Shown here one piece after another: positions 1 to 64,000 of a stretch of 64,000 bases of DNA. The stretch comes from Clostridiales bacterium. Lineage in GTDB: Bacteria; Bacillota; Sulfobacillia; RBS10-35. The first letter of the stretch is position 1, and each line of letters begins with the position of its first letter. The translations under genes and the position numbers were made by a program. Where the stretch lies: NCBI GenBank assembly GCA_018729555.1, contig JAHHQG010000023.1:62001-126000 (forward strand), read 5' to 3'. The notes under the pieces are model-generated. The model was not told the DNA's origin. It saw only the letters and a list, made by a program, of their open reading frames with translations, and made no database searches.

Positions 1-434
1 AGGTCCCCTTCCTCCCGCTTCACGATGGGCCCGGCCGACGGCTCTTGCAGCAGCTGGCGGATGCGGTGGGCCAAGGTGGCCAGGTCGAAGGGCTTCAAAA
101 TGTAGTAGTCGATCCCCAGCTCCGCCGCCCTTTTGGTGATGGATTCCTGGCCAAAGGCGGTCAGCATGATGATCTTCGGGGGCGAACCGGCATGTTTGCG
201 GCGCAGGTGCTCCACCACCCCCAGCCCATCCAGGTAGGGCATGACGATATCCAGAAGCACCAGATCCGGGGGCGTTCCCTGGTAATCCAGGACTTCCCTT
301 CCGTTTTGGGCGATGCCCACCACCTCAAAATCCTCCTGGGAGTTGAGGTAGGTGGCGAGGACGTGGGAAAACTCGCGGTTGTCATCGGCGATCAAGATGC
401 GGATGGGGCGCTTGGCGGTTGCTACAGCCTCCAA
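1..434 (-). CDS. spo0A: Spo0A, master regulator of sporulation, receiver domain (partial, C-terminus outside window)
   Basis: The minus strand encodes a response-regulator receiver domain: an acidic pair in RILIADDN, the phospho-acceptor Asp in LVLLDIVMP, a conserved Thr in IIMLTAFGQ and the Lys in YYILKPF. This pattern, followed by a linker, fits Spo0A, and its place directly after recN and spoIVB is the classical Bacillota arrangement. The DNA-binding effector domain lies beyond the left edge. I chose a TTG start at 434 because AGGGAGGT lies 8 nt upstream and no ATG or GTG is better placed. In the family, phosphorylated Spo0A switches cells into sporulation. A 6-of-7 match to the 0A box (CGTCGAA) lies just upstream, too weak to claim autoregulation. 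Confidence 0.93.
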   Translation of the reverse strand, partial: MEAVATAKRPIRILIADDNREFSHVLATYLNSQEDFEVVGIAQNGREVLDYQGTPPDLVLLDIVMPYLDGLGVVEHLRRKHAGSPPKIIMLTAFGQESITKRAAELGIDYYILKPFDLATLAHRIRQLLQEPSAGPIVKREEGD

Positions 435-544
435 CCCTGAAGACCTCCCTTCGACGCCTTTCCCTTCGCTTGCCAGGGAAGCCCTTCCTTGTGGATAGCC
501 GGACCTTTCGCCCGACGAATTCCGACGTCCTTTGACGGGGGAGG

Positions 545-563
545 GCCCCGGCAGGGCCGGGGC
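545..563 (-). terminator. GC-rich hairpin just after spoIVB
   Basis: A perfect 7-bp stem (GCCCCGG/CCGGGGC) with a 5-nt loop begins at the stop codon of spoIVB. On the minus strand no T run follows it, so it may be a weak terminator, an attenuator or an mRNA-stabilising element between spoIVB and spo0A. The rest of the 128-bp gap shows no clear promoter. Confidence 0.35.
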
Positions 564-1852
564 TACCTCTCCTCCTCGAACAGGCCGGCGGCCTCCGCCA
601 TCCAGTAGGCGAAGGTGCCGTAACCCCGGGTAGGATCGTGGACAAACACATGGGTCACGGCGCCCACCAGCTTCCCTCCTTGGATGATGGGGCTTCCCGA
701 CATCCCCTGGACGATGCCGCCTGCCTCTTCCAAAAGCCTGGGATCGGTAACCCGGATCACCAGACCCCGTCCCTCCGCCATCTGGGGCTGCACCCTTTCG
801 ATCACCACCTGGAACTCCTCCACCTGATTCCCATGGAGGACGGTGCGCAAAAGGGCCGGCCCCACCTCCACCTCCTGCGGCCGGGCCACGGGAAGAGGTT
901 CCGCCAGCTGGTCCCAGGTGCCGGTCCACTGGCCGAAGATCCCCAGGGGCGTGTTGGCCGTCAGGTAGCCCAAGGGTTCCTGGGGCAAGAAGACGGCCCG
1001 CTTTTCCCCTGGCGAACCGGCGCTGGCTTTCTGCACCCCCGTCACCAGGGCCGCCACCACCGCTCCATCCCGGGTGGGAAAGGGCTGGCGGGTCCGCTCG
1101 TCCATGACCACGTGGCCCAGGGCGGCAAAGGTCCCGGTGCGGGGATCGACGAAGGTGAGGGTGCCCACCCCCGAGGCCCCGTCCCGGATCCAGAGGCCGA
1201 TCAGGTACCGCTGGGCCCGCACATCGTAGACGGGGGGCACCTGGACCCGGAAGGTGCGCCCGCCTCGCTCCAGCTCCAGCTCCACCGGATCCCCTTTCTG
1301 GATGGCGGAGCGGATGCGGGCCGCCGCATCTTCCTTCCGCTCCACCGGCACCCCTTCTACGGCCACCAGGCGATCCCCCGGCCGGATACCCGCCTCAAAG
1401 GCAGGCCGGCGGGGGACGCCGTCGGGACCCCGAAGGGCCGTCTCATCCACCACCGTCACCCCGGTGCCCCGGAGGATGACCCCCAAGGCTTCTCCTCCCG
1501 GGGAGAGGTAGAGGGCGGGCCGGGCTTCCACCTCCAGGCTGGCCACGGGCACAAGGCCCAAAAAGGCCACTTCCAGCCGCGCCTTGCCGGGAGCTGTAGC
1601 CCAGAGCTCCCCCTCCCGAAGGGGCTGCCACCGGGTGGAAAGGGGCTCATCCCCCAGACGGAGGAACTCCTCCTGGTCCACCCGGGCTTGGAAGAGGGGG
1701 CCTGCCGGCAAGCTGACGGTTCCCGGCTCCCCCGGCAAGAGGTAGAGGGTCGAGGGGAGGGATCCCAGGCTCTGGATGGGAGGCGCCATCCCCAGGAGGA
1801 GGATGGCCGCCGCCAGACATGCACCCCAAAAGCGCCGCCGCATGGTATGCAC
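563..1852 (-). CDS. spoIVB: SpoIVB serine peptidase with PDZ domain
   Basis: A 429-residue protein with an N-terminal membrane anchor or signal (about residues 5-28), a PDZ domain (about 125-200, AGIRPGDRLVAVEG) and the SpoIVB peptidase domain. The likely triad is His247 (in ALGHVVMD), Asp370 (in RVTDPR) and Ser385 (in QGMSGSPI), with the same 15-residue Asp-Ser spacing as in Bacillus. The length matches the family (about 425). In the family, SpoIVB is secreted from the forespore and cleaves SpoIVFA, which triggers pro-sigma-K processing; sigK is also in this window. The GTG at 1852 is preferred because GGGAG sits about 11 nt upstream; an ATG at 1843 is the alternative. It lies between recN and spo0A, as usual. 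Confidence 0.95.
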   Translation of the reverse strand: MHTMRRRFWGACLAAAILLLGMAPPIQSLGSLPSTLYLLPGEPGTVSLPAGPLFQARVDQEEFLRLGDEPLSTRWQPLREGELWATAPGKARLEVAFLGLVPVASLEVEARPALYLSPGGEALGVILRGTGVTVVDETALRGPDGVPRRPAFEAGIRPGDRLVAVEGVPVERKEDAAARIRSAIQKGDPVELELERGGRTFRVQVPPVYDVRAQRYLIGLWIRDGASGVGTLTFVDPRTGTFAALGHVVMDERTRQPFPTRDGAVVAALVTGVQKASAGSPGEKRAVFLPQEPLGYLTANTPLGIFGQWTGTWDQLAEPLPVARPQEVEVGPALLRTVLHGNQVEEFQVVIERVQPQMAEGRGLVIRVTDPRLLEEAGGIVQGMSGSPIIQGGKLVGAVTHVFVHDPTRGYGTFAYWMAEAAGLFEEER

Positions 1853-1962
1853 TTGTCATCACGCTCCCGGAGCGGTCTTAGGTACGGCCACCTCCTCTCC
1901 GGGGGCGTGCTCATGTCGCCCCTACCTTAGGGTCACCGGCGGACCTTTCCCCTATGCCGTCC

Positions 1963-3669
1963 TTAGGGCTGGACTTCCTGGAGAAGCTGGCGGGCGTGGG
2001 CGAGGGCGGTCTCGTCTTCCGTCCCCGCCAGCATGCGGGCAATTTCTTTCAGCCGGTCATAACCTTCCACCGGTCGAAGCAAAACTTGCACCGCGCTTTC
2101 CTGGGAAATTTTTTCGATGGCCACCTGAAAATCGGCGCGGGCCGCGATCTGCGGCAGATGGGTGATGCAGAGAACCTGCCGGTCCCGGCTGATCTCCCGG
2201 AGCTTTTCCCCCACCCGGTGGGCCATCCGCCCCGCCACCCCCGCATCGATCTCGTCGAAGACCACCACCGGCGTCTTCTCATCGGCGGCAAAGACGGCCC
2301 TTAGGGCCAGCATCACCCGGGAAAGCTCCCCGCCGGAGGCGATGGCCCGGAGGGGCTGGGGGCCCTGCCCCGGATTGGGGGCAAAGAGGTACTCCACTTC
2401 ATCCAGGCCGCGGGGAAGGGGCTCCGCGGAGGGAAGGGCCCGCCAGCTCACCTGAAAGGCCCCTTCGGGAAACCCCAAATCCCGGAGCTCCCGCTCCACC
2501 CTTGCCACCAGCTCCCCGGCTGCCCGGCGCCGGGCCTCGGAGAGGGCCCGGGCCGCCTCCTCCCAAAGGGCCCTTTGGCGTTTGCGTTCCTCTTCCCAGA
2601 AGGCCGCCCGGGCGCCCATCTCCTCCAGCTCTTTTAGCTCTGCCTTCGCCTCTTCCAGGTAGCGGAGGATGGCGTCGGCCGTATCCCCGTACTTTCGCCG
2701 CAGCCGCTGGAAAAGATCCCAGCGCTCTTCTAAGGCCTCCAGCTGGCCTTCCGCCACCGCCAGGCCCTCTTCGTAGCCTCGGAGCTCCGCCAAAAGCTCC
2801 TGCCAGAGGCCCATGGCATCCTGGGCCAGGCGGGCGAGATTGGAAAGGTTGGAATCCCAGCGGGAACCCTGGATTAAAAGGTCCCAGAGGCGGCCCCCAG
2901 CCTCCAGAAGGCCAAGGCCCCCCTCCGCCCCCTGAAGAAGAGCCTCCGCCTGGGCCACCACCTCCGCCAAACGGGCCCGGTGGAGGAGCATCTGCCGCTT
3001 TTCCTCCAGCTCCTTTTCCTCCCCCGGCCGAAGGCCGGCGGCTTCGATCTCCTCCACCTCAAAGCGCAAGAGATCTTCCCTCCGGGCCCGCTCCCTCGGG
3101 TCCCCCGCCAGCCGGCGGAGATGGTCCTCCGCCTCCTGCCAGGCCCGGTAGGCCCCCTGGACGGTTTCCAAAAGCCCTTTTCCTTCGTCGTCCAAAAAGG
3201 CATCCAGGAGCTCCAGCTGCAGGGCGGGCGAAAAGAGCTCTTGGGACTGGTGCTGGCTGTGGATGGCCACCAGGCGCCTTCCCACCTCCCGAAGGACCCG
3301 GGCCGGCGCCGGATGGCCGTTGATATACCCCTGGGATTTACCGGAACGGGTGAGGGTGCGGCTGAGGATCAGCTGGCCTTCCTCCTCGACCCATCCGCCG
3401 TATGGCTCGAGAAGGGCGAGGAGATCCTCGTCCGGGGCGCCCTCCCCTTCCCAGGCGAAGAGGGCATCCACCTGGGCCCGCTCCCGGCCCTCCCGGATGA
3501 GGTCGGCCGATGCCCGCTCCCCCAGGGCCAGGGAAAGGGCGTCGATGAGGATGGACTTCCCCGCCCCCGTCTCCCCCGTGAGGGCGTTGAGGCCCTCCCG
3601 CAAAGGAAGGGTCAGGTGCTCCACAATGGCGAAATCTTTCAGGGTGAGGGCCTTCAGGTAAAAGCCCAC
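1963..3669 (-). CDS. recN: RecN, SMC-like DNA repair ATPase
   Basis: 568 residues with the RecN architecture. The N-terminal head carries a Walker A GETGAGKS (32-39), long Glu/Arg/Ala-rich coiled-coil arms occupy roughly 150-380, and the C-terminal head has an ABC-type signature (GGELSRVML) and Walker B (VVVFDEIDAG). RecN acts early in double-strand break repair. The GTG start at 3669 abuts the stop codon of nadK, so the two are probably co-translated. Position upstream of spoIVB-spo0A is conserved in Bacillota, though the arginine repressor gene that often precedes recN is absent here. Confidence 0.97.
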   Translation of the reverse strand: MGFYLKALTLKDFAIVEHLTLPLREGLNALTGETGAGKSILIDALSLALGERASADLIREGRERAQVDALFAWEGEGAPDEDLLALLEPYGGWVEEEGQLILSRTLTRSGKSQGYINGHPAPARVLREVGRRLVAIHSQHQSQELFSPALQLELLDAFLDDEGKGLLETVQGAYRAWQEAEDHLRRLAGDPRERARREDLLRFEVEEIEAAGLRPGEEKELEEKRQMLLHRARLAEVVAQAEALLQGAEGGLGLLEAGGRLWDLLIQGSRWDSNLSNLARLAQDAMGLWQELLAELRGYEEGLAVAEGQLEALEERWDLFQRLRRKYGDTADAILRYLEEAKAELKELEEMGARAAFWEEERKRQRALWEEAARALSEARRRAAGELVARVERELRDLGFPEGAFQVSWRALPSAEPLPRGLDEVEYLFAPNPGQGPQPLRAIASGGELSRVMLALRAVFAADEKTPVVVFDEIDAGVAGRMAHRVGEKLREISRDRQVLCITHLPQIAARADFQVAIEKISQESAVQVLLRPVEGYDRLKEIARMLAGTEDETALAHARQLLQEVQP

Positions 3670-4476
3670 CTAGCTTTCACCTCCATCCCACCTCCCCTTT
3701 TCCCGGAGGCGCCGGTAAAAGCTCCAGGAAGGCGACCGCCAGAAGAGGGCCTCCACGGGGCTTTTGCGGATGCGAAGGGGCTGCCCCTCTTCCAGGGGGT
3801 AGGGGATCTGCCCGTCCAGGGTGAAGCGGACATCCCGGGCCTTTTCTTCCACCCGCACCTCCAGGGTTCCTTCCGCCGGGATGACGGTGGGCCGCACGTG
3901 GAAGGAGTAGGACGCCAGGGGGGTGAGGACGAAGGCCTCCACCTCCGGATGGACCACCGGTCCCCCTGCCGCCCGGGAATAGGCGGTGGACCCGGTGGGC
4001 GTCGCCACCACCAGGCCGTCGGCCCGGAAGCGCATGATCTCCTGGCCGTCCTGGGACACGGTGAAGGTGAGGAGGCGGGTGTAGGGCGCCCGGGTGATGA
4101 CGACGTCGTTGAGGGCGATGCCCTCCCGCTCCCCCTGGCCCGCCCAGAGCATGAGCCGGCGATCTTCCCGCCGGGGACCTTCCAGGTAGTCGGGGAGCCG
4201 CTCCAGGCACTCCCCCGCCTCCAGCTCCGTGAGAAAGCCCACATGGCCGAGGTTGATGCCCAAAAGAGGGATGCCCCGCGGAGCATACCGGCGGGCCGCC
4301 TGGAGGATGGTGCCGTCGCCCCCCACCACCAGGACCAAGAAGGGATGATCGTCGGGGTCGGGGTCGAGGGACCAGGCGTAACCCCGGGATTCCAAAAAGG
4401 CCTTTAGCTCCTCCACCAGCCCGGCTGCCTCGGGTTTCTCCCGATTGAACCGGATGCCCACCAGCCGCCCCGCCAC
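3670..4476 (-). CDS. nadK: NAD kinase
   Basis: About 268 residues. It carries the GGDGT motif of NAD kinases near residue 52, then NLGHVGFL, an ALNDVV segment and the glycine-rich DGLVVATPTGSTAYS stretch. It phosphorylates NAD to NADP with ATP or polyphosphate in the cytosol. The frame stays open into the end of icd up to 4521, but I chose the GTG at 4476: it follows the icd stop by 4 nt, AGGGGGTGA lies just upstream, and the family begins close to this point. icd upstream makes an NADP-dependent enzyme, so this pair links NADP synthesis and use. Confidence 0.95.
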   Translation of the reverse strand: MAGRLVGIRFNREKPEAAGLVEELKAFLESRGYAWSLDPDPDDHPFLVLVVGGDGTILQAARRYAPRGIPLLGINLGHVGFLTELEAGECLERLPDYLEGPRREDRRLMLWAGQGEREGIALNDVVITRAPYTRLLTFTVSQDGQEIMRFRADGLVVATPTGSTAYSRAAGGPVVHPEVEAFVLTPLASYSFHVRPTVIPAEGTLEVRVEEKARDVRFTLDGQIPYPLEEGQPLRIRKSPVEALFWRSPSWSFYRRLREKGRWDGGES

Positions 4477-4480
4477 GCCC

Positions 4481-5704
4481 TCACCCCCTGGCCGGGAGGC
4501 GCTCGATAAGGGCATCGGCAAATTCGCTGGTGGAGACTTCCTTCGCCCCCTCCATCAGCCGGGCGAAATCGTAGGTGACGATCTTGTCGCCGATGGTGGC
4601 CTCCATGGCCTCATGGATGGCCTGGGCCGCTTCCTTCCACCCCAGGTGCTCCAGCATCATGGCGCCGGAAAGGATCACCGAGGAGGGGTTCACCTTATTG
4701 AGGCCGGCGTACTTGGGGGCCGTGCCGTGGGTGGCCTCAAAGACGGCATACCGGTCGCCGATGTTCCCGCCCGGCGCAATCCCGATGCCGCCCACCTGGG
4801 CTGCAGCCGCGTCGGAGAGGTAATCGCCGTTCAAATTGGGGGTGGCGATGACGTGGTACTCATCAGGGCGCAAGAGGAGCTTTTGGAACATGGCGTCGGC
4901 GATTTCGTCCTTAATGAGGACCTTTCCGGTGGGAACCTTGCCTCCATAGTCCTTCTGGACGTCTTCCCAGGTGACCGTCCGGTCGGGGAACTCTTCCTTG
5001 GCCACTTCGTAACCCCACTGGCGGAAGGCCCCTTCGGTATACTTCATGATGTTTCCCTTGTGGACCAAGGTTACGCTGGGAAGCCCGTGATCCAGGGCGT
5101 ACTGGATGGCCCTCCGCACCAGGCGGCGGGTGCCGAACCGGCTGATGGGCTTGATGCCCAAACCCGCATCCTCCCGCACCTCGATCCCCTGGCTCTTCAA
5201 AAAGGCGCGCAGGGCCTTCGCCCCGTCGGAGTCCGCGGGCCACTCGATGCCGGCATAGACGTCCTCGATGTTCTCCCGGAAGATGACCACGTTCAATTTT
5301 TCGGGATGGCGCACCGGCGAGGGGACACCTCGGTACCACCGGACGGGCCGCACCGTGGCGTAAAGGTCCAGCTCCTGCCGCAAGGTGACGTTCAGGCTGC
5401 GAAAGCCGCCCCCCACCGGGGTGGTGAGGGGACCCTTGATGGCCACCCGGTAGGTCTTGATGGCCTCCAGGGATTCCGCGGGAAGCCACTCCCCCGTCTC
5501 GCGGTAAGCCTTCTCCCCCGCCAGGATTTCCTTCCAGATGATCTTGCGCCGGCCGCCGTAGGTCTTTTCCACCGCGGAATCCAGCACCCGGACGGCCGCC
5601 CGCCAGATGTCAGGGCCCGTCCCGTCCCCCTCGATGAAGGGGATGATGGGGTGATCGGGGACCACCAGGCGGCCCCCCTCTTCCCGGATAATCTCTCCCT
5701 GCAA
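4481..5704 (-). CDS. icd: Isocitrate dehydrogenase, NADP-type
   Basis: 407 residues of the isocitrate/isopropylmalate dehydrogenase family. N-terminal [14 protein letters not shown], the substrate loop [22 protein letters not shown], and the cofactor segment [19 protein letters not shown] are visible. The Lys-Tyr pair in TAPKYAG matches the NADP-selective bacterial enzymes. It converts isocitrate to 2-oxoglutarate and CO2 in the TCA cycle. The start is a TTG with AAGGAGG 7-8 nt upstream. It lies between the paa/thioesterase genes and nadK; TCA entry downstream of phenylacetate breakdown (acetyl-CoA and succinyl-CoA) would make sense of this neighbourhood, though that is inference. Confidence 0.96.
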
Positions 5705-5725
5705 GTGAAATCCTCCTTACAGGGA

Positions 5726-6130
5726 TCATTCTACCTTCTCAGGGGCGACCTGGCTTAACGCCCGCCGGAGCTCCGCCTCAGGCCAGACAGCCTGGTAAAC
5801 TTCGCCCGTGGCGATGAGGCGATCCCCCACATAGGCCTCCACGGCGCACACGAGGGTGCGCCCGTCCACCTTCACCGCCCGGGCCTTCACCCGCACCTGG
5901 CTCCCCAGGGGGGCTGCCCCCCGGTGGCGAAGATTGACCCCGATCCCCGCCCCTTCTTCCCCCTCTTCCAGGTGGGGAAGGAGCACCTTGCGGGATGCCC
6001 ACTCGGCGTAATGGACTAGCCACCAGGTGGCCAGGACCGGATGGACGACCCGGCCTTCGAAGGCCGCTTCCATCCCCGGTATCACCGTGAAGACCACTTC
6101 CTCCGCATAACCCTCGGGTATGGGCCGCAT
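5726..6130 (-). CDS. FlK-like hotdog thioesterase
   Basis: 134-residue single-hotdog protein. Its PVLATWWLVHYAEWASRK segment matches fluoroacetyl-CoA thioesterase-type (FlK) proteins, and Thr35, Glu43 and His69 keep exactly the 8- and 26-residue spacing of the FlK catalytic residues Thr42, Glu50 and His76. It is the last gene of the paa cluster, 1 bp after paaD, where many organisms have a PaaI-type thioesterase. Its job may be to release CoA from dead-end or toxic acyl/aryl-CoA intermediates; the true substrate cannot be read from sequence. Confidence 0.85.
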   Translation of the reverse strand: MRPIPEGYAEEVVFTVIPGMEAAFEGRVVHPVLATWWLVHYAEWASRKVLLPHLEEGEEGAGIGVNLRHRGAAPLGSQVRVKARAVKVDGRTLVCAVEAYVGDRLIATGEVYQAVWPEAELRRALSQVAPEKVE

Positions 6131-6131
6131 C

Positions 6132-6596
6132 TTAAAGTTCCTTCATCTTCTCAAAGGGATTGCGGCAGTTCCGGCAGTAATAGATGCTCCGGCAGCGGGT
6201 CGGGCCAAAGGCCGCCTCCATGACGGCATCGCTGGAGCCGCAGTAGGGGCAGGTGACGCCTTCCGCCGGCTTGGCCTTGGGCGGCTGCGGAGGCGCGATG
6301 CCGAAGGCCTTCAGCTGCGCCCTCCCCGCCTCGGTGATGCGGTCGGTGGACCAGGCGGGGGACAGGCGAAAGCGCACCGCCACCTCCTCCACCTGAGGAA
6401 GGGTGCGGGCTTTTTCCATCACTTCCGCCCGGATGATGTCCAGGGCGGGGCATCCCGTAAAGGTGGGGAGAAGGTCGATCTCCAGGCGCCCCCTGTCGAA
6501 GCGGATCGCTTCCACCAACCCTAGATCCACGATGTTTAAGGTGGGGATTTCGGGATCCTTCACCTCTTTCAGGAGCTCCAGGACCACATCCCGCAT
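6132..6596 (-). CDS. paaD: PaaD, phenylacetyl-CoA epoxidase maturation factor
   Basis: 154 residues: an N-terminal DUF59/MIP18-like domain (DPEIPTLNIVDLGLV, then a conserved Cys in TFTGCPA) and a C-terminal zinc ribbon with Cys116, Cys119, Cys141 and Cys144 (CPYC and CRNC). PaaD is the accessory protein of the PaaABC(E) ring-epoxidase and probably helps assemble its metal centre. It follows paaC by 12 bp. No paaE reductase gene is next to it, as in some thermophile paa clusters. Confidence 0.93.
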   Translation of the reverse strand: MRDVVLELLKEVKDPEIPTLNIVDLGLVEAIRFDRGRLEIDLLPTFTGCPALDIIRAEVMEKARTLPQVEEVAVRFRLSPAWSTDRITEAGRAQLKAFGIAPPQPPKAKPAEGVTCPYCGSSDAVMEAAFGPTRCRSIYYCRNCRNPFEKMKEL

Positions 6597-6608
6597 GGAC
6601 CCACCTCC

Positions 6609-7370
6609 TCACCAGCTGGCCGCAGGATCGCTGCGGTAGACTTCGGAAAGGGCTTGGAGAAGCTCATCCAGATGAGGGGTATGGACGCCCCGGCGCCCCC
6701 CCGGCTCCGCCGGGAGGTCCAGGCTCTTGGGAACAAAAGCCTCCAGCCCCAGGGGCCGGAGAAGCCCCGCCCAGGCTTCCGCCCACTCCGCAAACCACGC
6801 CCGGGGCGGACTGGGGAGGAGCCCTTCCGCCACCGCCTCCCCGTCCCCCCGGCCCTCTTCAAAGAGGCCCGGCACATCCTTCAAGACCGCCTGGAGGGCC
6901 TGGTGGAGCCTCTCCCGGGCTTCTCCCTCGCCCCTGGCCAGGCGCTCCAGCCAGAGGCGACCGTGGGCCAAATGGTAGGTCTCTTCCCGGCGGATCCGTT
7001 CCACCGCCTCGGAAAGCGGCTTGTAAGAGGAGCGGGCCATCTGCCGCAGGCGCACATCGTCGAAAAGGTCGTAGGCCACATGGCGGACCACGGTAAAGGC
7101 CCAATCGCCTTTGGGCCTTTCCAAAAGCCACGCGTTCCGCCATTCCCCGGGCTCCCGCATAAAGGCCAACCGGTCGGGATCTTCCCCCGTGAGGTCCTTC
7201 AGAAGCTCGAGGTAAAGGGCCGCATGGGCGATCTCATCCTGGGCGATGGAGCTGATGGCGATGTCCTCTTCGATGAAGGGGGCAAAGGCCGTCCATTCCG
7301 AATCCCGGTGTCCCAGGGCCAGCTCATCGTCGGCGGCCCGCAAAAGGATCTCCCGCAAGGCCTCTTTCAT
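6609..7370 (-). CDS. paaC: PaaC, phenylacetyl-CoA epoxidase structural subunit
   Basis: About 253 residues of the PaaA/PaaC ferritin-like helical family. The N-terminal part (ADDELALGHRDSEWTAFAP, then EEDIAISSIAQDEIAHA) is typical of PaaC, the non-catalytic partner of PaaA that stabilises the epoxidase. I start it at the ATG at 7370, which overlaps the paaB stop as ATGA and has GGAGGGG/GGAGAAAGG upstream, rather than at the earlier in-frame codon at 7400 inside paaB. Confidence 0.95.
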   Translation of the reverse strand: MKEALREILLRAADDELALGHRDSEWTAFAPFIEEDIAISSIAQDEIAHAALYLELLKDLTGEDPDRLAFMREPGEWRNAWLLERPKGDWAFTVVRHVAYDLFDDVRLRQMARSSYKPLSEAVERIRREETYHLAHGRLWLERLARGEGEARERLHQALQAVLKDVPGLFEEGRGDGEAVAEGLLPSPPRAWFAEWAEAWAGLLRPLGLEAFVPKSLDLPAEPGGRRGVHTPHLDELLQALSEVYRSDPAASW

Positions 7371-7663
7371 GCCTTTCTCCCCTCCTGGAGCCGCCGCCAC
7401 TTCTCCACTGTCTTCCGGTACCCGATGCCCAGCCGGTAGCTGCGGTCGGTGTAGGTCTTGAGCATGGGGGCATCTTCCTCGGTGGTCCGCCTCATGGCGG
7501 CCCGGGGGGCCACCCAGAGGCTCCGGTACTCCCCGCGGCGGGTAAAAGCTTCCTTGGCGAGGAGGTAGGCCATGTCCACATCCCCCGCCAGGACGCTTCC
7601 CACATGGACGTGGGGATCGCCGCTCTTCTCTTGGCCGAAGACCTCAAAGACCTGGAGGTTCAC
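7367..7663 (-). CDS. paaB: PaaB, phenylacetyl-CoA epoxidase subunit
   Basis: 98 residues with the PaaB pattern: QVFEVFGQEKSGDPHVHVGSV near the start and EYRSLWVAPRAAM in the middle. PaaB is the small bridging subunit of the PaaABCE complex, which epoxidises the aromatic ring of phenylacetyl-CoA. It overlaps paaA by 4 nt and paaC by 4 nt, so subunits are made in a coupled way. Confidence 0.95.
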   Translation of the reverse strand: MNLQVFEVFGQEKSGDPHVHVGSVLAGDVDMAYLLAKEAFTRRGEYRSLWVAPRAAMRRTTEEDAPMLKTYTDRSYRLGIGYRKTVEKWRRLQEGRKA

Positions 7664-8589
7664 GCCACCCTCACCTCCTGGGCAAGGAGGGCCCGCACCC
7701 AGCGGCCGCCTTCGTGGGCCAACCGCCGCAACGCCAGCCGCTCTTGGGTGAGGGGCCCCTTCCCCTGGACCACCTGCCAGAACTCATCCCACCCGGGATC
7801 GCTGTAATGCCACACCCCCTGGTCGTCCTTGTAGATGTGGGGATCGGGCACCTGAAGGCCCATACCCCAGATCTTGGGGACATACCGGTTCAAAAACTGC
7901 TGGCGCAGCTCCTCGTTGCTCTTGATGCGGATCTTCCAGCGCCGGGCCTTTTCCAGATTGGGGGAATCCTGGTCGGGCGGTCCGAAGAAGTGGAGGAGGG
8001 GCCGCCACCAGCGGTTGAGGGCATCCTGGAGCATGGCCTTTTGGGCCGGGGTCCCCCCCGCCAAGGTGAGGACGATATCCTCCCCATGCTTCAGGTGGAC
8101 GGCTTCTTCGGAGCAGATCCGCTTCAGGATCCGGGCATAGGGGCCGTAGCTGGTCTCGAGAAGGGCCGACTGGGTGATAAGGGCCGCCCCGTCCACAAAG
8201 AAGGCGATGACCCCCACATCGGCCCAGGTGGGGGCAGGGTAGCTGAAGACGTTGTGGAATTTCGCCTTTCCCGCGATGAGGTCCGCCAGGAAATCTTCCC
8301 GCGTCTTCCCCAAAGGCGCCGCCAGATCTTCTGCCACCCGGTAGAGAAGCTGGGCATGGCCGACTTCATCTTGGACCTTGGCCAGGACCGCCAGCTTGCG
8401 CTGCAGGGTGGGCGCCCGGGTGATCCACTCCCCTTCGGGAAGGGCTCCCATGATCTCCGAGTTGGCATGGGTTAGGATGAGGCGCAGAGCCTGCTGCCGG
8501 TACTCCGCCGGCATCCAGTCGTCGGCCTCGATCTTCTCGCCCCGGGCGATCTTCGCTTCGAACTCCATGAGCCGCTCCATCTCATCCAT
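7660..8589 (-). CDS. paaA: PaaA, phenylacetyl-CoA epoxidase catalytic subunit
   Basis: About 309 residues, the diiron oxygenase subunit of the phenylacetyl-CoA epoxidase. Ferritin-like helices carry acidic and His ligands (KVQDEVGHAQLL and SEEAVHLKHGED). The reaction turns phenylacetyl-CoA into its 1,2-epoxide using O2. The ATG at 8589 is chosen because GGAGGG lies 7 nt upstream and it overlaps the tetR stop; an earlier in-frame start at 8619 would lie inside tetR. Heads the paaABCD part of the operon. Confidence 0.96.
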   Translation of the reverse strand: MDEMERLMEFEAKIARGEKIEADDWMPAEYRQQALRLILTHANSEIMGALPEGEWITRAPTLQRKLAVLAKVQDEVGHAQLLYRVAEDLAAPLGKTREDFLADLIAGKAKFHNVFSYPAPTWADVGVIAFFVDGAALITQSALLETSYGPYARILKRICSEEAVHLKHGEDIVLTLAGGTPAQKAMLQDALNRWWRPLLHFFGPPDQDSPNLEKARRWKIRIKSNEELRQQFLNRYVPKIWGMGLQVPDPHIYKDDQGVWHYSDPGWDEFWQVVQGKGPLTQERLALRRLAHEGGRWVRALLAQEVRVA

Positions 8590-9151
8590 GGACCATCCCT
8601 CCGATCCCTTCCGTGGCATAGCGGTAGAAGCGGCGGGCCAGATCCTCCGGGCTCAAGGCCCCCTCCGGCCGGTACCATTGGTACATCCAGTTGAGCCCCC
8701 CCAGGATCCAGCGAACGGCCAGCCGTTCATCGGCCCTGGGAAAAGCATCCTTCACCAGCCGGCGCCAGAGCTCCTCGTAGCGATGCCGGAGGGAGAGGAT
8801 CTCTTCCCGGGCTTCCCCGTGGAGGTGCTGCCACTCGTGGAAGAAGACGCTGGCCGCCGGGAGGTGGTCGGCCACCACCCTCGCGTGGGCCACAAACGCC
8901 CGTTCCAGCTTCTCCAAGGGGGAACCGGACGCCTCTTGAAGGGGTTCCAACGCCGAGAGAAAGGCCTGGGCCGCCTCCAGGGTGATGCCGTAAAGGAGTT
9001 CCTCTTTCCGCTCGATGTGGGCATAGAGGCTCCCCCGCTGGATCCCCAGGGCCTCCGCCAGATCTTGGATGGAGGTGCCGTGGTACCCCTTGGTACGGAA
9101 AAGTTCGGCCGCGACGGCGTAGAGCTCTTCCTGGCGACGGGTCCGAGCCAT
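8582..9151 (-). CDS. paaR: TetR-family regulator of the phenylacetate operon (PaaR-like)
   Basis: About 189 residues. A TetR helix-turn-helix occupies roughly residues 5-55 (LFRTKGYHGTSIQDLAEALGI, then GSLYAHIERKEELL), followed by a TetR_C ligand domain with VFFHEWQHL as found in acyl-CoA-responsive members. It is the first gene of the paa operon, overlaps paaA by 8 nt and lies immediately behind a promoter whose start region contains a perfect palindrome. In Thermus a TetR-type PaaR represses paa genes until phenylacetyl-CoA binds; the same is likely here. ATG at 9151 is chosen; GTG at 9160 is also possible. Confidence 0.85.
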   Translation of the reverse strand: MARTRRQEELYAVAAELFRTKGYHGTSIQDLAEALGIQRGSLYAHIERKEELLYGITLEAAQAFLSALEPLQEASGSPLEKLERAFVAHARVVADHLPAASVFFHEWQHLHGEAREEILSLRHRYEELWRRLVKDAFPRADERLAVRWILGGLNWMYQWYRPEGALSPEDLARRFYRYATEGIGGMVHG

Positions 9152-9165
9152 CCCCACCACCCTAC

Positions 9166-9175
9166 CAAACGTTTG
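9166..9175. promoter_or_regulatory. Palindromic operator for the TetR/PaaR-like repressor
   Basis: CAAACGTTTG is a perfect 10-bp palindrome, with further symmetry in flanking TA pairs. It lies 8 bp after the predicted -10 box and so covers the probable transcription start of tetR-paaABCD. TetR repressors commonly bind such sites to block their own operon. No second copy was seen upstream of other genes in this window. Confidence 0.65.
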
Positions 9176-9183
9176 CTAGCTTC

Positions 9184-9213
9184 ACTATAGGGGACGGACA
9201 GCTCCCGTGTCCA
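9184..9213 (-). promoter_or_regulatory. Sigma-A-type promoter of the tetR-paa operon
   Basis: On the minus strand TGGACA (5 of 6 to the -35 consensus) is followed by an 18-bp spacer and TATAGT (5 of 6 to the -10 consensus). The -10 box overlaps the stop codon of tlyA. A start near 9177 would give a ~26-nt leader before tetR. Confidence 0.65.
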
Positions 9214-10012
9214 GAACCTGGGTGACGGCTTCTTCGATCATCGTCTTCTCGCCTTCGGGAGGCTGTCTTCCGATCCAGAGGAGGTACTCCACGTTCCCCT
9301 TCTTGGCCCCGCGGATGGGGGAAGGGATGACGCCCTTGGGGTAAAGGCCAAGGTGAGGAAGGTTTTCCCAGAAGCGCTCCAAGACAGCCCGGTGGACGGA
9401 GGGATCCCGCACCACGCCTCCCTTTCCCACTTGACGGCGTCCAGCTTCGAACTGGGGTTTCACCAGAAGGACCCCCTGGGCATCCTCTGCCAAAAGGGGC
9501 ACCACCGCAGGAAGGACTTTCTCCAGGCTGATGAAGGAGAGGTCGGCGGAAAGGAACTGGACTTTTTCCGGGACGAGGTGAGATGTCAGGTAGCGGGCGT
9601 TGGTCCGCTCCAGGACCACCACCCGGGGATCGGCCCGCAGGCGGGCATCCAGGCGGCCGTAGGCCACATCCACGGCATAGACCCGGCGGGCACCCCGGAG
9701 CAAAAGGGCGTGGGTAAAGCCCCCCGTAGAAGCCCCCAGGTCCAGGCAGACTTTCCCTTCTACCGAAAGGCCGAAGACCTCAAGGGCATGGTCCAGCTTG
9801 AGGCCTCCCCGGCTGACAAAGGTTTTTTGGCGCGGCTTCAGCTCCACCGGATCCTCCGGCGCCACGGGCTGGCTGGGCTTGAGGGCCCGTTGCCCCTTCA
9901 CGTAGACTTCCCCCGCCAGGATGGCCGCCTGGGCCTTTTGCCGGGAGGGAAAGATGCCCCGCGCCACCAGCTCCAGATCCAGGCGGCGCTTCTTAGGGGA
10001 TTCGGAGCCCAT
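9185..10012 (-). CDS. tlyA: TlyA-family rRNA 2'-O-methyltransferase
   Basis: About 275 residues: an N-terminal S4 RNA-binding domain (RLDLELVARGIFPSRQKAQ to about residue 65) and a FtsJ-like methyltransferase domain with the SAM-binding CLDLGASTGGFT. The family methylates rRNA ribose; the Bacillus homologue is YqxC. The ATG at 10012 is chosen, overlapping dxs by 20 bp; the open frame up to 10132 lies wholly inside dxs. Next to dxs as in many Bacillota. Confidence 0.93.
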   Translation of the reverse strand: MGSESPKKRRLDLELVARGIFPSRQKAQAAILAGEVYVKGQRALKPSQPVAPEDPVELKPRQKTFVSRGGLKLDHALEVFGLSVEGKVCLDLGASTGGFTHALLLRGARRVYAVDVAYGRLDARLRADPRVVVLERTNARYLTSHLVPEKVQFLSADLSFISLEKVLPAVVPLLAEDAQGVLLVKPQFEAGRRQVGKGGVVRDPSVHRAVLERFWENLPHLGLYPKGVIPSPIRGAKKGNVEYLLWIGRQPPEGEKTMIEEAVTQVLDTGAVRPL

Positions 10013-11906
10013 AGGCCCGACGGGCTCCCTCCGCCGCCGCCAGGAGTTCCTTCGCCGCCCGGGCGATGCCTTCGGCATCCAGGCCCATCTCCCGCCGCTG
10101 CTCGTCGGGATGGCCGTGGGGGATGTAGGCATCAGGGTAGCCCAGGATGCGATGGGCCACGTGGAAGAGCTGCCGGGAGCTCAAAAGCTCCAGGACTGCC
10201 GACCCAAAGCCCCCCGCCCGCACCCCGTCTTCCACCGTCACCACCGCCCGAGTCGCTTCCGCCCAGCGAAGGATCAAGGCTTCATCCAGGGGTTTGGCAA
10301 ACCGGGCATCGATGACGGCGGCGGAGATGCCCTCCCGCTCCAAAAGGTCTGCCGCCTCCAGGCAGCGATAGACCAGAGGCCCAAGGCCGATGAGGGTGAC
10401 GTGGCGACCCTTCCGCAGGAGCTCCCCTTCTCCCACCCGGATGGGGCGCGGCGGGCGGGGCGTTCCTTCTTCGGCCGCTCCCCGGGGATACCGGAAAGCG
10501 ATGGGCCCGGGGTGCTCCACCGCCAGGCGCATCATATCCCGGAGCTCATAGCGATCCCGGGGCTGCATCACCACAAAGTTGGGGATATTCCTCAGATAGG
10601 CGATATCCCACATCCCCTGGTGGCTGTCGCCGTCGGCCCCCACCAACCCCGCCCGATCGATAGCAAAGGTCACGGGGAGGTTCATCCGGCCCACGTCATG
10701 GATGAGGCCGTCGTAGGCCCGCTGCAAAAAGGTGGAGTAGATGGCCACCACGGGCCGAAGGCCCCCCAGGGCCAGCCCTGCCGCAAAGACGACCGCATGG
10801 AGCTCCGCGATCCCCACGTCGAAAAACCGATCGGGGAAGGCTTCCTTGAAGGCTGCCGTTCCCGTCCCGTCGGGCATGGCCGCCGTGATGGCCACCAGAT
10901 CGGGCCGCTCCTTCCCCAAGGCCACCAGCTCCTGGGAAAAGACCTTGGTCCAGTCGGGAGGCGCCTCCCCTTTCTCCGGCACCTTCTCTCCCGTAAGAGG
11001 AAAGGGCTTTACGCTGTGGCCCCCGTCGGGAGCCCTTTCGGTCATCGGGAACCCCTTTCCCTTGACGGTCTTCACGTGGACCAGCACCGGTCCCCGGATG
11101 TTCTTCGCCTGGCGAAGGGCGGTCCTCAGGGACGGGATATGGTGGCCGTCCACCGGCCCCAGGTAGGTGAAGCCCATCTCTTCGAACCACATGCCGGGGA
11201 TGAGGAAATACTTGAGGCTGTCTTTCATCCGCTCCAGGGTCCGCACCATCGCCGGCCCGATGTGGGGGATGTGGCTCACCTTCTCGGTGAACTGATCCCG
11301 CAGCTCCCGGTAGGTCTTCATGCTGCGGATCCGGCTGAGGTAGAGGTGGATGGCCCCCACGTTGGGGGCGATGGAAAAGGAGTTGTCGTTGAGGATGACG
11401 ATGAGGTCCGTCCCCAGGGAGCCGGCGTTGTTGAGGCCCTCATAGGCGAGGCCTCCCGTCAGGGCTCCATCGCCCACCACCGCCACCACCCGGTAGTCTT
11501 CGCCTTTGAGGTCCCGGGCCTTGGCATAGCCCAGAGCCCCCGACACGCCCGTTGAAGCATGGCCAGCCTCCCATACGTCGTGGGGGCTTTCCTTGCGGCG
11601 CAAGAACCCGCTGATGCCACCGGGCTGGCGGAGGGTGTGAAACTGGTGGAGGCGGCCTGTCACCAGCTTATGGGGATAGGCCTGATGCCCCACGTCCCAG
11701 ACGATCTTATCCCGAGGGCTTTCAAACTCCGCGTGAAGGGCCAGGGTCAGCTCCACCACCCCCAAGCCCGCCCCCAGGTGGCCTCCGTTCTTGGAGGTGG
11801 TCTCAATCATGATGCGGCGGACCTCCCCGGCCAGCTCCTGCAGCTCCTGATCCGTCAGGCGGCGCAGGTCCTCCGGGAGCTTGAGATCTTCCAGGCGCAA
11901 CGTCAT
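9993..11906 (-). CDS. dxs: 1-deoxy-D-xylulose-5-phosphate synthase
   Basis: 637 residues, full length for the family. N-terminal KNGGHLGAGLGVVELTLALH, the thiamine-diphosphate motif GDGALTGG near residue 148, a transketolase pyrimidine domain (DVGIAELHAVVFAAGLALGGLRP) and the C-terminal domain are all present. It condenses pyruvate and glyceraldehyde 3-phosphate in the first step of the MEP isoprenoid pathway. ATG with GGAGG 8 nt upstream. It lies downstream of the OLE-type RNA and its terminator, and has its own candidate extended -10 promoter. Confidence 0.97.
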   Translation of the reverse strand: MTLRLEDLKLPEDLRRLTDQELQELAGEVRRIMIETTSKNGGHLGAGLGVVELTLALHAEFESPRDKIVWDVGHQAYPHKLVTGRLHQFHTLRQPGGISGFLRRKESPHDVWEAGHASTGVSGALGYAKARDLKGEDYRVVAVVGDGALTGGLAYEGLNNAGSLGTDLIVILNDNSFSIAPNVGAIHLYLSRIRSMKTYRELRDQFTEKVSHIPHIGPAMVRTLERMKDSLKYFLIPGMWFEEMGFTYLGPVDGHHIPSLRTALRQAKNIRGPVLVHVKTVKGKGFPMTERAPDGGHSVKPFPLTGEKVPEKGEAPPDWTKVFSQELVALGKERPDLVAITAAMPDGTGTAAFKEAFPDRFFDVGIAELHAVVFAAGLALGGLRPVVAIYSTFLQRAYDGLIHDVGRMNLPVTFAIDRAGLVGADGDSHQGMWDIAYLRNIPNFVVMQPRDRYELRDMMRLAVEHPGPIAFRYPRGAAEEGTPRPPRPIRVGEGELLRKGRHVTLIGLGPLVYRCLEAADLLEREGISAAVIDARFAKPLDEALILRWAEATRAVVTVEDGVRAGGFGSAVLELLSSRQLFHVAHRILGYPDAYIPHGHPDEQRREMGLDAEGIARAAKELLAAAEGARRAYGLRIP

Positions 11907-11926
11907 CGGCCTGACCTCCTCTGGCC

Positions 11927-11935
11927 ATCATACCA
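11927..11935 (-). promoter_or_regulatory. Extended -10 promoter upstream of dxs
   Basis: The minus strand reads TGGTATGAT, an extended -10 element with a 5-of-6 hexamer, between the terminator of the structured RNA and dxs. The -35 region falls inside the terminator and is poor. A start about 20 nt before dxs would allow dxs and tlyA to be expressed even when the RNA gene terminates. Confidence 0.45.
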
Positions 11936-11943
11936 GGGGTAAG

Positions 11944-11971
11944 AAAAAAAAGCCGCCTGCGTAGAGGCGGC
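11944..11971 (-). terminator. Intrinsic terminator of the structured RNA gene
   Basis: Minus strand: a 7-bp stem GCCGCCT/AGGCGGC with a 6-nt loop, followed by eight Ts. This is a textbook rho-independent terminator and fixes the 3' end of the RNA gene between ispA and dxs. Confidence 0.9.
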
Positions 11972-12596
11972 CCAGAAAACACGCCACGGGTGGTCGCCGG
12001 ACGAGTAAACATTGCGCCTTAAGGTCCAGCAGGCTTTCCCTGGCATCACCGCTGCGTCGCCGCAACGGCGGTTTCCCTTTATGATGCCACCGGAACGTCG
12101 CCGTATCCGGGGCTGGATTGCCACTTAGTACGCACCGTAATCCTCGCCCGGACTCCCCAAAGAGGGGACAGCCTAGGAGATTTCCTCTCACGGTCGGAGC
12201 CGATCCCTAGCCCTTTTTGCAGACAGGGTTTCTCCGGCAGATGGTTTTCCCCCTGGGCCCCGAGGAAAAACCATGAACCCGGATTCCACCCGGTCCACTC
12301 AGGGCAGGCTACGCTGCACACAGGGTTCCACTGCATGCAGGTTCTTACCCCGCACCCTGGCGCTCTTGACCGCACCAAGGTGGCGGGCCTCCGCGGAGCT
12401 AGGGTGCCGCCTGCATGCCGTTGCAGGGTCCCCCAACTCCTTAACTCCCAGCACCGACCCCCGACTGGGCGTCGGCAGCCGGCACCAGGAACTTCATCGC
12501 TGTGCCCTTTGACGGATTTTTAGGCCCGTCTTCAGGATCGGGCGACCGACTAGGATACTGCGCCACCCGTGGACACATTTTTGGTTTGTCAAGCTC
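11944..12596 (-). ncRNA. ole: OLE-type large structured RNA between ispA and dxs
   Basis: A ~650-nt stretch with no convincing ORF, bounded by its own promoter and a strong terminator. Its two ends contain perfectly complementary 10-mers, CCACGGGTGG (12572-12563) and CCACCCGTGG (11993-11984), 570 nt apart, which would close one large structure. Inside are further stems, such as ATGGTTTTTCC pairing with GGGGAAAACCAT (12241-12274) and GGCATCA pairing with TGATGCC near 12030-12090. OLE RNA, about 610 nt, is known from extremophilic Bacillota and sits in the isoprenoid operon near ispA and dxs. Size, place and long-range pairing fit that class. I could not compare it with the Rfam OLE model, so the class name rests on context and architecture. 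Confidence 0.82.
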
Positions 12597-12602
12597 AAAG
12601 GG

Positions 12603-12632
12603 ATTATAGCAGGAACCGGGGCAAAAAGCCAA
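12603..12632 (-). promoter_or_regulatory. Promoter of the OLE-type RNA
   Basis: Minus strand TTGGCT, 18-bp spacer, then a perfect TATAAT. Transcription would begin near 12596, just after the ispA stop codon. A TTGACA at 12592-12587 further downstream has no matching -10 box. Confidence 0.7.
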
Positions 12633-12663
12633 GGCGGCTCCTTCCAGGCAAGCTCGGCCCACG

Positions 12664-13560
12664 CTACGCCTGCATCTCCCGGGCCGTCGCCACCCTTTGG
12701 GCCATGACGGCGATGATCTCCTGAAGACCCTGGGCCCCATCCCCCAGGGCCAAGGCGGCTTCCCTCGCCTGGCGGAAAAGGCCAAGGGCCTTTTCCCGGG
12801 CTCCCTCCAATCCCAAAAGGGTCACATAGGTGACCCTTCCCCGCTCTTCGTCCAACCCGCCGTCCTTTCCCAAGGTCTCTAAGGTTCCCACCACGTCCAA
12901 CACATCGTCGGCCACCTGATAGCCCAGGCCCATGGGCCCGGCGATGGCTGAAAGGATCGCCTCTTCTTCCGGCGTTGCCCCGGCCGCCAGCCCCCCCAGC
13001 CGAAGGGAGGCCTCCAGGAGCATGCCCGTCTTTCGCCGGTAAAGGCTCTCCAGCTCCGCCTCCTCCGCTTCCCGCCGCTCCAAAGAAAGGTCGTCCTGCT
13101 GGCCCCCCACCAGGCCCCGGGACCCGGCGGACCGCGCCAGGATCCCCACCGCCTTCAGCCCCACCTCCGGCGACGGCCAGGGTGCCCCCGCCAGCCACTC
13201 AAAAGCGAGGGCCTGGAGGGCATCCCCCACCAGGATGGCGGTGGCTTCGCCAAACTTTCGGTGGACGGCGGGAAGGCCGTGGCGGTACTGGGCATCGTCC
13301 ATGGCGGGAAGGTCGTCGTGGACCAGGGAATAGGCGTGGAGGGCCTCCACCGCCCCCGCCACCTGAGCCACCCACGCCGGAGCCCCTTCCCCCCGGATGG
13401 CCTCATAGGCCGCAAAGACCAGGGCGGGCCGGAGGCGCTTTCCCCCTTTTAAGGCGTGGCGCATGGCCTCGTGGAGGAGGCGGGGAGGCTCGTCCGCCGC
13501 GGGAAGGGCCTCTTCGAGAAACGCCTCCACGTCCCTCTTCCAGCGGGAAAGCCGGTCCAT
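12664..13560 (-). CDS. ispA: Geranylgeranyl/farnesyl diphosphate synthase
   Basis: About 298 residues of the trans-prenyltransferase family with both aspartate-rich motifs: DDLPAMD starting at Asp82 and DDVLD at 217-221, plus GGKRLRP near residue 39. It elongates isopentenyl and allylic diphosphates to C15 or longer chains. The ATG at 13560 overlaps the xseB stop (TGATG). The order xseA-xseB-ispA-(RNA)-dxs is the standard isoprenoid neighbourhood in Bacillota. Confidence 0.95.
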   Translation of the reverse strand: MDRLSRWKRDVEAFLEEALPAADEPPRLLHEAMRHALKGGKRLRPALVFAAYEAIRGEGAPAWVAQVAGAVEALHAYSLVHDDLPAMDDAQYRHGLPAVHRKFGEATAILVGDALQALAFEWLAGAPWPSPEVGLKAVGILARSAGSRGLVGGQQDDLSLERREAEEAELESLYRRKTGMLLEASLRLGGLAAGATPEEEAILSAIAGPMGLGYQVADDVLDVVGTLETLGKDGGLDEERGRVTYVTLLGLEGAREKALGLFRQAREAALALGDGAQGLQEIIAVMAQRVATAREMQA

Positions 13561-13805
13561 CAAGCTCGCTCCTCGTCCCCATCAGAAAAGGGATCGAAGG
13601 CGAAGCTTCCTGCCCGCTCCACCAAGATCTCCACCCGCTTTTCCACCTGCTGGAGGCGGGCCTGGCAGAAGCTTACCAGCTCCATCCCCCGTTCGAACGC
13701 CGCGAGGGATTCCTCCAGGGAAATCTGTCCGTGCTCCAGCTTTTCCACGATGGCTTCCAGCTCCTCCAGGGCCTTCTCGAAGGTTAAGGCGCCTTCCTCC
13801 GCCAT
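13560..13805 (-). CDS. xseB: Exodeoxyribonuclease VII small subunit
   Basis: 81 residues with the XseB signature: TFEKALEELEAIVEKLEHGQISLEESLAAFERGMEL split over two helices. It binds XseA to form exonuclease VII, which degrades single-stranded DNA. ATG with GGGAGGCGG upstream. It is separated from xseA by 195 bp, unusual for a pair that normally overlaps. Confidence 0.95.
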   Translation of the reverse strand: MAEEGALTFEKALEELEAIVEKLEHGQISLEESLAAFERGMELVSFCQARLQQVEKRVEILVERAGSFAFDPFSDGDEERA

Positions 13806-13903
13806 GACCCGCCTCCCTTCGCCTTCAGTCTATCACGGGGGCGCCGGCCGATGGCCCGCGCCATGCGGGCGAGGCCCTCGTGGAAACGCCGGAGGAGGGT
13901 CAA
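13784..13903 (-). CDS. Possible 39-residue basic peptide between xseA and xseB
   Basis: In the 195-bp gap between xseA and xseB a minus-strand frame opens with TTG behind GGGAGGT and runs into the first codons of xseB. The product would be short and very rich in Arg and Lys (TLLRRFHEGLARMARAIG, then RRPRDRLKAKGGG). It matches nothing I recognise and could be chance in GC-rich DNA. The rest of the gap holds no clear promoter or terminator. Confidence 0.18.
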   Translation of the reverse strand: MTLLRRFHEGLARMARAIGRRPRDRLKAKGGGSWRRKAP

Positions 13904-14000
13904 AAGACCTCCCGACCTCTCGTTTCACTTTTCGCTTCTTGATTTCAGGTGATGGGCGGCGCGGGCAAGATGGACGCCGGCGGTCCGAAACTGCCTTCCC

Positions 14001-15260
14001 CTAGGGGCGGGGAGGCTCCTCCGGTCCTTTCAACCGGATCCCTTCGACCTTTCCGACAAAAGCTCCATCGGCCAGGTTCACCTCCACCCGGTCGCCGGGG
14101 GAAAGGGAGGATGCCCGGGTGACCACCTTTCCCTCTCTCCAGACCACCCCGTAACCCCGCTCCACGATGGCCATGGGGTTTAGGGTCCAAAGCCTTTTCT
14201 CGAGGCTTTCCACCCGCACCTCCGCCAGGCGGCGGCGGGTGAGGAGGGCCCGCTGAAGGCTGAGGAAGGCATCGTCCACCTCCTGGCGGTAGCTGTCCAA
14301 AAGGGCCCTCAGCTTCCTTGGGTGAAGGGCCAACGCCAGGAGGCGGAGGTGGCGTTTCTCCCGCGCCACCCGCTGCAAAAGGCCCCGCGCCAGCCGCCCT
14401 TTCAAACCCTCCACATGGGCCTCCACCTGGGACTTCAAGGGTGTCACCAGCTCCGCCGCCGCCGAGGGGGTGGGCGCCCTCACGTCGGCGGCAAAATCCA
14501 CCAGGGTGACATCCGTCTCGTGGCCCACCGCCGAGACCACCGGGAGGCGCGACGCTGCCACGGCCCTTACCAGCCCTTCATCTTGGAAGGGAGAGAGATC
14601 TTCGAAGGAACCTCCTCCCCTTCCGAGGATGAGGACATCCAGCCCGAAGGAAGGGTCGTTGGCCAGCTCCAGGGCAGCCACCATCTCTTCCGCCGCCCCC
14701 TCCCCCTGGACCCTTACGGGAAAGATGAGGATCTCCATCCCCGGCCACCGCCGCTGGATGATCTGCACCATATCCCGCACCGCGGCGCCCCTCGGGGAGG
14801 TGATGAGGCCGATACGCCGGGGAAAAGGGGGAAGGGGCCGCTTTCGCTCGGGTCGAAAGAGGCCTTCGGCCTCGAGGCGCTTCTTTCGGGCCTCCAGCTC
14901 CGCATGGAGGAGGCCTGCCCCCCGGGGGAGGATCACATCGGCATAGAGCTGGACCTGGCCCCCTTTTTCGTAAAAGCCCAGCCGGCCGTGGACCACCACC
15001 TGAAGGCCATCTTCCAGGGACGGAAAGCTCCCCAGGAGGCGGGCCAAACGGCGGGCTTCCCCGGCAAAGAGCACCGCCTTCAGCTGGGCTCCCTCATCCC
15101 GGAGGGTGAAGTAGCGATGGCCCGAAAGGGCCACCCGGAGGTCCGCCAGCTGCCCCTCCACCCAGAGATCCTGGAGGGGTGGCTCCTCCAGGAGGGTTTC
15201 CTGGAGCATGCGGGCCACTTCCGTCACCGTCTTGGGAAGGGGGAGATCAAAGAGGGTCAA
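14001..15260 (-). CDS. xseA: Exodeoxyribonuclease VII large subunit
   Basis: 419 residues. An N-terminal OB-fold (LWVEGQLADLRVALSGHRYFTLRD) is followed by the XseA catalytic core with IGLITSPRGAAVRDM, the DVLILGRGGGSFEDL segment and SAVGHETDVTLVDFAAD, then helical C-terminal repeats. Together with XseB it forms exonuclease VII. It overlaps the end of folD by 14 nt. Confidence 0.96.
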   Translation of the reverse strand: MTLFDLPLPKTVTEVARMLQETLLEEPPLQDLWVEGQLADLRVALSGHRYFTLRDEGAQLKAVLFAGEARRLARLLGSFPSLEDGLQVVVHGRLGFYEKGGQVQLYADVILPRGAGLLHAELEARKKRLEAEGLFRPERKRPLPPFPRRIGLITSPRGAAVRDMVQIIQRRWPGMEILIFPVRVQGEGAAEEMVAALELANDPSFGLDVLILGRGGGSFEDLSPFQDEGLVRAVAASRLPVVSAVGHETDVTLVDFAADVRAPTPSAAAELVTPLKSQVEAHVEGLKGRLARGLLQRVAREKRHLRLLALALHPRKLRALLDSYRQEVDDAFLSLQRALLTRRRLAEVRVESLEKRLWTLNPMAIVERGYGVVWREGKVVTRASSLSPGDRVEVNLADGAFVGKVEGIRLKGPEEPPRP

Positions 15261-16092
15261 GGGATTCCGCCGCCCTCAGGACGTTTTCCATCAAAAAGGC
15301 CACCGTCAAAGGACCCACCCCGCCCGGCACGGGGGAAAGGGCCCCCGCCACCGCCTGGACTTCCGGGTGGACATCCCCCACCAGCTTCCCGTCCTTCCTC
15401 CTGATGCCCACATCCACCACTGCGGCGCCCGGCTTCACCATGGACGCGCGGATGACGTGGGGGCTTCCCACCGCTGCCACCAGGATATCTCCTTGGCGGG
15501 TGAGGGAGGGAAGATCTTCCGTCTTGCTGTGGCAAAGGGTTACGGTGGCATCGGCCTGCTCCAGGAGGGCCGCCGTCGGCCGCCCCACGATGTTGCTCCG
15601 CCCCACCACCACCGCATGCTTTCCCCGGATGGGGATCTCGTAATAGCGCAAAAGCTCCAAAATGCCCTTGGCCGTGCAGGGGACCATCTCCGGCCGTCCC
15701 CGAAAGAGCTTTCCCGCGTTCAAGGGGTGGAATCCATCCACATCCTTGCGGGGATCCAGCCGGCGGATGACGGCCTCGTAATCGACGCCGGCGGGAAGGG
15801 GCGCCTGCACCAGGATCCCCGTCACCTCGGGATCCTCGGAAAGATCTTGGACCACTTGGGCGATGGCCCCCTCTCCCGCATCCCCTGGGAGGCGCACCAG
15901 CCGGGTGGGGATCCCCAGGCGCTGAGCCGCCTTTTCCTTGGCCCGGATATAGGCGGCCGACGAGGGATCCTCCCCCACCCAGACGATGGCCAGGAGGGGA
16001 GGCCGCTTTCCCCGGGCTTCCCTTTCCCTCAGGCGCTGGCGGATTTCTTCCTCCACCCGGGCCGCCACCGGCCCGCCGGCCATCTCCCTCAA
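15247..16092 (-). CDS. folD: FolD, methylene-tetrahydrofolate dehydrogenase/cyclohydrolase
   Basis: About 281 residues. The FolD domains are clear: SAAYIRAKEKAAQRLGI with the catalytic Lys, ILVQAPLPAG, the KDVDGFHPLN loop and the NADP-binding VVVGRSNIVGRPTAALL, ending with PVPGGVGPLTVAFLMEN. It interconverts methylene-, methenyl- and formyl-tetrahydrofolate. I prefer a TTG at 16092 (GAGG 7 nt upstream, TTGA overlap with the nusB stop); the ATG at 16083 has no proper spacing from a ribosome site. One-carbon units link it to glyA and gcv genes in this window. Confidence 0.94.
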   Translation of the reverse strand: MREMAGGPVAARVEEEIRQRLREREARGKRPPLLAIVWVGEDPSSAAYIRAKEKAAQRLGIPTRLVRLPGDAGEGAIAQVVQDLSEDPEVTGILVQAPLPAGVDYEAVIRRLDPRKDVDGFHPLNAGKLFRGRPEMVPCTAKGILELLRYYEIPIRGKHAVVVGRSNIVGRPTAALLEQADATVTLCHSKTEDLPSLTRQGDILVAAVGSPHVIRASMVKPGAAVVDVGIRRKDGKLVGDVHPEVQAVAGALSPVPGGVGPLTVAFLMENVLRAAESLDPL

Positions 16093-16562
16093 GGTCGTTC
16101 CTCTTCCAAGGTTCGGGCCACCTGGCCCAAGACCCCATGGATGTACCGGGAAGAGTCGGCCCCGCCGTAGGTCTTGGCCATCTCCAGGGCTTCGTGGATC
16201 ACCACGCTGCGGGGCGTCTGGGGTTGGTAGAGGAGCTCCCAAATGGCGATCCGGAGGATGTTTCGCTCCACAGGGGCAATCCTTCCAAGAGGCCAGTCCT
16301 TGGAGAACCGGTTGATGAGATCGTCGATGATAGGCCGAGCAGCCCGAACCCCCGCCACGATCTCCTGGGCAAAGGCCAGGGCTCCTTCCCTTCCGTCCTG
16401 CCGCCCCTTCCCTTCCTCCTCGTCGTCCTCCTCATCCCTCCCCTGCTGGATGAGGTAATCCAAGGAGAGCTCCGCCTGAGGCCCTCCCACATCTTCTTGA
16501 TAGAGGGCCCTCATGGCCTGAATCCGCCCCAAGGTGCGGGGGCCCACGATCCCCTCCGCCAA
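16089..16562 (-). CDS. nusB: Transcription antitermination protein NusB
   Basis: 157 residues of the NusB helical fold: LGRIQAMRALYQEDV at the start, DDLINRFSKDWPLGRIAPVERNILRIAIWELL in the core and VVIHEALEMAKTYGGADSSRYIHGVL near the end. NusB with NusE nucleates the antitermination complex on rRNA operons. An acidic Asp/Glu-rich insert (about residues 43-52) is a minor oddity. It is followed directly by folD. Confidence 0.95.
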   Translation of the reverse strand: MAEGIVGPRTLGRIQAMRALYQEDVGGPQAELSLDYLIQQGRDEEDDEEEGKGRQDGREGALAFAQEIVAGVRAARPIIDDLINRFSKDWPLGRIAPVERNILRIAIWELLYQPQTPRSVVIHEALEMAKTYGGADSSRYIHGVLGQVARTLEEERP

Positions 16563-16577
16563 GGTCCTCCCGACCTC

Positions 16578-16808
16578 CTAACGCCAGCGGGGCGGCAAAA
16601 GCCGCTCCACCCATTCCGCCACCGAGCGCTGCTCCTCGTCCCATTCTTTCCCGATCCAGTAGCCCAAAAGGCCGGCACCGCTGATGAAAAGGGACCACCA
16701 GATGCCGACCCAGTAGGTCAAAAAGCCGAAGGAAAGCCCGAGGAAGCTCCCCAGGATCTTCCCCCGATGCCGGTCCCAAAGCTGCCAGAAGCGGCTTTCT
16801 CCTTTCAT
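16578..16808 (-). CDS. Small DUF2273 membrane protein
   Basis: 76 residues with two predicted membrane segments (about 17-33 and 36-52, rich in Gly, Leu and Trp) and charged ends. Such DUF2273 proteins are regularly encoded next to Asp23/AmaP genes and may belong to the same envelope-associated complex. The ATG at 16808 overlaps the amaP stop as ATGA; a longer open frame upstream lies inside amaP. Confidence 0.85.
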   Translation of the reverse strand: MKGESRFWQLWDRHRGKILGSFLGLSFGFLTYWVGIWWSLFISGAGLLGYWIGKEWDEEQRSVAEWVERLLPPRWR

Positions 16809-17344
16809 TCGACCCTCGCCCGGCGGCTCTCCAGCGTTATATTCTCCACGGAAAGATCCACATGGACGACCTCCACGCCCACCACATCCTGCACGTAGCG
16901 GCGGATCTCCTCCCGCAGCTCCTCCCCCAGGCGGGGGATGTTGACGTCGGGGGCCACCCAGAGGCGAAGGTACACCTCCAAGCCCCTTTCCCCCCGGGCC
17001 ACGGCAGGCCTGACGTCCCGCACCCCAGGGACGCCCCTTGCCACCCGCTGCACCAGGTTCTCCACCGCCTCCAACGTGATGCGCACCTCCCCGAGGTCTC
17101 CCTCGTGGACCACGGCCCGGTACCGCTGGGGCCGCCGGAAGGCGAACCACAGGAGGCGGACGCTCACCCCGAAGAAGATGGTGGCCACGATGCCCAACCC
17201 CACCCGGCCGCTCCCCGAAGCCAAAAGCTCCTGCACCGCCTCCATGGGCTTGGACCATCCCAGGGCCAAGAGCAGGGCCCCCAGGGAGACGAAGGCCAGG
17301 GAGAAGGTGTAAAGGGTGAGGATGACCCGATCAAAGATCCCCAA
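16805..17344 (-). CDS. amaP: AmaP-like membrane anchor with Asp23 domain
   Basis: About 179 residues: two N-terminal membrane helices (about 5-30 and 45-70) and a C-terminal Asp23/DUF322-type domain (GEVRITLEAVENLVQRVARGV, then VYLRLWVAPDVNIPRL). In Staphylococcus AmaP anchors Asp23 to the membrane. A TTG start at 17344 fits the family N-terminus (GIFDRVILTLY) and has AAAGGGG 7 nt upstream. It overlaps asp23 by 14 nt. Confidence 0.85.
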   Translation of the reverse strand: MGIFDRVILTLYTFSLAFVSLGALLLALGWSKPMEAVQELLASGSGRVGLGIVATIFFGVSVRLLWFAFRRPQRYRAVVHEGDLGEVRITLEAVENLVQRVARGVPGVRDVRPAVARGERGLEVYLRLWVAPDVNIPRLGEELREEIRRYVQDVVGVEVVHVDLSVENITLESRRARVE

Positions 17345-17702
17345 GGCCTTTCCCCTTTCTCTCGGGAGCCTCCTCAAAGGTGACCCCTTTCACGTGGACG
17401 TTCACCTCCACCACCTTGAGGCCCGTCATCTTCTCCACCGCTTCTTTCACCTTCTCCTGAACCTCCTGAGCCGCCGCCGGGATGCTCCGCCCGTAGCGCA
17501 CGTGGACGTAGAGATCGATGGCCACTTCCCGGCTGCCCATCTCCACCCGCACGCCCCGGCCGCCCCCCTTGCGGCCCAGGATCTGCCCCAGATCCCGGAT
17601 GAGGCTGCCGTGCAGCCCGCTGATGCCCGGCACCTCGCTGACGGCCAGGCGGGCGATGGCGGCGATGACCTCCTCGGAAAGGACCACATCCTTCTCGCTC
17701 AT
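17331..17702 (-). CDS. Asp23/Gls24-family envelope stress protein (YqhY-like)
   Basis: 123 residues, one Asp23 domain: LSEEVIAAIARLAVSEVPGI, VAIDLYVHVRYGRSIP and VVEVNVHVKGV are the family hallmarks. The Bacillus homologue YqhY sits at this same place, before nusB and folD. It is likely an envelope-associated protein working with AmaP. The ATG is only about 2 nt from the start point predicted for a perfect TATAAT upstream. Confidence 0.92.
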   Translation of the reverse strand: MSEKDVVLSEEVIAAIARLAVSEVPGISGLHGSLIRDLGQILGRKGGGRGVRVEMGSREVAIDLYVHVRYGRSIPAAAQEVQEKVKEAVEKMTGLKVVEVNVHVKGVTFEEAPERKGKGLGDL

Positions 17703-17710
17703 GCGGGCCC

Positions 17711-17716
17711 ATTATA
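17711..17716 (-). promoter_or_regulatory. TATAAT -10 element just upstream of asp23
   Basis: A perfect TATAAT lies between the spoIIIAH stop and the asp23 ATG. No good -35 box is seen at 16-18 bp (TTGGCC is 21 bp away). It could give vegetative expression of asp23-amaP-nusB-folD-xseAB-ispA apart from the sporulation operon upstream. The predicted start is almost at the ATG. Confidence 0.4.
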
Positions 17717-17722
17717 CCCTTC

Positions 17723-18313
17723 CTAGGGGTCGGAGCGGGCCAAAATGTGGATGGCGTCCAAGGGAAGCTCCAGGACCTCCCGCGCGGCATCCAGGACTCG
17801 GGCCACATCTTCCTTGGAAAGCCCCTTGGTCTTCAAGACCACCGTAGCCCCCCGTTCCCCAAAGAGGACGAGGGCATCTTCATACCCTTTGGCTCGGAGG
17901 ACGGCCTCCAGCTGAGGCGCCCGCTCCCGTTCCCTGGCCAGCTGAAGGAGCCGCTCTTCCGCCTGGCGCCGCCCTTCCGCCGTCACCTGAGGATCGTCCA
18001 CCATGGCCTGGAGGAGGGCCGCCGCCTCCTGCCATGCCCGCTCCCTCTCCCGGCGGGCATCGCCGAAATAGTCCTGGGTCCACCCGGCGCTTCCGAGGAC
18101 GGGCACCTCCCCCGAAGGCGCCGTTTCTTGCACCAGGATCTCCTCCGGCCACGAGACGTCAGGATCGCTGGGGACCGATACCGCCAGGCTCCCCATCACC
18201 TCCCGCGTCCAGCGCTGCCAGACCTGAGCATGGATGACGTAGTAAAGCCCCAGGACGAAGAGGAGGAGAAAGGCCGCCCACCGCACCCACTGACCTCGTT
18301 TAAGGTCCATCAT
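17723..18313 (-). CDS. spoIIIAH: SpoIIIAH, mother-cell channel protein
   Basis: About 196 residues: one N-terminal membrane helix (WVRWAAFLLLFVLGLYYVI), a charged linker rich in Arg, Glu and Ala, and a C-terminal ring-building (YscJ-like) domain (LEAVLRAKGYEDALVLFG to the end). In Bacillus SpoIIIAH binds forespore SpoIIQ across the intermembrane space as part of the feeding-tube channel. The ATG at 18313 has GGGAGG about 8 nt upstream; the ATG at 18319 overlaps the spoIIIAG stop and is an alternative. Confidence 0.92.
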   Translation of the reverse strand: MMDLKRGQWVRWAAFLLLFVLGLYYVIHAQVWQRWTREVMGSLAVSVPSDPDVSWPEEILVQETAPSGEVPVLGSAGWTQDYFGDARRERERAWQEAAALLQAMVDDPQVTAEGRRQAEERLLQLARERERAPQLEAVLRAKGYEDALVLFGERGATVVLKTKGLSKEDVARVLDAAREVLELPLDAIHILARSDP

Positions 18314-18315
18314 GG

Positions 18316-18909
18316 TCATCTCCCTCCCTTTCCCGGCACCACCACCACCTGATAGGTGGGGATCCCTAAGAGCACCGCCACGGCCCGCTGAAGGGCTTGG
18401 GCCACCCGGGGGTCCCCCGCCCCCTCCGCCACCACCAGCACCCCCCGCACCACCGGTCCCCGCTCTTCCACCACCAAGGGGGAAGGGCTGGTCCCCTGGC
18501 GAAAGACCGTCTGCCACTGGTGGGATTCCTGGGTGGAGGTGCGGGTCTTTTGCCCGTCGGTCTCCTCCTGCGATTGGCGCGACTCCTGGCGGTCTTGGGC
18601 GTAAACCCTCTGGGGGCTCTTCTCCCAGGTGATCATCACCGTCACCTCTCCGGCCCCCCGGATGGCGCTCAAAAGCCGCTCCAGCCGCGCTTCCATCTCG
18701 GCTTCGCTTCCAAAGGACCCCTCGCCGCCGGAAAGGGGGGCCTCCCTCGCCGGCGACGACATCCCCGGAAGGGACGGCGGCTGCGCCAAGGCTGAGCTCA
18801 AAAGGAGAAGGATCAGCCCGGCCAGCCCCAGGACCCCGAAGGCAAGGGCCCAGCGCTTTTGCCGGCCCTGAAGGGGCCAAGGCCAGAGGGGCTTGGATTC
18901 ATGGTCCAT
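18316..18909 (-). CDS. spoIIIAG: SpoIIIAG, stage III sporulation ring protein
   Basis: About 197 residues with one membrane helix (WALAFGVLGLAGLILLLLSS) and a C-terminal domain (GVLVVAEGAGDPRVAQALQRAVAVLLGI) of the ring-building type found in secretion systems. In the family SpoIIIAG forms a large ring in the mother-cell membrane. The ATG at 18909 overlaps the spoIIIAF stop; the frame open to 18954 lies inside spoIIIAF. Confidence 0.93.
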   Translation of the reverse strand: MDHESKPLWPWPLQGRQKRWALAFGVLGLAGLILLLLSSALAQPPSLPGMSSPAREAPLSGGEGSFGSEAEMEARLERLLSAIRGAGEVTVMITWEKSPQRVYAQDRQESRQSQEETDGQKTRTSTQESHQWQTVFRQGTSPSPLVVEERGPVVRGVLVVAEGAGDPRVAQALQRAVAVLLGIPTYQVVVVPGKGGR

Positions 18910-19402
18910 GGGCGTCCACCACCTCCACCTCCACCCTGCCGGGCGGGATCCCAAAGGCCTTGGCCAGGTGCTCCCCTACCGCCTGGGCCATCCCCTCCGA
19001 GGCCTTCCCCTGCACCGCCACCTCCACCTTCACCCCCGCCACATCGCCCCAGGGATAGGGGCCTTCCCCCAGGGCCACCGCCACCCGGGCCCTTGCCACC
19101 CCCGGAAGGTTCTCCACCTCCAGGGCCATGCGCTTCTCCAAAAGGGTCTGAAAGGACTTTTGGGTGGCGTCCTCCGGGGAAAGGGGCATCTCGGGCGGGG
19201 AGGGCCAAAGGGGCGCGTCCCACGCCTGCGGAGCCAGGGGAAGGGCTCCGGTGAGGGGCCGCAAGAGGACCGCCAGCACCGCCATGCCGAGGGCCCACCT
19301 GGCCGTCTTTTTGAGGCCCGAAGGGGGGAGGAGGAGGTCGGCCAGGGCTGCTACCATCACCGTCAGGAAGAGAGTCTGCATCCACGCCACCAGAGCTGCC
19401 AC
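18899..19402 (-). CDS. spoIIIAF: SpoIIIAF, stage III sporulation protein
   Basis: 167 residues: two N-terminal membrane helices flanking LLPPSGLKKTARWALGMAVL, the family signature, and a C-terminal ring-building-like domain with RVEVEVVDAHG at the end. Part of the SpoIIIA-SpoIIQ channel complex. GTG start with GGAGGCAGG about 5 nt upstream, 13 bp after spoIIIAE. Confidence 0.92.
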   Translation of the reverse strand: MAALVAWMQTLFLTVMVAALADLLLPPSGLKKTARWALGMAVLAVLLRPLTGALPLAPQAWDAPLWPSPPEMPLSPEDATQKSFQTLLEKRMALEVENLPGVARARVAVALGEGPYPWGDVAGVKVEVAVQGKASEGMAQAVGEHLAKAFGIPPGRVEVEVVDAHGP

Positions 19403-19415
19403 GGCACCTGCCTCC

Positions 19416-20567
19416 TCACCGGATCATGGCTGTCACCGAGCCGGCCAGAAGGACGGATCCCAGGGCCAAAAACGCCAAGAGGGAAGCGGCCCCCACCGCC
19501 AGGGTGAGGCTGGTGAGGCTCCCCGCCATGGTGGTAAAGAGCCGGCTGGCAGGAAGGCTTCCCAGGGGCTCCAGGAGGGCGGCCCCCACCCGGTACACAG
19601 CGATGAGGGCCAGGAGTTTCAAAAGGGGGTAGGCTAAAAAGCTCACCACCGCCACCAGCCCCAAGAGCCCCACCCCCGTCCGCAGCCACTGCCCGGCGCT
19701 TAGGACCAGTTCCGTGGCATCGGAAAAGACGCCTCCCAGGACGGGAATGAAGGCGGACGCGGCATACTTGGCGGTGCGGAGGCCCAGGCCATCGGCCACC
19801 GCCCCCGCATACCCCTGGATGGAGACCACGCCCGAGAAGACCACCAGGGTGATGCCCAGAAACCCGAGGGCCGCCTGGCGGAGAAGGGTCGCCAGCCCTT
19901 GGAGGGAAAAGGTCCCTGGAAGGTGGGAGAGAACCTCCGCCACGGCGCTCAGGAAAAGGAGGGGGAGGATCCCCTGGGCCACCACCAGGAGAAGGCTGTG
20001 GACGAGAAAGACGAGGACGGGATGGAGGAGGCCCGCCGCCAGAAGGGCCCCCGAGCTGGCAAGGAGGGAGATCAAAAGGGGAAGGGCCGCCAGGAGGAGA
20101 TCCCGCAGCTGGAGGACCGCCCCCACGGCCATCTCCAGGGCGCCATAGAAGGAGGCCAGGGCCAGCCCCGCCAAGAGGAGGTAAAGGCCGAGATCGGCGG
20201 CGGCCGCCATGGGAAGGCTGCCCCCATCCTGCCGGAGGGCCAAAAGGAGGCTTCCCAAAAGGGCCAAGAGGAGGAGGCCTGCCACCTGGAGGGCCGCCCG
20301 GCCGGCCTCCCCCAAAAAGGCGGGCACCAGGGACTGGAGCCACGAGAGCGGCTGCCAGTTCCAGCCCTTCCCCTCGAGGTAGCTCTGGAGGTCCTGAAAG
20401 GAGGGGCCTCCGGGAGAACCGGCCTCCTCCAGGGCCTGAAGAAAGGGCGTGAGGTAGGGGTTTTGCCCCAGCTGATCCTTCGCCCAGGCGGCAGGGTCGG
20501 GGAGGGCTTCCGGCGGTGGAGCCGCGCCCAAGACCAAGAGGAGGAGGATGAGGCCCCATCCCCTCAT
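19416..20567 (-). CDS. spoIIIAE: SpoIIIAE, polytopic stage III sporulation protein
   Basis: 383 residues. A signal-like N-terminus is followed by a soluble stretch (to about 95) and then about eight hydrophobic segments up to the C-terminus. The AKYAASAFIPVLGGVFSDATE segment is typical of the family. It probably forms part of the membrane export core of the SpoIIIA channel. ATG at 20567 overlaps the spoIIIAD stop as ATGA. Confidence 0.93.
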   Translation of the reverse strand: MRGWGLILLLLVLGAAPPPEALPDPAAWAKDQLGQNPYLTPFLQALEEAGSPGGPSFQDLQSYLEGKGWNWQPLSWLQSLVPAFLGEAGRAALQVAGLLLLALLGSLLLALRQDGGSLPMAAAADLGLYLLLAGLALASFYGALEMAVGAVLQLRDLLLAALPLLISLLASSGALLAAGLLHPVLVFLVHSLLLVVAQGILPLLFLSAVAEVLSHLPGTFSLQGLATLLRQAALGFLGITLVVFSGVVSIQGYAGAVADGLGLRTAKYAASAFIPVLGGVFSDATELVLSAGQWLRTGVGLLGLVAVVSFLAYPLLKLLALIAVYRVGAALLEPLGSLPASRLFTTMAGSLTSLTLAVGAASLLAFLALGSVLLAGSVTAMIR

Positions 20568-20962
20568 GACGGCACCGCCTCCATGAGGCGGAGGAGAACC
20601 TCCATAAAGGTCCACAGGGCCGGGAGGGCGGCCGCCAGGATGGCCACCCTTCCCCCCAGCTCGATCTTCCCTGCAAGAGCCGTCTCCCCCGCATCCCGGG
20701 CCACATCGGCGGCAAACTGCGCCAGGTAGGCGATACCCACCACCTTCACCACCATGGCCACGTAACTGAAGTCCACCTGGGTCCGGGCCATGAGGTCCCT
20801 CAGGGCCCCCACGAGGAGGAGGAGGGTGGGGAGGAGGCTCAGAAGGATCAGGGCACCTGCCGCCAGGGCCAAGAGGGTGGCCAGCTCCGGCCGCACCGGC
20901 CGGAAGAGGATGACCACAAAGACGAGAAAGAGGGCCGCCAGGATCACATCCACCGCCGCCAT
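20564..20962 (-). CDS. spoIIIAD: SpoIIIAD, stage III sporulation membrane protein
   Basis: 132 residues with four predicted membrane helices. The YVAMVVKVVGIAYLAQFAADVARDAGETALAGKIEL region is the SpoIIIAC/AD signature. SpoIIIAC and AD resemble small polytopic parts of secretion export gates. ATG with GGGAAGG upstream, 9 bp after spoIIIAC. Confidence 0.94.
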   Translation of the reverse strand: MAAVDVILAALFLVFVVILFRPVRPELATLLALAAGALILLSLLPTLLLLVGALRDLMARTQVDFSYVAMVVKVVGIAYLAQFAADVARDAGETALAGKIELGGRVAILAAALPALWTFMEVLLRLMEAVPS

Positions 20963-20971
20963 GGCCTTCCC

Positions 20972-21172
20972 TCACATGCCGAAGGTGGCCCGGACTTCCT
21001 GGAAGAGCTGGCCCACCACCCGCAAGGCCAAAAGCATGAAGAGGGCCAAACCCACAAGGGTGGTCAGCCAGGCCAGCTCCTCCCGCCCCGCCGTCTTAAA
21101 AAGGGCGTGGATCACCACCACCAAGATCCCCAGGCCTGCCAGCTGCCAGATAATGTCCAGGTTCATGGGCAT
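20972..21172 (-). CDS. spoIIIAC: SpoIIIAC, small stage III sporulation membrane protein
   Basis: 66 residues, two membrane helices (IIWQLAGLGILVVVIHALF and LTTLVGLALFMLLALRVV). Length and sequence match SpoIIIAC. Ribosome site GGAAGGAG lies 3-4 nt before the ATG at 21172, with a second ATG two codons later at better spacing. Confidence 0.93.
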   Translation of the reverse strand: MPMNLDIIWQLAGLGILVVVIHALFKTAGREELAWLTTLVGLALFMLLALRVVGQLFQEVRATFGM

Positions 21173-21181
21173 TGCTCCTTC

Positions 21182-21694
21182 CTAGAGCAAGAGAAGGGCC
21201 ACGGCCGCCGCGCCGGAAAAGCTGAGGTAAAGGACCAGCCGCGCCTTCTCCTGGCTGACCCCCTCCACCTGGCGGGCCCGGGCTTCCAGCTGGGCGGCCG
21301 TCCACCGAAGGTGGCGCACCTGGTCCTCCCGGCCGGTCCGCCCCAAAAGAGGGCTCAGCCGGAGGAGGAGCTCCTGATCGTCGGGGAAGAGGCTGCTCTC
21401 CTCCCCCAGCTCCCCAAGGGCCCTCCGCCAGGCATCGCCCGGGTCCCTTAGCCCGCCTTCCCAAAGGGAAAGGGCCCGCCGGCTCACCTTTGCCGGCAGC
21501 CCCTCCCCCTCCCGGGCGAGGCGCCCCCAGACCCGAGGAAGGGGAAGGGCGGCGTGCTCCACCTCGCTGGCCATGAGGGAGAGGGCATGGCTCCAGGCCC
21601 AGAGCTCCTTCGGCCGGCGGCGAAAGAAAGCGGCCATGGACCAACCCCACCCCCATCCCGCCAAGAGAAAGAGGCTAAACCCCAGGGCCTTCAT
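21182..21694 (-). CDS. spoIIIAB: SpoIIIAB, stage III sporulation protein
   Basis: 170 residues. Membrane helices at the N-terminus (GFSLFLLAGWGWGWSMAAFF) and C-terminus (VLYLSFSGAAAVALLLL) frame an all-helical GspF-like domain with ALSLMASEVEHAALPLPRV. It overlaps spoIIIAA by 4 nt. In Bacillus it is needed for the engulfed-forespore channel. Confidence 0.92.
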   Translation of the reverse strand: MKALGFSLFLLAGWGWGWSMAAFFRRRPKELWAWSHALSLMASEVEHAALPLPRVWGRLAREGEGLPAKVSRRALSLWEGGLRDPGDAWRRALGELGEESSLFPDDQELLLRLSPLLGRTGREDQVRHLRWTAAQLEARARQVEGVSQEKARLVLYLSFSGAAAVALLLL

Positions 21695-22569
21695 CGGAGG
21701 ATGGCCTCCCTCACCGAGAGCACTTCCACCAACTGGCCCGGGCGGGGCGGGGCTGAGAGGAAGAGGATCCGGGCAAAGAGGGGGAGGAGGGGGGAAAGGA
21801 GGGGGTGGTCCTGAAGGTCCTGGAGGCGCTCCCCGTGGGCTGTCGCCAGGACGGGGATGCCCCCTCGGGCTGCTTCGTTCAGGGCTTCGCCATCTTCTCT
21901 TCGCCCCACCTCGTCCACCGCCAGGACTTCAGGTCCCAGGGAGCGAAGGGCCATCACCATCCCTTGGGCTTTGGGGCAAAAGAGGAGGACGTCGGTGCGG
22001 GGACCCACATCGAAGCCCGGACTGATCTCCCCCCGCTCATCGATGAGGACCACCTGGCGGGGGGGAAGGCCTTCCCCTTCCGAGAGGATCCGCACCAGGT
22101 CCCGGAGGAGGGTGGTCTTTCCCCCGCCGGGCGGGGCCACCAGGAGGGCGCTCTCCAGGCGTCCCCCCGGCGCCACATGGGGAAGGAGGGGCCGGGCCGC
22201 CCCCTTCACCTCCCGAGCCACCCTGACGTTCAAACTGGTGATCTCCCGGAAGGTGCGCACCCGCCCCCCCTGGAGGGCCGTGCGGCCGGCCACCCCCACC
22301 CGGTGGCCCCCCGGGAGGGTGAGAAACCCCGCCGCCAGCTCCTCTTCCCAGGCGTGGAGGGAGCCCTCGGTGAAAAGGGCCACCAGGCGCCCCACGTCCT
22401 CGGAGCTGGCCGCGAAGGGAAGGAAGAGATCCCCGTCGAGGGTCCTAAGGAGGGCTGGCTTTCCCGCCCGGATCCGGATCTCCATCCAGCGGGAGGGGGG
22501 AACCTTCTGCCTGACTTTCTCGAGAAGGGACGGCCAAGGCGACGGCCAAGACTTCCAAAAGGCGTCCAC
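21691..22569 (-). CDS. spoIIIAA: SpoIIIAA, AAA-type ATPase of the SpoIIIA complex
   Basis: 292 residues. Walker A APPGGGKTT with Lys151, Walker B-like VVLIDERGEI and VLAVDEVGRREDGEAL are present, and the N-terminal GGHRVGVAGRT is typical. It resembles secretion ATPases and is required to energise the mother-cell channel. GTG start at 22569 with GGGAGGGG 4-5 nt upstream. First gene of the spoIIIA operon; a sigma-E-like promoter lies in the short gap upstream. Confidence 0.95.
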   Translation of the reverse strand: MDAFWKSWPSPWPSLLEKVRQKVPPSRWMEIRIRAGKPALLRTLDGDLFLPFAASSEDVGRLVALFTEGSLHAWEEELAAGFLTLPGGHRVGVAGRTALQGGRVRTFREITSLNVRVAREVKGAARPLLPHVAPGGRLESALLVAPPGGGKTTLLRDLVRILSEGEGLPPRQVVLIDERGEISPGFDVGPRTDVLLFCPKAQGMVMALRSLGPEVLAVDEVGRREDGEALNEAARGGIPVLATAHGERLQDLQDHPLLSPLLPLFARILFLSAPPRPGQLVEVLSVREAILR

Positions 22570-22589
22570 CGGGACCCCTCCCGGCTATC

Positions 22590-22618
22590 ACCCTATGAAG
22601 GCCTGGCCATCGATAGAC
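22590..22618 (-). promoter_or_regulatory. Putative sigma-E-type promoter of spoIIIAA
   Basis: Minus strand GTCTATC, a 14-bp spacer, then CATAGGGT. The sigma-E consensus is KMATATT-N14-CATACANT; the match is about 4 of 7 and 5 of 8 with exact spacing. The 10-mer TCATAGGGTG recurs upstream of sigK. In Bacillus spoIIIA is sigma-E-controlled. Confidence 0.5.
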
Positions 22619-22622
22619 CTCT

Positions 22623-23591
22623 TTAGGAAAAGGTCTGGGCGCTGGCCAGGCGCACCTGGCGCCGCTGGCCGGCGCTCTCGTAGAGCATCTGATCTAGAGG
22701 AGTCTTGGGCGTGAGGGGCGGCACGGGGATAGGCCGCCCGCTGCGGTCCACCGCCACGTAGGTGTAGTAAATGGTGGTCACCCGTTCCGGCGTCGACGCC
22801 GGGGTGCGTCGCTTCCAGACTTCCGCCCGCACCTCCATGGACGTCCGAAAGGCCCGGGTGAGGTAGGTGCGGAGCTCCACGATGTCCCCCACCTGGACCG
22901 GTTCGGGAAAATCCACCGCATCCACCGCCGCCGTCACCGTCGCCGTCCCTGCATGCCGGGAAGCGCTGAGGCCCGCCAGCACGTCCCCCATGCTGAGGAG
23001 CCAGCCGGCCTTGGCCACCCCCAGGTCGTTGGTGACTCCGGGAAAGCAGACTTCAGTGGTGGACTCAAAGCTCAGATGGGCGGCGCTCACGGGATCGTGA
23101 TCCCGGAAGTCCAGCTCCACCTCTTTGGGCCGCGAGAGGCGCAGCTCCCTTCGCCGGGCCGCCGTCTCGTAGAGCTGCTTTTCCTCGGGGGTTTCGGGGA
23201 TCACCTGAGGGATGGGCGTCGGCCGGCCGTCCTCCCCCAGGGCCACCAGGGTGAGGGTGGCGGTGCTGGTGCGCCAGGTCTCCCCCGTCCGGGGATTCAT
23301 CCCCTGGACCAGGACCATCACTTCCATGGACGTCCGGAAGACCCGGGTCACCCGCGCATCCAGGTGGATCAGCTCAAAGGCCCGGATGCCCGCCTCAAAG
23401 GTCATGAGGTCCAGGCCTACCGTCACCACCGGCCGCCCGGCGATGTCGCTCCCCAGGCGGCTGGCCAAGTCGTCCACCAGGGCCATGACCCGGCCGCCGA
23501 AGATGGACTGGTGGTAGTTCAAATCCTGGGGCCGGACCACCCACGTGCCCGAAGCCCGGGCGGCGGAGGCCGGCCACGATGTCACCTTCAT
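22623..23591 (-). CDS. Double-hotdog acyl-CoA thioesterase
   Basis: 322 residues made of two hotdog domains, about 15-150 and 165-305. Each has an acyl-CoA thioesterase core (LNYHQSIFGGRVMALVDDLA in the first; VTNDLGVAKAGWLLSMGDVLAG in the second) followed by TRVFRTSMEVMV or TRAFRTSMEVRA, so the halves arose by duplication. Similar to long acyl-CoA hydrolases (ACOT/BFIT type) that release free fatty acids from CoA. It lies just upstream of spoIIIAA with no obvious link to sporulation. Confidence 0.85.
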   Translation of the reverse strand: MKVTSWPASAARASGTWVVRPQDLNYHQSIFGGRVMALVDDLASRLGSDIAGRPVVTVGLDLMTFEAGIRAFELIHLDARVTRVFRTSMEVMVLVQGMNPRTGETWRTSTATLTLVALGEDGRPTPIPQVIPETPEEKQLYETAARRRELRLSRPKEVELDFRDHDPVSAAHLSFESTTEVCFPGVTNDLGVAKAGWLLSMGDVLAGLSASRHAGTATVTAAVDAVDFPEPVQVGDIVELRTYLTRAFRTSMEVRAEVWKRRTPASTPERVTTIYYTYVAVDRSGRPIPVPPLTPKTPLDQMLYESAGQRRQVRLASAQTFS

Positions 23592-23641
23592 GCTCTCCCG
23601 CCCTCCATCCCATGGTGCCAGGAGAGCGCTTTGCCGTCCAC

Positions 23642-23968
23642 TCAGTTTTCCAGCCGCTCGTCCTCCACGTAGGCTTCGTAATCGGGCTTATCGTCGTGGA
23701 TGAGCTCCTGGCAGACCGGACACACCCACTCCAGGTGACCTTCTTCATCGAAGGCCTCATCGGGGAGGCGCAGCACCACCCGGCAGTGGGGGCACACCAG
23801 GCTCCGCGCCCCCTCTCCCTCCCTCTCCCCCATGGACGCCTCCAGCGCCTCCTGGCGACGCTCCAGATGGTCCAGGCGGTGGGAGAGCCGATCCAGGTAG
23901 GTCCAGATGCCCTGAAGGGTTTCTTCCTCGAAGGAAGGCGGGCGCTCCACCCCGTCGTCCATGGCCAT
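23642..23968 (-). CDS. Small zinc-ribbon protein with N-terminal coiled coil (CD1247-type)
   Basis: 108 residues: an N-terminal helical/coiled-coil stretch (LQGIWTYLDRLSHRLDHLERRQEAL) and a C-terminal four-Cys zinc site (CPHC ... CPVC) with an acidic tail. It resembles the CD1247-type small proteins encoded near efp and spoIIIA in clostridia. Function is not known; the layout suggests an oligomeric adaptor. Starts at ATG 23968 or two codons later. Confidence 0.75.
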   Translation of the reverse strand: MAMDDGVERPPSFEEETLQGIWTYLDRLSHRLDHLERRQEALEASMGEREGEGARSLVCPHCRVVLRLPDEAFDEEGHLEWVCPVCQELIHDDKPDYEAYVEDERLEN

Positions 23969-24011
23969 TCCCCCGGGATTAGGATGCGCCAGAAGATGGT
24001 CCCTCTAGCCG

Positions 24012-24578
24012 TCAGACCCGGCTGATGTACTGGCGGGTCCGGGTATCCACCCGCACCCGGTCCCCCACACGGACGAAAAGGGGCACCTGGATGACGGCCC
24101 CACCTTCCAGTTTGGCTGGCTTGCTCCCCCCGGCGGCGGTGTCGCCCCGGAGGCCCGGGTCCGTCTCCACCACCGTCAGCTCCACCGCGGGAGGCAGCTC
24201 CACATCCACCACCCGGCCCTCGAAGCGGATCACCTTCACGTCCATGTTCTCCTGGAGGAACTGCACGTCATCCCCCAGGATCTCCTTGGGCACGGCGATC
24301 TGCTCGAAGGTTTCGTTGTCCATGAAGATGTAGTCGTCCCCGTCGGCGTAGAGGAACTGCATCTCGCTCCGCTCCACGTTGGCCCGGGGGATCTTTTCGC
24401 CCGCGTTGAAGGTCTTCTCCACCGTGGCCCCCGTCCGGAGGTTGCGCAGCTTGGCCCTCACGAAGGCCGGACCCTTTCCCGGCTTCACGTGCTCCGACTG
24501 CAGCACCAGGTACGGTTCCCCGTCCACCAAGATGGTGGCGCCGCTGTAGAAATCGTTAGTGGAAATCACCGACACCAT
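24012..24578 (-). CDS. efp: Elongation factor P
   Basis: 188 residues with the KOW, OB and C-terminal domains of EF-P. The loop KPGKGPAF carries the Lys that in relatives is modified and reaches the peptidyl-transferase centre; it is Lys35 here, or Lys32 as in Bacillus if translation starts at the GTG at 24569, which gives the family-like beginning ISTNDF. EF-P rescues ribosomes stalled on polyproline. Follows pepP by 3 bp. Confidence 0.97.
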   Translation of the reverse strand: MVSVISTNDFYSGATILVDGEPYLVLQSEHVKPGKGPAFVRAKLRNLRTGATVEKTFNAGEKIPRANVERSEMQFLYADGDDYIFMDNETFEQIAVPKEILGDDVQFLQENMDVKVIRFEGRVVDVELPPAVELTVVETDPGLRGDTAAGGSKPAKLEGGAVIQVPLFVRVGDRVRVDTRTRQYISRV

Positions 24579-24581
24579 CCG

Positions 24582-25664
24582 TCACCCCACGATCAAGAGC
24601 TCCTTGGGGCTCAGGGTCAAAAGCTCGTAGCCCCCGGGCCTGATGATCACCGCATCTTCGATGCGCACACCGCCCCGGCCCTCCAGGTAGACGCCGGGCT
24701 CCACCGTGACCACCATGCCGTCTTCTAAGATATCCGTCGAGGCGAAACTGAGGGAAGGCGCTTCATGGACTTCCAGGCCCACCCCGTGGCCCAAACTGTG
24801 GCGGAAGGCTTCCCCGTACCCCTTCTCGCGGAGGTGGGCCCGGGCAGCCTCGTCGGCTTCCTTCCCCGAAACCCCGGCCTGAAGGAGGGAAAGGGCTTTC
24901 TCCCCCGCCTCCCGCACCGCCTCGTAGACCTGCCTTTGCTCCTCCGACACCCGTTTCACCGCCACCGTCCGGGTGATGTCGGAATGATATCCCTCCAGCC
25001 GGCACCCGAAGTCCAGGGTCACCAGCTCCCCTTCCTCCAGGACCTTCCCGCTGGCGAGGCCGTGGGGAAGGGCGCCCCTGGACCCCGACGCCACGATGAA
25101 GGGGAAGGCGGCTCCCTCGGCCCCCTGGCGGCGCATGAAGAACTCCAGCTCCAGGGCCACCTCCCGCTCCGTCACCCCAGGGCGGATGAAGGAAAGGATG
25201 TGGCGAAAGCCTTCGTCCGCCAGCTGAAAGGCCTGGCGCAAAAGGAAAAGCTCTTCTTCGTCTTTCTTTCGCCGAAGGCCTTCCACCAGGCCTTCCCGGG
25301 GTTCCACGCCGATCTCCGGCGAAAGGATGGCTTCCAGCTGCAAAAAGAAGGCATGGGTCAGGCGGCGGCTTTCCACCGCCACCTGCTCCACGCCGGCCTC
25401 CCGGAGAGCTTTTCGCAGCTCCTCCCCGTACTGGGGCCGCTGGTATTCCACCACGCGGGTGTGGGGCGCCTGCTCCCGGGCTTGAAGGGTATAGCGGCCG
25501 TCCACCAGGAGGACGGTCTCCTCGGGAAGAAGGAGAAGGGTTCCCTCGCTTCCCCGAAAGCCGCTCAGGTAATAGCGATGGATGGGATCCACCGTGAGGA
25601 AAGCCTCCAAGCCTTCACGCCGGAGGATCCGCCTCAGCTCCTCCTGCCGGGAAAGGACCTTCAC
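24582..25664 (-). CDS. pepP: Xaa-Pro aminopeptidase (M24 family)
   Basis: 360 residues: an N-terminal creatinase-like domain (to about 130) and a pita-bread M24 domain. The metal ligands are visible in [17 protein letters not shown] (two Asp), [17 protein letters not shown] (His) and [12 protein letters not shown] ... [10 protein letters not shown] (two Glu). It removes N-terminal residues preceding proline. The pairing pepP-efp is conserved in Bacillota. GTG start overlaps the aroQ stop. Confidence 0.95.
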
Positions 25665-26116
25665 GACGACGCCTCCTTTTCCTTCGCCCAGTGAAGGGCC
25701 GCTTCCAGGGCCAGGCGGTACCCGAGGGCGCCAAAGCCCGCCACCACGCCCCTGGCTACCTCCGCCACGTAGGAATGGCGCCGGAAGGGTTCCCTCGCCT
25801 GGGGATTGGAGAGATGCACTTCGATGACGGGGATCCCGACGGCTTCGATGGCATCCCTCAACGCGATGCTGGTGTGGGCAAAGGCGCCGGCGTTCAAAAT
25901 CACCACATGGGCCTTTTCCCGGGCTTCGTGCAAAAGATCGATGAGGACCCCTTCGTGGTTGGTCTGGTGAAAGACCAAGGGCACCCCTTCCTCCCGGCAG
26001 CGCCCTTCCAGCTCCTGTTGGATCTCCTTGAGGGTGGTCTTACCGTAGATCTCGGGCCGCCGCACCCCGAGGAGGTTGAGATTGGGACCGTTCAGCACCC
26101 AGATCCCCTTCTTCAC
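25661..26116 (-). CDS. aroQ: 3-dehydroquinate dehydratase, type II
   Basis: 151 residues of the type II (dodecameric) dehydroquinase family: [19 protein letters not shown] with the catalytic Tyr, [32 protein letters not shown] and [20 protein letters not shown]. It carries out the third step of the shikimate pathway. It sits before pepP-efp, as in many Bacillota, about 25 kb from the aroE-C-K-B genes in this window. GTG start, GTGA overlap with apt. Confidence 0.97.
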
Positions 26117-26628
26117 GGCAAGCGGGCGAGGCTCTCCACCCGGTAGGGCTGAAGGGTCTGGCGCCCCCCTAGGCCCTCCAGCTCCACGGCAAAGAGCAGC
26201 CCGGCCACCTCCCCTCCCGCTTCTTCCACCAGCCGGCAGGCGGCCTTCCCCGTGCCGCCGGTGGCCAGAAGATCATCCACGATGAGGACCCGCATCCCGG
26301 GCTTGACGGCATCCCGGTGGATCTCCAAGGAGGAAAGACCGTACTCCAGCTGGTATTGCACCCGGTAGGTCTCAAAGGGCAGGTGGCCTTCCTTGCGGGC
26401 CGGGGCAAAGCCCACCCCCAGCATGAGGGCCAGGGGGGCCGCAAAGATGAAGCCCCTCGCCTCGATGCCCAAGACCAGTTGGGGGGCCCAGGATTTCGCC
26501 TTTTCCGCCATGGCCTCCACCAAGTGGCGAAAGATGGTCCCATCCTGCCAGAGGGGCGTGAGATCCCGAAAGAGGATGCCGGGGGTGGGGTAATCGGGGA
26601 TGGTGCGGATCTTCTCTTGCCAGTTCAC
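26113..26628 (-). CDS. apt: Adenine phosphoribosyltransferase
   Basis: 171 residues: [20 protein letters not shown] at the start, [21 protein letters not shown], and the PRPP loop [13 protein letters not shown]. It salvages adenine to AMP. GTG start overlapping the glyA stop by 4 nt. Confidence 0.96.
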
Positions 26629-27896
26629 GGCAGTCCCGTCTCCCCCTCCCGGTAGAGGGGAAAGGCCCGGGCCAGCCGCCGGACTTCCTCCCGCACCCTC
26701 GCCTGAACCCCGGGTTCCCCTTTGGCCTTGAGGACCCTCCCGATGAGCTCCCCGATGACCTCCATCTCCTTTGGGCCCATGCCCCGGGTGGTCACGGCGG
26801 GGGTCCCCAGGCGGATCCCGCTGGTGACGGTGGGCTTTTCGGGGTCAAAGGGGATGGCGTTCTTGTTGGCGGTGATGCCCACTTCTTCCAGCCAGACCTC
26901 CGCCTGGCGGCCTGTGACCTGGAGGGGCCGCAGATCCACCAAGAGGAGGTGGGTGTCGGTTCCCCCCGAGACGAGGCGGAGGCCCTGGACTTTCAGGGTT
27001 TCCGCCAGCGCCCGAGCGTTTTCCACCACCTGCTTTTGATACGCCTTAAACGCCGGCTCCATGGCCTCCCGGAAGCAGACGGCCTTGGCGGCGATGATGT
27101 GCATCAGGGGGCCGCCCTGCATCTGGGGGAAAACGGCCCGGTCCAGCTCTCGCCCCAGCTCTTCCGTACTGAGGATGAACCCTCCCCGGGGACCCCGGAG
27201 GGTCTTATGGGTGGTGGAGGTGACGAAATCGGCGTGGGGGACCGGGGACGGGTGGAGGCCCGCCGCCACCAGCCCCGCGATATGGGCCATGTCCACCATG
27301 AGGTAAGCCCCCACATCCTTGGCGATGCGGGCAAAGGCTGCGAAATCCAGGGTGCGGGGGTAGGCGCTGGCCCCCACCACGATGATCTTGGGCTTTTCCT
27401 CATGGGCGAGGCGCTCCACTTCCGCCATGTCCACCGTCTCCGTCTCGGGGTGAACCCCGTAGCTCACCACCCGGTAGAGCTTTCCTGAGAAATTCACCGG
27501 GCTCCCGTGGGTGAGGTGGCCGCCGTGGGAAAGGTTCATCCCCAGGAGGGTATCCCCCGGTTTCAAGACCGAAAAGTAGACGGCCATGTTGGCCTGGGCA
27601 CCAGAATGGGGCTGCACGTTGGCGTGGGCAGCGCCAAAGAGGGCCTTGGCCCGCTCCCGCGCCAGCTCTTCCACCTCGTCCACGTAGCGGCAACCGCCGT
27701 AATAGCGGCGCCCGGGGTATCCCTCGGCGTACTTGTGGGTGAGGACCGACCCCATGGCCTGGCGCACGGCCCGGCTGGCGAAGTTCTCCGACGCGATGAG
27801 CTCCAGCCCCTCTTCCTGGCGCCGGGCCTCCAGGGCGATGAGACGGGCGATTTCCGGATCGCTGGCGGCAAGGGGGCGGGCATCCAGTCCAGTCAT
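26625..27896 (-). CDS. glyA: Serine hydroxymethyltransferase
   Basis: 423 residues. [30 protein letters not shown], the PLP-binding [15 protein letters not shown] with its Lys, and [13 protein letters not shown] are diagnostic. It interconverts serine and glycine while loading methylene-tetrahydrofolate, so it works together with the gcv genes it overlaps (ATGA with gcvPB) and with folD further on. Confidence 0.97.
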
Positions 27897-29386
27897 GCCT
27901 TTTCCTCCTCCCTCAGGGGATGTCTCACCTCTAGGTGGCGAGATGCCCTGGCTTCGTCCAGGCGGCCCACGGGGGTGCGGGTGGGGGCGTCCCTCACCAC
28001 CTTGGGCTCCTTTCGCGCTTCCGCCACGATGGCCGCCAGGACCTCGGCGAAATCGTCCAGGGTCTCTTTCGTCTCCGTCTCCGTCGGTTCGATCATCATG
28101 GCTTCCTCCACCACCAGGGGGAAGTAGACGGTGGGAGGATGGTAGCCGTAATCCAGGAGCCGCTTCACGATATCCATGGTGCGGATGCCCGTCTCTTCTT
28201 TGAGAGACTTGGCCGAGACCACCAGCTCGTGCATCACCCTGCGGTCATAGGGGACATCGAAGAAGGGCCGCAGCTTTTCCAGGAGGTAGTTGGCGTTGAG
28301 GACGGCATCGCCCGAGACTTCCTTCAACCCGTCGGGCCCCAGCATGCGAAGGTAGCTGTAGGCCCGGATGAGGATGGCGGCGTTGCCGTACCAGGACCGG
28401 ACCCTCCCGATGCTGGCTTCGCCCTCCTCCTCCCAGCGGTAAAACCCCTTTTCGTCCTTCACCAAAAGGGGCCGGGGCAGGAAGGGCACCAGCGCCTTCT
28501 TGACCCCCACCGGCCCCGATCCGGGGCCCCCCATGCCGTGGGGCGTAGAAAAGGTCTTGTGAAGGTTCACGTGGACGATGTCAAAGCCGGCATCTCCCGG
28601 ACGGGTGCGGCCCAAAAGGGCGTTCAAGTTGGCGCCGTCGTAGTAGAGAAGGGCCCCCTTCTGGTGGACCATGGAGACGATCTCCTGGAGGTGTTCCTCA
28701 AAGAGGCCCAGGGTGTTGGGGTTGGTCAACATCAGGGCCGCCACATCGGTGTCGAGGGACTCCTCCAAGGCGCGAAGATCCATGTTCCCCCGCTCATCGG
28801 AGGGGACTTCTGTCACGGTGAACCCCGCCATGGCCGCCGTGGCAGGATTGGTGCCGTGAGCCGTGTCGGGCACGATAACCCGGGTCCGGCGCTCCCCTTT
28901 CGCCCGAAAGTAGGCGGCCACCATGAGGATCCCCGTCAGCTCCCCTTGAGAGCCGGCCGCCGGCTGGAGGCTGAAGCGATCCATGCCGGTGATCTCGCAG
29001 AGGTATTCCTCCAGCCGCCCGAAGATGGTGAGGATCCCCTGGGTGAGCTCCGGGGGCGTGGCCGGATGGAGATGGGCAAACCCAGGGAGGGCCGCCATCT
29101 CCTCGTTGATGCGGGGATTGTACTTCATGGTGCAGGAACCCAAAGGATAAAAGCCCGTATCCACGGCGTAGTTCATCTGGGAGAGGCGGGTGAAGTGGCG
29201 GACGGCTTCGTTTTCGCTGACCTCCGGAAGGCGAGGGGGCTCTTTTCGCAAGGGAAGGCCCGAAAAGGCTTCTTCCAAGAGGGAAGGATCCGCCGGCGCC
29301 GGCGGTTTCACCCCCCGCCGGCCGGGACGGCTCCGGCGGTAGATGTCGCCTTCGGGAAGGCCGGGAAGGCCCCTTGCACCCGTCAT
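27893..29386 (-). CDS. gcvPB: Glycine dehydrogenase (decarboxylating) subunit 2
   Basis: About 497 residues, the PLP-bearing half of the split P-protein. [33 protein letters not shown] and [20 protein letters not shown] (with the PLP Lys) are clear. It decarboxylates glycine and loads the aminomethyl group on GcvH. The ATG at 29386 overlaps the gcvPA stop; the frame open to 30025 lies inside gcvPA. Confidence 0.97.
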
Positions 29387-30738
29387 GATGCCGCCTCCTT
29401 CACGGCCCAGGCCAAGGCTTCCATCTCCTCGCGGGTGCGCTTTTCCGTCACCGCCACCAGGAGATGGTTTTGCAGGGCCGGGTAATCCTTTTTGAGGGGG
29501 ATCCCCGGGAGAACCTTTCGCGACAAGGCCAGCTCCCAGGTCTTCTCCAGCGGGCCCGGAAGCTCCACCACAAATTCCTGGAAGAAGGGGCCGGCAAAGG
29601 TGCGGCGGGCCCCCGCCCCTTCTAAAAGCTTGAGGGTGAGGTGGGCATTGGCGAGGGACGCCTCCGCCACTTCCCGCAGGCCCCTTGGCCCCAGGAGGGT
29701 CATGTAGATGGTGGCCCCCAGGGCCATGAGGGCGTGGTTGGTGGTGATGTTGGAGGTGGCCCGGGCCCTTCGGATGTGCTGCTCCCGGGTCTGGAGGGTG
29801 AGGACAAACCCTTCCCGCCCGTTCACGTCCAGCGTTCTCCCGGCGATGCGCCCGGGCATCCGCCGGATGTGGGCCATGCGGGCGGTGAAAAACCCAAAGC
29901 CCGGTCCCCCATACGCCATGGGAAGGCCCAAGCCTTGCCCTTCCCCCACCACCAAATCGGCCCCCAGCTCCCCCGGAGGGGTGAGAAGGGCCAGGGCCAC
30001 CGGGTCGGCCACCACCACCGCCCACACCCCATACTCGTGGGCGGTTTCGATGAGGGCTTTGACATCTTCCACAATCCCGAAGTAGTTGGGGTAGCCCAGA
30101 AAAACGGCTGCGTAGGCCGAGGGCTCCCGGCGGAGGACCTCTTTCAGCTCCTCCGGCTGGAGGACCCCATCCCTTGTGGCCAGCACCCGGAGCCCAAACC
30201 CCTGCCCCGCCACATAAGTGGCCACCGCCTTTCGCATCTGGGGATGGAGGGTGTCGGGGAGGAGGATGGCGTTTCGGGGGGCCTTTTGGAGGGAGAGGGC
30301 CATGAGGGCCGCCTCCGCCGCCGCCGACGCTCCATCGTACATGGAGGCGTTGGCCACCTCCATGCCCGTCAGCTCCAGGATCATGGTCTGAAACTCGTAG
30401 GTCCAGCGAAGGGTCCCCTGGCTGGCTTCCGGCTGGTAAGGGGTGTAGGCCGTGAGGAATTCTCCCCGGCTCAAGAGGGCGGGGATGGCTGCCGGGATGT
30501 AGCGGTCGTAGATCCCCCCTCCCATGAAGATGGCGTAACTCTCGCCATGGGCGTTCTTTTCCGCCAGGGCCTTCATCTCCCGCCGCAGCTCCTCTTCCGT
30601 CACGGCAGGCGGCAGGTCCAGGCGCCGGTGGAGGCGGAGGGCCGGCGGGATCTCGGAAAAGAGATCGTCCACCGTTTCCAGGCCCAAGACCTCAAGCATG
30701 GCCTTTCGGTCTTCCGGCGTATGGGGCGAAAAGCTCAT
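29383..30738 (-). CDS. gcvPA: Glycine dehydrogenase (decarboxylating) subunit 1
   Basis: 451 residues, the N-terminal half of the split P-protein: SFSPHTPEDRKAMLEVLG at the start, YTPYQPEASQGTLRWTYEFQ, NASMYDGASAAAEAALMA and GVDLVVGEGQ-like GADLVVGEGQGLGLP. Subunits 1 and 2 form the heterotetrameric enzyme typical of Bacillota and Thermus. Overlaps gcvH by 4 nt. Confidence 0.97.
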   Translation of the reverse strand: MSFSPHTPEDRKAMLEVLGLETVDDLFSEIPPALRLHRRLDLPPAVTEEELRREMKALAEKNAHGESYAIFMGGGIYDRYIPAAIPALLSRGEFLTAYTPYQPEASQGTLRWTYEFQTMILELTGMEVANASMYDGASAAAEAALMALSLQKAPRNAILLPDTLHPQMRKAVATYVAGQGFGLRVLATRDGVLQPEELKEVLRREPSAYAAVFLGYPNYFGIVEDVKALIETAHEYGVWAVVVADPVALALLTPPGELGADLVVGEGQGLGLPMAYGGPGFGFFTARMAHIRRMPGRIAGRTLDVNGREGFVLTLQTREQHIRRARATSNITTNHALMALGATIYMTLLGPRGLREVAEASLANAHLTLKLLEGAGARRTFAGPFFQEFVVELPGPLEKTWELALSRKVLPGIPLKKDYPALQNHLLVAVTEKRTREEMEALAWAVKEAAS

Positions 30739-31118
30739 GACTCTTCCACCTTCAGCCGGTACGCCTGGGGGGAAAGAAGATCCTCCAGCTCCTCCGGGTC
30801 CTCCAGCTCCACCTCCAGCATCCAGCCCTCATCGTAAGGCGACTGGTTCACCTTTTCCGGTTCGTCCACCAGGCTCTCGTTCACCCTGAGGACAGTCCCG
30901 GTGACGGGGGCATAGAGGTCCGAGACGCTCTTCACACTCTCCACCACCCCGAAGGGCTTTCCCTTCTCGATGCGGGTGCCCGGTTCGGGGAGCTCCACAT
31001 ACACCACATCCCCCAGCTGGTCCTGGGCGTAATCGGTTATGCCCACCCGGGCCTTCTTGCCTTCCACCAGCACCCACTCGTGCTCTTCGGTGTAAAGAAG
31101 GTTGCTGGGAATCTTCAC
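30735..31118 (-). CDS. gcvH: Glycine cleavage system H protein
   Basis: 127 residues with the lipoyl site Lys63 in ESVKSVSDLYAPVTG and the family start NLLYTEEHEWVLVEG. It shuttles the aminomethyl group between the P, T and L proteins. I start it at the GTG at 31118, which overlaps the gcvT stop (GTGA); the frame open to 31409 is inside gcvT. Confidence 0.97.
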   Translation of the reverse strand: MKIPSNLLYTEEHEWVLVEGKKARVGITDYAQDQLGDVVYVELPEPGTRIEKGKPFGVVESVKSVSDLYAPVTGTVLRVNESLVDEPEKVNQSPYDEGWMLEVELEDPEELEDLLSPQAYRLKVEES

Positions 31119-32236
31119 CGCGACACCTCCCGAGGTTTTTTCCGCCGGTAAAAGGGAAGGGCCGCCCCTTCCCCCTCCACCCTTTTCGTCCGGATGGCCA
31201 CTTCCACCTTCTCGCCGGGGAGAAGGCCCCCTTCTACCAGGGCCAGGGCGATGGGGCGGTCCAGGACGGGTGAAAAGCCCCCGCTGGTGATGAAGCCCTT
31301 TTCTTCCCCCTCCGGGCCGTAGACGGGATAACCGTGGCGGGGAAGGGCTCCCTTCGGGAAAAGGATGCCCGACAGCTTCCGCCCGATCCCCTTCTCTTTG
31401 GCAGCCCAAAGGGCCTCTCGCCCGATGAAATCCCCTTTGTCAAAGCGGACAAAGGCCTCCAGCCCCGCCTCCAACGGGGAGATGGTGGGGGAAAGCTCCT
31501 GGCCGTAGAGGGGAAGGGCTGCCTCCAGGCGGAGGCTGTCCCGGGATCCCAGACCGCAAGGCTGAAGCCCCCGGGAGGACCCTGCGTCCAAAAGGGCCCG
31601 CCAGACGGGTTCCAGGTGGTCCCAGGGGGTATAAATCTCAAACCCGTCTTCTCCCGTGTAGCCCGTGCGGGAGATGAGGCACCCTTCCACCCCCGCCAGG
31701 GCCACCGGAAACTTCAGGCGGAAGGGCCGAAGGTCCGCCGCCTCCTTCCACCCCAGCGCTTCCAGGATAGCCTGGGAAAAGGGGCCCTGGAGAGCGATGG
31801 CGCCGTAGCGGGCGCTCTCGTTTTCCACCGCCACATCGGGAAAGGCCCGCGCCTTCTCCCTCATCCAGTGAAAATCCTTCTCCTCATTGGCGGCGTTCAC
31901 CACCGCCAGGTAATCCTCCTCCCCCAGCTGGAAGAGGAGGAGATCATCCACCGTGCCGCCATCCTCCTGGCACATGGGGCTATAGAGGACGCGCCCGGGC
32001 AAAAGCTTGCCCACATCGTTGGTCAAAAGGAGCTGGAGAAGATCCCGGGCCCCTTTTCCCCGGATGCGGATCTCCCCCATGTGGGAGATGTCGAAAAGAC
32101 CCGCCGCCTGGCGCACGGCCATGTGCTCCTCTAGAATCCCCCGGTACTGCACGGGCATCTCCCAGCCGGCGAACTCCACCATCTTGGCTCCGGCCTCCCG
32201 GTGCCACGACCAGAGGGGCGTCTTCCGTCCCGCCAA
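31115..32236 (-). CDS. gcvT: Aminomethyltransferase (glycine cleavage T protein)
   Basis: 373 residues: KTPLWSWHREAGAKMVEFAGWEMPVQY, FDISHMGEIRIRG, YTGEDGFEIY and the C-terminal GCV_T_C domain (FITSGGFSPVLDRPIALALV). It releases ammonia and forms methylene-tetrahydrofolate. TTG start with GGAGG upstream. First gene of the gcvT-H-PA-PB-glyA run. The 33 bp between it and the Nif3 gene is far too short for a glycine riboswitch. Confidence 0.97.
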   Translation of the reverse strand: MAGRKTPLWSWHREAGAKMVEFAGWEMPVQYRGILEEHMAVRQAAGLFDISHMGEIRIRGKGARDLLQLLLTNDVGKLLPGRVLYSPMCQEDGGTVDDLLLFQLGEEDYLAVVNAANEEKDFHWMREKARAFPDVAVENESARYGAIALQGPFSQAILEALGWKEAADLRPFRLKFPVALAGVEGCLISRTGYTGEDGFEIYTPWDHLEPVWRALLDAGSSRGLQPCGLGSRDSLRLEAALPLYGQELSPTISPLEAGLEAFVRFDKGDFIGREALWAAKEKGIGRKLSGILFPKGALPRHGYPVYGPEGEEKGFITSGGFSPVLDRPIALALVEGGLLPGEKVEVAIRTKRVEGEGAALPFYRRKKPREVSR

Positions 32237-32269
32237 CCCTCCGCCTCCCTTCGGCCCTGCCGTTTCATT

Positions 32270-33391
32270 CTACTGCGTGGAGGCCCAAGCGCCCCAGGCG
32301 AAGCCCTCCCTTTCGCTGAAGACCCGCACCGCCAGCCCCTGGTCCTTGAGGCCTTCCCTTAGCCGATCAGCCACGTAGGGGAGGATGGGAAGCTCGCTTT
32401 CCCTGTGCCCCAGCTCCACCACCATGAGCCCTTCCTCCCGGGCTTCCACCCGGTGGTGGTAGCTCAGCTCCCCGCAGATCAAAAGGTCGGCTCCCTTCTC
32501 CACCGCCGCCGGCCAGCCGTCGCTGGCCGCCCCGCCCCAGAGGGCCACCCGCTTCACCTTCCTCTGGGGATCACCGAAGAGACGGATGCCGGGACCGAAG
32601 AGGGTGGCCATCTCCTCAAGCCAAGGGCCCAAAGGCCGCGGTTCTTCCAGGTCCACCAGCCAGCCGAAGCCATGGACCCGCCGGGGTTCCACCAGGGGAT
32701 AAAGGTCGTAGGCCATCTCTTCATAGGGGTGGACCTTCCGCGCCACCTCCACCAGCCGCCGGGCGTCTCGGACCGGGACGATGGTCTCCAGCCGGATCTC
32801 ATCGGCCCGCTCCAGCTTTCCCACTTCCCCCAAGAAGGGGCGGGTCCCTTCCATGGGGAGAAAGGTGCCATGGCCCGGCGCCTGAAAGCTGCAGTGGGAG
32901 TAGCGGCCGATGACGCCGGCCCCTTCATCTCCCAGGGCCTTAAGAAGGACATCCTCGTATCCCCGGGGGACATAGACCACCAGCTTCAAAAAGGTTTCTT
33001 CCCCGTGGGGAACCAGGACCTCACCGCCCTCTAGCCCTAATTTTTGGGCAAGGGCCCAGCTCACCCCCTGCGGAGCCGCATCCAGGTTGGTGTGGGCGAC
33101 GTAGAGGGCGATGCCGCTCTGCAAAAGCCGGGTGATCTTTCGCCCCAGGGGCCGGGCCGGGGAAAGGGAGTTGAAGGGCCGGAAGAAGAGGGGGTGATGG
33201 ACCACCATCAGGGAGGCACCGAAGGCGAGGGCCTCCTCCACCGCACCTTCCGTCGCTTCCAGCGCCACAAGGATCCGGGTGAGGGGCTGGGAGGGATCTC
33301 CCAGCTGCAACCCCACCCGGTCCCAGGAGAGGGCCCAGGAAGGCCAGGCCCACTCTTCTAAAATCGCCATCGCATCGGCCACGCGCGCCAC
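32270..33391 (-). CDS. Nif3-like protein (GTP cyclohydrolase I type 2 family, YqfO-like)
   Basis: About 373 residues. The Nif3 core has metal-binding patterns SLMVVHHPLFF, YVAHTNLDAA and, near the C-terminus, VELGHRESELP; a central PII-like insert (about 130-235) marks the long Bacillus YqfO type. The family is a dinuclear metal protein of uncertain role, sometimes annotated as GTP cyclohydrolase I type 2. Of two in-frame GTGs, the one at 33391 stands 6 nt from AAGGAGG and is preferred over 33397. Confidence 0.88.
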   Translation of the reverse strand: MARVADAMAILEEWAWPSWALSWDRVGLQLGDPSQPLTRILVALEATEGAVEEALAFGASLMVVHHPLFFRPFNSLSPARPLGRKITRLLQSGIALYVAHTNLDAAPQGVSWALAQKLGLEGGEVLVPHGEETFLKLVVYVPRGYEDVLLKALGDEGAGVIGRYSHCSFQAPGHGTFLPMEGTRPFLGEVGKLERADEIRLETIVPVRDARRLVEVARKVHPYEEMAYDLYPLVEPRRVHGFGWLVDLEEPRPLGPWLEEMATLFGPGIRLFGDPQRKVKRVALWGGAASDGWPAAVEKGADLLICGELSYHHRVEAREEGLMVVELGHRESELPILPYVADRLREGLKDQGLAVRVFSEREGFAWGAWASTQ

Positions 33392-33449
33392 AGACACCCT
33401 CCTTTTCCTATGGAGAAGGGTACACTGCAGCCCGCAGCAAGACGACCCC

Positions 33450-33932
33450 TCAGCGATGGGCCTTCACCGAAGCGTCGGCCTCCACCCGGAGGGAGACGGG
33501 TCCCACCATCCTTCCCAGCAAAAAAGGGGTCACCCGGGCCTCCAACCGGAGGGACACGATGGGATCTTCCACCGTCACCTTCCACCAGGGATGATAGGCC
33601 GGCTCTTCGGGCGAACCGTTCACCACCAGCACCTCCACCCCGAGGACCTCCACCCCAGAAGGAAGCGCAGCGGTGTTGTAGGCCACGTAGGCCTCCACCT
33701 GCTCCCTCGCCTTCAGGGGCACGATGGCCCGCCGACCTCCCGCCAGAGCCTCCAGGTCCACCTCCATGGCCCCCGCCAGGGCCGCCAGATCTGCCGCCTG
33801 CCGGAGCACCTCCCGCTGCCAGAGGAGAAATCCCCCATCTACCAGGAGGGCGAAGAGGAGGACAAGGAGGGGCAGGGCCATCACCCAGAGGATGGCCACC
33901 GCCCCTTTCTCCTCACGGCACCGGCGTGACAA
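33450..33932 (-). CDS. TadG-like pseudopilin/assembly protein, Tad cluster 1
   Basis: 160 residues. An N-terminal helix after a Lys/Glu-Gly start (EEKGAVAILWVMALPLLVLLFALLVDGGFLLWQREVLRQAADLAALAG) is typical of TadG/putative Flp-assembly proteins; the rest is beta-rich. TTG start at 33932 overlapping the TadE-like gene. It is the last gene of Tad cluster 1, shorter than TadG proteins with a von Willebrand domain. Confidence 0.72.
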   Translation of the reverse strand: MSRRCREEKGAVAILWVMALPLLVLLFALLVDGGFLLWQREVLRQAADLAALAGAMEVDLEALAGGRRAIVPLKAREQVEAYVAYNTAALPSGVEVLGVEVLVVNGSPEEPAYHPWWKVTVEDPIVSLRLEARVTPFLLGRMVGPVSLRVEADASVKAHR

Positions 33933-34323
33933 GGTACTCGCTCCTCGCCGTGGCGGTCGCCTGAAGCCTCAAGGGTTTCAGCCCCATGAGGCGGGGAAGG
34001 GGGGTGACGAATGCGTAGTCCTTCTCCAGGTGCACCGTGATGGGCGTTCCGTAGCGGGCCTGCCGGGGGCGGATGGCGATGGTCACGCCCTCCCCTTGGA
34101 GGGAAAGGCCCGCCAGCTCCGCCCAGATGGCATCCCGCACCTTCCCCCCCTCGTCATCGCCCCCCAGGACCGCCGCCTGGCGGGCTCCGGTGCGGGCGGC
34201 TGCCGCCAGGGCTAGGTTTTCGTGGAAGAGAAAGGCCATCTCCACCATGGCGAAGAAGAGCAAGAGGAGAACCGTAAGGGTGAAGGCCAGCTCCGCTGCC
34301 GCACTGCCCCGTTCATCCCCCAT
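33913..34323 (-). CDS. TadE-like pseudopilin, Tad cluster 1
   Basis: 136 residues with the TadE pattern: short N-terminus, Gly-Ser, then AAAELAFTLTVLLLLFFAMVEMAFLFHENLALAAAARTGAR, a helix beginning with a Glu five residues into the hydrophobic stretch. Minor pilins of this type are processed by a prepilin peptidase; none is encoded in this window. Follows flp by 3 bp. Confidence 0.82.
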   Translation of the reverse strand: MGDERGSAAAELAFTLTVLLLLFFAMVEMAFLFHENLALAAAARTGARQAAVLGGDDEGGKVRDAIWAELAGLSLQGEGVTIAIRPRQARYGTPITVHLEKDYAFVTPLPRLMGLKPLRLQATATARSEYLVTPVP

Positions 34324-34326
34324 CCC

Positions 34327-34521
34327 CTACTGCCCCCCTCCCGGCTGGGCCTGCCGGATGGTTTGGACGATGTCCTGGATCTTATCGTTGAGGGCCGATC
34401 CCAGGGAGGTCAGCCCCGTGATGAGGGCCAGGGCCACCAGGACCAACAAGAGGGCGTATTCGGCTGTGGCCGCGCCGTCCTGCCGCTTCCACCAGAGCCA
34501 AAGGCGCATTCCCAGTCCCAT
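34327..34521 (-). CDS. flp: Flp-type major pilin, Tad cluster 1
   Basis: 64 residues: a short positive leader (RLWLWWKRQDG), then the Flp motif with Glu and Tyr (AATAEYALLLVLVALALITGL) and a short polar tail. This is the usual Flp prepilin plan, with cleavage expected after the Gly. ATG with AAGGAGGTG about 6 nt upstream. Confidence 0.9.
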   Translation of the reverse strand: MGLGMRLWLWWKRQDGAATAEYALLLVLVALALITGLTSLGSALNDKIQDIVQTIRQAQPGGGQ

Positions 34522-34539
34522 CCCATCACCTCCTTTCCA

Positions 34540-35199
34540 TCACCAAAGGGCGAGGAACTGTAAGAACTGCGGCACCAAGATCACCGCCAAGAGGGGCGGC
34601 AGAAAGAACACCAGGGTCACCAGGGTGAGCTTCATGGGAAGGCTCTCCATCGCCTGCATGAATTCCAGGCGGGCCAGCTCCCGGTGGCGGTGAGCCTCTT
34701 CCCGCAAGGTGCGGCTGAGGGGCACCCCCAGGGATTCGTGGATGTGGAGGGTCCGGGCCAAAAACTGCCCCACCCAGATGCCCTCCTCTTCGCTGACCTT
34801 TTGCAGGGCCCGCAGGAAGGGCTCCCCCATGCGGGAACGCAGGTGGGCCTGCTGAATAGCTTGGCTGAGGGGATCGGTTTCCTCGGCGGCGGCGTGGATC
34901 AGCCCTTCCTGCATGGAGGAACCCGACGCCATGAGGGCTGCCGCCAGATCCAAAAGGGCCGGCGCCGCCCGGAAGGCCGCCTTTTGCCGGGCCTTGGCCC
35001 GCGACCGGCGAAGATAGCCCGGCATCCAGAGGAAGAGGATGAGGGCCAAGGCCGAAGGGACCCCATGGCCGGCCAGGGCCGGAAGGAGGGCCAGGATCCA
35101 GAGGGTTGCGCCGGGCCACGGGGAGCGGCGAAGCTTCTGCAACCCCTTCAAGGCCAGAAAGAAGGCCAACCCCGCCACGATGACGGCCGCCGCCTTCAT
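34540..35199 (-). CDS. tadC: TadC-like inner-membrane platform protein, Tad cluster 1
   Basis: 219 residues with a type II secretion F (GspF) domain (about 80-195, ALLDLAAALMASGSSMQEGL, LPMKLTLVTLVFFLPPLLAVIL) and membrane helices at both ends. It forms the pilus assembly platform with TadB. ATG follows the tadB stop directly, with GGAGGAGGGG upstream. Confidence 0.85.
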   Translation of the reverse strand: MKAAAVIVAGLAFFLALKGLQKLRRSPWPGATLWILALLPALAGHGVPSALALILFLWMPGYLRRSRAKARQKAAFRAAPALLDLAAALMASGSSMQEGLIHAAAEETDPLSQAIQQAHLRSRMGEPFLRALQKVSEEEGIWVGQFLARTLHIHESLGVPLSRTLREEAHRHRELARLEFMQAMESLPMKLTLVTLVFFLPPLLAVILVPQFLQFLALW

Positions 35200-35865
35200 T
35201 TACACCCCTCCTCCTTCCCGGTGGGCAGCCAAAAGCCAGAAGATGGCCAGCCCTCCGAGGATCCAGCTGAACAACGCATAAAGGAGGGCCCACCGCCCCT
35301 GGGGTTCCCCCCAGGCCAAGGTCCAGGCTTGAGGGTTCAGGAGGAAGAGGGCGGCCGCCACAAGGGGTGGAAGGGCCAACAGAAGGTAGCCCGTCATCCG
35401 AGCTTCCGCCGTCTTCACCTGTCCCTCCCGGCGCTGGAGGGCCTGCTTTTGAATGGTGCCCGCCAGCTCCAGGAGAAGGGGGGCCACATCTCCTCCCAGA
35501 TGGCGATGGGCCTTTAGCGCCCGCCACACCCAGCGGCCCGCCTCCCCTTCGGGGAGGAGGAGCCCCCGGAGGGCTTCATCCAGGGGTGCGCCCAGTTCAT
35601 AGCGGGCCACCGCCTCCTCCACCCGAGGGCCAAGGGGCCCTTCCCGGGGAAGGGCCCGCAGGGCCGCCGCCAGCGTAAGGCCTGCCTTCAAGCTGGTGGC
35701 GAGGTCGAGGAGGAGGCCCGGAAGCTGGCTCTCCCTGGACCGGGCAGGGAAAAAGGGAAGAAGGAACGGGGCTTTCCCTCCCTTCCTCGCCCCGAGCTTT
35801 CGGCGCAGCTGGCCGAGCAGGCGGAGGCTCACCCAGAAGGACGCCAGCGCCAGCCCCAGGGCCAT
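35200..35865 (-). CDS. tadB: TadB-like inner-membrane platform protein, Tad cluster 1
   Basis: 221 residues, GspF-type domain (LPGLLLDLATSLKAGLTLAAAL ... HLGGDVAPLLLELAGTI) and C-terminal membrane helices. Partner of TadC. The ATG at 35865 has GGGAGG 8 nt upstream and forms a TGATG overlap with tadA; a GTG three bases earlier is possible. Shorter than the TadB of cluster 2 (328 residues). Confidence 0.85.
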   Translation of the reverse strand: MALGLALASFWVSLRLLGQLRRKLGARKGGKAPFLLPFFPARSRESQLPGLLLDLATSLKAGLTLAAALRALPREGPLGPRVEEAVARYELGAPLDEALRGLLLPEGEAGRWVWRALKAHRHLGGDVAPLLLELAGTIQKQALQRREGQVKTAEARMTGYLLLALPPLVAAALFLLNPQAWTLAWGEPQGRWALLYALFSWILGGLAIFWLLAAHREGGGV

Positions 35866-37058
35866 CACGAGACCTCCCGGGCGGGGGACCCTTTCACCGG
35901 GTACTCCCGCTCCCCATCGGCCAAGAGGAGGGGCCGCAGCTTACCCTTGTCCCACGTGCAGATCTGGGCGAGGTGGCGGCGGCCCTCGGGCGTCCGTTCC
36001 AGGTGCACCACCAGATCCACCGTGGCCTTCACCTGCCGCTTCAGGACCGCAAAGGGAGGCCGTTCCGGCGCCAGGCTGGCCAGGGTGGTGAAGCGCAAGA
36101 GGGCGTCTTCCGGCCCGTTGGCGTGGACGGTGCAAAAGGAACCCCGGTGACCGGTATGCCAGGCCTGGAGGACGTCAAAGGCTTCGGCCCCCCGCATCTC
36201 CCCGATGAGGAGGCGATCAGGCCGCATGCGAAGGGCATTTTTCACCAGCTCCCGCAAAGTCACCCCGGGATGGCCATCGACCCCGGCGGGCCGGGTTTCC
36301 AGGGCCACCACATGGGGCAGGGGCAAGTTCAGCTCCGCCGCATCCTCGATGGTAATCACCCGCTCCCGCGGATCGATGCGGGCCGCCAGGGCCGTCAAAA
36401 GGGTGGTCTTCCCCGATCCCGTATTGCCGGAGATGAGGATGTTCTGCCGCCCCTCCACCGCTCGCTCCAGGATCTTGAGGGCCCCCGGCGTCAGGGAACC
36501 CCGCTCCAAGAGATCTTCCAGGGTGAACACCTCCCGACGAAAGCGCCGGATGGTGAGGCAGGGTCCCTTGAGGCTTAAAGGGGGGAGGATGGCGTGGAAG
36601 CGGGACCCGTCGGGAAGGCGGGCATCGACGCAAGGATGGGCCGCATCCAGCCGCCTGCCCGCATCGCCGGCGATGCGCCGGGCGACTTCCAAGAGGTGCC
36701 GTTCATCCCGAAATTGGAGGGCCGTTTTTTCCAGGCGGCCCTGGCGCTCCACGTAGATCTCCTCGGGCCCGTTGACCATCACGTCGGTGATCTCGGGATC
36801 CACCAGGAGGGCCTGAAGGGGTCCGTACCCCAGGACTTCTTCCGCCACATGGGCCACCGTCTCCCGGGTGGGCGCCACATTGCTGGCCGCCACCGCCGCC
36901 GCCACCGCCAGCTCCAGATGGCGCCGGGAAGAGGGATCCCGGCGAGCCCGCTCCACCACCGCCCCTGCCTGGGTCAGGGCATGGCGGGCTTCTTCCACGT
37001 AGCGCCCGTCCCGCCTCTCCCCTTCCCGGGCGGCCAGCCGTTCCTGAAGGGTCTTCAC
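35865..37058 (-). CDS. tadA: TadA/CpaF-like secretion ATPase, Tad cluster 1
   Basis: About 397 residues of the VirB11/CpaF family: ALLVDPEITDVMVNGPEEIYVER, Walker A SGNTGSGKTTLL, VITIEDAAELNLP, ALRMRPDRLLIGEMRGAEAFDVLQAW and a His-box-like HTGHRGSFCTVHAN. It powers pilus extension and possibly retraction. The GTG at 37058 with GGAGG 8 nt upstream overlaps the tadZ stop (GTGA); 37067 is the alternative. Confidence 0.93.
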   Translation of the reverse strand: MKTLQERLAAREGERRDGRYVEEARHALTQAGAVVERARRDPSSRRHLELAVAAAVAASNVAPTRETVAHVAEEVLGYGPLQALLVDPEITDVMVNGPEEIYVERQGRLEKTALQFRDERHLLEVARRIAGDAGRRLDAAHPCVDARLPDGSRFHAILPPLSLKGPCLTIRRFRREVFTLEDLLERGSLTPGALKILERAVEGRQNILISGNTGSGKTTLLTALAARIDPRERVITIEDAAELNLPLPHVVALETRPAGVDGHPGVTLRELVKNALRMRPDRLLIGEMRGAEAFDVLQAWHTGHRGSFCTVHANGPEDALLRFTTLASLAPERPPFAVLKRQVKATVDLVVHLERTPEGRRHLAQICTWDKGKLRPLLLADGEREYPVKGSPAREVS

Positions 37059-38176
37059 CGCCACCACCTCCGTTTAAGCTCCTCCCAGCGGGAGGAAGGT
37101 TTCGCCCCTTGGGGGAGGGGCATCAGGCGGGCCGCCGCCTCTTCCCAGGGATGGCTCTTGCCCCGCCGCCAGGGAAGGGAAGGCCGTCCCTCCCGGGGGT
37201 CCTCGGGGATCTCCGCCACCGGCGCCCGCCCCAAAAGGTGCCGCACCATCTCCCGGCCGGAACCGGCAGGCCGCACCCGGTTCAGCACCACCCGGATGTC
37301 CCCCTCGGGCGGAAGTTCCATCTGGGCGAGGAGGTTCAGGAGAAGGGCGGTCCGTTGAAGGGCCATGGGTTCGGGGGTCACCATGAGGACCACGGTCCGC
37401 GAAAGCTCCAGCAGCTGATAAAAGAGGTCGTCGCTGAGGCGCGAAGGGATATCCAGGACCACCCCCTCGAAATGGCGGCCTGCCCACCCCACCATCTCCA
37501 CCACATCTTTGGGCTCCACCATCTGGGCGAGATCGGGCCGGCCCGTCCCCCGCACCAGGAAAAGCCCCGAGGGATGGCGGCCGCGGTCCATCCAGCCGCC
37601 TTTTTCCCAAAGCTCCATCTGGCCCAGGAGCTCCAGGACCGAAGGACCGTGCTCCATCCCGAGGAAGAGGCCGGCGTCGGAGGCGGGGAGGTCCAGGTCC
37701 AAAAGGATGGTCTTCACGCCTCCCCGGGCCATGTGGAGGGCTAGGTGGCAGGCCATGGAGGTCTTTCCCACGCCCCCCTTGGCTCCCGTCACCGCCATGA
37801 CGGCCCCCCGGGGGCTAAAGGAGGCCTCCTTCACGGGAAAGAGCCACTGGGCCCAGCCCACCACATCGAAGGGATCCACGGGGATGGGGAAGAACCGGCG
37901 GCGAGGGTTGCGCCCGTCCCAGAGGGGGGAAGGCGCCTCCCCTTGGCCGATGACCGCCACCGCCGCCTCAGGGGGGAAGGGATGGGACCACACCTGGGGA
38001 AAGAGGCGGGCATCCACCACCAGGATCTCCGCCGGCAGGGGAAACCGGCCCACCGTTTCCTGCCAGAGGAAGGGTTCCCTTCCCTGAAGCACCACCTCCA
38101 GACCGGCGCTTTCCGAAAGGGCCCGCTGGATTTCGGGAAAAGCGCCGAAAAGGGCCACCCGCGCCTTAGGGAACAT
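37055..38176 (-). CDS. tadZ: TadZ/CpaE-like MinD-family ATPase, Tad cluster 1
   Basis: About 373 residues. The N-terminal third is a degenerate receiver-like domain; then a ParA/MinD ATPase with deviant Walker A AVTGAKGGVGKTSMACHLAL and ILLDLDLPASDAGLFLGMEHGP. TadZ localises the pilus machine to a pole. ATG at 38176 overlaps the SAF-protein stop by 11 bp. Unlike the TadZ of cluster 2 it keeps the Walker Lys. Confidence 0.85.
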   Translation of the reverse strand: MFPKARVALFGAFPEIQRALSESAGLEVVLQGREPFLWQETVGRFPLPAEILVVDARLFPQVWSHPFPPEAAVAVIGQGEAPSPLWDGRNPRRRFFPIPVDPFDVVGWAQWLFPVKEASFSPRGAVMAVTGAKGGVGKTSMACHLALHMARGGVKTILLDLDLPASDAGLFLGMEHGPSVLELLGQMELWEKGGWMDRGRHPSGLFLVRGTGRPDLAQMVEPKDVVEMVGWAGRHFEGVVLDIPSRLSDDLFYQLLELSRTVVLMVTPEPMALQRTALLLNLLAQMELPPEGDIRVVLNRVRPAGSGREMVRHLLGRAPVAEIPEDPREGRPSLPWRRGKSHPWEEAAARLMPLPQGAKPSSRWEELKRRWWR

Positions 38177-38828
38177 CGGCTTCCTCCTCCCGGCCGCCGA
38201 AAAAGAGGGTGTGGCCGTCCACACCGAAGGAGGGGTCGGGGGGCTCCCCGTAGCCTTCCAGGGTCACCAAGACCCGCCCGGTGGCCAGGGCAAAGGCCAC
38301 CCGCTCCGCATCCCAGGGAGTGAGGGCCACCACCGTGGACCGCTCTCCCGCCTGGAGGACCGTCAGCCCCTGGAGAAGGGTGCGGGCGAAGGAAAGCTCG
38401 CCCCCCTTGCCGTAGATGAAGATGAGATCCACCCGATCCCCCGCCTGAAGCCGCGGCGCCCAGCGCTCATCGTCCAGGGGAATGGCGAAGGCCACATGGC
38501 CGTCGGGGATGGCCGCCGCCAGGGCGCTCCTCTGGTGAAGTCCCCCTACGTGGAGGGGCCAGAGGGGCTGGCCGGCCGCCACATCCTGCAGAAGGTAGCG
38601 CCCCCAGAGCTCCCCGGGCTCGGAAAAGAAGGAGGGGTGGCGCGCCGCCTTGGGCCAGGGGGCCACTTGGAGGTCGGAGGGCTGGATCTTCTGGTACGCC
38701 TGAAGATCGTGGCGGGCCACCACCACCGGCACCGTGGCTCCGGCCCGGGCCACCGCCAGGTATACCCATACGGCCACCAGAAATGCGCCCAACCAGAGGA
38801 TTCCGTCGCGCCACGTCCAACCTGTCAC
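38166..38828 (-). CDS. CpaB/RcpC-like SAF-domain protein, Tad cluster 1
   Basis: About 220 residues: one N-terminal membrane helix (WLGAFLVAVWVYLAVARA), an SAF domain (VPVVVARHDLQAYQKIQPSDL) and a CpaB-like C-terminal region (VAFAIPLDDERWAPRLQAGDRVDLIFIYG). CpaB/RcpC proteins are periplasmic Tad components. The GTG at 38828 is 6 nt after GGAGG; the ATG at 38834 abuts it. First gene of Tad cluster 1, divergent from the SLH gene. Confidence 0.8.
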   Translation of the reverse strand: MTGWTWRDGILWLGAFLVAVWVYLAVARAGATVPVVVARHDLQAYQKIQPSDLQVAPWPKAARHPSFFSEPGELWGRYLLQDVAAGQPLWPLHVGGLHQRSALAAAIPDGHVAFAIPLDDERWAPRLQAGDRVDLIFIYGKGGELSFARTLLQGLTVLQAGERSTVVALTPWDAERVAFALATGRVLVTLEGYGEPPDPSFGVDGHTLFFGGREEEADVP

Positions 38829-38872
38829 CGCCATCCTCCATTCCAGTTTGTACCATTCTCCACCCAACCCCC

Positions 38873-38900
38873 AATTCCTTCCTTCCTGTCGCCAGGAATT
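38873..38900. promoter_or_regulatory. Inverted repeat between divergent Tad cluster 1 and the SLH gene
   Basis: AATTCCT and AGGAATT, 7-nt arms with a 14-nt gap, lie in the 115-bp intergenic stretch of two divergent transcription units. It could be an operator controlling one or both sides. No strong sigma-A promoter could be placed on either strand. Confidence 0.35.
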
Positions 38901-38943
38901 TCCATAGCGGGCGGCGAAGAGGGCAAGGGAAGGGAGGCCGGCG

Positions 38944-40266
38944 ATGAAGAAAAAGGAGAAAAGAAGGCTGACATGGTGGGCCGTCCTGGCGGCAGGGTGG
39001 ATTTTGGCCCTCGGCGGATCCTCACCGGCGAGGGCGCAAAGCTGGTACATCGACGTTCCCGGGAGCTACTGGGCCCGCCCCGAGATCTACGCCCTTTACA
39101 CGGCCAGCGTCACCGACGGCTGGTTTGTCCCCGCTCCGGGGCTTCCCGTGTCCTTTGGCCGCTGGTATTACAAGCCCGATGACCCCATGGCCCGGGGGGA
39201 GGTGGTGGTCCTTTTGCTGAAGGCCATGGGGATCCCTCCCGCCGACGGCCCGGTGCCCTTTTTAGATGTGTTCCCCGGCACCGAAGTCTACGGCCGGATT
39301 CCCCTGCGGCCTTATGTGGCCGCCGCCGTGGCCCACCAGCTCCTTTCCGGCGAGGAAGGCCTCTACTTCAACCCCCGGGACGGCCTCCAGCGGCAGGCGG
39401 CGGCCGCCTGGCTCATCCGGAGCCTGGGGCTCAAACCTTTCGCCCAGTCCCTGAGCCCCGTGGAGATCCAACAGCTCCTCCGCCGGTTCCGCGACGGATC
39501 GGAGGTGGCGCCCCGCTACCAGGCGGAAGTAGCCGCCGCCATCCGGTTGGGCATCCTCCGCGGCTACCCCGACGGCACCCTTCGCCCCCGCCAGACCCTC
39601 GCCCGGTCCGAAGCCACCGTCATGGTCTTTCGCTCCGCCTGGATCCAGCTGGAGGTGAGCCCCTCCCGCTGGGACCCCCAGCTGGGGCCGGCCCGCATCC
39701 TCCTGAAGTCCCTGGAAAACGGAAACGTGCGCCTCTGGAAGGCCTGGGTGGAAGATGAACGGGGGTCCATCCTCCGGTCCTTCACCTGGTACCCCCCCAG
39801 GCGCCCTCCTCTGGAAGCCCTCCTGGAAACCCTCCCGGGGCCGGGCCTCTACTGGATCAAAGGGAGCGTCACCTCGGCCGAGGCCCCCCCTCGGGAAGCC
39901 ATCCCCATCCCCCTCTGGGTGGAAGGCACCTGGCTTCAGGGGGAGCTCCTTCCCCCAAAGGTGCCCGCCGGCCAGGCGGTCCGCATCCTCGCCCGCTCCA
40001 GCTGGCAAGGGGAAGGGGTGACGGCCCTGACGCCCTGGGGCACCCTGGACCTCATCCCCGCCCCCTCCTCCGGGGACGGGAAATCCTGGTCCGCTACCTT
40101 CACCGTCCCTTCCACCCAGAGCCCCGGCAGCTACCCCATCCCCCTGGAAGGGCGGTTCATGGAAGGGCAGCGGCGGGCTCTACTCCTCCACCTGGAAGTC
40201 CTTCCTCCCGTGCCGGGGCACGAAGAGGATCTCCGGGTGGTCCTGGTGGGATCAGGGTCTCCCTAA
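38944..40266 (+). CDS. S-layer homology (SLH) domain secreted protein
   Basis: 440 residues. Signal peptide (about 1-31: MKKKEKRR, hydrophobic core, ARAQ), then three SLH-like repeats (about 33-100, 103-170 and 195-240; the third has AIRLGILRGYPDGTLRPRQTLARSEATVMVFR), followed by a beta-rich region to the C-terminus. SLH domains hold proteins to pyruvylated secondary cell-wall polymers, so this is likely exported and wall-bound. ATG with GGGAGG 6-7 nt upstream. It is an isolated plus-strand gene between the two Tad clusters and its 3' end overlaps spoIIP by 15 nt tail to tail. Confidence 0.85.
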   Translation: MKKKEKRRLTWWAVLAAGWILALGGSSPARAQSWYIDVPGSYWARPEIYALYTASVTDGWFVPAPGLPVSFGRWYYKPDDPMARGEVVVLLLKAMGIPPADGPVPFLDVFPGTEVYGRIPLRPYVAAAVAHQLLSGEEGLYFNPRDGLQRQAAAAWLIRSLGLKPFAQSLSPVEIQQLLRRFRDGSEVAPRYQAEVAAAIRLGILRGYPDGTLRPRQTLARSEATVMVFRSAWIQLEVSPSRWDPQLGPARILLKSLENGNVRLWKAWVEDERGSILRSFTWYPPRRPPLEALLETLPGPGLYWIKGSVTSAEAPPREAIPIPLWVEGTWLQGELLPPKVPAGQAVRILARSSWQGEGVTALTPWGTLDLIPAPSSGDGKSWSATFTVPSTQSPGSYPIPLEGRFMEGQRRALLLHLEVLPPVPGHEEDLRVVLVGSGSP

Positions 40267-41187
40267 GCCCTGAACCCACCGGGAAAGGCCTCGGGCAAAG
40301 AGGTCCATGCTCAAGATAGCCTCTTCCAAGGGCGTCCACTGGTTTCCCACCTCGAGGAGGAGGGCTCCGGGGCTGAGATCCTGGTTGTAGGTGCCCTCTG
40401 CCAGGAAAATCCCCTTAATAAGGCCGGGAAAGAGGCTTTCCATCACGGCCATGAGGGAGCGGGCGAAGGTGAGGTTATCGGGGTAGAAGGGGTTGCCCTT
40501 TCCCACCACCATCATGATCTGGCTGATGCTCCGGCCCCCGTAGGACGTGCGGTAGACCTCTGGGCCGGGTCCGGCATCGCGGTGGACATCCCAGAGGAAA
40601 AGGGGTCTCTCCTGAAGGTACTCAAGGACGGCCCGCCGGGAGCGGGCGTAGGATCCCTCATCATGGGGCCAGAAGTTGGTGAGGTCGTGGACCACATGGG
40701 TGAAACCCTGATCTAGGAGGGCCGCCTTGAAGGCCCCTCCTACCTCTAAGATGGCGCCCCCTTCCGGTTCCGAGTCGATACCTCGGGCGGGGATGTAAGA
40801 TTCATCGGTATGGCTGTGGTAGATGACCACCAGCCGCTTTTTCGGCGGCGTTCTGGGCACGAGGGCCGTCAGATCTTTGACGGAAAGGGCGGGAAGCTCC
40901 TCCGGCAAAAGACCCTCTGCCAAGGGGCCATAGATCTCCGTTGCCGGCCCCAGGACCTTCAGCCAGGCCCCCCTTCCCTCCCGCCCCACCACTTCCAGCG
41001 CCATTCCATCGGAGGATAGGAACCGGTCCCCTACGGCTGGAGGGATTTCCGTAAAGAGAAAGGGCTGGGAGCCCAGGTAGAGGGTATAGAAGGAACCTTC
41101 CGGGGCTCCCGGCCCTTGGGGCCGCCCCAGCAGAAGGAGCACCGACGCCAAGAGGGCCCCCAGGAGAAACCAGGCCCACCGTTTCAC
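40252..41187 (-). CDS. spoIIP: SpoIIP-like sporulation autolysin
   Basis: 311 residues: a membrane helix (WAWFLLGALLASVLLLLG), then the SpoIIP amidase/endopeptidase domain with VVIYHSHTDESYIP (catalytic His region), LFLWDVHRDAG and ALLLEVGNQWTPLEEA. In Bacillus SpoIIP with SpoIID and SpoIIM thins septal peptidoglycan and drives engulfment. GTG start at 41187. Its ribosome site is inside a strong hairpin. It lies 40 bp after rtcB. Confidence 0.93.
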   Translation of the reverse strand: MKRWAWFLLGALLASVLLLLGRPQGPGAPEGSFYTLYLGSQPFLFTEIPPAVGDRFLSSDGMALEVVGREGRGAWLKVLGPATEIYGPLAEGLLPEELPALSVKDLTALVPRTPPKKRLVVIYHSHTDESYIPARGIDSEPEGGAILEVGGAFKAALLDQGFTHVVHDLTNFWPHDEGSYARSRRAVLEYLQERPLFLWDVHRDAGPGPEVYRTSYGGRSISQIMMVVGKGNPFYPDNLTFARSLMAVMESLFPGLIKGIFLAEGTYNQDLSPGALLLEVGNQWTPLEEAILSMDLFARGLSRWVQGLGRP

Positions 41188-41193
41188 CGCGCG

Positions 41194-41218
41194 CTCCCCT
41201 TCAAGGGGAGTGTTCCCC
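41194..41218 (-). promoter_or_regulatory. Hairpin over the spoIIP ribosome binding site, with a competing upstream stem
   Basis: Minus strand: CTCCCCT-TGA-AGGGGAG, a perfect 7-bp stem whose 3' arm is the only ribosome-binding-like sequence, 6 nt before the GTG of spoIIP. The same TCCCC can instead pair with the GGGGA just upstream (5 bp, ACAC loop), which would free the ribosome site. Thus two mutually exclusive folds are possible. Confidence 0.5.
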
Positions 41219-41227
41219 GAAAGGCCG

Positions 41228-42403
41228 TCAATCTTTGTAGGGGTCGAAGACTTCCGGCCCCGCCATGACCACCACCAGGGGCCGCAGCCGCTCCACCACT
41301 TCCACCGTGCCCTTTTGTTCCTCCAGGACCTCTTCCAGCCGCCGGTAGACCTGGGGCGCCTCGTCCACGTCGCCGCCCCTCAAGATGATGCCCCGCGCCT
41401 TCAGCCAGCGCTTCATGGCCTCCCGGCTCACTCCCCCTCGCTTTGCCGCCCGCCGGCTCATGATCCGCCCGGCCCCGTGGATGGTGGAAAAGAGGATCTT
41501 CTCCTGCAGTCGGCGGGTCTCCTCATCGGGGTTTTCGGCGCCCTTGAGGATCACCGCCCCGTCCCCCATGCTCCCGCCCACAAAGGAGAGCTGGCCGGGG
41601 AAGGCGGGGGTGGCTCCCTTCCTGACCACGATGAGCTCCCGGCCGCCGTGGACTTCCTTCCAAGCGAAGTTGTGGTGGTTGTGGACCAGGGCTAGCTCCC
41701 TTCCTCCAAGGATGGCCAGGACCTTTCGCACCACCCACTCCCGCCCCGCATAGGCGTACTGACCCGCTAGCTCCATAAGGGCCCAATAGCGCTGACCCAG
41801 CTCGGAGCGAAGGGGCAAAAGAGCCTCCACTTCTTTGCCCTGGCTGCCCCAGGGCTTCCCCTGGGAAAGGGCCATAAACCCGGTGGCGATGGTGTGGCCC
41901 AGGCCCCGGGAACCGAAATGCACCCCGATCCAGATGCGCCCTTTGGTATCGGCAAAGAGATCCACGTAATGGTTGCCGCCCCCCACCGTCCCCAGCTGCT
42001 GCCGGGCTTTTTCCCGGAGGGGTTCCCGCTCTTTCTTCGGCAAAGCATCCCAAGCGGGAGACTGGAAGAGGGGATGGTCCACCGGGGCATCGGCGGCTTT
42101 GTTGGTCCGCCCCAGTCCAAAGGAAATGGTGCTGGCGATCTCGTCGGCGATCTCCTCCAGGCGGCCCTCAATATCTGCCAGGGTGAGGTCCGTCAGAAGG
42201 GCGGCGTTGCCGCAGGCGATGTCAAACCCTACCCCCGCCACCGACACCTTGTCTTCATAGGCGGCCACCCCGCCGATGGGCATGATGTACCCCAGGTGGC
42301 CGTCGGCCATGAGGGCCGCCATGACGGCCCTTTGGGCCACGTCTTTGAGCTGTGCGATGGTTTCCGGATCATGCTTTCCCAAAATGGCCGTGATGACACC
42401 CAT
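41228..42403 (-). CDS. rtcB: RtcB-family RNA ligase
   Basis: 391 residues: DGHLGYIMPIGGVAA, VGFDIACGNAALLT (metal-binding Asp and Cys), GGNHYVDLFAD, GVHFGSRGLGHTIA and HGAGRIMSRRAA with the His that takes GMP in the family. RtcB joins 2',3'-cyclic phosphate or 3'-phosphate RNA ends to 5'-OH ends in tRNA splicing or RNA repair. It is of the shorter bacterial type. No archease or RtcA gene is near; it lies between spoIIP and Tad cluster 2 on the same strand. Confidence 0.92.
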   Translation of the reverse strand: MGVITAILGKHDPETIAQLKDVAQRAVMAALMADGHLGYIMPIGGVAAYEDKVSVAGVGFDIACGNAALLTDLTLADIEGRLEEIADEIASTISFGLGRTNKAADAPVDHPLFQSPAWDALPKKEREPLREKARQQLGTVGGGNHYVDLFADTKGRIWIGVHFGSRGLGHTIATGFMALSQGKPWGSQGKEVEALLPLRSELGQRYWALMELAGQYAYAGREWVVRKVLAILGGRELALVHNHHNFAWKEVHGGRELIVVRKGATPAFPGQLSFVGGSMGDGAVILKGAENPDEETRRLQEKILFSTIHGAGRIMSRRAAKRGGVSREAMKRWLKARGIILRGGDVDEAPQVYRRLEEVLEEQKGTVEVVERLRPLVVVMAGPEVFDPYKD

Positions 42404-42453
42404 GGACCATCACCGCCGCCATTCTAGGAAGGAAACCCGGAGCCGTCCACTTT

Positions 42454-43365
42454 TCAGCGGAGGGTGGCGAAGATGGTGATGGCCGCCGGGCCCAAGAGGA
42501 CGATGAAGATGGTGGGAAAGATGAAGATGACCAGGGGAAAGAGAAGCTTGATGGGGGCTTTCAAGGATAGCTCCTGGGCCCGCTGCCGCCGCTGAAGGCG
42601 AAGGCCTTCCGACTGGCTTCGAAGGACCCTCGTTAAAGGCGTCCCCAGCTTTTCCGCCTGGATAAGGCTGGCCACAAAGTTTTTCACTTCGGGAAGGCCG
42701 CTTCGCTCCGCCAGCCCTTTGAGGGCCGCCTCCCGCTCCATCCCCAGCCTGATGCTCTTCAAATAGAGGGAGAATTCCTGGGCCACCGGCCCGCTGAACT
42801 TGGCTGCCACCTTCCCCATGGCTCCATCGAGACCCAGCCCGGCCTCCACCGACACCGAAAGGAGATCCAGCACATCGGGAAAGGCCTTGCGAAAGGCCCG
42901 CTGCCGCAGCTGGATCTTCTGGCGCAGGCGAAAGAGGGGGATCTGGGAGAGGACATAGCCCAGGGCCGCCGCGATAAGGAGGAGGGGTCCCGGGGAAAAA
43001 CCCAGGGCCGCCCCCAAGAGAAACCCCATGAGGAGCCCTGCCGCCCCCCAGGTCACCCGCTGGGCCATGTAGGAGCTGGACCCTTCCATCTCCCCTGCTT
43101 GCGCCAGGAGCCTCGCCACCCTTTCCCGGGCGGCCGCCGGGGTCCTGGCCCAGATGAAGGCTTGCCACTTTTGGAAGAGGGGCTTTAGGACCCGCTCGGA
43201 AAAGGGTTTGCTCAGCTCCTTGGCTTCGTAGGCATCGGCGGGGTTGTGAAAGCTCTGGAGGCGCCGCAGGCGCTTTCGCACCACTTCTTCCCGTTCCGCC
43301 GGCATGAGGAGGTAAAGGCTGAAGAGAGAGGAGCTCAAAAACACGAAAAAGAGCAAAAGGGCCAT
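42454..43365 (-). CDS. tadC: TadC-like platform protein, Tad cluster 2
   Basis: 303 residues, GspF-type domain (FPDVLDLLSVSVEAGLGLDGAM, LPEVKNFVASLIQAEKLGTPL) with membrane helices at the N-terminus, near 105-145 and at the C-terminus (LLFPLVIFIFPTIFIVLLGPA). Typical TadC size. Last gene of Tad cluster 2, 3 bp after tadB. Confidence 0.93.
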   Translation of the reverse strand: MALLLFFVFLSSSLFSLYLLMPAEREEVVRKRLRRLQSFHNPADAYEAKELSKPFSERVLKPLFQKWQAFIWARTPAAARERVARLLAQAGEMEGSSSYMAQRVTWGAAGLLMGFLLGAALGFSPGPLLLIAAALGYVLSQIPLFRLRQKIQLRQRAFRKAFPDVLDLLSVSVEAGLGLDGAMGKVAAKFSGPVAQEFSLYLKSIRLGMEREAALKGLAERSGLPEVKNFVASLIQAEKLGTPLTRVLRSQSEGLRLQRRQRAQELSLKAPIKLLFPLVIFIFPTIFIVLLGPAAITIFATLR

Positions 43366-43368
43366 GGT

Positions 43369-44355
43369 CTACACCTCGATCTGGATGATCTTCCGGATGA
43401 TGAGGGCACCGATGCCCTCCAGCACCACTCCTAAAAGGAGGAGGATCCGCCCCACGGGGGTGGTGAAAAGAGGCTGCACATAGCCGGGGTTGGCCACCGC
43501 CATGAAGAGGAGGAGGGCCACCGGCAAAAGGCCCACGATCCACCCCGAAAGCCTCCCTTGGCTGGTGAGGACCCGGACCTCTGCCAGGACCTGCAGCCTT
43601 CCCCGGATGGTGCTGGCGATGGTCTCCAGGATGACGGCCAGGTTTCCTCCCACCTGCCGCTGGATCTGGATGGCCGTCACCATGAGATCCAGGTCGTCCG
43701 ACGGCACCCGGTCCAGGAGGTTGGCCAAGGCATCCTCCAGGCTGACGTTGAGGCGGATCTCGTGGATCACCTGTTCCAGCTCCCTGGCAAGGGGGCTATC
43801 CATCTCCCGGGACACCGTCTCCATGGCCTGGAGAAGGCTGTTCCCGGCCTTAAGGGCCCCGCTCATCATGTCGAGGGCCGTGGGAAGATCCCTCTCCACC
43901 TGGAGAAGGCGCTGGTGCTGCCGCTGAGTGAGATAAAGGCCCATGCCCATCCAGCCCAAAAGAAACCCGATGGGGGCGAACCCCAAGCTCCGCAGCAATA
44001 GGGCGAAAAAACCCGCCCCCAGAAGGGCCACCGAAGCCTGGAGGGCCAAGAACTCTTCGGGCCGCCACAAAAGCCCCGCTCGCCGCAGCTGGCGGGAAAG
44101 GCGCCGCCGCCAATCCTCCCCCTTGCGGACGGCCGCCACCTTTTCCGCCGCCTCGATGGCCCTTCCCCGCCACCGCTCCCAGAAGGGCCGGGGCTTGGGC
44201 TTCTCCTCCCCTAAGGGGATCCCTTCCCAGACGGCCCGGGCGGCCTCGATGGCCTGGCGGGCCTGCCGCCGCCGTTCTTCCACCAAAAGGAGCAAAAGGG
44301 AGGTGGCCAAAAAGGCGGTGAGAAAGGTGCCCGCCGCCAGGAGGGACGGGTTCAT
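43369..44355 (-). CDS. tadB: TadB-like platform protein, Tad cluster 2
   Basis: 328 residues: N-terminal membrane helix (LLAAGTFLTAFLATSLLLLL), GspF domain (ERDLPTALDMMSGALKAGNSLLQAMETV, GGNLAVILETIASTIRGR) and C-terminal helices. ATG at 44355 overlaps the tadA stop as ATGA. Confidence 0.93.
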   Translation of the reverse strand: MNPSLLAAGTFLTAFLATSLLLLLVEERRRQARQAIEAARAVWEGIPLGEEKPKPRPFWERWRGRAIEAAEKVAAVRKGEDWRRRLSRQLRRAGLLWRPEEFLALQASVALLGAGFFALLLRSLGFAPIGFLLGWMGMGLYLTQRQHQRLLQVERDLPTALDMMSGALKAGNSLLQAMETVSREMDSPLARELEQVIHEIRLNVSLEDALANLLDRVPSDDLDLMVTAIQIQRQVGGNLAVILETIASTIRGRLQVLAEVRVLTSQGRLSGWIVGLLPVALLLFMAVANPGYVQPLFTTPVGRILLLLGVVLEGIGALIIRKIIQIEV

Positions 44356-45674
44356 GGCCGAAGCCACCCTTCGCCCCCAAAGAGGTCCGGCGGGAGGATG
44401 TAGCCCGCAGCCGCCACCCGATCGGAGAACTTGGGCCGGATGCCCGTGGTGCGAAAGCTTCCCTTCACCTTCTGCCCGTCCACGCCTTCCTGGACGAACT
44501 GGAAAACGTCCTGGAGGACGATGACGTCCCCTTCCATCCCCTGGACTTCGGTGATGTACATAATGCGGCGGCTCCCGTCCCGGAGCCTCTGCTGGTGGAC
44601 GATGAGATCGATGGCCGATGCGATCTGCTCCCTTATGGCCCTCAGGGGAAGGTCCATCCCCGCCATGAGGACCATGGTCTCCAAGCGGGAAAGGGCATCC
44701 CTGGGGCTGTTGGCGTGGACGGTGGTGAGGCTTCCGTCGTGGCCGGTGTTCATGGCTTGCAGCATATCGAGGGCCTCCGCCCCCCGCACCTCCCCCACCA
44801 CGATCCGGTCCGGCCGCATGCGGAGGGCATTTCGCACCAGGTGGCGGATGGTGATCTCCCCCCGCCCTTCGAGGTTGGCGGGCCGGGTCTCGAGGCGCAC
44901 CACATGCTCTTGCTGCAGCTGCAGCTCGGCGGCATCCTCGATGGTGACGATCCGCTCTTCCGGCGGGATAAAGGAGCTGAGGACGTTCAAGGTGGTGGTC
45001 TTCCCGGAGCCGGTGGACCCCGACACCAGGATGTTCAGCCGCGCTCCTACCGCCGCCCGGAGAACCTCCGCCATCTCCCGGGTGAGGGTCCCGAAGCGGA
45101 TGAGATCCTCAATGGTGTAGGGGTCTTTGGCGAACTTCCGGATGGTGAGGGCCGGCCCATCGAGGGCAAGGGGCGGGATGATGGCGTTCACCCGCGACCC
45201 ATCGGGCAGCCGGGCATCCACCATGGGGCTGGCCTCGTCGATGCGCCGACCCAAGGGCGCCACGATCCGTTCGATAACGTGGAGGACCTGCTGGTCGTTT
45301 TCAAATTCCACCGGCACCCGCTGGAGGCGCCCGTTTTTCTCCACGTAGATCTTCTTCGCCCCGTTCACCATGATCTCGCTGATGGTGGGATCTTCCAGGA
45401 GTGGTTGGAGGGGGCCGTAGCCCAGGATTTCCGCCCGAAGGAGGGCCGTCAAACGGGGGAGCTCCAACGGGGGAGCCCCTTCCTGGCGCAAAAGCTCTTC
45501 GATCTTTTGCACCACTTCGTCTTCTTGAATTTCTTTCTGCCCCAGCTCTTCCACCAGGCGCTTTTTCACTTTCTGCTTCAGTTCCCGATAAGGGTCGGCG
45601 GGGGGTTCCTTCTTTTCCGCCGCCAAGGGCGCTTCTTTAAGCTGCTTGGGTACCAACCGCTGATAGAGGGACAT
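44352..45674 (-). CDS. tadA: TadA/CpaF secretion ATPase, Tad cluster 2
   Basis: 440 residues. LLEDPTISEIMVNGAKKIYVEK, Walker A SGSTGSGKTTTLN, VTIEDAAELQLQQEHVVRLETRP, MRPDRIVVGEVRGAEALDMLQAMNTGHDGSLTTVHAN are full CpaF hallmarks. It has an N-terminal helical extension missing in the cluster 1 homologue. ATG at 45674 overlaps the preceding stop. Confidence 0.96.
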   Translation of the reverse strand: MSLYQRLVPKQLKEAPLAAEKKEPPADPYRELKQKVKKRLVEELGQKEIQEDEVVQKIEELLRQEGAPPLELPRLTALLRAEILGYGPLQPLLEDPTISEIMVNGAKKIYVEKNGRLQRVPVEFENDQQVLHVIERIVAPLGRRIDEASPMVDARLPDGSRVNAIIPPLALDGPALTIRKFAKDPYTIEDLIRFGTLTREMAEVLRAAVGARLNILVSGSTGSGKTTTLNVLSSFIPPEERIVTIEDAAELQLQQEHVVRLETRPANLEGRGEITIRHLVRNALRMRPDRIVVGEVRGAEALDMLQAMNTGHDGSLTTVHANSPRDALSRLETMVLMAGMDLPLRAIREQIASAIDLIVHQQRLRDGSRRIMYITEVQGMEGDVIVLQDVFQFVQEGVDGQKVKGSFRTTGIRPKFSDRVAAAGYILPPDLFGGEGWLRP

Positions 45675-46897
45675 CACCGGCCTCCTTTCCGCCAGGGAAG
45701 GAACCTACGAGGCTTTTCCGGCCCATCCCCGCCCTCGGCAAAGGTTTGGGCCGCAAAGGCCTCTACCGCTTCCAGCCAGCGGCTCTTCCTCTGCTGCAGC
45801 AAAAGGGGTTTCCCTTCGTCGGCGGCTACGGGCAAAAGGGGCTCGACGGGAAGGCGAAGGCGCACCGGCCTCCCCAGGGCCTCCTCCAGCTCCGACCAGG
45901 GCGGGGGCTGGTTGGGATCGTAGCGGTTGACGGCCACCGCCAGGTCCTCGCCGGTCTTTCCCAATCCTTCTTCCAGGACTAAGAGGACTTTTCGGGCTGC
46001 AGCCACCGCATGGACGCCCGGCGTCGTCACCACCACCACCTCCTGGGCGGCCTCCAGGGCCTGCAGCTGGCCTTCCCGAAATCCCCGGCCCGCATCGATG
46101 ACCACGGGACCTCCCAGGGAGTAGAGGCTCTCCAGCGTTTCCCTCACATAGGCCCGCCCGGCCTCCGGGCGCTGGGGCCCATCCACCAGATCCGCCAGGT
46201 GGGGAAGGGGCGGCGCCCCCAAAAACTTCACCCGGCCTTCCCCGCCCTCCACCAAACCCTCCCGGATCTTTTCGGGCTGGCGGGTCCACCCCTTTTGCAC
46301 CGCTTCATCCCATGTCAAAAGGGGTTCCACATCCAAAAGGAGCTCCAGACCCCCCAGCTCCAGATCGCCATCCACCAGGTAGGAAGGTTTCTCGGGGCTT
46401 CCGGCGGATAGCGCCAGGTAAAGGGCGAGGGTACTGGCCCCCACCCCTCCCCGGGCGCCCACCACCGCCACCCCCTTTCCCAAGGTGCCTCTCCGCTCCA
46501 AAAGGGCTCGATCGCCGGCCGCCCTTCGGAGGGCCTCCGCCAATCCATCGGGCGAAAAGGGTTTCACCAGGTAATCCTTGGCCCCTGCCTTCATGGCCCG
46601 CCGGAGGTATTCCGTTTCGCCCTCGACGGAGATCATCACCACGGCCGCTCCCGACCTCTTCACGATCTCCGCCGTGGCCCGGATGCCGTCCACCGTCGGA
46701 AGGTTGACGTCCATCACCACCACATCGGGCTGGAGGGTCTGGCAGGCGGCCACCGCCTCCGGGCCGTCGGCAGCTTCCCCCACCACCTGAAACTCGGGGT
46801 AAAGCTCCAGCATCTTCTTGACGGTCTCCCGCACGGCGGGAGCATCGTCCACCACCAGAACCTTGAAGGGAGTCTCAACGGGGCTGGAGGTCACCAA
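45674..46897 (-). CDS. tadZ: TadZ/CpaE-like protein with intact receiver domain, Tad cluster 2
   Basis: 407 residues: an N-terminal response-regulator receiver (about 10-128) with acidic pair VVDDAP, phospho-acceptor Asp63 in VVVMDVNLP and the Lys of YLVKPFSP, then a MinD/ParA-like ATPase. The Walker A is GARGGVGAST (147-156), with Ala154 where Lys is normal, so nucleotide handling may differ. The receiver could let a kinase control pilus placement. TTG at 46897 has GGAAGGTG upstream; it overlaps cpaB by 23 nt. Confidence 0.88.
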   Translation of the reverse strand: MVTSSPVETPFKVLVVDDAPAVRETVKKMLELYPEFQVVGEAADGPEAVAACQTLQPDVVVMDVNLPTVDGIRATAEIVKRSGAAVVMISVEGETEYLRRAMKAGAKDYLVKPFSPDGLAEALRRAAGDRALLERRGTLGKGVAVVGARGGVGASTLALYLALSAGSPEKPSYLVDGDLELGGLELLLDVEPLLTWDEAVQKGWTRQPEKIREGLVEGGEGRVKFLGAPPLPHLADLVDGPQRPEAGRAYVRETLESLYSLGGPVVIDAGRGFREGQLQALEAAQEVVVVTTPGVHAVAAARKVLLVLEEGLGKTGEDLAVAVNRYDPNQPPPWSELEEALGRPVRLRLPVEPLLPVAADEGKPLLLQQRKSRWLEAVEAFAAQTFAEGGDGPEKPRRFLPWRKGGR

Positions 46898-47603
46898 CGG
46901 TGTTCACCTTCCTTCCCGCCTTCTCTTCATCGCCCGCCGCCCGCAGGACAAAGCGAAGCGTCCCTTCTTCCGCCGCCAGGGAAACCCGCAGGGCTTCATC
47001 GGGGGTGAGGGCCAGGGTGAGGCTGGTGTAGCCCTCCATCTGGCCGCGGCCGTCCTTCGTCCGCACGGCGGGATCCTGGCCCACCGCCAAAACCAAGGCG
47101 TTTTCCACCAGGATCTGCGACCTCGGCTTGGGATCGGGGATGTGCTGGTTATCCCCTGAGACGGTCCAGAGGATATCCACGCGGTCGCCCGGCTCCACAA
47201 ACCCCGCCACCCCGGTGGTCTCCGAGATGCCAAAGGTCATGGCCCGGTATCCCTTGGGGATGTGGAAGGAGAGCTGAAGCTTCACGTCAGGCCCCGCCAG
47301 GTGCCCCTTAAGGATCACTTCGTCCTCCGCCAGAGGGGCCACCGTCATCTTCCCCACCGCATCTGCCGCATCGGTCACGGCCCCTTTGGGAAGGAAATCC
47401 CGGGGAAACTCTTTCAAGGCCACATCTTCGGAAGTCAAAAGGGTGCGGGCGGGGATGGGGCGCTTGGCCACCACCACCGTCACCATCTCCATGGGAGCCG
47501 CCTGGGGCTCGGGGACGGGAAGATACTTATACACCGCCACGGTGACCAAAAGGCCCACCAAGGCCGGGATGAGGAGGTAGCGCAAAAGGGATCCTCGGGC
47601 CAT
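46875..47603 (-). CDS. cpaB: CpaB/RcpC pilus assembly protein, Tad cluster 2
   Basis: 242 residues: membrane helix (LLIPALVGLLVTVAVYKYL), SAF domain (MVTVVVAKRPIPARTLLTSEDVALKEFP) and the RcpC/CpaB C-terminal domain (GYRAMTFGISETTGVAGFVEPGDRVDILWTV, LTLALTPDEALRVSLAAEEG). Periplasmic component of the Tad secretion channel. Confidence 0.92.
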   Translation of the reverse strand: MARGSLLRYLLIPALVGLLVTVAVYKYLPVPEPQAAPMEMVTVVVAKRPIPARTLLTSEDVALKEFPRDFLPKGAVTDAADAVGKMTVAPLAEDEVILKGHLAGPDVKLQLSFHIPKGYRAMTFGISETTGVAGFVEPGDRVDILWTVSGDNQHIPDPKPRSQILVENALVLAVGQDPAVRTKDGRGQMEGYTSLTLALTPDEALRVSLAAEEGTLRFVLRAAGDEEKAGRKVNTVGDLQPR

Positions 47604-47633
47604 GGAGACGATCCTCCCCTTCCAAAAACGCGG

Positions 47634-48554
47634 TTATCGGACCAGCCCTACGCCATAGGTGCCGTAATCCCGGCCTTCATCCAGGCCGCCCCAATCGCCC
47701 GGAGCCACCATCTGCAAAAAGCAGCCCGTCACCGTCGAGCCATCGTCGGTGCCGATGAGGAAGAAGGCGGCAAACCCCAGGATGGGCACTTCAGAGCGGC
47801 CTTTGGCCTTGCTGAAATCCACCACCGGCACATAGATAATGCGGGGCGAGTTGGGCTTCACCGTCTGGCAGGTGGCATCGGGGTCTTTGGCGATGCGGGC
47901 CTGGATCCCCCGCTTGGTGGGCCCCTTCATGTTGCCGGGTTCGGTATAAAGCCGATCCCCTACCTGGAGGTAGCCGTCATAGCCTTCGGCGATGAGCTTC
48001 TCGTATTCGCTGGCCCCCCGATCCCCCGGCGCAAGGGCCCCGAAATTCCCGGGCACCATGGGGTTATCGGATTTCAGCTGATAGATCTTCCCGAATTCCA
48101 GCTCCTGATCGGGGATGCCCAAAGGAACCACCCCGCGAAGGCCGATGAGCCGGCCTGCCCGGGCAGCTGCCTCAAAGGAAAGGGCCTGCTCCTTGTAACC
48201 CAGGGCCGGGGCAAAGCGGAAATAGGCGACACCTTCCACCTTCACCCGCACCTGGTCTTTAGGCCCTCCGGGACGCGACGACTCCACGTAGATGTGAACG
48301 CCCGTCACGTCCACTTCCGACCCCAAGGTGCCCCCTCCGGCGGTGGCTTCCGCCGCCGCTCTGGCGGCACTCTCACCCTTGTAGAGGACCTGAGCACCCG
48401 CCAGGGCCGAAAGGGTCGCCACATCTTCCAGGTGATTTCTCACCCGGTAGGCTTCCGCCACATCCACCGCCAGGGCGGCGCTCCCGATGAGGAAGGCCAT
48501 CCCCACCGCCACCAACACCGCCACGTTCCCCTTTTCGCCTCTCTTCATGCCCAT
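47634..48554 (-). CDS. TadG-like pilus assembly protein, Tad cluster 2
   Basis: 306 residues. N-terminal EKGNVAVLVAVGMAFLIGSAALAVDVAEAYRVRNHLEDVATLSALAGAQV is the TadG/Flp-assembly motif; the remainder is a beta-rich exported domain with a conserved-looking Cys pair (ATCQT and TGCFL). ATG with GGGAGGG 5-6 nt upstream. Confidence 0.82.
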   Translation of the reverse strand: MGMKRGEKGNVAVLVAVGMAFLIGSAALAVDVAEAYRVRNHLEDVATLSALAGAQVLYKGESAARAAAEATAGGGTLGSEVDVTGVHIYVESSRPGGPKDQVRVKVEGVAYFRFAPALGYKEQALSFEAAARAGRLIGLRGVVPLGIPDQELEFGKIYQLKSDNPMVPGNFGALAPGDRGASEYEKLIAEGYDGYLQVGDRLYTEPGNMKGPTKRGIQARIAKDPDATCQTVKPNSPRIIYVPVVDFSKAKGRSEVPILGFAAFFLIGTDDGSTVTGCFLQMVAPGDWGGLDEGRDYGTYGVGLVR

Positions 48555-48567
48555 CGCCGCCCTCCCC

Positions 48568-48972
48568 TCACGGGCCTCTGTCGTAGGCCATGGCAGCCGT
48601 GGCCCGCAGATAAAGACCTTCCAAAGGAAAAAAACCCGTCAAAGATTCGGCGGGATACGTCACTTCTACCGTAATGAGCCGTTGGGCCGTATCCCGGTCG
48701 ATGATGACCTGGATCTTTTGTTTATCGAGGCCGGTGGCCGCCCGCTCCACCCGATCCCGCACCTGGGCGGGGGTTCCTCCCAAAACGGCTTCCCGGACAC
48801 CCTCCCGGGCGGCTCCCTGCAAAATGGCCACTTGGCTGTAAAGATGGCCGAACTCCAAAATGCCAAGGAGGAGGATCAGGAGAAGGGGCAGCACCAGAGC
48901 GAACTCCACCACGGCCTGTCCGGCATCGGAGCTCTGGCGCTTCCTTTCCTGATCCTCCTTCCCGAGGGTCAT
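48568..48972 (-). CDS. TadE-like pseudopilin, Tad cluster 2
   Basis: 134 residues: AGQAVVEFALVLPLLLILLLGILEFGHLYSQVAILQGAAREGVR is a canonical TadE N-terminal helix with Glu at position 5 of the processed form, followed by a small C-terminal domain. ATG with GAGGAGAA upstream. Confidence 0.9.
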   Translation of the reverse strand: MTLGKEDQERKRQSSDAGQAVVEFALVLPLLLILLLGILEFGHLYSQVAILQGAAREGVREAVLGGTPAQVRDRVERAATGLDKQKIQVIIDRDTAQRLITVEVTYPAESLTGFFPLEGLYLRATAAMAYDRGP

Positions 48973-49029
48973 CTCGATTCTCCTCTTGGGACATTGGATT
49001 CCGTACCCGAACCATCGCTACACCCAAGG

Positions 49030-49224
49030 CTACGGGGTGCTGCTGCCTCCGCCAGCCACCTTCTGCTTGATAGTCTGGAAGAGGGTATCGATCTCGCCGC
49101 CGAGGGCGTACAGGGTGACAATAACGACCACCGCGATGGCCGCCAGGATCAGGGCATATTCCACCATCCCCTGGCCTTCCTCCCGCTTCCACCAGAGATA
49201 GAGCCGGGTCAAAAGTTCCATCAT
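49030..49224 (-). CDS. flp: Flp-type pilin, Tad cluster 2
   Basis: 64 residues: leader LLTRLYLWWKREEGQG, then MVEYALILAAIAVVVIVTLYALGGEIDTLFQTI with the Glu-Tyr pair of Flp pilins. ATG at 49224 has GGGAGGTGG 5-8 nt upstream. Its leader, LYLWWKREEG, closely resembles that of the cluster 1 pilin (LWLWWKRQDG), so one prepilin peptidase could serve both systems. Confidence 0.9.
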   Translation of the reverse strand: MMELLTRLYLWWKREEGQGMVEYALILAAIAVVVIVTLYALGGEIDTLFQTIKQKVAGGGSSTP

Positions 49225-49288
49225 CGGGTCCACCTCCCTTCTGTCTGGAGTTAAGGTCAGTGTAGAAGGGGGAAAGCCCATCTCCCAT

Positions 49289-49365
49289 GGGGGTCAAGTC
49301 CTGAAGGTGGGGGAAAAGAATCCCGAAATGAAAAGGGGTGTTTTAGGACTTCCTTCGGGGGTCAA
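49289..49365. repeat. Direct and inverted repeats between the two flp genes
   Basis: GGGGGTCAA occurs twice (49289-49297 and 49357-49365), and AAGTCCT (49296-49302) is inverted as AGGACTT (49345-49351). The region separates the two flp pilin genes of cluster 2 and could hold a regulator site or an RNA stem of about 42-nt loop. No firm promoter seen. Confidence 0.35.
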
Positions 49366-49520
49366 ATGAGGGATCGCAGAAGGCTGGAGAGGTGATGGAA
49401 AAAGGACGAGACACCTTCGCCCAGAAGGCTGAAGCCAGCCAGGACCAAAAAGGCTACCACCATCAAAATAAACCCATATTCCACCGTACCTTGACCATCG
49501 TCTTTGGTCCAAAAAGCCAC
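49362..49520 (-). CDS. Second Flp-like pilin, Tad cluster 2
   Basis: 52 residues from a GTG start with GGAGGTGAGG 6 nt upstream: a short charged leader (AFWTKDDGQG) then TVEYGFILMVVAFLVLAGFSLLGEGV, the Flp-type helix with Glu-Tyr, and a His/Ser/Leu tail. An ATG at 49571 would add 17 residues with no leader-like character. It differs from the first pilin and may be a minor or alternative subunit. It lies between degU and the first flp. Confidence 0.75.
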   Translation of the reverse strand: MAFWTKDDGQGTVEYGFILMVVAFLVLAGFSLLGEGVSSFFHHLSSLLRSLI

Positions 49521-49564
49521 GGCCCTCACCTCCGTGCCTGGACCATACGGATCCCGAGTTTTGA

Positions 49565-49610
49565 CTGCCATAGGGCTCCTAGCCCTTTGCCGGGGGAAAG
49601 AAGTCCCCTT
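49565..49610 (-). promoter_or_regulatory. Two small hairpins between degU and the Flp-like gene
   Basis: Minus strand GGGGA-CTTCTT-TCCCC and AGGGCT-AGG-AGCCCT follow each other after the degU stop. Neither has a T run. They may mark processing or attenuation between the kinase/regulator transcript and the pilin genes. Confidence 0.3.
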
Positions 49611-50266
49611 CAGCTCACTTTCACCCACTCCCTGCGGATCGCCTCCAGGATGGCCTGGGAGCGCCCCTGAACCCCTAGCTTCCGGAAGAGGCTGGTGGCA
49701 TGGTTCTTCACCGTTTTCTCGCTGATGAATAGCGCTTCCCCGATCTCTTTATTGCCAAAGCCCTTCACCAGAAGCTGCAGAATCTCCCATTCCCTCTCGC
49801 TGAGGATATCCAGAGGATCAGGTCCTTTCTTTTCCGCCTTCGCCCGCTTGTGGTACCCCGTCATCAGCTTGGGGGCCACCGCGGGATGGAGATAGCGCTC
49901 GCCTTTGTGAATCAGACGGAGGGCCCGCTTCAGCTCCCCCGGCTCCACATCCTTGAGAACGTAGCCATCCACCCCCGCCTCCACCGATTCCAGGAGGTAA
50001 TCCTCGCTGTCGTGCATGGTGAGGACCAGGATGGCGATGGAAGGGATCTCTTCCTTGAGGATCCGAGCCACCTCCACCCCGCCTACTTTCGGCATGGTAA
50101 GGTCCAGGAGGAGCACATCGGGCTTTTCCCTCCGGCAGAGTTCCAGCGCCTCCTCTCCATCCCGGGCCTCTCCCACGATCTCTATATCACCCCCCAGCTC
50201 CAGCACCTTGCGCAACCCCTGCCGGAACACCGGATGATCATCGGCAATGGCAACCCGAAGGGTCAT
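49610..50266 (-). CDS. NarL/FixJ-type response regulator (DegU-like)
   Basis: 218 residues: receiver domain with acidic pair IADDHPV, phospho-acceptor Asp55 in LLLDLTMP, YVLKDVEPGEL, and a C-terminal LuxR-type helix-turn-helix (LSEREWEILQLLVKGFGNKEIGEALFISEKTVKNHATSLFRKL). The DegU-like partner of the kinase encoded directly upstream. Its closest downstream genes are the Tad cluster 2 pilins, which makes these plausible targets. Confidence 0.9.
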   Translation of the reverse strand: MTLRVAIADDHPVFRQGLRKVLELGGDIEIVGEARDGEEALELCRREKPDVLLLDLTMPKVGGVEVARILKEEIPSIAILVLTMHDSEDYLLESVEAGVDGYVLKDVEPGELKRALRLIHKGERYLHPAVAPKLMTGYHKRAKAEKKGPDPLDILSEREWEILQLLVKGFGNKEIGEALFISEKTVKNHATSLFRKLGVQGRSQAILEAIRREWVKVS

Positions 50267-50290
50267 GATCCCTTCCCCTCCTTTGCATCC

Positions 50291-51130
50291 TCAGTAAGGA
50301 ACTTTCACCTTCACGGTGGTGCCTTCCCCCGGGCGGCTGAGGATCTCCAACCGCCCTCCCAATAGCTCCGCCCGCTCCCTCATGCTGATGAGACCGAAAC
50401 CTCCCTGCCCTTGAGCCTTCTTCAGGTCAAAGCCCACGCCGTCATCCACCAGTTCCATCTCCAGTTCCGAAGGCCCAAACCGCAAGGTGAGGCTCACATG
50501 ATGAGCATCGGCATGTTTGGCCACATTGCTTAGGGCTTCTTGAACGATGCGGAAAAGGGCCACCTCCATCTCGGGAGGAAACCTCCGCTCTTCCCCCTGG
50601 ACCTTCATATCGAAGGTCCAGTGGTGCTGCTGGCTGGCGCTGCTGAGGTAACTGCGGAGGGCCGGCAAAAGACCCAGGTCATCCAAGGCCATGGGCCTTA
50701 AATCAAAGATGATCTTCCTCACATCCTGGAGGCTGTGGCGCAAAAGCTGCTTGAGCTGCTCCATCTCCGAAACAGCCCGGCTGGGGTCGATAGCCAGGAG
50801 CTTTTGGCTCACATCGATCCTCAGGACCACGTTGGCGAGAAGCTGGGCTGGCCCATCGTGGATATCCCGGGCAAGGCGCCTTCGCTCTTCCTCCTGGGCC
50901 CGCACAATGCTGAAGCTCTGACTGAGGCGGCCGTGCCAGCGTTCCAGCTCTTCCTCCCATCGGTCCATGCGGGAAAGGGCCTCCCGCAGCTCCTCCGCCT
51001 GCCGGCGGAGGCGCTGGCTGAGGCCCCTACCTTCTGGGGTTCCTTCCAGCTCGGCGGCGCAGTACTCCATGGTGCCCGCCGCCTGCCAGCACACCTGCAG
51101 AAGCTGCTCCATCGCGCCGCGAAAGGTCAC
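50291..51130 (-). CDS. DegS-like sensor histidine kinase (HisKA_3)
   Basis: 279 residues with no membrane segments. A coiled-coil sensor region (about 1-80, DegS-like) is followed by EERRRLARDIHDGPAQLLANV with phospho-acceptor His91, and an ATPase domain with QEALSNVAKHADAHHVSL, LVDDGVGFD and GGFGLISMRERAELLGG. Cytosolic, like Bacillus DegS. The GTG start overlaps the aroB stop as GTGA, so the kinase is part of the shikimate gene operon. Confidence 0.9.
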   Translation of the reverse strand: MTFRGAMEQLLQVCWQAAGTMEYCAAELEGTPEGRGLSQRLRRQAEELREALSRMDRWEEELERWHGRLSQSFSIVRAQEEERRRLARDIHDGPAQLLANVVLRIDVSQKLLAIDPSRAVSEMEQLKQLLRHSLQDVRKIIFDLRPMALDDLGLLPALRSYLSSASQQHHWTFDMKVQGEERRFPPEMEVALFRIVQEALSNVAKHADAHHVSLTLRFGPSELEMELVDDGVGFDLKKAQGQGGFGLISMRERAELLGGRLEILSRPGEGTTVKVKVPY

Positions 51131-52224
51131 TGGGCCACCTCCTCCAGGATGGAGAGGATCTCCCCATCGCTGAGATCGTCCCTTTCCTGAAGGACCCCCG
51201 GCCGGACGGGAAGCACCCAGCGCAAACGCCCCCGGTGTTTCTTTTTGTCCCGGGCCCAGAAGCGGGGGAGCTCAGGGAGAAGATGCTTGGGCAGGCGGGT
51301 GGGAAGGGAAAAGGCCTCCAGTCGCTCCACGAGCTCCCTCTGATGGGCCACCGTCCATCCCGTCCCGGCCCGTAGGGCCAGCTGTCCTTCCGCCACCAGC
51401 CCCATGGCCACCGCCTCCCCGTGGCTGAAGGCGCCGTAACCTCCAGCGGCTTCGAGGGCGTGGGCCACCGTGTGGCCCACATTGAGGTAGCGCCGCCTTC
51501 CCTTCTCCCACGGATCCTCCACCACGATCGCCCCTTTGATGGCCAGGGATCCTGCCACAAGGGCCTGGAGGCTTTCCTCCTCCCGCTGGAGGAGCTTCGT
51601 CCTGGCCTCAAGGGGTATATCGTAATAGGGAGGACCGGATATTAGCCCGTGTTTGATGGCTTCCGCCATCCCCTCGGCAAAAAGGCGGGGCGGAAGGCTT
51701 TTCAAGACCCTCACATCGCAGAGGATCCCCTCCGGCCAGTAGAAGGTCCCCACCAGGTTCTTCCCGTGGGGAAGGTTTACCGCCGTCTTCCCGCCCAGGG
51801 CGGCATCCACCTGGCTGAGAAGGGTGGTGGGGAGGTACACGCTCCGGATCCCCCTCAGGTAGGTGGAGGCCATGAAGCCTGCCGCATCCAGGAGGGTGCC
51901 TCCTCCCAGCGCCAAAAGAACCCCCTGCCGGTCCAGGCCAAACTCCAAAGCCCCCCGATAGAGATTCGCCACCTCCCCCAGGTTTTTGGCTGCCTCCCCG
52001 TCGGGAAGAAAGGCTTTTCCTACGGGAAGATGGGTCCCGCGAAGGGTCTTAAAAAGGACCTCGCCGTAGAGCTCCCAGATAGGGGGACTGGTCACCAGAA
52101 AGAGGGCCGAGGCATCGCGGGGAAGCCACTTCAAGAGATTCTCCAAAAGGCCTCCTCCCGCGGCTACCCGCAGCCAGGCCTCTTGCGAGGGAAGCTTTAG
52201 CTCCAGCTGCCATGCTTTACCCAT
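51127..52224 (-). CDS. aroB: 3-dehydroquinate synthase
   Basis: About 365 residues: LALGGGTLLDAAGFMASTYLRGI (NAD and metal domain), PTTLLSQVDAALGGKTAVNLPHGKNLVGTF, MAEAIKHGLI and NVGHTVAHALEAAGGYGAFSHGEAVAMG. Second step of the shikimate pathway. ATG at 52224 overlaps the aroK stop. Confidence 0.96.
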   Translation of the reverse strand: MGKAWQLELKLPSQEAWLRVAAGGGLLENLLKWLPRDASALFLVTSPPIWELYGEVLFKTLRGTHLPVGKAFLPDGEAAKNLGEVANLYRGALEFGLDRQGVLLALGGGTLLDAAGFMASTYLRGIRSVYLPTTLLSQVDAALGGKTAVNLPHGKNLVGTFYWPEGILCDVRVLKSLPPRLFAEGMAEAIKHGLISGPPYYDIPLEARTKLLQREEESLQALVAGSLAIKGAIVVEDPWEKGRRRYLNVGHTVAHALEAAGGYGAFSHGEAVAMGLVAEGQLALRAGTGWTVAHQRELVERLEAFSLPTRLPKHLLPELPRFWARDKKKHRGRLRWVLPVRPGVLQERDDLSDGEILSILEEVAQ

Positions 52225-52735
52225 GGAAGGTCTTCCAGATCCGGAGGATGGCCCGGGCATCCTTCTCCACATCCCCCAGAGGTTCGTAGCGGGCCTGGCT
52301 TAAGGCTTCGTAGACAGGCGCCCGTTCCTTTCGGAGGGCCTCCAGACGCTCCAGAAGAGACCCACCTCTTAAAAGGGGCCGCTCGTCCAAGGAAGCCCTA
52401 AGCCTCTCGGCAAGGGTGGAAAGGGGCGGGTCCAGCCAGAGGAAAAAGGCTTTTCCCCGGAAAAGCGCTTGGTTTTCCGGGTGCAAAAAGGCACCTCCTC
52501 CCGGCGCCACCACCCAGCCCCCCTCGGGGGGAAGGGCCGCCAGCACGTCCCGTTCCAAGCGGCGAAAGAAACTTTCCCCTTCCATGGCAAAGATCTCCCC
52601 GATGGTCTTCCCCGTCTTTTTCCGGATGGCGTCATCGCTATCGAAAAAGGGGGCTCCCGCCAGCTCCGCCACTTTCTTTCCCAGGGTGGTCTTGCCGCTC
52701 CCGGGAAGCCCGAGGAGGATGAGGTGGCGCCTCAT
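52217..52735 (-). CDS. aroK: Shikimate kinase
   Basis: 172 residues: Walker A LLGLPGSGKTTLGKK, FFDSDDAIRKKTGKTIGEIF, VAPGGGAFLHPEN and the lid region RLRASLDERPLLRG. Phosphorylates shikimate. ATG at 52735 overlaps the aroC stop; the frame open to 53389 is inside aroC. Confidence 0.96.
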   Translation of the reverse strand: MRRHLILLGLPGSGKTTLGKKVAELAGAPFFDSDDAIRKKTGKTIGEIFAMEGESFFRRLERDVLAALPPEGGWVVAPGGGAFLHPENQALFRGKAFFLWLDPPLSTLAERLRASLDERPLLRGGSLLERLEALRKERAPVYEALSQARYEPLGDVEKDARAILRIWKTFHG

Positions 52736-53934
52736 GGGGAGGGATGGGCCTCCATCTGGGCGAGAAACCCCTCCAGGTTCCGCTTCACTTCCTTGAGGCT
52801 GTCGCCCCCGAATTTCTCGAGGACGGCATCGGCCAGGACCAGCCCCACCGCCGCTTCCGCCACCACCGAGAGGGCCGGCACCGCCGCCACATCGGTCCGC
52901 TCCACCGCCGCCCGGGAAGGCTCCTTGGTCACGATGTTCACCGTGGGAAGGGGATGGGTCAGGGTGGAAAGGGGCTTCATGGCCAGCCGGACCACCAGGG
53001 GCATCCCGTTGGTGATGCCCCCCTCCAGACCTCCTGCCCGGTTGGTGCTGCGGGTGTAGCCGCCCTTTCGCCTGGCCTCCGCCTCCCGATAGATGGCGTC
53101 GTGGACCTGGGACCCGTAGCGGTAGGCCGCCCCAAACCCCAGGCCCACCTCCACCCCCTTGACGGCCGGAAGGGCCATGAGGGCCGCCGCCAGGCGGCCT
53201 TCCAGACGCCTTTCCGCCGCAATGTGGCTCCCCAATCCCACGGGGAGCCCCACCGCCATGACTTCCACCACGCCCCCCAGGGTATCGTTTCGCCGGGCCG
53301 CTTCCCGCACCGCTTCCACCATGGCCTCCGACGCCCGGGGCGACGGACAGTAGACGGGGGAACCCGCAGCCCTTTCCCTCCGCTCCCAAAAGGAAAGCGC
53401 TTCCAGCTCCGCGGGATCCATGGCCGCCTCCCCCATAGCCACCACGTACCCCGCCACGTGGATATCCAGCTCTTCGAGAAACCGGAGGGCCGCCGCCCCC
53501 AGGGCCACCTTCATGGCCGTCTCCCGGGCGCTGGCCCGCTCCAGGATGTCCCTCAGATCGGCGCGATCGTACTTCAGGCCCCCCACCAGATCGGCATGGC
53601 CAGGGCGGGGTTCTTTCACCGCCCGCCGGGCCGCTTTTTCCTCATCCCGGGCTTCCCTCTCCGGATCCATGACGCCCTGCCAGTGGGCGAAATCCCGGTT
53701 TTCCAGGAGAAACCCTAAGGGGCTTCCCAGGGTTTCCCCGTGGCGCACCCCCGCGACAATGCGAACCTCATCCTTTTCGATCTTCTGGCGGCCTCCCCGG
53801 CCATAGCCCCCCTGGCGCCGGGCCAGATACCGGTTGATGAAGGCTGCCTCCAAAGGGATGCCCGCCGGAAGCCCTTCCAGAATGCCGAGGAGCATGGGCC
53901 CGTGGGATTCCCCTGCCGTGAGATAGCGCAGCAA
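52732..53934 (-). CDS. aroC: Chorismate synthase
   Basis: 400 residues: RYLTAGESHGP at the start, RRQGGYGRGGRQKIEKDEVRIVAGVRHGETLGSP, RPGHADLVGGLKYD, NRAGGLEGGITNGMPLVVRLAMKP and RTDVAAVPALSVVAEA. Makes chorismate from EPSP with reduced FMN. Confidence 0.97.
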   Translation of the reverse strand: MLRYLTAGESHGPMLLGILEGLPAGIPLEAAFINRYLARRQGGYGRGGRQKIEKDEVRIVAGVRHGETLGSPLGFLLENRDFAHWQGVMDPEREARDEEKAARRAVKEPRPGHADLVGGLKYDRADLRDILERASARETAMKVALGAAALRFLEELDIHVAGYVVAMGEAAMDPAELEALSFWERRERAAGSPVYCPSPRASEAMVEAVREAARRNDTLGGVVEVMAVGLPVGLGSHIAAERRLEGRLAAALMALPAVKGVEVGLGFGAAYRYGSQVHDAIYREAEARRKGGYTRSTNRAGGLEGGITNGMPLVVRLAMKPLSTLTHPLPTVNIVTKEPSRAAVERTDVAAVPALSVVAEAAVGLVLADAVLEKFGGDSLKEVKRNLEGFLAQMEAHPSP

Positions 53935-53937
53935 CCC

Positions 53938-54801
53938 CTACCATCCTTCCCGTCCGAGGGCCTTCCTGGCGGCCTCCAGCATGAGGGGCAGAGGGCCCCG
54001 GATGCCGAACCACACATCCCAGGAAAGCGCCGCCTGCAAGGCCAGCATACGAAGACCGTCCTCGTAGTGCCAACCCTTCTGAAGCGCCTCCCGCCCAAGG
54101 CGCGGCACCTGCCGGTGGACCACCACATCCAAAAGGGCCCGCTCACCCCTCCCCGGGGGAAAGGCCACCCCTTCAAGGGGGCTTTCCTCCGGGTCCGCCA
54201 TGCCAAGAGGAGTCCCGTGCACCACCAGGGAAAAGGGTTCCAAGGAGAAAGGCTCGTCCCAGCCTAGAGCCCTTGCCTCCAGGCCGGATGAAGGTGCCAA
54301 GGATCGGAGAAAGGCGAGGGCCTTTTCCTTCTTCCGAGCCCGCACCCAGATCTCCCTTGCCCCCGCCTCCCGAAGGGCCCAAAAGGCGGCCCGGGCGGCC
54401 CCTCCCGCCCCTAAAAGAAGGATAGGGCCCCTCAAAAAGGGCCGGTAATCCTCGAGGAAAAGAGTCCTGAGGGCCAGGGCATCGGTGTTTTCCGCCCGCC
54501 AGCCCCCCCGGGTGCGGGAAAGGACATTGGCCGCCCCCAGCTCCCTCACGAGCGTTGATGGCTCCGATGCGTCCCTGGCCGCCCGCTCTTTATGGGGGAT
54601 GGTGACGTTTAGGCCTGCATGGGGCGTTTCGTCAAGGAAATCAGCCCAGGCATGGGGAGGAAGGGCCACCTTTTCATAGCTATGAGGGCTGCCATAGGCG
54701 CGAAAGGCGGCCTCGTGCATGGCGGGGGAGACGCTCTGGGCCACCGGGTAACCCACCACGGCAAAGGAGAGGGGAGGACCTTCCAGGGAAAAGGGGGTCA
54801 C
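53938..54801 (-). CDS. aroE: Shikimate dehydrogenase
   Basis: About 287 residues: SFAVVGYPVAQSVSPAMHEAAF, NVTIPHKERAARDASEPS with the catalytic Lys, ENTDALAL, and the NADP loop ILLLGAGGAARAAFWALREAGA. Reduces 3-dehydroshikimate. GTG at 54801 overlaps the yqeG stop (GTGA); the longer open frame upstream lies inside yqeG. Confidence 0.95.
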   Translation of the reverse strand: MTPFSLEGPPLSFAVVGYPVAQSVSPAMHEAAFRAYGSPHSYEKVALPPHAWADFLDETPHAGLNVTIPHKERAARDASEPSTLVRELGAANVLSRTRGGWRAENTDALALRTLFLEDYRPFLRGPILLLGAGGAARAAFWALREAGAREIWVRARKKEKALAFLRSLAPSSGLEARALGWDEPFSLEPFSLVVHGTPLGMADPEESPLEGVAFPPGRGERALLDVVVHRQVPRLGREALQKGWHYEDGLRMLALQAALSWDVWFGIRGPLPLMLEAARKALGREGW

Positions 54802-55331
54802 CGCTCCAACCCTTCCGGCCGTTCCAAAAGGGCCGGCCGTTGGGTGCGGCGGAGGAACCAGAGGTATACCCACTCCACCGCCCGGGCCAGGCGAGTGCCG
54901 ATGAATTCCCGCCTCCCCAGGGGTTGAACCCGCACCGTCACGCACCCCGTGCGGTTGCCGCCCCAGACGTCGGTCCAGATCTGATCCCCGATGACGGCGG
55001 CCTCCTCGGGTTTCAAGGCAAGGAGGCGGAGGGCCTGGCGAAACCCTCTCCTTCGGGGCTTATTGGCCATGGAGACTCCCTGGATCCCCAGCTCCCGGCA
55101 AAAGGCAGCTACCCGCCCCACCCTGTTGTTGCTCACCACCGCCAGGCGGAACCCCTGCCGGCGGGCCTCTTCCACAAAGAGACGGGTGCGGTCATCGGGA
55201 GGGGCGTTCCAGTGAACCAGGGTGTTATCCAGGTCCAGGATCAACCCCTTGACGCCCCTCTGGCGAAGGGCCTCCAGGTCCACGTGGTAAAGGGAGCGGG
55301 CTTCAAAATCCGGCTTCCAACCCCGGCCCAT
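54798..55331 (-). CDS. yqeG: YqeG-family HAD phosphatase
   Basis: 177 residues: HAD motif I LILDLDNTLVHWN, motif II LAVVSNN and motif III/IV AAVIGDQIWTDVWGGNRTGC. YqeG proteins are HAD class IIIA phosphatases, possibly phosphatidylglycerophosphatases in lipid synthesis. In Bacillus yqeG lies next to aroE, as here. Heads the aroE-C-K-B-degS-degU run. Confidence 0.92.
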   Translation of the reverse strand: MGRGWKPDFEARSLYHVDLEALRQRGVKGLILDLDNTLVHWNAPPDDRTRLFVEEARRQGFRLAVVSNNRVGRVAAFCRELGIQGVSMANKPRRRGFRQALRLLALKPEEAAVIGDQIWTDVWGGNRTGCVTVRVQPLGRREFIGTRLARAVEWVYLWFLRRTQRPALLERPEGLER

Positions 55332-55413
55332 ACCGCCTCCTCCTTCCTTTTCCCATTGTACTGCCGAAAGTTCAAGGAAGGAGGAGAGCCGTTCAGACCC
55401 ACCCTTTCCTCCG

Positions 55414-55714
55414 CTACCCGGTATCCGCCGCGCCTTCCTCCGGAGGGACGACCACGCGGAACACCACCGCGGGATCCGATACGCGGAAGTTAAGGCCCAT
55501 ATAGCGATCGGTGATGGCCAACCGTAAACGTTTTGGAAGATGAAGCCGCCCTGGCTCCCATAAAGGCGGGAGGTTGTAGCGCTACACCCTCACCGGTCCG
55601 CCTTCCGTGGCGGCCACCCCGGCCTGGAGAAGACGGATGGAGAGAAACGCCATCACGGCCCAGAGCGGCACCTGGGGCGAGATAGAACCTGCGGGGGGTG
55701 ATCTTTGATCGCAC
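55414..55714 (-). pseudogene. Probable remnant of a small membrane-anchored protein
   Basis: A GTG with AGGGGAAG upstream opens a typical-looking start (RSKITPRRFYL). After about 12 codons the protein-like signal moves to another frame (VPLWAVMAFLSIRLLQAGVA), passes an in-frame TAG at 55582-55584 and goes on (RLRLAITDRYMGLNFRVSDP, then AVVFRVVVPPEEG) to a final TAG at 55414. One frameshift and one stop separate pieces that look like one small membrane-anchored protein. I do not recognise the family. Sequencing error, true decay or chance reading are all possible. Confidence 0.35.
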
Positions 55715-55830
55715 CTCTTCCCCTGCCTTTTCGCCGTCTCACGGCTGTATCCCAAACCACTTACCTGCCGGCAGAAGAGGGGCTTCCTTCCTCCAGCCTG
55801 TACCCGCCTTCTCATGTTGGATACCCAGGA

Positions 55831-55847
55831 ATGGGGCGGCCCCCCAT
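55831..55847 (-). terminator. GC hairpin downstream of sigK
   Basis: Minus strand ATGGGG-GGCCG-CCCCAT, 6-bp stem, about 35 bp after the sigK stop. No T run follows, so at best a weak terminator. Confidence 0.3.
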
Positions 55848-55880
55848 CAAAAGCCCAAAGGGGAGCGCCATCCACCCGGG

Positions 55881-56606
55881 CTAAGACGACCGGGGCCTTT
55901 TCTCCGCCGGCTTTCCCGCCCAAAGGGCCATCTTTTGGAGGGCCTTTTTCTCGATGCGGCTCACGTAGCTCCGGGAGATGCCCAAAAGGGCCGACACTTC
56001 CTGCTGGGTCCGGGGCTGATCGTCGTAGAGCCCGTACCTGAGGACCACCACCGCCCGCTCCCTGGATGGAAGGCGATTTACCAGCCGCTGCACCTCTTCC
56101 GCCTCCATGGCCCGCCCCACTTTCTCCGCGATCCCTTCGTCATCGGCCGCCAGCCGGTCCATGAGGGAGATCTCGTCCCCATCCCGGTCGGTGCCCAGGG
56201 GCTCCTGCAAAAAGATTTCTCCTCGGGTCTTCTTCTGGGCCCGAAGGTGCATGAGGATCTCGTTTTCGATGCAGCGGGCGGCATAGGTGGCCAGCCGCGT
56301 CCCCTTCTCCGGCTGGAAAGTCTCGATAGCCTTGATGAGCCCCACCGCCCCCATGCCGATGAGATCCTCCATGTCCTCCCCCGTGTTCTCAAATTTCTTC
56401 ACCACATGCACCACCAGGCGCATGTTGTGCTCGATGAGCTTTTTGCGGGCCTCGACGTCGCCCCTCGCCATGGCCTCTAGGTAGGCTTCTTCCTCTTCCG
56501 GCGAGAGGGGCGGAGGAAAGGAGGTCCGGCTCTGCAGGTACCCGGGGAGTCCCAGGAGCCCTCGCAAGAGGGCCAGGCCGAGAAGGGCCCAAAAGGAAAC
56601 GTCCAC
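55881..56606 (-). CDS. sigK: RNA polymerase sigma-K factor, intact
   Basis: 241 residues. Hydrophobic N-terminal pro-sequence (about 1-20, FWALLGLALLRGLLGLPGYL) as in pro-sigma-K, then LSPEEEEAYLEAMARGDVEARKKLIEHNMRLVVHVVKKFENTGED and region 2 LIKAIETFQPEKGTRLATYAARCIENEI, and a region 4 helix-turn-helix at the C-terminus (QQEVSALLGISRSYVSRIEKKAL). It drives late mother-cell genes. The gene is continuous, with no skin-like element. GTG start with GAGGAGGAC 5 nt upstream. Pro-sequence removal would depend on SpoIVFB, released by SpoIVB, whose gene is in this window. Confidence 0.96.
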   Translation of the reverse strand: MDVSFWALLGLALLRGLLGLPGYLQSRTSFPPPLSPEEEEAYLEAMARGDVEARKKLIEHNMRLVVHVVKKFENTGEDMEDLIGMGAVGLIKAIETFQPEKGTRLATYAARCIENEILMHLRAQKKTRGEIFLQEPLGTDRDGDEISLMDRLAADDEGIAEKVGRAMEAEEVQRLVNRLPSRERAVVVLRYGLYDDQPRTQQEVSALLGISRSYVSRIEKKALQKMALWAGKPAEKRPRSS

Positions 56607-56629
56607 GTCGCGTCCTCCTCAATAGAACC

Positions 56630-56658
56630 ACCCTATGAGGGAGGACGCCCGAAGGTTC
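56630..56658 (-). promoter_or_regulatory. Putative sigma-E-type promoter of sigK
   Basis: Minus strand GAACCTT (5 of 7 to the sigma-E -35 KMATATT), 14-bp spacer, CATAGGGT (5 of 8 to CATACANT). The extended -10 TCATAGGGTG is identical to that before spoIIIAA. sigK is sigma-E-dependent in Bacillus. Confidence 0.55.
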
Positions 56659-56691
56659 CGCCCTTCCGGCCCCGCTTCCATGTCCTTGCGT

Positions 56692-56697
56692 TATACT
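56692..56697 (+). promoter_or_regulatory. TATACT -10 element of the plus-strand catabolic operon
   Basis: TATACT lies 30 bp before the GTG of the first acyl-CoA dehydrogenase gene; a start near 56704 gives a ~24-nt leader. The -35 region is poor, so an activator may be needed. Confidence 0.4.
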
Positions 56698-56727
56698 GGG
56701 CTTACAAAGAAAAGCTGGGGTGAAGAA

Positions 56728-57852
56728 GTGAGCCTGCGGCTTTCCCCCGAGGTGGACGATGCCTTCCGGCGCATGAAGGATTTCGTGGTGACCTACCTTC
56801 AGCCCTTGGAAGATGAACTCCCCCCCTTTGCCCAAAAGCTTCCGCCGGAGACGGCCAGGAGGGTACGCCAAGCCCTGGAAGATCACGGGCTGGTGGGCTT
56901 GGCGGTACCGAAAGACCTGGGGGGCCATGGCCTGGGCATCCCCGGCCTCTGCGCCGCCAGGGAAGCCCTGGGGCATACCACCCTCTGGAGCCTGAGCCCG
57001 CTTTTGGGAAGCGAACCCCCTATCCTCCTCTACCGGGCTTCACCCGAACAAAGGGAAGCCTTTCTCTTGCCCACCCTGAAGGGCCAGCGCCACGGCGCCT
57101 TTGCCCTTACGGAGCCGGAAGCCGGCTCCGACGCCGGCTCCCTTTCCATGGAGGCCAAACCCGTCGCGGGGGGATACCTCCTCACCGGCACCAAGGTCTT
57201 CATCTCCTTCGTCGAGGAATCGGACTACGCCCTGGTCTTTGCCCGGGTTCCCGAGAAGGGGGTCACCCTCTTTTTGGTGGACCTCCCCTCCCCCGGCCTT
57301 CAGGTGGCCCGCATTATGGAGACCATGGGGGGCGCTCACCTCGCCCGCCTGGAATTTCAGGAGGTCTTCGTCCCCGAGGAACGGCGCATGGGGGAAGAAG
57401 GGGAAGCCTTTGCCCTGGCCCAGCACTGGTTCGATGTGGACCGCATCGCCCTCCAGCCCCCCATCTGCATCGGAGCCTCCACCCGGGTCCTTTCCCTGGC
57501 GGCGTCCATGGACCTCCTCACCGAAGAGGAACTGGGCTCCTGGACCCTTCGCCTGGAGGCAGCCCGCGCCCTCATGTACCGGGTTGCCCGGGACGCGGAA
57601 GAAGGCCGGCCGGTGCGCCATCAGGCGGCCATGGTGAAAACCTTTGCCGTGGAGCTGGCCCTGGCCCTCCTGGACCGCCTCTTGGATCTCCTGGGACCGA
57701 AGGGCTACAGCCAAAAGTTTAGGATTGAACGATACCGGCGGGACATCCGCCGCTTCGCTATCGCCGCCGGCACCCTCGAGATCCAAAACCACATCATCGC
57801 CAGGGGCCTCCTGAGGGGCTACTCCCGTCCCCTCCCCGGGGAGGTGAACTGA
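56728..57852 (+). CDS. Acyl-CoA dehydrogenase, larger subunit of a pair
   Basis: About 374 residues with all three acyl-CoA dehydrogenase domains: helical N-terminus, middle beta domain (AFALTEPEAGSDAGSLSMEA, GYLLTGTKVFIS) and C-terminal helices (FRIERYRRDIRRFAIAAGTLEIQNHIIARG). Where many enzymes have the catalytic Glu of the (Y/G)EGT motif this one has AAGT, so the base may lie elsewhere or in the partner. The GTG at 56728 has GGGGTGAAG upstream and lies after the predicted transcription start; ATG 56680 does not. The stop overlaps the next gene (TGATG). Confidence 0.88.
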   Translation: MSLRLSPEVDDAFRRMKDFVVTYLQPLEDELPPFAQKLPPETARRVRQALEDHGLVGLAVPKDLGGHGLGIPGLCAAREALGHTTLWSLSPLLGSEPPILLYRASPEQREAFLLPTLKGQRHGAFALTEPEAGSDAGSLSMEAKPVAGGYLLTGTKVFISFVEESDYALVFARVPEKGVTLFLVDLPSPGLQVARIMETMGGAHLARLEFQEVFVPEERRMGEEGEAFALAQHWFDVDRIALQPPICIGASTRVLSLAASMDLLTEEELGSWTLRLEAARALMYRVARDAEEGRPVRHQAAMVKTFAVELALALLDRLLDLLGPKGYSQKFRIERYRRDIRRFAIAAGTLEIQNHIIARGLLRGYSRPLPGEVN

Positions 57853-58844
57853 TGGAGATCCGCCAGGCGGCCCGGGAGTGGGTCCAGCGGGTCCTCGGAC
57901 CGAGGGAAGATCTCCGCCGCGTCTCCCCCCTGCCGGAGGCGGACGACGAAGCCATCCTCTCCCTGAAAAAAGAGAGCGGCTTTTGGGCCCTCTCCCTCCC
58001 GCAGGAACAGGGGGGCGCCGGCCTTACCCTGGAGGAAGAAGCCGCCTTCTGGGAAGAGGCCCACACGTCTCCCTTGGGCCTCTACGGAATGAGCCTTCTC
58101 CTGGCGGGGGAAGTTCCCCTCCCCTTGGCCAAGGATGCCGCCTTCACCCGGGAAACCCTCTCGCGGAGCTGGCGCATCGCCCCCTGGCTCCTCCCCCGCC
58201 CCTTCTCCCAAGGACCCCACCCCGTCCTCTTGCCTTCCCGGTGGGACTGGCTCTTCCTCTGGCACCCTGAAGAAGGCGGGATCCTCCTCTCCAAGGAGGA
58301 GGCCCTCCGGGGAAAGGACCTCCAGCCCACCATGGGAAACGGATGGCTCCTCGAGCTCACGGGGAGGGAAACAGGAGAGAGGATCCCTCCGGGCGAAGAA
58401 GGCCACTTCTGGCTGGCCCGCTGGCAGATCCTCCTGGCCGCCGGCGCCCTGGGAGCGGCCCGCCGCTGCCTTCTTGACAGCCTTCCCTACACCCAGACGC
58501 GCCGGACCTTCAACGAACCCCTCAGCCAGCGGCAGGCCATCCAGTGGCTTTTGGCCGCATCCGCCCGGGAGATGGAGACGGCCCGGGCCCTTTTGGAAAA
58601 TGCCCTTCGCCACCCCCTTGGCTACAGTTCCCTCGCCAAGGCTTGGGCGGTGGAGGTAGCCCTCCGGGTGGCTGACCGGAGCATCCAGATCTTCGGAGGG
58701 GCAGGGTACACCAAGGATCTTCCCTACGAGCAGTACTGGCGGGAGCTCCGCCTCTATCGCCATCTCCTGGGCGATCATGAGGAGATCCTTAAGGCCCTGG
58801 GCCGGCGGGAAAAGGCGTCTTTTCTCGAGGAGGCAAAGCCATGA
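57852..58844 (+). CDS. Acyl-CoA dehydrogenase-like protein, short partner subunit
   Basis: 330 residues. The N-terminal helical part (ESGFWALSLPQEQGGAGLTLEEEAAFWEEA) and the C-terminal FAD-binding part (TQTRRTFNEPLSQRQAIQWLL, QIFGGAGYTKDLPYEQYWRE) are recognisable, while the middle beta domain is shortened and lacks the T-E-P-x-x-G-S motif. Such shortened members pair with a full-length neighbour in the alpha2beta2 acyl-CoA dehydrogenases known from steroid degradation in actinobacteria. ATG overlaps the previous stop. Confidence 0.82.
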   Translation: MEIRQAAREWVQRVLGPREDLRRVSPLPEADDEAILSLKKESGFWALSLPQEQGGAGLTLEEEAAFWEEAHTSPLGLYGMSLLLAGEVPLPLAKDAAFTRETLSRSWRIAPWLLPRPFSQGPHPVLLPSRWDWLFLWHPEEGGILLSKEEALRGKDLQPTMGNGWLLELTGRETGERIPPGEEGHFWLARWQILLAAGALGAARRCLLDSLPYTQTRRTFNEPLSQRQAIQWLLAASAREMETARALLENALRHPLGYSSLAKAWAVEVALRVADRSIQIFGGAGYTKDLPYEQYWRELRLYRHLLGDHEEILKALGRREKASFLEEAKP

Positions 58845-60247
58845 CGGCCGACTGGGATGCCCTCCTTTCCCCCCGCTCCATCGCCGTGGTGGGGGCCTCC
58901 CCTCAGCGGGAAAAGTTCTCGGGAAGGATCCTCCACAACCTTCGCTTGAGCGGCTTTTCCGGAACCCTCTTCGCCGTCAATCCCAAGTACCGAGAGGTGG
59001 ACGGCGTCCCCTCCTTCCCCTCCGTGACGGACCTCCCCCTTACCCCCGATCTTCTCCTGGTGGCCATTCCCGCCCGGGGGGCGGTGGAGGCGGTGGAGGA
59101 AGGGGCCCGGAGGGGCGTCCGGGCGGCCGTCATCCTCTCGGGAGGGTTCGCCGAAACGGGGCCCGAAGGACAGGCCCTTCAGGAAAGGCTTTCCTCCCTC
59201 TCCCCCGCCATGACCCTCTACGGCCCCAACTGCCCGGGCCTCTGGCAGGTGCAAAAGGGCCTGGTCTACAGCTTCAGCGAGGATTTCCGCCCCGAGATCC
59301 TCCGCCCCGGCCCCATCGGCCTCATCACCCAGGGAGGTGCCCTGGGAAGGACTGTCCTGGATGCCATGGAAGAGGGGCTGGGCTTTAGCTACTGGTTCTC
59401 CACGGGGAACGAAGCCCACCTGGAAGCGGCGGATTTCCTCCGCTTTCTCGCCGGGGACAGGGAAACCCGGCTGGTGGCCATGATCCTCGAGGGGCTCAAG
59501 AATCCCAAGGCGTTTCTCCAGGCGGCCAAAGAGGCGAAGGCCCAAGGAAAAGAGCTTTTGGCCCTCCCCGTGGGGGTCACAGAACCGGGGCTTTCAGGCG
59601 TCCGCAAGCATACCGGAAAGGACCGCCCCCGCCCTGAGGAGCTCTCCTTCTGGCTGAAGGAAGGAGGGGTCCTGGAAGTGGCCGATCTGGAAGAGCTCCT
59701 CTCGGCCCTCCGCCTCTTCCAGGCCTACCCCCAAAGGGAAAAAGGGGGCCTGGCCATCCTCTCCTTCTCGGGAGGAACCGGCGCCCTCCTCGCCGATGCG
59801 GCCCACCGCGAAGGCGTTCCCCTGAGCTGCCTTTCCTCCCGGACCCAGGACGCCTTGGCCTCCTTCCTCCCGTCCTTCGGCTCCTACCGGAATCCCGTGG
59901 ACCTCACCACCGCCGTCCTGGGGGATCCGGAGCTCCTCCTGCGGGCCCTTCACGTGGTGGCGGAGGATCCGGAGGTGGCTTTCATCCTGGTGCCCCTTCC
60001 CCATCGGCTGGATCGGGTGGACGCCATCATTTCCCAGGAAATAATGGCGGCAAAGCCGCTTCTACCAAAGCCTCTCGGGGTTATCGCCCCCTCCCCCTCC
60101 TTTCCCCGGGAGGCGGCCTTCACCCTCTATGACGGCACCGTCCCCCTCTTTCGCCACATCCCCTCGGCCATGAAAGCCCTTTCCCTTTGGTTCCAAAGAG
60201 AAAACCCACCATCCCACTTGGAGGTGAAGCGCGTTGAACCTCGATGA
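58841..60247 (+). CDS. Acyl-CoA synthetase (ADP-forming type), alpha-like, without ATP-grasp domain
   Basis: 468 residues: a CoA-binding Rossmann domain (PRSIAVVGASPQREKFSGRIL, YGPNCPGLW) and two succinyl-CoA-ligase-like flavodoxin domains (IGLITQGGALGRTVLDAM; LAILSFSGGTGALLADAAHREG). KHTGKDRP near residue 260 probably holds the His that is phosphorylated in ADP-forming acetate-CoA ligases. No ATP-grasp beta subunit is encoded nearby, so it either pairs with a distant gene or has another role, such as CoA transfer. ATGA overlap with the previous gene. Confidence 0.82.
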   Translation: MTADWDALLSPRSIAVVGASPQREKFSGRILHNLRLSGFSGTLFAVNPKYREVDGVPSFPSVTDLPLTPDLLLVAIPARGAVEAVEEGARRGVRAAVILSGGFAETGPEGQALQERLSSLSPAMTLYGPNCPGLWQVQKGLVYSFSEDFRPEILRPGPIGLITQGGALGRTVLDAMEEGLGFSYWFSTGNEAHLEAADFLRFLAGDRETRLVAMILEGLKNPKAFLQAAKEAKAQGKELLALPVGVTEPGLSGVRKHTGKDRPRPEELSFWLKEGGVLEVADLEELLSALRLFQAYPQREKGGLAILSFSGGTGALLADAAHREGVPLSCLSSRTQDALASFLPSFGSYRNPVDLTTAVLGDPELLLRALHVVAEDPEVAFILVPLPHRLDRVDAIISQEIMAAKPLLPKPLGVIAPSPSFPREAAFTLYDGTVPLFRHIPSAMKALSLWFQRENPPSHLEVKRVEPR

Positions 60248-61475
60248 ACTGGTCCAGGAAGACCGGGTCCACCGCTCCATCTACCTGGATCCCGCCATCT
60301 TCGACGCGGAGATGGAGCGGATCTTCCACCGAACCTGGGTCTTTGTCGGCCATGAATCGGAAGTCCCTCAGCCCGGCGATTACCGCACCGTCCGCATCGG
60401 GCGCCAGCCCCTTATCCTGAGCCGCCACACCGACGGCTCCCTCCACGTCCTCCTCAACCGCTGCATGCACCGAGGCGCCCTGGTCTGCCGGGCTGAACGG
60501 GGAAACACCACCGCCTTTCGCTGCATGTACCACGGATGGGTCTACGACACGCAAGGAAGGCTCATCGGCGTCCCCTTCCCGGGGGGTTACGGCCCCGACT
60601 TCCGCCTGGAAGACTACGGCCTAAGGAAAGTTCCCCGGGTGGCCTCCTACCGCGGCTTTGTGTTTGCCAGCCTGGCGCCGGAAGGCCCCGATCTCCTGGA
60701 ATACCTGGGCCAGGCGAAAGATTACCTGGACCTCATCCTGGATGCGGCCCCCGAAGGCACCATCACCGTCCGGTCGGGGGTGGAAAAGTACCACTTCCCC
60801 GCCAACTGGAAGCTCCAGATTGAAAACCTTTTGGACGGCTACCACCCCAACTTCACCCATCAGATCGCCTTCGAGATCGCCGAAGAGCGCAAGGGCGCCA
60901 GCGGCCGCAAGGCCAACAGCGAAGGATCGGGAGCCCTAACCCGGAGCTTTCCCGGCGGCCATGCCGTCCTGGATTACCGCCAGACCAACCGGGGTTACCG
61001 GGCGGGGGACCGCCGCTGGGCAGCTTACCGGGAACGCCTGGTCCAGCGCCTGGGGGAAAAACGGGCGGAAGAAGTCCTCACCGCTGACATCCAGCTCTTC
61101 ATCTTCCCCAACCTGTTTTTCCAAAACGCCCGCCAGCATTACCGCGTGGTCATCCCCCGGGGTCCGGAGCTGACGGAAGTGCAGGCTTTCCCCTACACCC
61201 TCGACGGAGCTCCCGAGGAGCTCAACCGCCAGCAGGTCCAGAGCCTTTCCTGGTGGGCCTCCCCTGCCGCCTTCGGCCAGCCCGACGACCTGGAGGCCTT
61301 TGTCAGGGTGCAGGAAGGCCTCTATGGCGAAGCCGCCCCCTGGGTCCTCTTTTCCCGGGGCCTCCACCGGGAAAAGCGGCTACCCGGCGGGGAAGTGGTG
61401 GGGGACATCACCGACGAAGTGCCTCAGCGGGGCATCTACCGGGCCTGGAAGGAGTGGATGAGCCGTGGCGAATGA
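60234..61475 (+). CDS. Rieske aromatic-ring-hydroxylating dioxygenase, alpha subunit
   Basis: 413 residues. Rieske 2Fe-2S ligands in CMHRGALVC and CMYHGWVYD (C-x-H and C-x2-H), and the mononuclear iron site in ENLLDGYHPNFTHQ (two His) with an acidic ligand probably in QPDDLEAF. The family inserts both atoms of O2 into an aromatic ring to give cis-diols. The TTG at 60234 is 6 nt after GGAGGTGA and is the best start; it overlaps the preceding gene by 14 nt. Ferredoxin and reductase genes are not in the operon. Confidence 0.93.
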   Translation: MNLDELVQEDRVHRSIYLDPAIFDAEMERIFHRTWVFVGHESEVPQPGDYRTVRIGRQPLILSRHTDGSLHVLLNRCMHRGALVCRAERGNTTAFRCMYHGWVYDTQGRLIGVPFPGGYGPDFRLEDYGLRKVPRVASYRGFVFASLAPEGPDLLEYLGQAKDYLDLILDAAPEGTITVRSGVEKYHFPANWKLQIENLLDGYHPNFTHQIAFEIAEERKGASGRKANSEGSGALTRSFPGGHAVLDYRQTNRGYRAGDRRWAAYRERLVQRLGEKRAEEVLTADIQLFIFPNLFFQNARQHYRVVIPRGPELTEVQAFPYTLDGAPEELNRQQVQSLSWWASPAAFGQPDDLEAFVRVQEGLYGEAAPWVLFSRGLHREKRLPGGEVVGDITDEVPQRGIYRAWKEWMSRGE

Positions 61476-61923
61476 TTTTGCCCCCCTCCTCTATCGAGAA
61501 GCCCGCCTTCTGGATGAGGGCCGCTTCGAAGAGTGGCTCTCCCTCTTCACCGACGATGCCGTCTACTGGGTGCCGGGGAGCGACCCTGACGATCCCATGG
61601 CGGCCAGCATCATCTACGATGACCGGCCCACCATGGAGGATCGGGTGCGGCGCCTCCGGAGCCCTCTGGCTTTCTCCCAGTCCCCCCCCTCCAAAACCCT
61701 CCACCAGGTGACCAACGTGGAAGTCCTGGAGGAAGGGGAGGACCGGGCGGAAGTCACCTCGGCCTACGTGATCCACGAAACCCGCCTGGGGTCTTCCCGG
61801 GTCTTTGCCGGCCGGGCGTACTTCAGCCTGCGAAAGGAGGACGGAGCGTGGAAGATCGCCCGCAAGAAGGTGGTCCTCTTGCAGCGGGAAGATCCCCTCT
61901 ACAACCTGACCTTCCTCCTCTGA
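61465..61923 (+). CDS. Aromatic-ring-hydroxylating dioxygenase, beta subunit
   Basis: 152 residues of the small-subunit (SnoaL-like cone) family: LLYREARLLDEGRFEEWLSLFTDDAVYWVP, then HQVTNVEVLEEG and the C-terminal AWKIARKKVVLLQ. It supports the alpha3beta3 structure. GTG start overlaps the alpha stop by 11 nt. Confidence 0.93.
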   Translation: MANDFAPLLYREARLLDEGRFEEWLSLFTDDAVYWVPGSDPDDPMAASIIYDDRPTMEDRVRRLRSPLAFSQSPPSKTLHQVTNVEVLEEGEDRAEVTSAYVIHETRLGSSRVFAGRAYFSLRKEDGAWKIARKKVVLLQREDPLYNLTFLL

Positions 61924-61946
61924 CCATCCGCAGCGAGTTTGCGGCG

Positions 61947-62123
61947 GTGGAGGCCTTCCTGGACCTTTCGGCCAACGACCCGCGCCTGGGGATCCGGGAC
62001 CTGGAGACGGGGATGGTCCGCTACTTCGATGCCCTCCTCCTCCAGAGCCTGGTGCAGGTACCCGACGAATACCTCCTCGAGGCCTGCCGCCTCACCATCC
62101 CTCAGGACGAGGAGGAGCTTTGA
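61947..62123 (+). CDS. Small unknown protein after the dioxygenase genes
   Basis: 58 residues from a GTG at 61947, or 67 if a CTG at 61920 overlapping the beta-subunit stop is used. It is protein-like throughout ([40 protein letters not shown]) and ends in an acidic tail. No domain is recognised. It is the last gene of the operon and its 3' end overlaps msrB tail to tail by 22 nt. No good ribosome site was found, so it may rely on coupling to the upstream gene. Confidence 0.6.
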
Positions 62124-62554
62124 AAGAGGGAGAGGTATTCCCCGTAGCCTTCTTCCACCAGCTTTTCCTTGGGGATGAAGCGCAGGGCCGCCGAGTTAAT
62201 GCAATAGCGAAGGCCGCCTTTTTCCGGAGGCCCATCGTCGAAGACATGGCCCAGGTGGGAGTCGGCTTCGGGGCTCCTCACCTCGATCCGGGGATAGCCC
62301 AGCTTGAAATCCAGGCGGGTCTTGAGCTTCTTCAAAGGCCGGGTGAAGCTGGGCCAGCCGCAGCCGGCGTCATACTTATCCAGAGAGGAAAAGAGGGGCT
62401 CCCCCGAGACGATGTCCACGTAGATGCCCTCTTCGAAATGATCCCAGTATTCGTTCTGGAACGGGGGCTCTGTGGCTTCGTCCTGGGTAACGGCCCGCTG
62501 GAGGGGCGTCAGTTCCCGGATGCGACGCTCCTTTTCCTTAGGATCCACCGCCAT
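62102..62554 (-). CDS. msrB: Peptide-methionine (R)-S-oxide reductase MsrB
   Basis: About 150 residues: [44 protein letters not shown], and [11 protein letters not shown] with the catalytic Cys. The two CxxC zinc motifs of many MsrB proteins are absent. It repairs oxidised methionine. The ATG at 62554 starts 8 bp before the adh stop region, so it is co-transcribed with the alcohol dehydrogenase gene. Confidence 0.94.
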
Positions 62555-62561
62555 TCCCCCT

Positions 62562-63812
62562 TCACGCCGGCGGAAAGGTGAAAACCACCTTGATGGCCGG
62601 CGTTTTCCCTTTCTTTCGTTGCCATAAGGTGGCAAAGGCTTCTTTCCAGTTGTCGAGCCGGAACTTGTGGGTCACCAGGCTCTCCAAGATGGGCCCCCGC
62701 TCGCCTTTCAGGATGTCCAAGGCCAGCTCGAAGGTCCAGCGCCTCCCCTCCCCCCGCCTCCACCTTTCGGGAAGGAGCTCTTCCGGCTCAAAGCCGTAGG
62801 CATAGGTCCCCGACACGGTGATCTCCCGGGACCAGAAAGGCGTCCAGTCGGCTTTCATCTCACCGGCCCCTCCCACGATGACCACATGGCCCCCTTCCCG
62901 GACGGCCCGAAGGGCCTCGGCCACCGTCTGGGGGCTCCCCACGGCATCGAAGACGCGGTCAAAGCCACCCTTGGTGACGTGAGGCCCGATGAGGGGCTTG
63001 TAGGCTTCCGCCCCCGTGAGCTCCAGGCTGGCCTTAAAGGCGTCCCCGCGCACCCGGGAGGCCCCCAGGGCGAGGGCCTTTTCCGCCTGGAAAGGATGGC
63101 GGGCCACCACCGTGAGGTCCACCTCGGGGTCCACTTCCCGGAGGGCCGCCACCAGCATCAGGCCGATGGTACCTGCGCCGATCAAAAGGACCTTTTCTCC
63201 CGGGAGGGGTTTGTGGCGGATGGCAGCATGGAGGGCCACGGAAAGGGGCTCCATGAGAACGGCCCGCTCATCGGGGATGTCGTCAGGGATGGCCAGGAGC
63301 TGAATCTTGTGGGCATAGACCACTTCCGACCAGCCGCCGGGAAGATCCCGGCAAAAGCCGATGAGGAGTCCCGGAGAAAAAGCGCCTTGGGTGACGTTCC
63401 GGCAGCGCTGGGGTTCCCCCGCCTGGCAGGCAGGGCAAAGGTCCAGCCCCCGCACGGCGCAGGTGAGGGCGGGGTCCACCGCCACCCGCTTCCCTACCCA
63501 CTCCTGGGCTCCTGGCCCCGCCGCCACCACCCGCCCCAGGATCTCGTGGCCGGGAACGGCGGGAAAGGAGGAAAAGGGCGAAAGGGATGGGCTTTGCTTT
63601 CCCGAAAGGACCGCCAGATCGGTGCCGCAGATCCCCGAGAGGATGGGGCGGATCTGGACCCAGTCGGGCCCAGGAAGATCCCTTGTGGGAGCTTCGGAAA
63701 GGGATTTCAGTCCCGACAAAAAGCCCCCCGGTTGGTTGGGTCCTCGCCCCTTTAAGAGGCGAGTGGTGGCTGCTCGGGGGAGATCCATGTGGAGCACTAA
63801 AGCTTTGACCAC
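62562..63812 (-). CDS. Zinc-dependent alcohol dehydrogenase family protein
   Basis: About 416 residues of the medium-chain dehydrogenase family. Catalytic zinc ligands in [12 protein letters not shown] (Cys) and VPGHEILG (His-Glu); a four-Cys structural zinc loop follows at about residues 118-140; the cofactor loop is [16 protein letters not shown]. The C-terminal half has an insert before [15 protein letters not shown]. Substrate unknown; a sugar- or threonine-dehydrogenase-like role is possible. The GTG at 63812 with GGAGGTG 5 nt upstream is chosen over the frame open to 63917. Confidence 0.85.
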
Positions 63813-63854
63813 CTTGCCACCTCCTTCCCCCAGTATGGAGGGAAGGGAAGGCAA

Positions 63855-63885
63855 AAGAGAAGGCCCCGCCGGGAGGCCTTCTCTT
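63855..63885 (-). terminator. Strong hairpin terminator upstream of the alcohol dehydrogenase
   Basis: An 11-bp perfect stem AAGAGAAGGCC/GGCCTTCTCTT with a 9-nt loop. On the minus strand it ends in CTTTTG and follows the stop of the gene at the right edge by about 28 bp, so it most likely ends that transcript. Confidence 0.75.
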
Positions 63886-63913
63886 CCTTTGCGGTCGCTT
63901 TTCCTAGTCTGGG

Positions 63914-64000
63914 TCACTGGCCGAGGATGGTGACTTTCACGTTCTGGATCCCGAAGGCCAGGACGCTCTGCTGGGGGCCGTCGATGAAGATGTCGATGCG
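63914..64000 (-). CDS. C-terminal fragment of an unknown protein
   Basis: The minus strand is open from the window edge to a TGA at 63914 and reads as 28 protein-like residues (RIDIFIDGPQQSVLAFG, IQNVKVTILGQ), a beta-rich tail. A strong terminator follows. Too short to assign a family. Confidence 0.6.
   Translation of the reverse strand, partial: RIDIFIDGPQQSVLAFGIQNVKVTILGQ

What the first reader, a model, noticed from the sequence alone, without database searches (positions are those of the whole stretch)
11944..12632. OLE-type RNA with complementary ends and no adjacent partner protein gene
The 650-nt gene-free stretch between ispA and dxs has its own promoter (TTGGCT-N18-TATAAT), a classic terminator, and ends that contain perfectly complementary 10-mers 570 nt apart (CCACGGGTGG near the 5' end, CCACCCGTGG near the 3' end). 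OLE RNA is known to sit in this isoprenoid operon in extremophilic Bacillota. As I recall, the membrane protein OapA is usually encoded right beside ole; here dxs follows the terminator at once. Either OapA is elsewhere or this RNA uses another partner.
Basis: partly seen in the sequence, partly recalled or inferred. Interest (0 to 1): 0.75.

Follow-up and report, generated by a model that had tools for sequence, protein, structure and literature searches.

The report
OLE RNA with relocated oapA gene
The gene-free stretch encodes a normal, full-length OLE RNA (a large bacterial stress-response RNA); its usual next-door partner gene, oapA, is not lost but sits elsewhere in this genome, a rare rearrangement shared by a small group of related bacteria.

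Summary
Promoter, terminator and complementary 10-mers are where stated. The 10-mers form a terminal helix whose arms covary in relatives (0 of 2000 reshufflings reach the observed pairing), so it is part of the OLE fold. No oapA lies beside it. "Another partner" is not supported: the genome encodes an OapA (217 aa, E 7e-41) on another contig, beside a flagellin gene, plus OapB, an OapC-like L7Ae protein and bS21, and has no CNNM/MpfA hit. Adjacency is otherwise nearly universal: in a 300-genome phylum sample all 217 OLE genomes have OapA, and of 116 with both positions printed, 115 have oapA 5-231 nt downstream; this genome is the exception. Four genomes of three related families share the separation, three of them with a common flagellin neighbourhood, and OLE and OapA trees both group them. 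So oapA probably moved once there and was inherited vertically, and moved independently in one further genus. An ordinary OLE RNP with a rare, mildly interesting gene arrangement.

The parts
11974..12582 (-). OLE RNA, full length (RF01071)
   Evidence: cmscan 476.9 bits, E 7.7e-137, model 1-616/616
12603..12632 (-). sigma-70-type promoter TTGGCT-18-TATAAT upstream of ole
   Evidence: consensus scan, 10 of 12, 1 found against 0.2 expected; consensus match only, not tested
11950..11973 (-). intrinsic terminator stem after ole (T run follows to about 11942)
   Evidence: terminator scan, 9 pairs, 6 G-C
12563..12572 (-). 5' arm of the terminal helix, CCACGGGTGG
   Evidence: sequence; covariation with the 3' arm in 22 relatives
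11984..11993 (-). 3' arm of the terminal helix, CCACCCGTGG
   Evidence: sequence; covariation with the 5' arm in 22 relatives
12664..13563 (-). ispA-type farnesyl diphosphate synthase gene, upstream neighbour
   Evidence: NCBIfam FPPsyn 267.3 bits, just below its cut-off of 275
9993..11906 (-). dxs, immediate downstream neighbour in the place usually held by oapA
   Evidence: NCBIfam TIGR00204 780.6 bits

Best explanation
The interval encodes a full-length OLE RNA with its own promoter and terminator. The RNA should fold like other OLE RNAs, its ends closed by a terminal helix, and act as the RNA core of the membrane OLE ribonucleoprotein with OapA, OapB, an OapC-like L7Ae protein and bS21. 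In an ancestor of this genome and two related families oapA moved from the place between ole and dxs to a locus beside a flagellin gene. Both genes were kept and inherited vertically, so the RNP is assembled in trans from two unlinked genes. Shown: RNA identity, terminal helix, presence and position of the partner genes, the shared separation and matching trees. Inferred: transcription, binding, membrane localisation and stress role, carried over from work on Halalkalibacterium halodurans.
For: OLE match; promoter and terminator; OapA at C19, 140.1 bits, intact 217-aa frame; OapB whose best PDB match is OLE-associated protein B, E 1.3e-10; L7Ae protein matching YbxF structures; bS21; every one of 217 OLE genomes in the phylum sample has OapA; OapA tree groups G000, G002, G004 and G006 with support 0.996, OLE tree the same four with 0.959; flagellin next to the displaced oapA in G000, G004 and G006; the ole-terminator-dxs order is kept in the same-genus genome G001.
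Against: OapA of this genome is divergent: 52% different from its nearest relatives against 21-25% for OLE, and several positions invariant in the class profile are changed, e.g. the P of the PFHAM motif and the R of RNADRV. No transcript or binding evidence. No OapA was found in the same-genus draft G001, 91% complete.
Confidence: 0.9

Rival explanations
1. The OLE RNA here works without OapA, through another membrane partner; the distant OapA-like gene has taken up a different function.
For: oapA is unlinked and its protein is more divergent than the RNA.
Against: OapA and OLE occur together in every OLE genome of the phylum sample; the two conserved Asp of the LDIVGD motif (the likely equivalents of D100 and D104 of H. 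halodurans, by position in the alignment) and most other invariant residues are kept; OLE and OapA trees agree for this clade.
Confidence: 0.06
2. Assembly or binning artefact: the separation of ole and oapA comes from a misassembly, or the C19 contig belongs to another organism.
For: Draft of 70 contigs with an estimated contamination of 7.12%.
Against: ole and dxs are contiguous here and in a same-genus genome. G002, G004 and G006 also have ole and oapA on different contigs and G000, G004 and G006 share the flagellin neighbourhood. OapA of G000 groups with its relatives in the tree. In the independent case G056 both genes lie on one contig about 360 kb apart.
Confidence: 0.02
3. The RNA is a decaying OLE pseudogene in an organism that is losing the system.
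For: Loss of the usual neighbour; defective ole genes are reported from organisms that lack OapA (PMC11332333).
Against: Full-length match of 476.9 bits, among the five best scores in its class; terminal helix perfect; OapA, OapB, L7Ae and bS21 genes intact.
Confidence: 0.02

Closest known systems
OLE RNA and OLE RNP of Halalkalibacterium halodurans (RF01071; OapA, OapB, OapC, bS21)
   Same: Full-length RNA with the family consensus, isoprenoid and sporulation gene neighbourhood, own promoter, genes for all four described partners.
   Different: oapA is not next to ole but on another contig beside flagellin; published work describes ole and oapA as almost always in tandem (PMC9723947).
OLE loci of the same class with tandem ole-oapA (e.g. 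L004, L007, L015, L022)
   Same: Same order ispA - ole - (oapA) - dxs, same RNA family, covarying terminal helix.
   Different: In these oapA stands between ole and dxs; here dxs follows the terminator at once.
MpfA / CNNM-domain Mg2+ exporters (PF01595)
   Same: OapA is a distant relative of the CNNM membrane domain; two ole-adjacent OapAs of the class score 21.0 and 26.8 bits.
   Different: No CNNM match is found anywhere in this genome, not even its own OapA, so MpfA does not replace the OLE RNP here.

Membership tests
OLE RNA (RF01071) | Match to the Rfam covariance model above its gathering score (50 bits) | tested here: met
   476.9 bits, whole model
OLE RNA (RF01071) | About 600 nt in a Bacillota gene cluster with isoprenoid, DNA repair and sporulation genes | tested here: met
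   609 nt between ispA and dxs; xseA/xseB, folD, nusB and spoIIIA-type ORFs read from the ORF list, by inspection
OLE RNA (RF01071) | Membrane localisation, OapA binding and stress phenotypes | not testable with these tools
   Known from H. halodurans (PMC9723947, PMC12265935)
OLE RNP complex | OapA encoded in the genome | tested here: met
   C19:141649-142152 (-), E 7e-41 with a profile of ole-adjacent OapAs
OLE RNP complex | oapA in tandem with ole (usual, not strictly defining) | tested here: not met
   dxs follows ole; oapA is on another contig
OLE RNP complex | OapB (KOW protein) encoded | tested here: met
   L051:12981-13268 (+), best PDB match OLE-associated protein B, E 1.3e-10
OLE RNP complex | OapC (YbxF, L7Ae family) encoded | tested here: inconclusive
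   L7Ae-family protein between rpoC and rpsL matches YbxF structures, E 2e-11, but scores below NCBIfam equivalog cut-offs, and L7Ae paralogues exist
OLE RNP complex | bS21 encoded | tested here: met
   PF01165, E 2.5e-18
OapA family (CNNM-related) | This protein aligns with ole-adjacent OapAs over the whole membrane domain and keeps the DxxGD motif | tested here: met
   Profile positions 2-170 of 176, 140.1 bits; LDIVGD kept

The most novel reading that the evidence does not exclude
In this clade the move of oapA to a flagellin locus uncoupled the expression or stoichiometry of RNA and protein, and the divergent OapA now also has a role independent of OLE, or OLE is regulated differently from the tandem arrangement.
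Probability: 0.1. Interest if true: 0.5.

Novelty: new member of a known kind. Interest (0 to 1): 0.28.

Why it matters
ole and oapA are described as almost always in tandem (PMC9723947). A clade that kept both genes after they were separated is independent comparative evidence that RNA and protein need each other for reasons beyond co-transcription. It is also a warning for annotation: neither Pfam nor NCBIfam recognises this OapA, so claims of OLE without OapA need a class-specific profile. The covarying terminal helix is an element that the RF01071 structure could add.

Tried and rejected
Pfam CNNM (PF01595) on the genome found nothing and alone would have wrongly suggested that OapA is absent; a profile of the class's own ole-adjacent OapAs found it. 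A seeming joint loss of OLE and OapA in the same-genus genome G001 was rejected: the 3' end of its OLE is present and the match is cut off by the end of the stretch. G008 likewise has OLE running off its contig end. Naming the organism through genome contigs failed. The paper library holds no text with both OLE RNA and Thermaerobacter or Symbiobacterium. Other RNA classes such as RNase P and tmRNA were excluded by the Rfam scan. A terminator after ole is not special to the unlinked arrangement: several loci with tandem oapA also have one (L007, L015, L022).

Full report
What is there. The stretch between ispA and dxs on the minus strand holds a full-length OLE RNA: RF01071, 476.9 bits, model positions 1-616, window 12582-11974. 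It is the only Rfam family above its gathering score in the 64-kb window. A TTGGCT-18-TATAAT promoter lies at 12632-12603 and an intrinsic terminator at 11973-11950; dxs begins at 11906. In H. halodurans OLE also has its own promoter and is seen as a ~630-nt RNA (PMC9723947).

The complementary ends. The 10-mers at 12572-12563 and 11993-11984 are exact reverse complements. In 22 OLE RNAs of the same class whose arms could be located automatically, the two ends of each RNA pair better with each other than with the ends of other species: summed pairing score 215.6 against 145.5 +/- 7.2 in 2000 reshufflings, none reaching the observed value. Examples are CAGTAGGTGG/CCACTTACTG, GGTGGGTGGC/GCCACCCACC and CCACGGGTGG/CCACCCGTGG. 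Close relatives make the reshuffled pairs more alike, so the test leans to the cautious side. Thirteen other sequences were left out because the simple anchor motifs were not found. The helix is therefore a shared part of the OLE fold in this class. RF01071 leaves these end positions unpaired. Published models name a P1 in domain 2 (PMC12265935); that is probably this helix, but the figure could not be checked.

Where OapA is. In 25 of the 30 OLE loci fetched from the class a membrane protein gene of about 200 codons follows ole directly. These proteins form one family, and the two that were scanned resemble the CNNM domain weakly, as published for OapA (PMC11332333). A profile of 15 of them (A1) finds one OapA in this genome: C19:141649-142152 (-), 140.1 bits, E 7e-41, in an intact 217-aa frame. 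Pfam's CNNM model finds nothing in the genome, and neither Pfam nor NCBIfam matches this protein, so routine annotation would miss it.

How unusual the arrangement is. In a 300-genome sample of the phylum 217 genomes have OLE and 223 have OapA; every OLE genome has OapA. For 116 genomes both positions were printed (the outputs list only the best matches, so this is not a random subset); in 115 of them oapA lies 5-231 nt downstream on the same strand, and this genome is the exception. Within the class G000, G002, G004 and G006 (three families of one order) have ole and oapA on different contigs, and so has G038; in G056, of the same genus as G038, both are on one contig about 360 kb apart, which rules out fragmentation as the cause in that case. 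In G000, G006 and G004 the displaced oapA lies close to a flagellin gene, with a metallo-beta-lactamase-fold gene beyond it (scanned in G000 and G004; alike by inspection in G006). The G002 contig is too short to tell. The OapA tree joins G000, G002, G004 and G006 with support 0.996 and the OLE tree joins the same four with 0.959. One relocation followed by vertical inheritance fits these data; the G038/G056 case has other neighbours and is a separate event. The same-genus genome G001 keeps the ole end, terminator and dxs in the same order, although its OLE is cut off in the fetched stretch and no OapA was found in that draft, 91% complete.

The other partners. An OapB gene lies in the ribosomal protein operon after a map-like ORF; its best PDB match is OLE-associated protein B. 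An L7Ae-family protein between rpoC-like and rpsL-like ORFs matches YbxF structures. bS21 is present. No CNNM/MpfA protein is found, in line with the reported anticorrelation of MpfA and OLE (PMC11332333).

Mechanism. The most likely reading is an ordinary OLE RNP assembled in trans: ole transcribed from its own promoter and terminated before dxs, OapA made from a distant gene, with OapB and the L7Ae protein assisting the RNA's folding. Identity, gene content and arrangement are shown. Transcription, binding, localisation and stress function are inferred from H. halodurans. OapA here has diverged more than the RNA (52% different from its nearest relatives against 21-25% for OLE); whether that reflects relaxed coupling is open.

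Limits. The assembly is a draft of 70 contigs with an estimated contamination of 7.12%. The tools did not name the organism. The contig lengths of two class members, 3,566,135 and 2,844,696 bp, look like those I recall for Symbiobacterium thermophilum and Thermaerobacter marianensis; that is memory, not a test. The automatic gene calls used for neighbourhoods are simple ORF picks, and only the proteins scanned have a database basis for their names.

Noticed in passing
L037:8727-10201; L039:6914-10003; L040:7229-10303: The displaced oapA lies next to or near a flagellin gene in three genomes of three families, with galU- or epimerase-type sugar nucleotide genes around it; whether the neighbourhood means anything for function is unknown.
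   Followed up: partly
L042 and L043 (G038:C65, G056:C1): A second, independent separation of oapA from ole in one genus of the class, beside what look like electron-transfer flavoprotein and transporter genes.
   Followed up: partly
G167, G172, G267, G292, G315, G317 (phylum sample): Genomes with an OapA-profile match but no OLE match; the printed positions of G172, G292 and G315 begin within about 220 nt of a contig start, so OLE may lie beyond the contig; G167 and G317 are weak matches (6e-11, 7e-6); G267 has a strong match (1e-52) and was not examined.
   Followed up: no
RF01071 model ends (about positions 17-22 and 597-602): The Rfam consensus leaves the ends unpaired although they form a covarying helix in this class.
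   Followed up: yes
window 5726-9160 (minus): A run of ORFs that read like a phenylacetate degradation cluster (paaA/B/C/D-like) with a TetR-like regulator, downstream of dxs and tlyA; names by inspection only.
   Followed up: no

Follow-up and report, generated by a model that had tools for sequence, protein, structure and literature searches.

A hairpin that likely occludes the Shine-Dalgarno sequence of a spoIIP gene behind rtcB, with pairing kept in a related species

In RNA thermometers as a class the Shine-Dalgarno (SD) sequence lies within a stem, as it does in the leader of the spoIIP gene described here. The individual genes closest to this arrangement are Bacillus subtilis sigG and bacteriophage T4 gene e. 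In sigG, whose promoter has been mapped, a 5-bp hairpin on the ribosome-binding site (RBS) cuts translation 2-4-fold, as established by mutation in the sigG work consulted, which also proposes a larger hairpin that would block read-through mRNA and cannot form on mRNA made from the sigG promoter (PMC5942855). The spoIIP leader resembles this system in belonging to a sporulation gene with a GTG start, in having its SD in a leader hairpin and in a read-through hairpin, here a putative one, behind an upstream gene; unlike sigG, with its mutational test and mapped promoter, spoIIP sits behind rtcB and its hairpin is a predicted control element (PMC5942855 for sigG). In the account of T4 gene e used here, long transcripts hide the SD and late promoters give an mRNA that lacks the structure's 5' segment (PMC3014915). 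Like SpoIIP, the gene e lysozyme cuts peptidoglycan, and on long transcripts a helix conceals the SD of either gene, whereas gene e differs from the present locus in having late promoters inside the structure, which yield open mRNA, an effect of about 100-fold according to that account (PMC3014915). By analogy, these two precedents would count in favor of an RBS-occluding reading of the spoIIP leader. In Clostridium difficile spoIIP lies after gpr and is reported as 800-fold lower in a sigF mutant and 10-fold lower in a sigE mutant (PMC3789822); in the genome analyzed here gpr is on a different contig from the spoIIP gene in question. A narrow literature search recovered no published report of control of spoIIP by an SD hairpin.

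The DNA that was analyzed (hereafter the window) is a stretch of 64,000 nucleotides from a genome assembly that is 96% complete with 7% contamination. The gene, which we term spoIIP-1, is encoded on the minus strand at positions 40252-41187 and specifies a 311-residue peptidoglycan hydrolase with a GTG start. Its assignment to the SpoIIP family in the preliminary description is confirmed by matches to Pfam PF07454 (8e-47) and NCBIfam TIGR02867 (137.7 bits, over the cut-off of 123.15), and it is one of three spoIIP-family genes in the genome. Upstream on the same strand lies an rtcB-like gene (41228-42403; Pfam PF01139, 9.4e-70; under the NCBIfam equivalog cut-offs), whose TGA stop at 41230-41228 is followed by a gap of 40 nt and then by the spoIIP GTG at 41187. 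A sigma-70 promoter at this junction was considered and rejected; the one consensus match in 40200-42600 lies elsewhere than the junction.

The gap contains, on the minus strand at 41210-41194, the perfect GC-rich hairpin of 7 bp that had been pointed out earlier, with the SD as one of its arms: CUCCCCU (41210-41204) and AGGGGAG (41200-41194) form seven Watson-Crick pairs around a UGA loop (CTCCCCTTGAAGGGGAG). The SD itself, GGGGAG (41199-41194), is contained in the 3' arm, 6 nt from the GTG, and is the sole SD-like run that we noticed at a workable distance from this start. In isolation the stem has a free energy of -10.6 kcal/mol at 37 C, and in computed folds the SD is paired within the leader stem, as an RBS-occluding hairpin of the sigG type requires. 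We consider it likely that the hairpin occludes the spoIIP SD, because such stems are rare on sampled SDs and because the stem is kept with a compensated pair in one relative. The background for the first of these points was a sample of 444 kb, comprising the window and 19 further stretches, in which 394 genes, their starts included, were called by a crude script. Among these 394 genes only two, one of them spoIIP-1, have 4 nt or more of the SD inside a perfect stem of at least 7 bp; the corresponding counts are 21 for stems of at least 5 bp, 7 for at least 6 bp and none for at least 8 bp.

For the second point a single comparison species was available, Bu84 (G001), the sole other species of the family examined. 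It shares the rtcB-spoIIP junction, with CTTCCCTTGAAGGGAAG ahead of an ATG start. Across the 17 bases of the hairpin the two species differ at two positions, and these differences compensate each other, a C-G pair of the window being replaced by U-A; the Bu84 stem retains an energy of -8.2 kcal/mol. Of the covariation in relatives that had been suggested as a check, one compensated pair in one relative was observed. The overall identity between the window and G001 is 74% over 6,350 window positions, and the identity of 25/29 in the 29-base core is not unusual, being equally high in 1431 of 6321 windows. In neutral simulations that used the locally observed substitution rates, a perfect stem survived in 2.3% of runs and did so with a compensated pair in 0.6%; conditional on the SD arm as observed, the opposite arm matched in 1.7%. 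As a kept and compensated stem occurs in so few neutral runs, the comparison of these two species favors selection on the pairing at the spoIIP junction. We also scanned 49 spoIIP-family loci (L033, contained in G001:C188, was omitted as being on the same contig as L004), with starts that were picked by script and are uncertain for many loci. A stem of at least 6 bp on the SD was found only in the window and G001, which are also the only two of the 49 with rtcB within the fetched stretch; the 47 loci that lack the stem, two paralogs from the window genome among them, have no such junction with rtcB. Separately, three Sporomusa loci (L034 1789, L035 1788 and L039 1629) have the palindromes TTCCCAGTGGGAA / TTCCCACTGGGAA immediately upstream of the spoIIP SD, and palindromes of this type are present in imperfect form in L036 and L038. 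Besides the rtcB-like gene at the junction, G001 has an incomplete rtcB-like frame at the end of a contig (L058/L059, G001:C112:12490-12804), which comprises residues 104-154 followed by 318-353 inside a 144-codon frame.

The explanation that we prefer, and to which we would give about an even chance, is that selection maintains the hairpin as an RBS-occluding element, which holds spoIIP translation low as a constant damper and not as a two-state switch. An mRNA spanning the whole rtcB-spoIIP junction would carry the SD inside a GC-rich stem, and therefore ribosomes would reach the SD only upon breathing of the stem. Assuming co-transcription of spoIIP with rtcB, the element would act chiefly as a barrier to SpoIIP production from rtcB read-through mRNA. 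The size of this effect and its probable benefit, in that little peptidoglycan hydrolase would be made outside sporulation, are inferences, whereas we observe directly the stem, its SD arm and the pairing kept in one relative. If the explanation is right, SD-occluding hairpins extend from sigG to the gene of an engulfment hydrolase, and it suggests a simple way in which spore genes in foreign operons might avoid leaky expression. At present this is a modest, testable case based on two species.

A different account would have the stem be a functionless product of chance, arising where, in a genome rich in GC, a G-rich SD happens to lie next to a C-rich segment, and several measures are in keeping with it. 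Perfect stems of at least 7 bp are frequent as such, numbering 434 in the 444 kb, and the conserved example comes from two species only. The cost of opening the spoIIP SD, modelled at 60 C, is ordinary, since 71 of the 394 sampled genes have a higher one (46 of 394 for the Bu84 gene). The 111-nt leader shows no extra stability over shuffled sequences, its z being -0.53 and its fold being equalled or bettered by 50 of 200 shuffles. Against these stands the compensated pair in the relative, with its rarity in the neutral runs, and we regard chance as a fairly unlikely explanation.

A more elaborate possibility is that the junction houses a forespore promoter with its RNA start inside the hairpin loop. 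On this view, which follows the T4 gene e model, read-through mRNA is silenced, whereas promoter-made mRNA would lack the 5' arm and be translated. A candidate forespore-type -10-like motif, GGGAACACT (GGGCAGACT in Bu84), is located on the minus strand at 41217-41209. It ends 21 nt ahead of the start in the window and 19 nt in Bu84, so the RNA start would fall in the loop; the corresponding distance for gpr is likewise 21. In Bu84 shortening the mRNA in this way lowers the modelled SD-opening cost from 5.6 to 1.6 kcal/mol. However, in the window the model shows no such gain (3.6 kcal/mol for the full and 3.5 kcal/mol for the shortened mRNA). Moreover, the putative -10 has no matching -35, the expected site being occupied by CAAAG / CAAGA inside the end of rtcB, and a -10-like motif at such a distance occurs in 11 (loose pattern) or 3 (strict pattern) of the 394 genes. 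A clear parallel comes from sigG, which in both genomes has such a design with a full promoter. Its leader keeps TGAATA-N18-CATACT despite a diverged spacer (L096 550-615; the G001 ortholog is in L095), and in both genomes the -10 lies within the 5' arm of a hairpin that covers the SD, similar to the B. subtilis read-through hairpin. For a transcript starting past the -10, the modelled opening cost in the two genomes is 0.4 instead of 9.1 and 0.8 instead of 12.2 kcal/mol. This sigG passes NCBIfam NF006071 and is 10 bits below the TIGR02850 cut-off. The leader of spoIIP-2 holds its SD in a strong long stem (L002 1015-1080; L097 1150-1215), and CATAA-N15-CATA, lying either between the arms or within them, is common to both species; opening is harder in only 2 of the 394 sampled genes, or 27 for the G001 counterpart. 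The pattern GMATA-N15-GRNNANNCT, derived from sigG and gpr, has 18 sites in the two genomes (L123-L140), 3 of which are the source genes themselves, as against 3 in the reversed control. Several forespore-promoter-like sites are 14-26 nt ahead of a candidate start, which implies very short leaders, and mostly have no C-rich arm. For spoIIP-1 we consider a promoter of this kind rather improbable on the present evidence. We are similarly doubtful of its generalization, according to which several spore genes of the lineage (sigG clearly; spoIIP-1, spoIIP-2 and gpr possibly) would share a recurring insulator module in which a C-rich 5' arm hides the SD and the promoter -10 region adjoins this arm or lies in it, only read-through mRNA being silenced and promoter-made mRNA being translated. 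If such a module did exist, risky spore genes could be placed downstream of genes unrelated to them, rtcB being an example.

The remaining alternatives fare considerably worse. The pairing test is blind to the difference between an RNA stem and a DNA dyad, as the compensated change preserves the DNA palindrome as well as the RNA stem, and the palindrome could in principle be an operator for a regulator of spoIIP. A family of such operators is nevertheless not apparent in the genome, where sites with at most 2 mismatches number 6 as against 11 for the reversed control. Core sites number 8 versus 4 for the reversed control in G000 and 3 versus 3 in G001, and 9 of the 11 are elsewhere, mostly within long open frames (two, L088 and L089, being uncertain). 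These counts are compatible with an operator at this single site, which nevertheless appears very improbable. The same holds, if anything more strongly, for the two-state or temperature switch proposed in the preliminary description, in which the C-rich arm was to pair instead with an upstream GGGGA and thereby free the SD, possibly in a temperature-dependent manner. The alternative helix itself is real as a potential structure: on the minus strand GGGGA (41218-41214) and UCCCC (41209-41205) are able to form 5 bp around ACAC, with a spacing of 3-4 nt in place of the 5 nt first described and -7.2 kcal/mol in isolation at 37 C. In the window model it competes with the main stem, its probability falling from 0.96 at 37 C through 0.54 at 60 C to about 0.33 at 70 C. 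Where it forms, however, the SD is not freed and pairs with the start of the spoIIP coding region, six of its seven bases being unpaired with a probability of at most 0.05 at 37 C and one being bulged out (0.97). Nor is the helix kept in Bu84, where it amounts to -2.9 kcal/mol versus -8.2 for the main stem and has a probability of at most 0.03 at 37, 60 and 70 C. Unlike RNA thermometers, the spoIIP leader has a small modelled temperature response, with only a slight rise in SD accessibility between 37 and 70 C, and no Rfam thermometer family scores over its cut-off in the window. A conserved alternative pairing that frees the SD was thus found neither in the two species nor in the model, and we do not support the switch reading. 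The only Rfam family passing in the window is OLE RNA (RF01071, 476.9 bits), present at full length elsewhere, at 11974-12582 on the minus strand. Finally, a role as terminator or processing stem of the rtcB mRNA, which the position of a GC-rich stem 17 nt past the rtcB stop might suggest, is the least probable of all, as no T run follows the stem on either strand, the terminator scan lists nothing there and both species use the 3' arm as their SD.

We also surveyed SD-opening costs in other spore genes. A strong case in the window is sigK (55881-56606, minus strand; NCBIfam TIGR02846 over the cut-off), whose leader (56607-56660) contains the SD hairpin CGTCCTCC..GGAGGACG; only 4 of the 394 sampled genes are harder to open, or 16 for the G001 ortholog. 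The spoIID SD is in a strong stem in G001 (5 of 394 harder) and not in the window genome (199), where sigE, sigH, spoIIR, spoIID and the gene labelled sigF all have an ordinary opening cost (170 to 355 of the 394 higher). The identities of sigE and sigH, like that of sigG, are confirmed by NCBIfam, whereas the gene labelled sigF has no NCBIfam match at E <= 1e-40 and owes its label to our own reading. An overall tendency of spore genes towards a costly opening of the SD was not adopted, being weak in a comparison of 10 genes of the window genome, spoIIP-1 excluded, with the 394 background genes (one-sided Mann-Whitney p = 0.030; 0.076 without sigK); the genes were gathered as the analysis proceeded, the background sample also contains sigK and spoIIP-1, and the row for spoIIP-3 of G001 was left out because of a wrong start. 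Genes that rank high in opening cost (20 annotated with Pfam, eight of them also with NCBIfam) include sigK, a CwlD-like amidase that is below the CwlD cut-off and a D-Ala-D-Ala carboxypeptidase, together with motA, a transposase and housekeeping genes.
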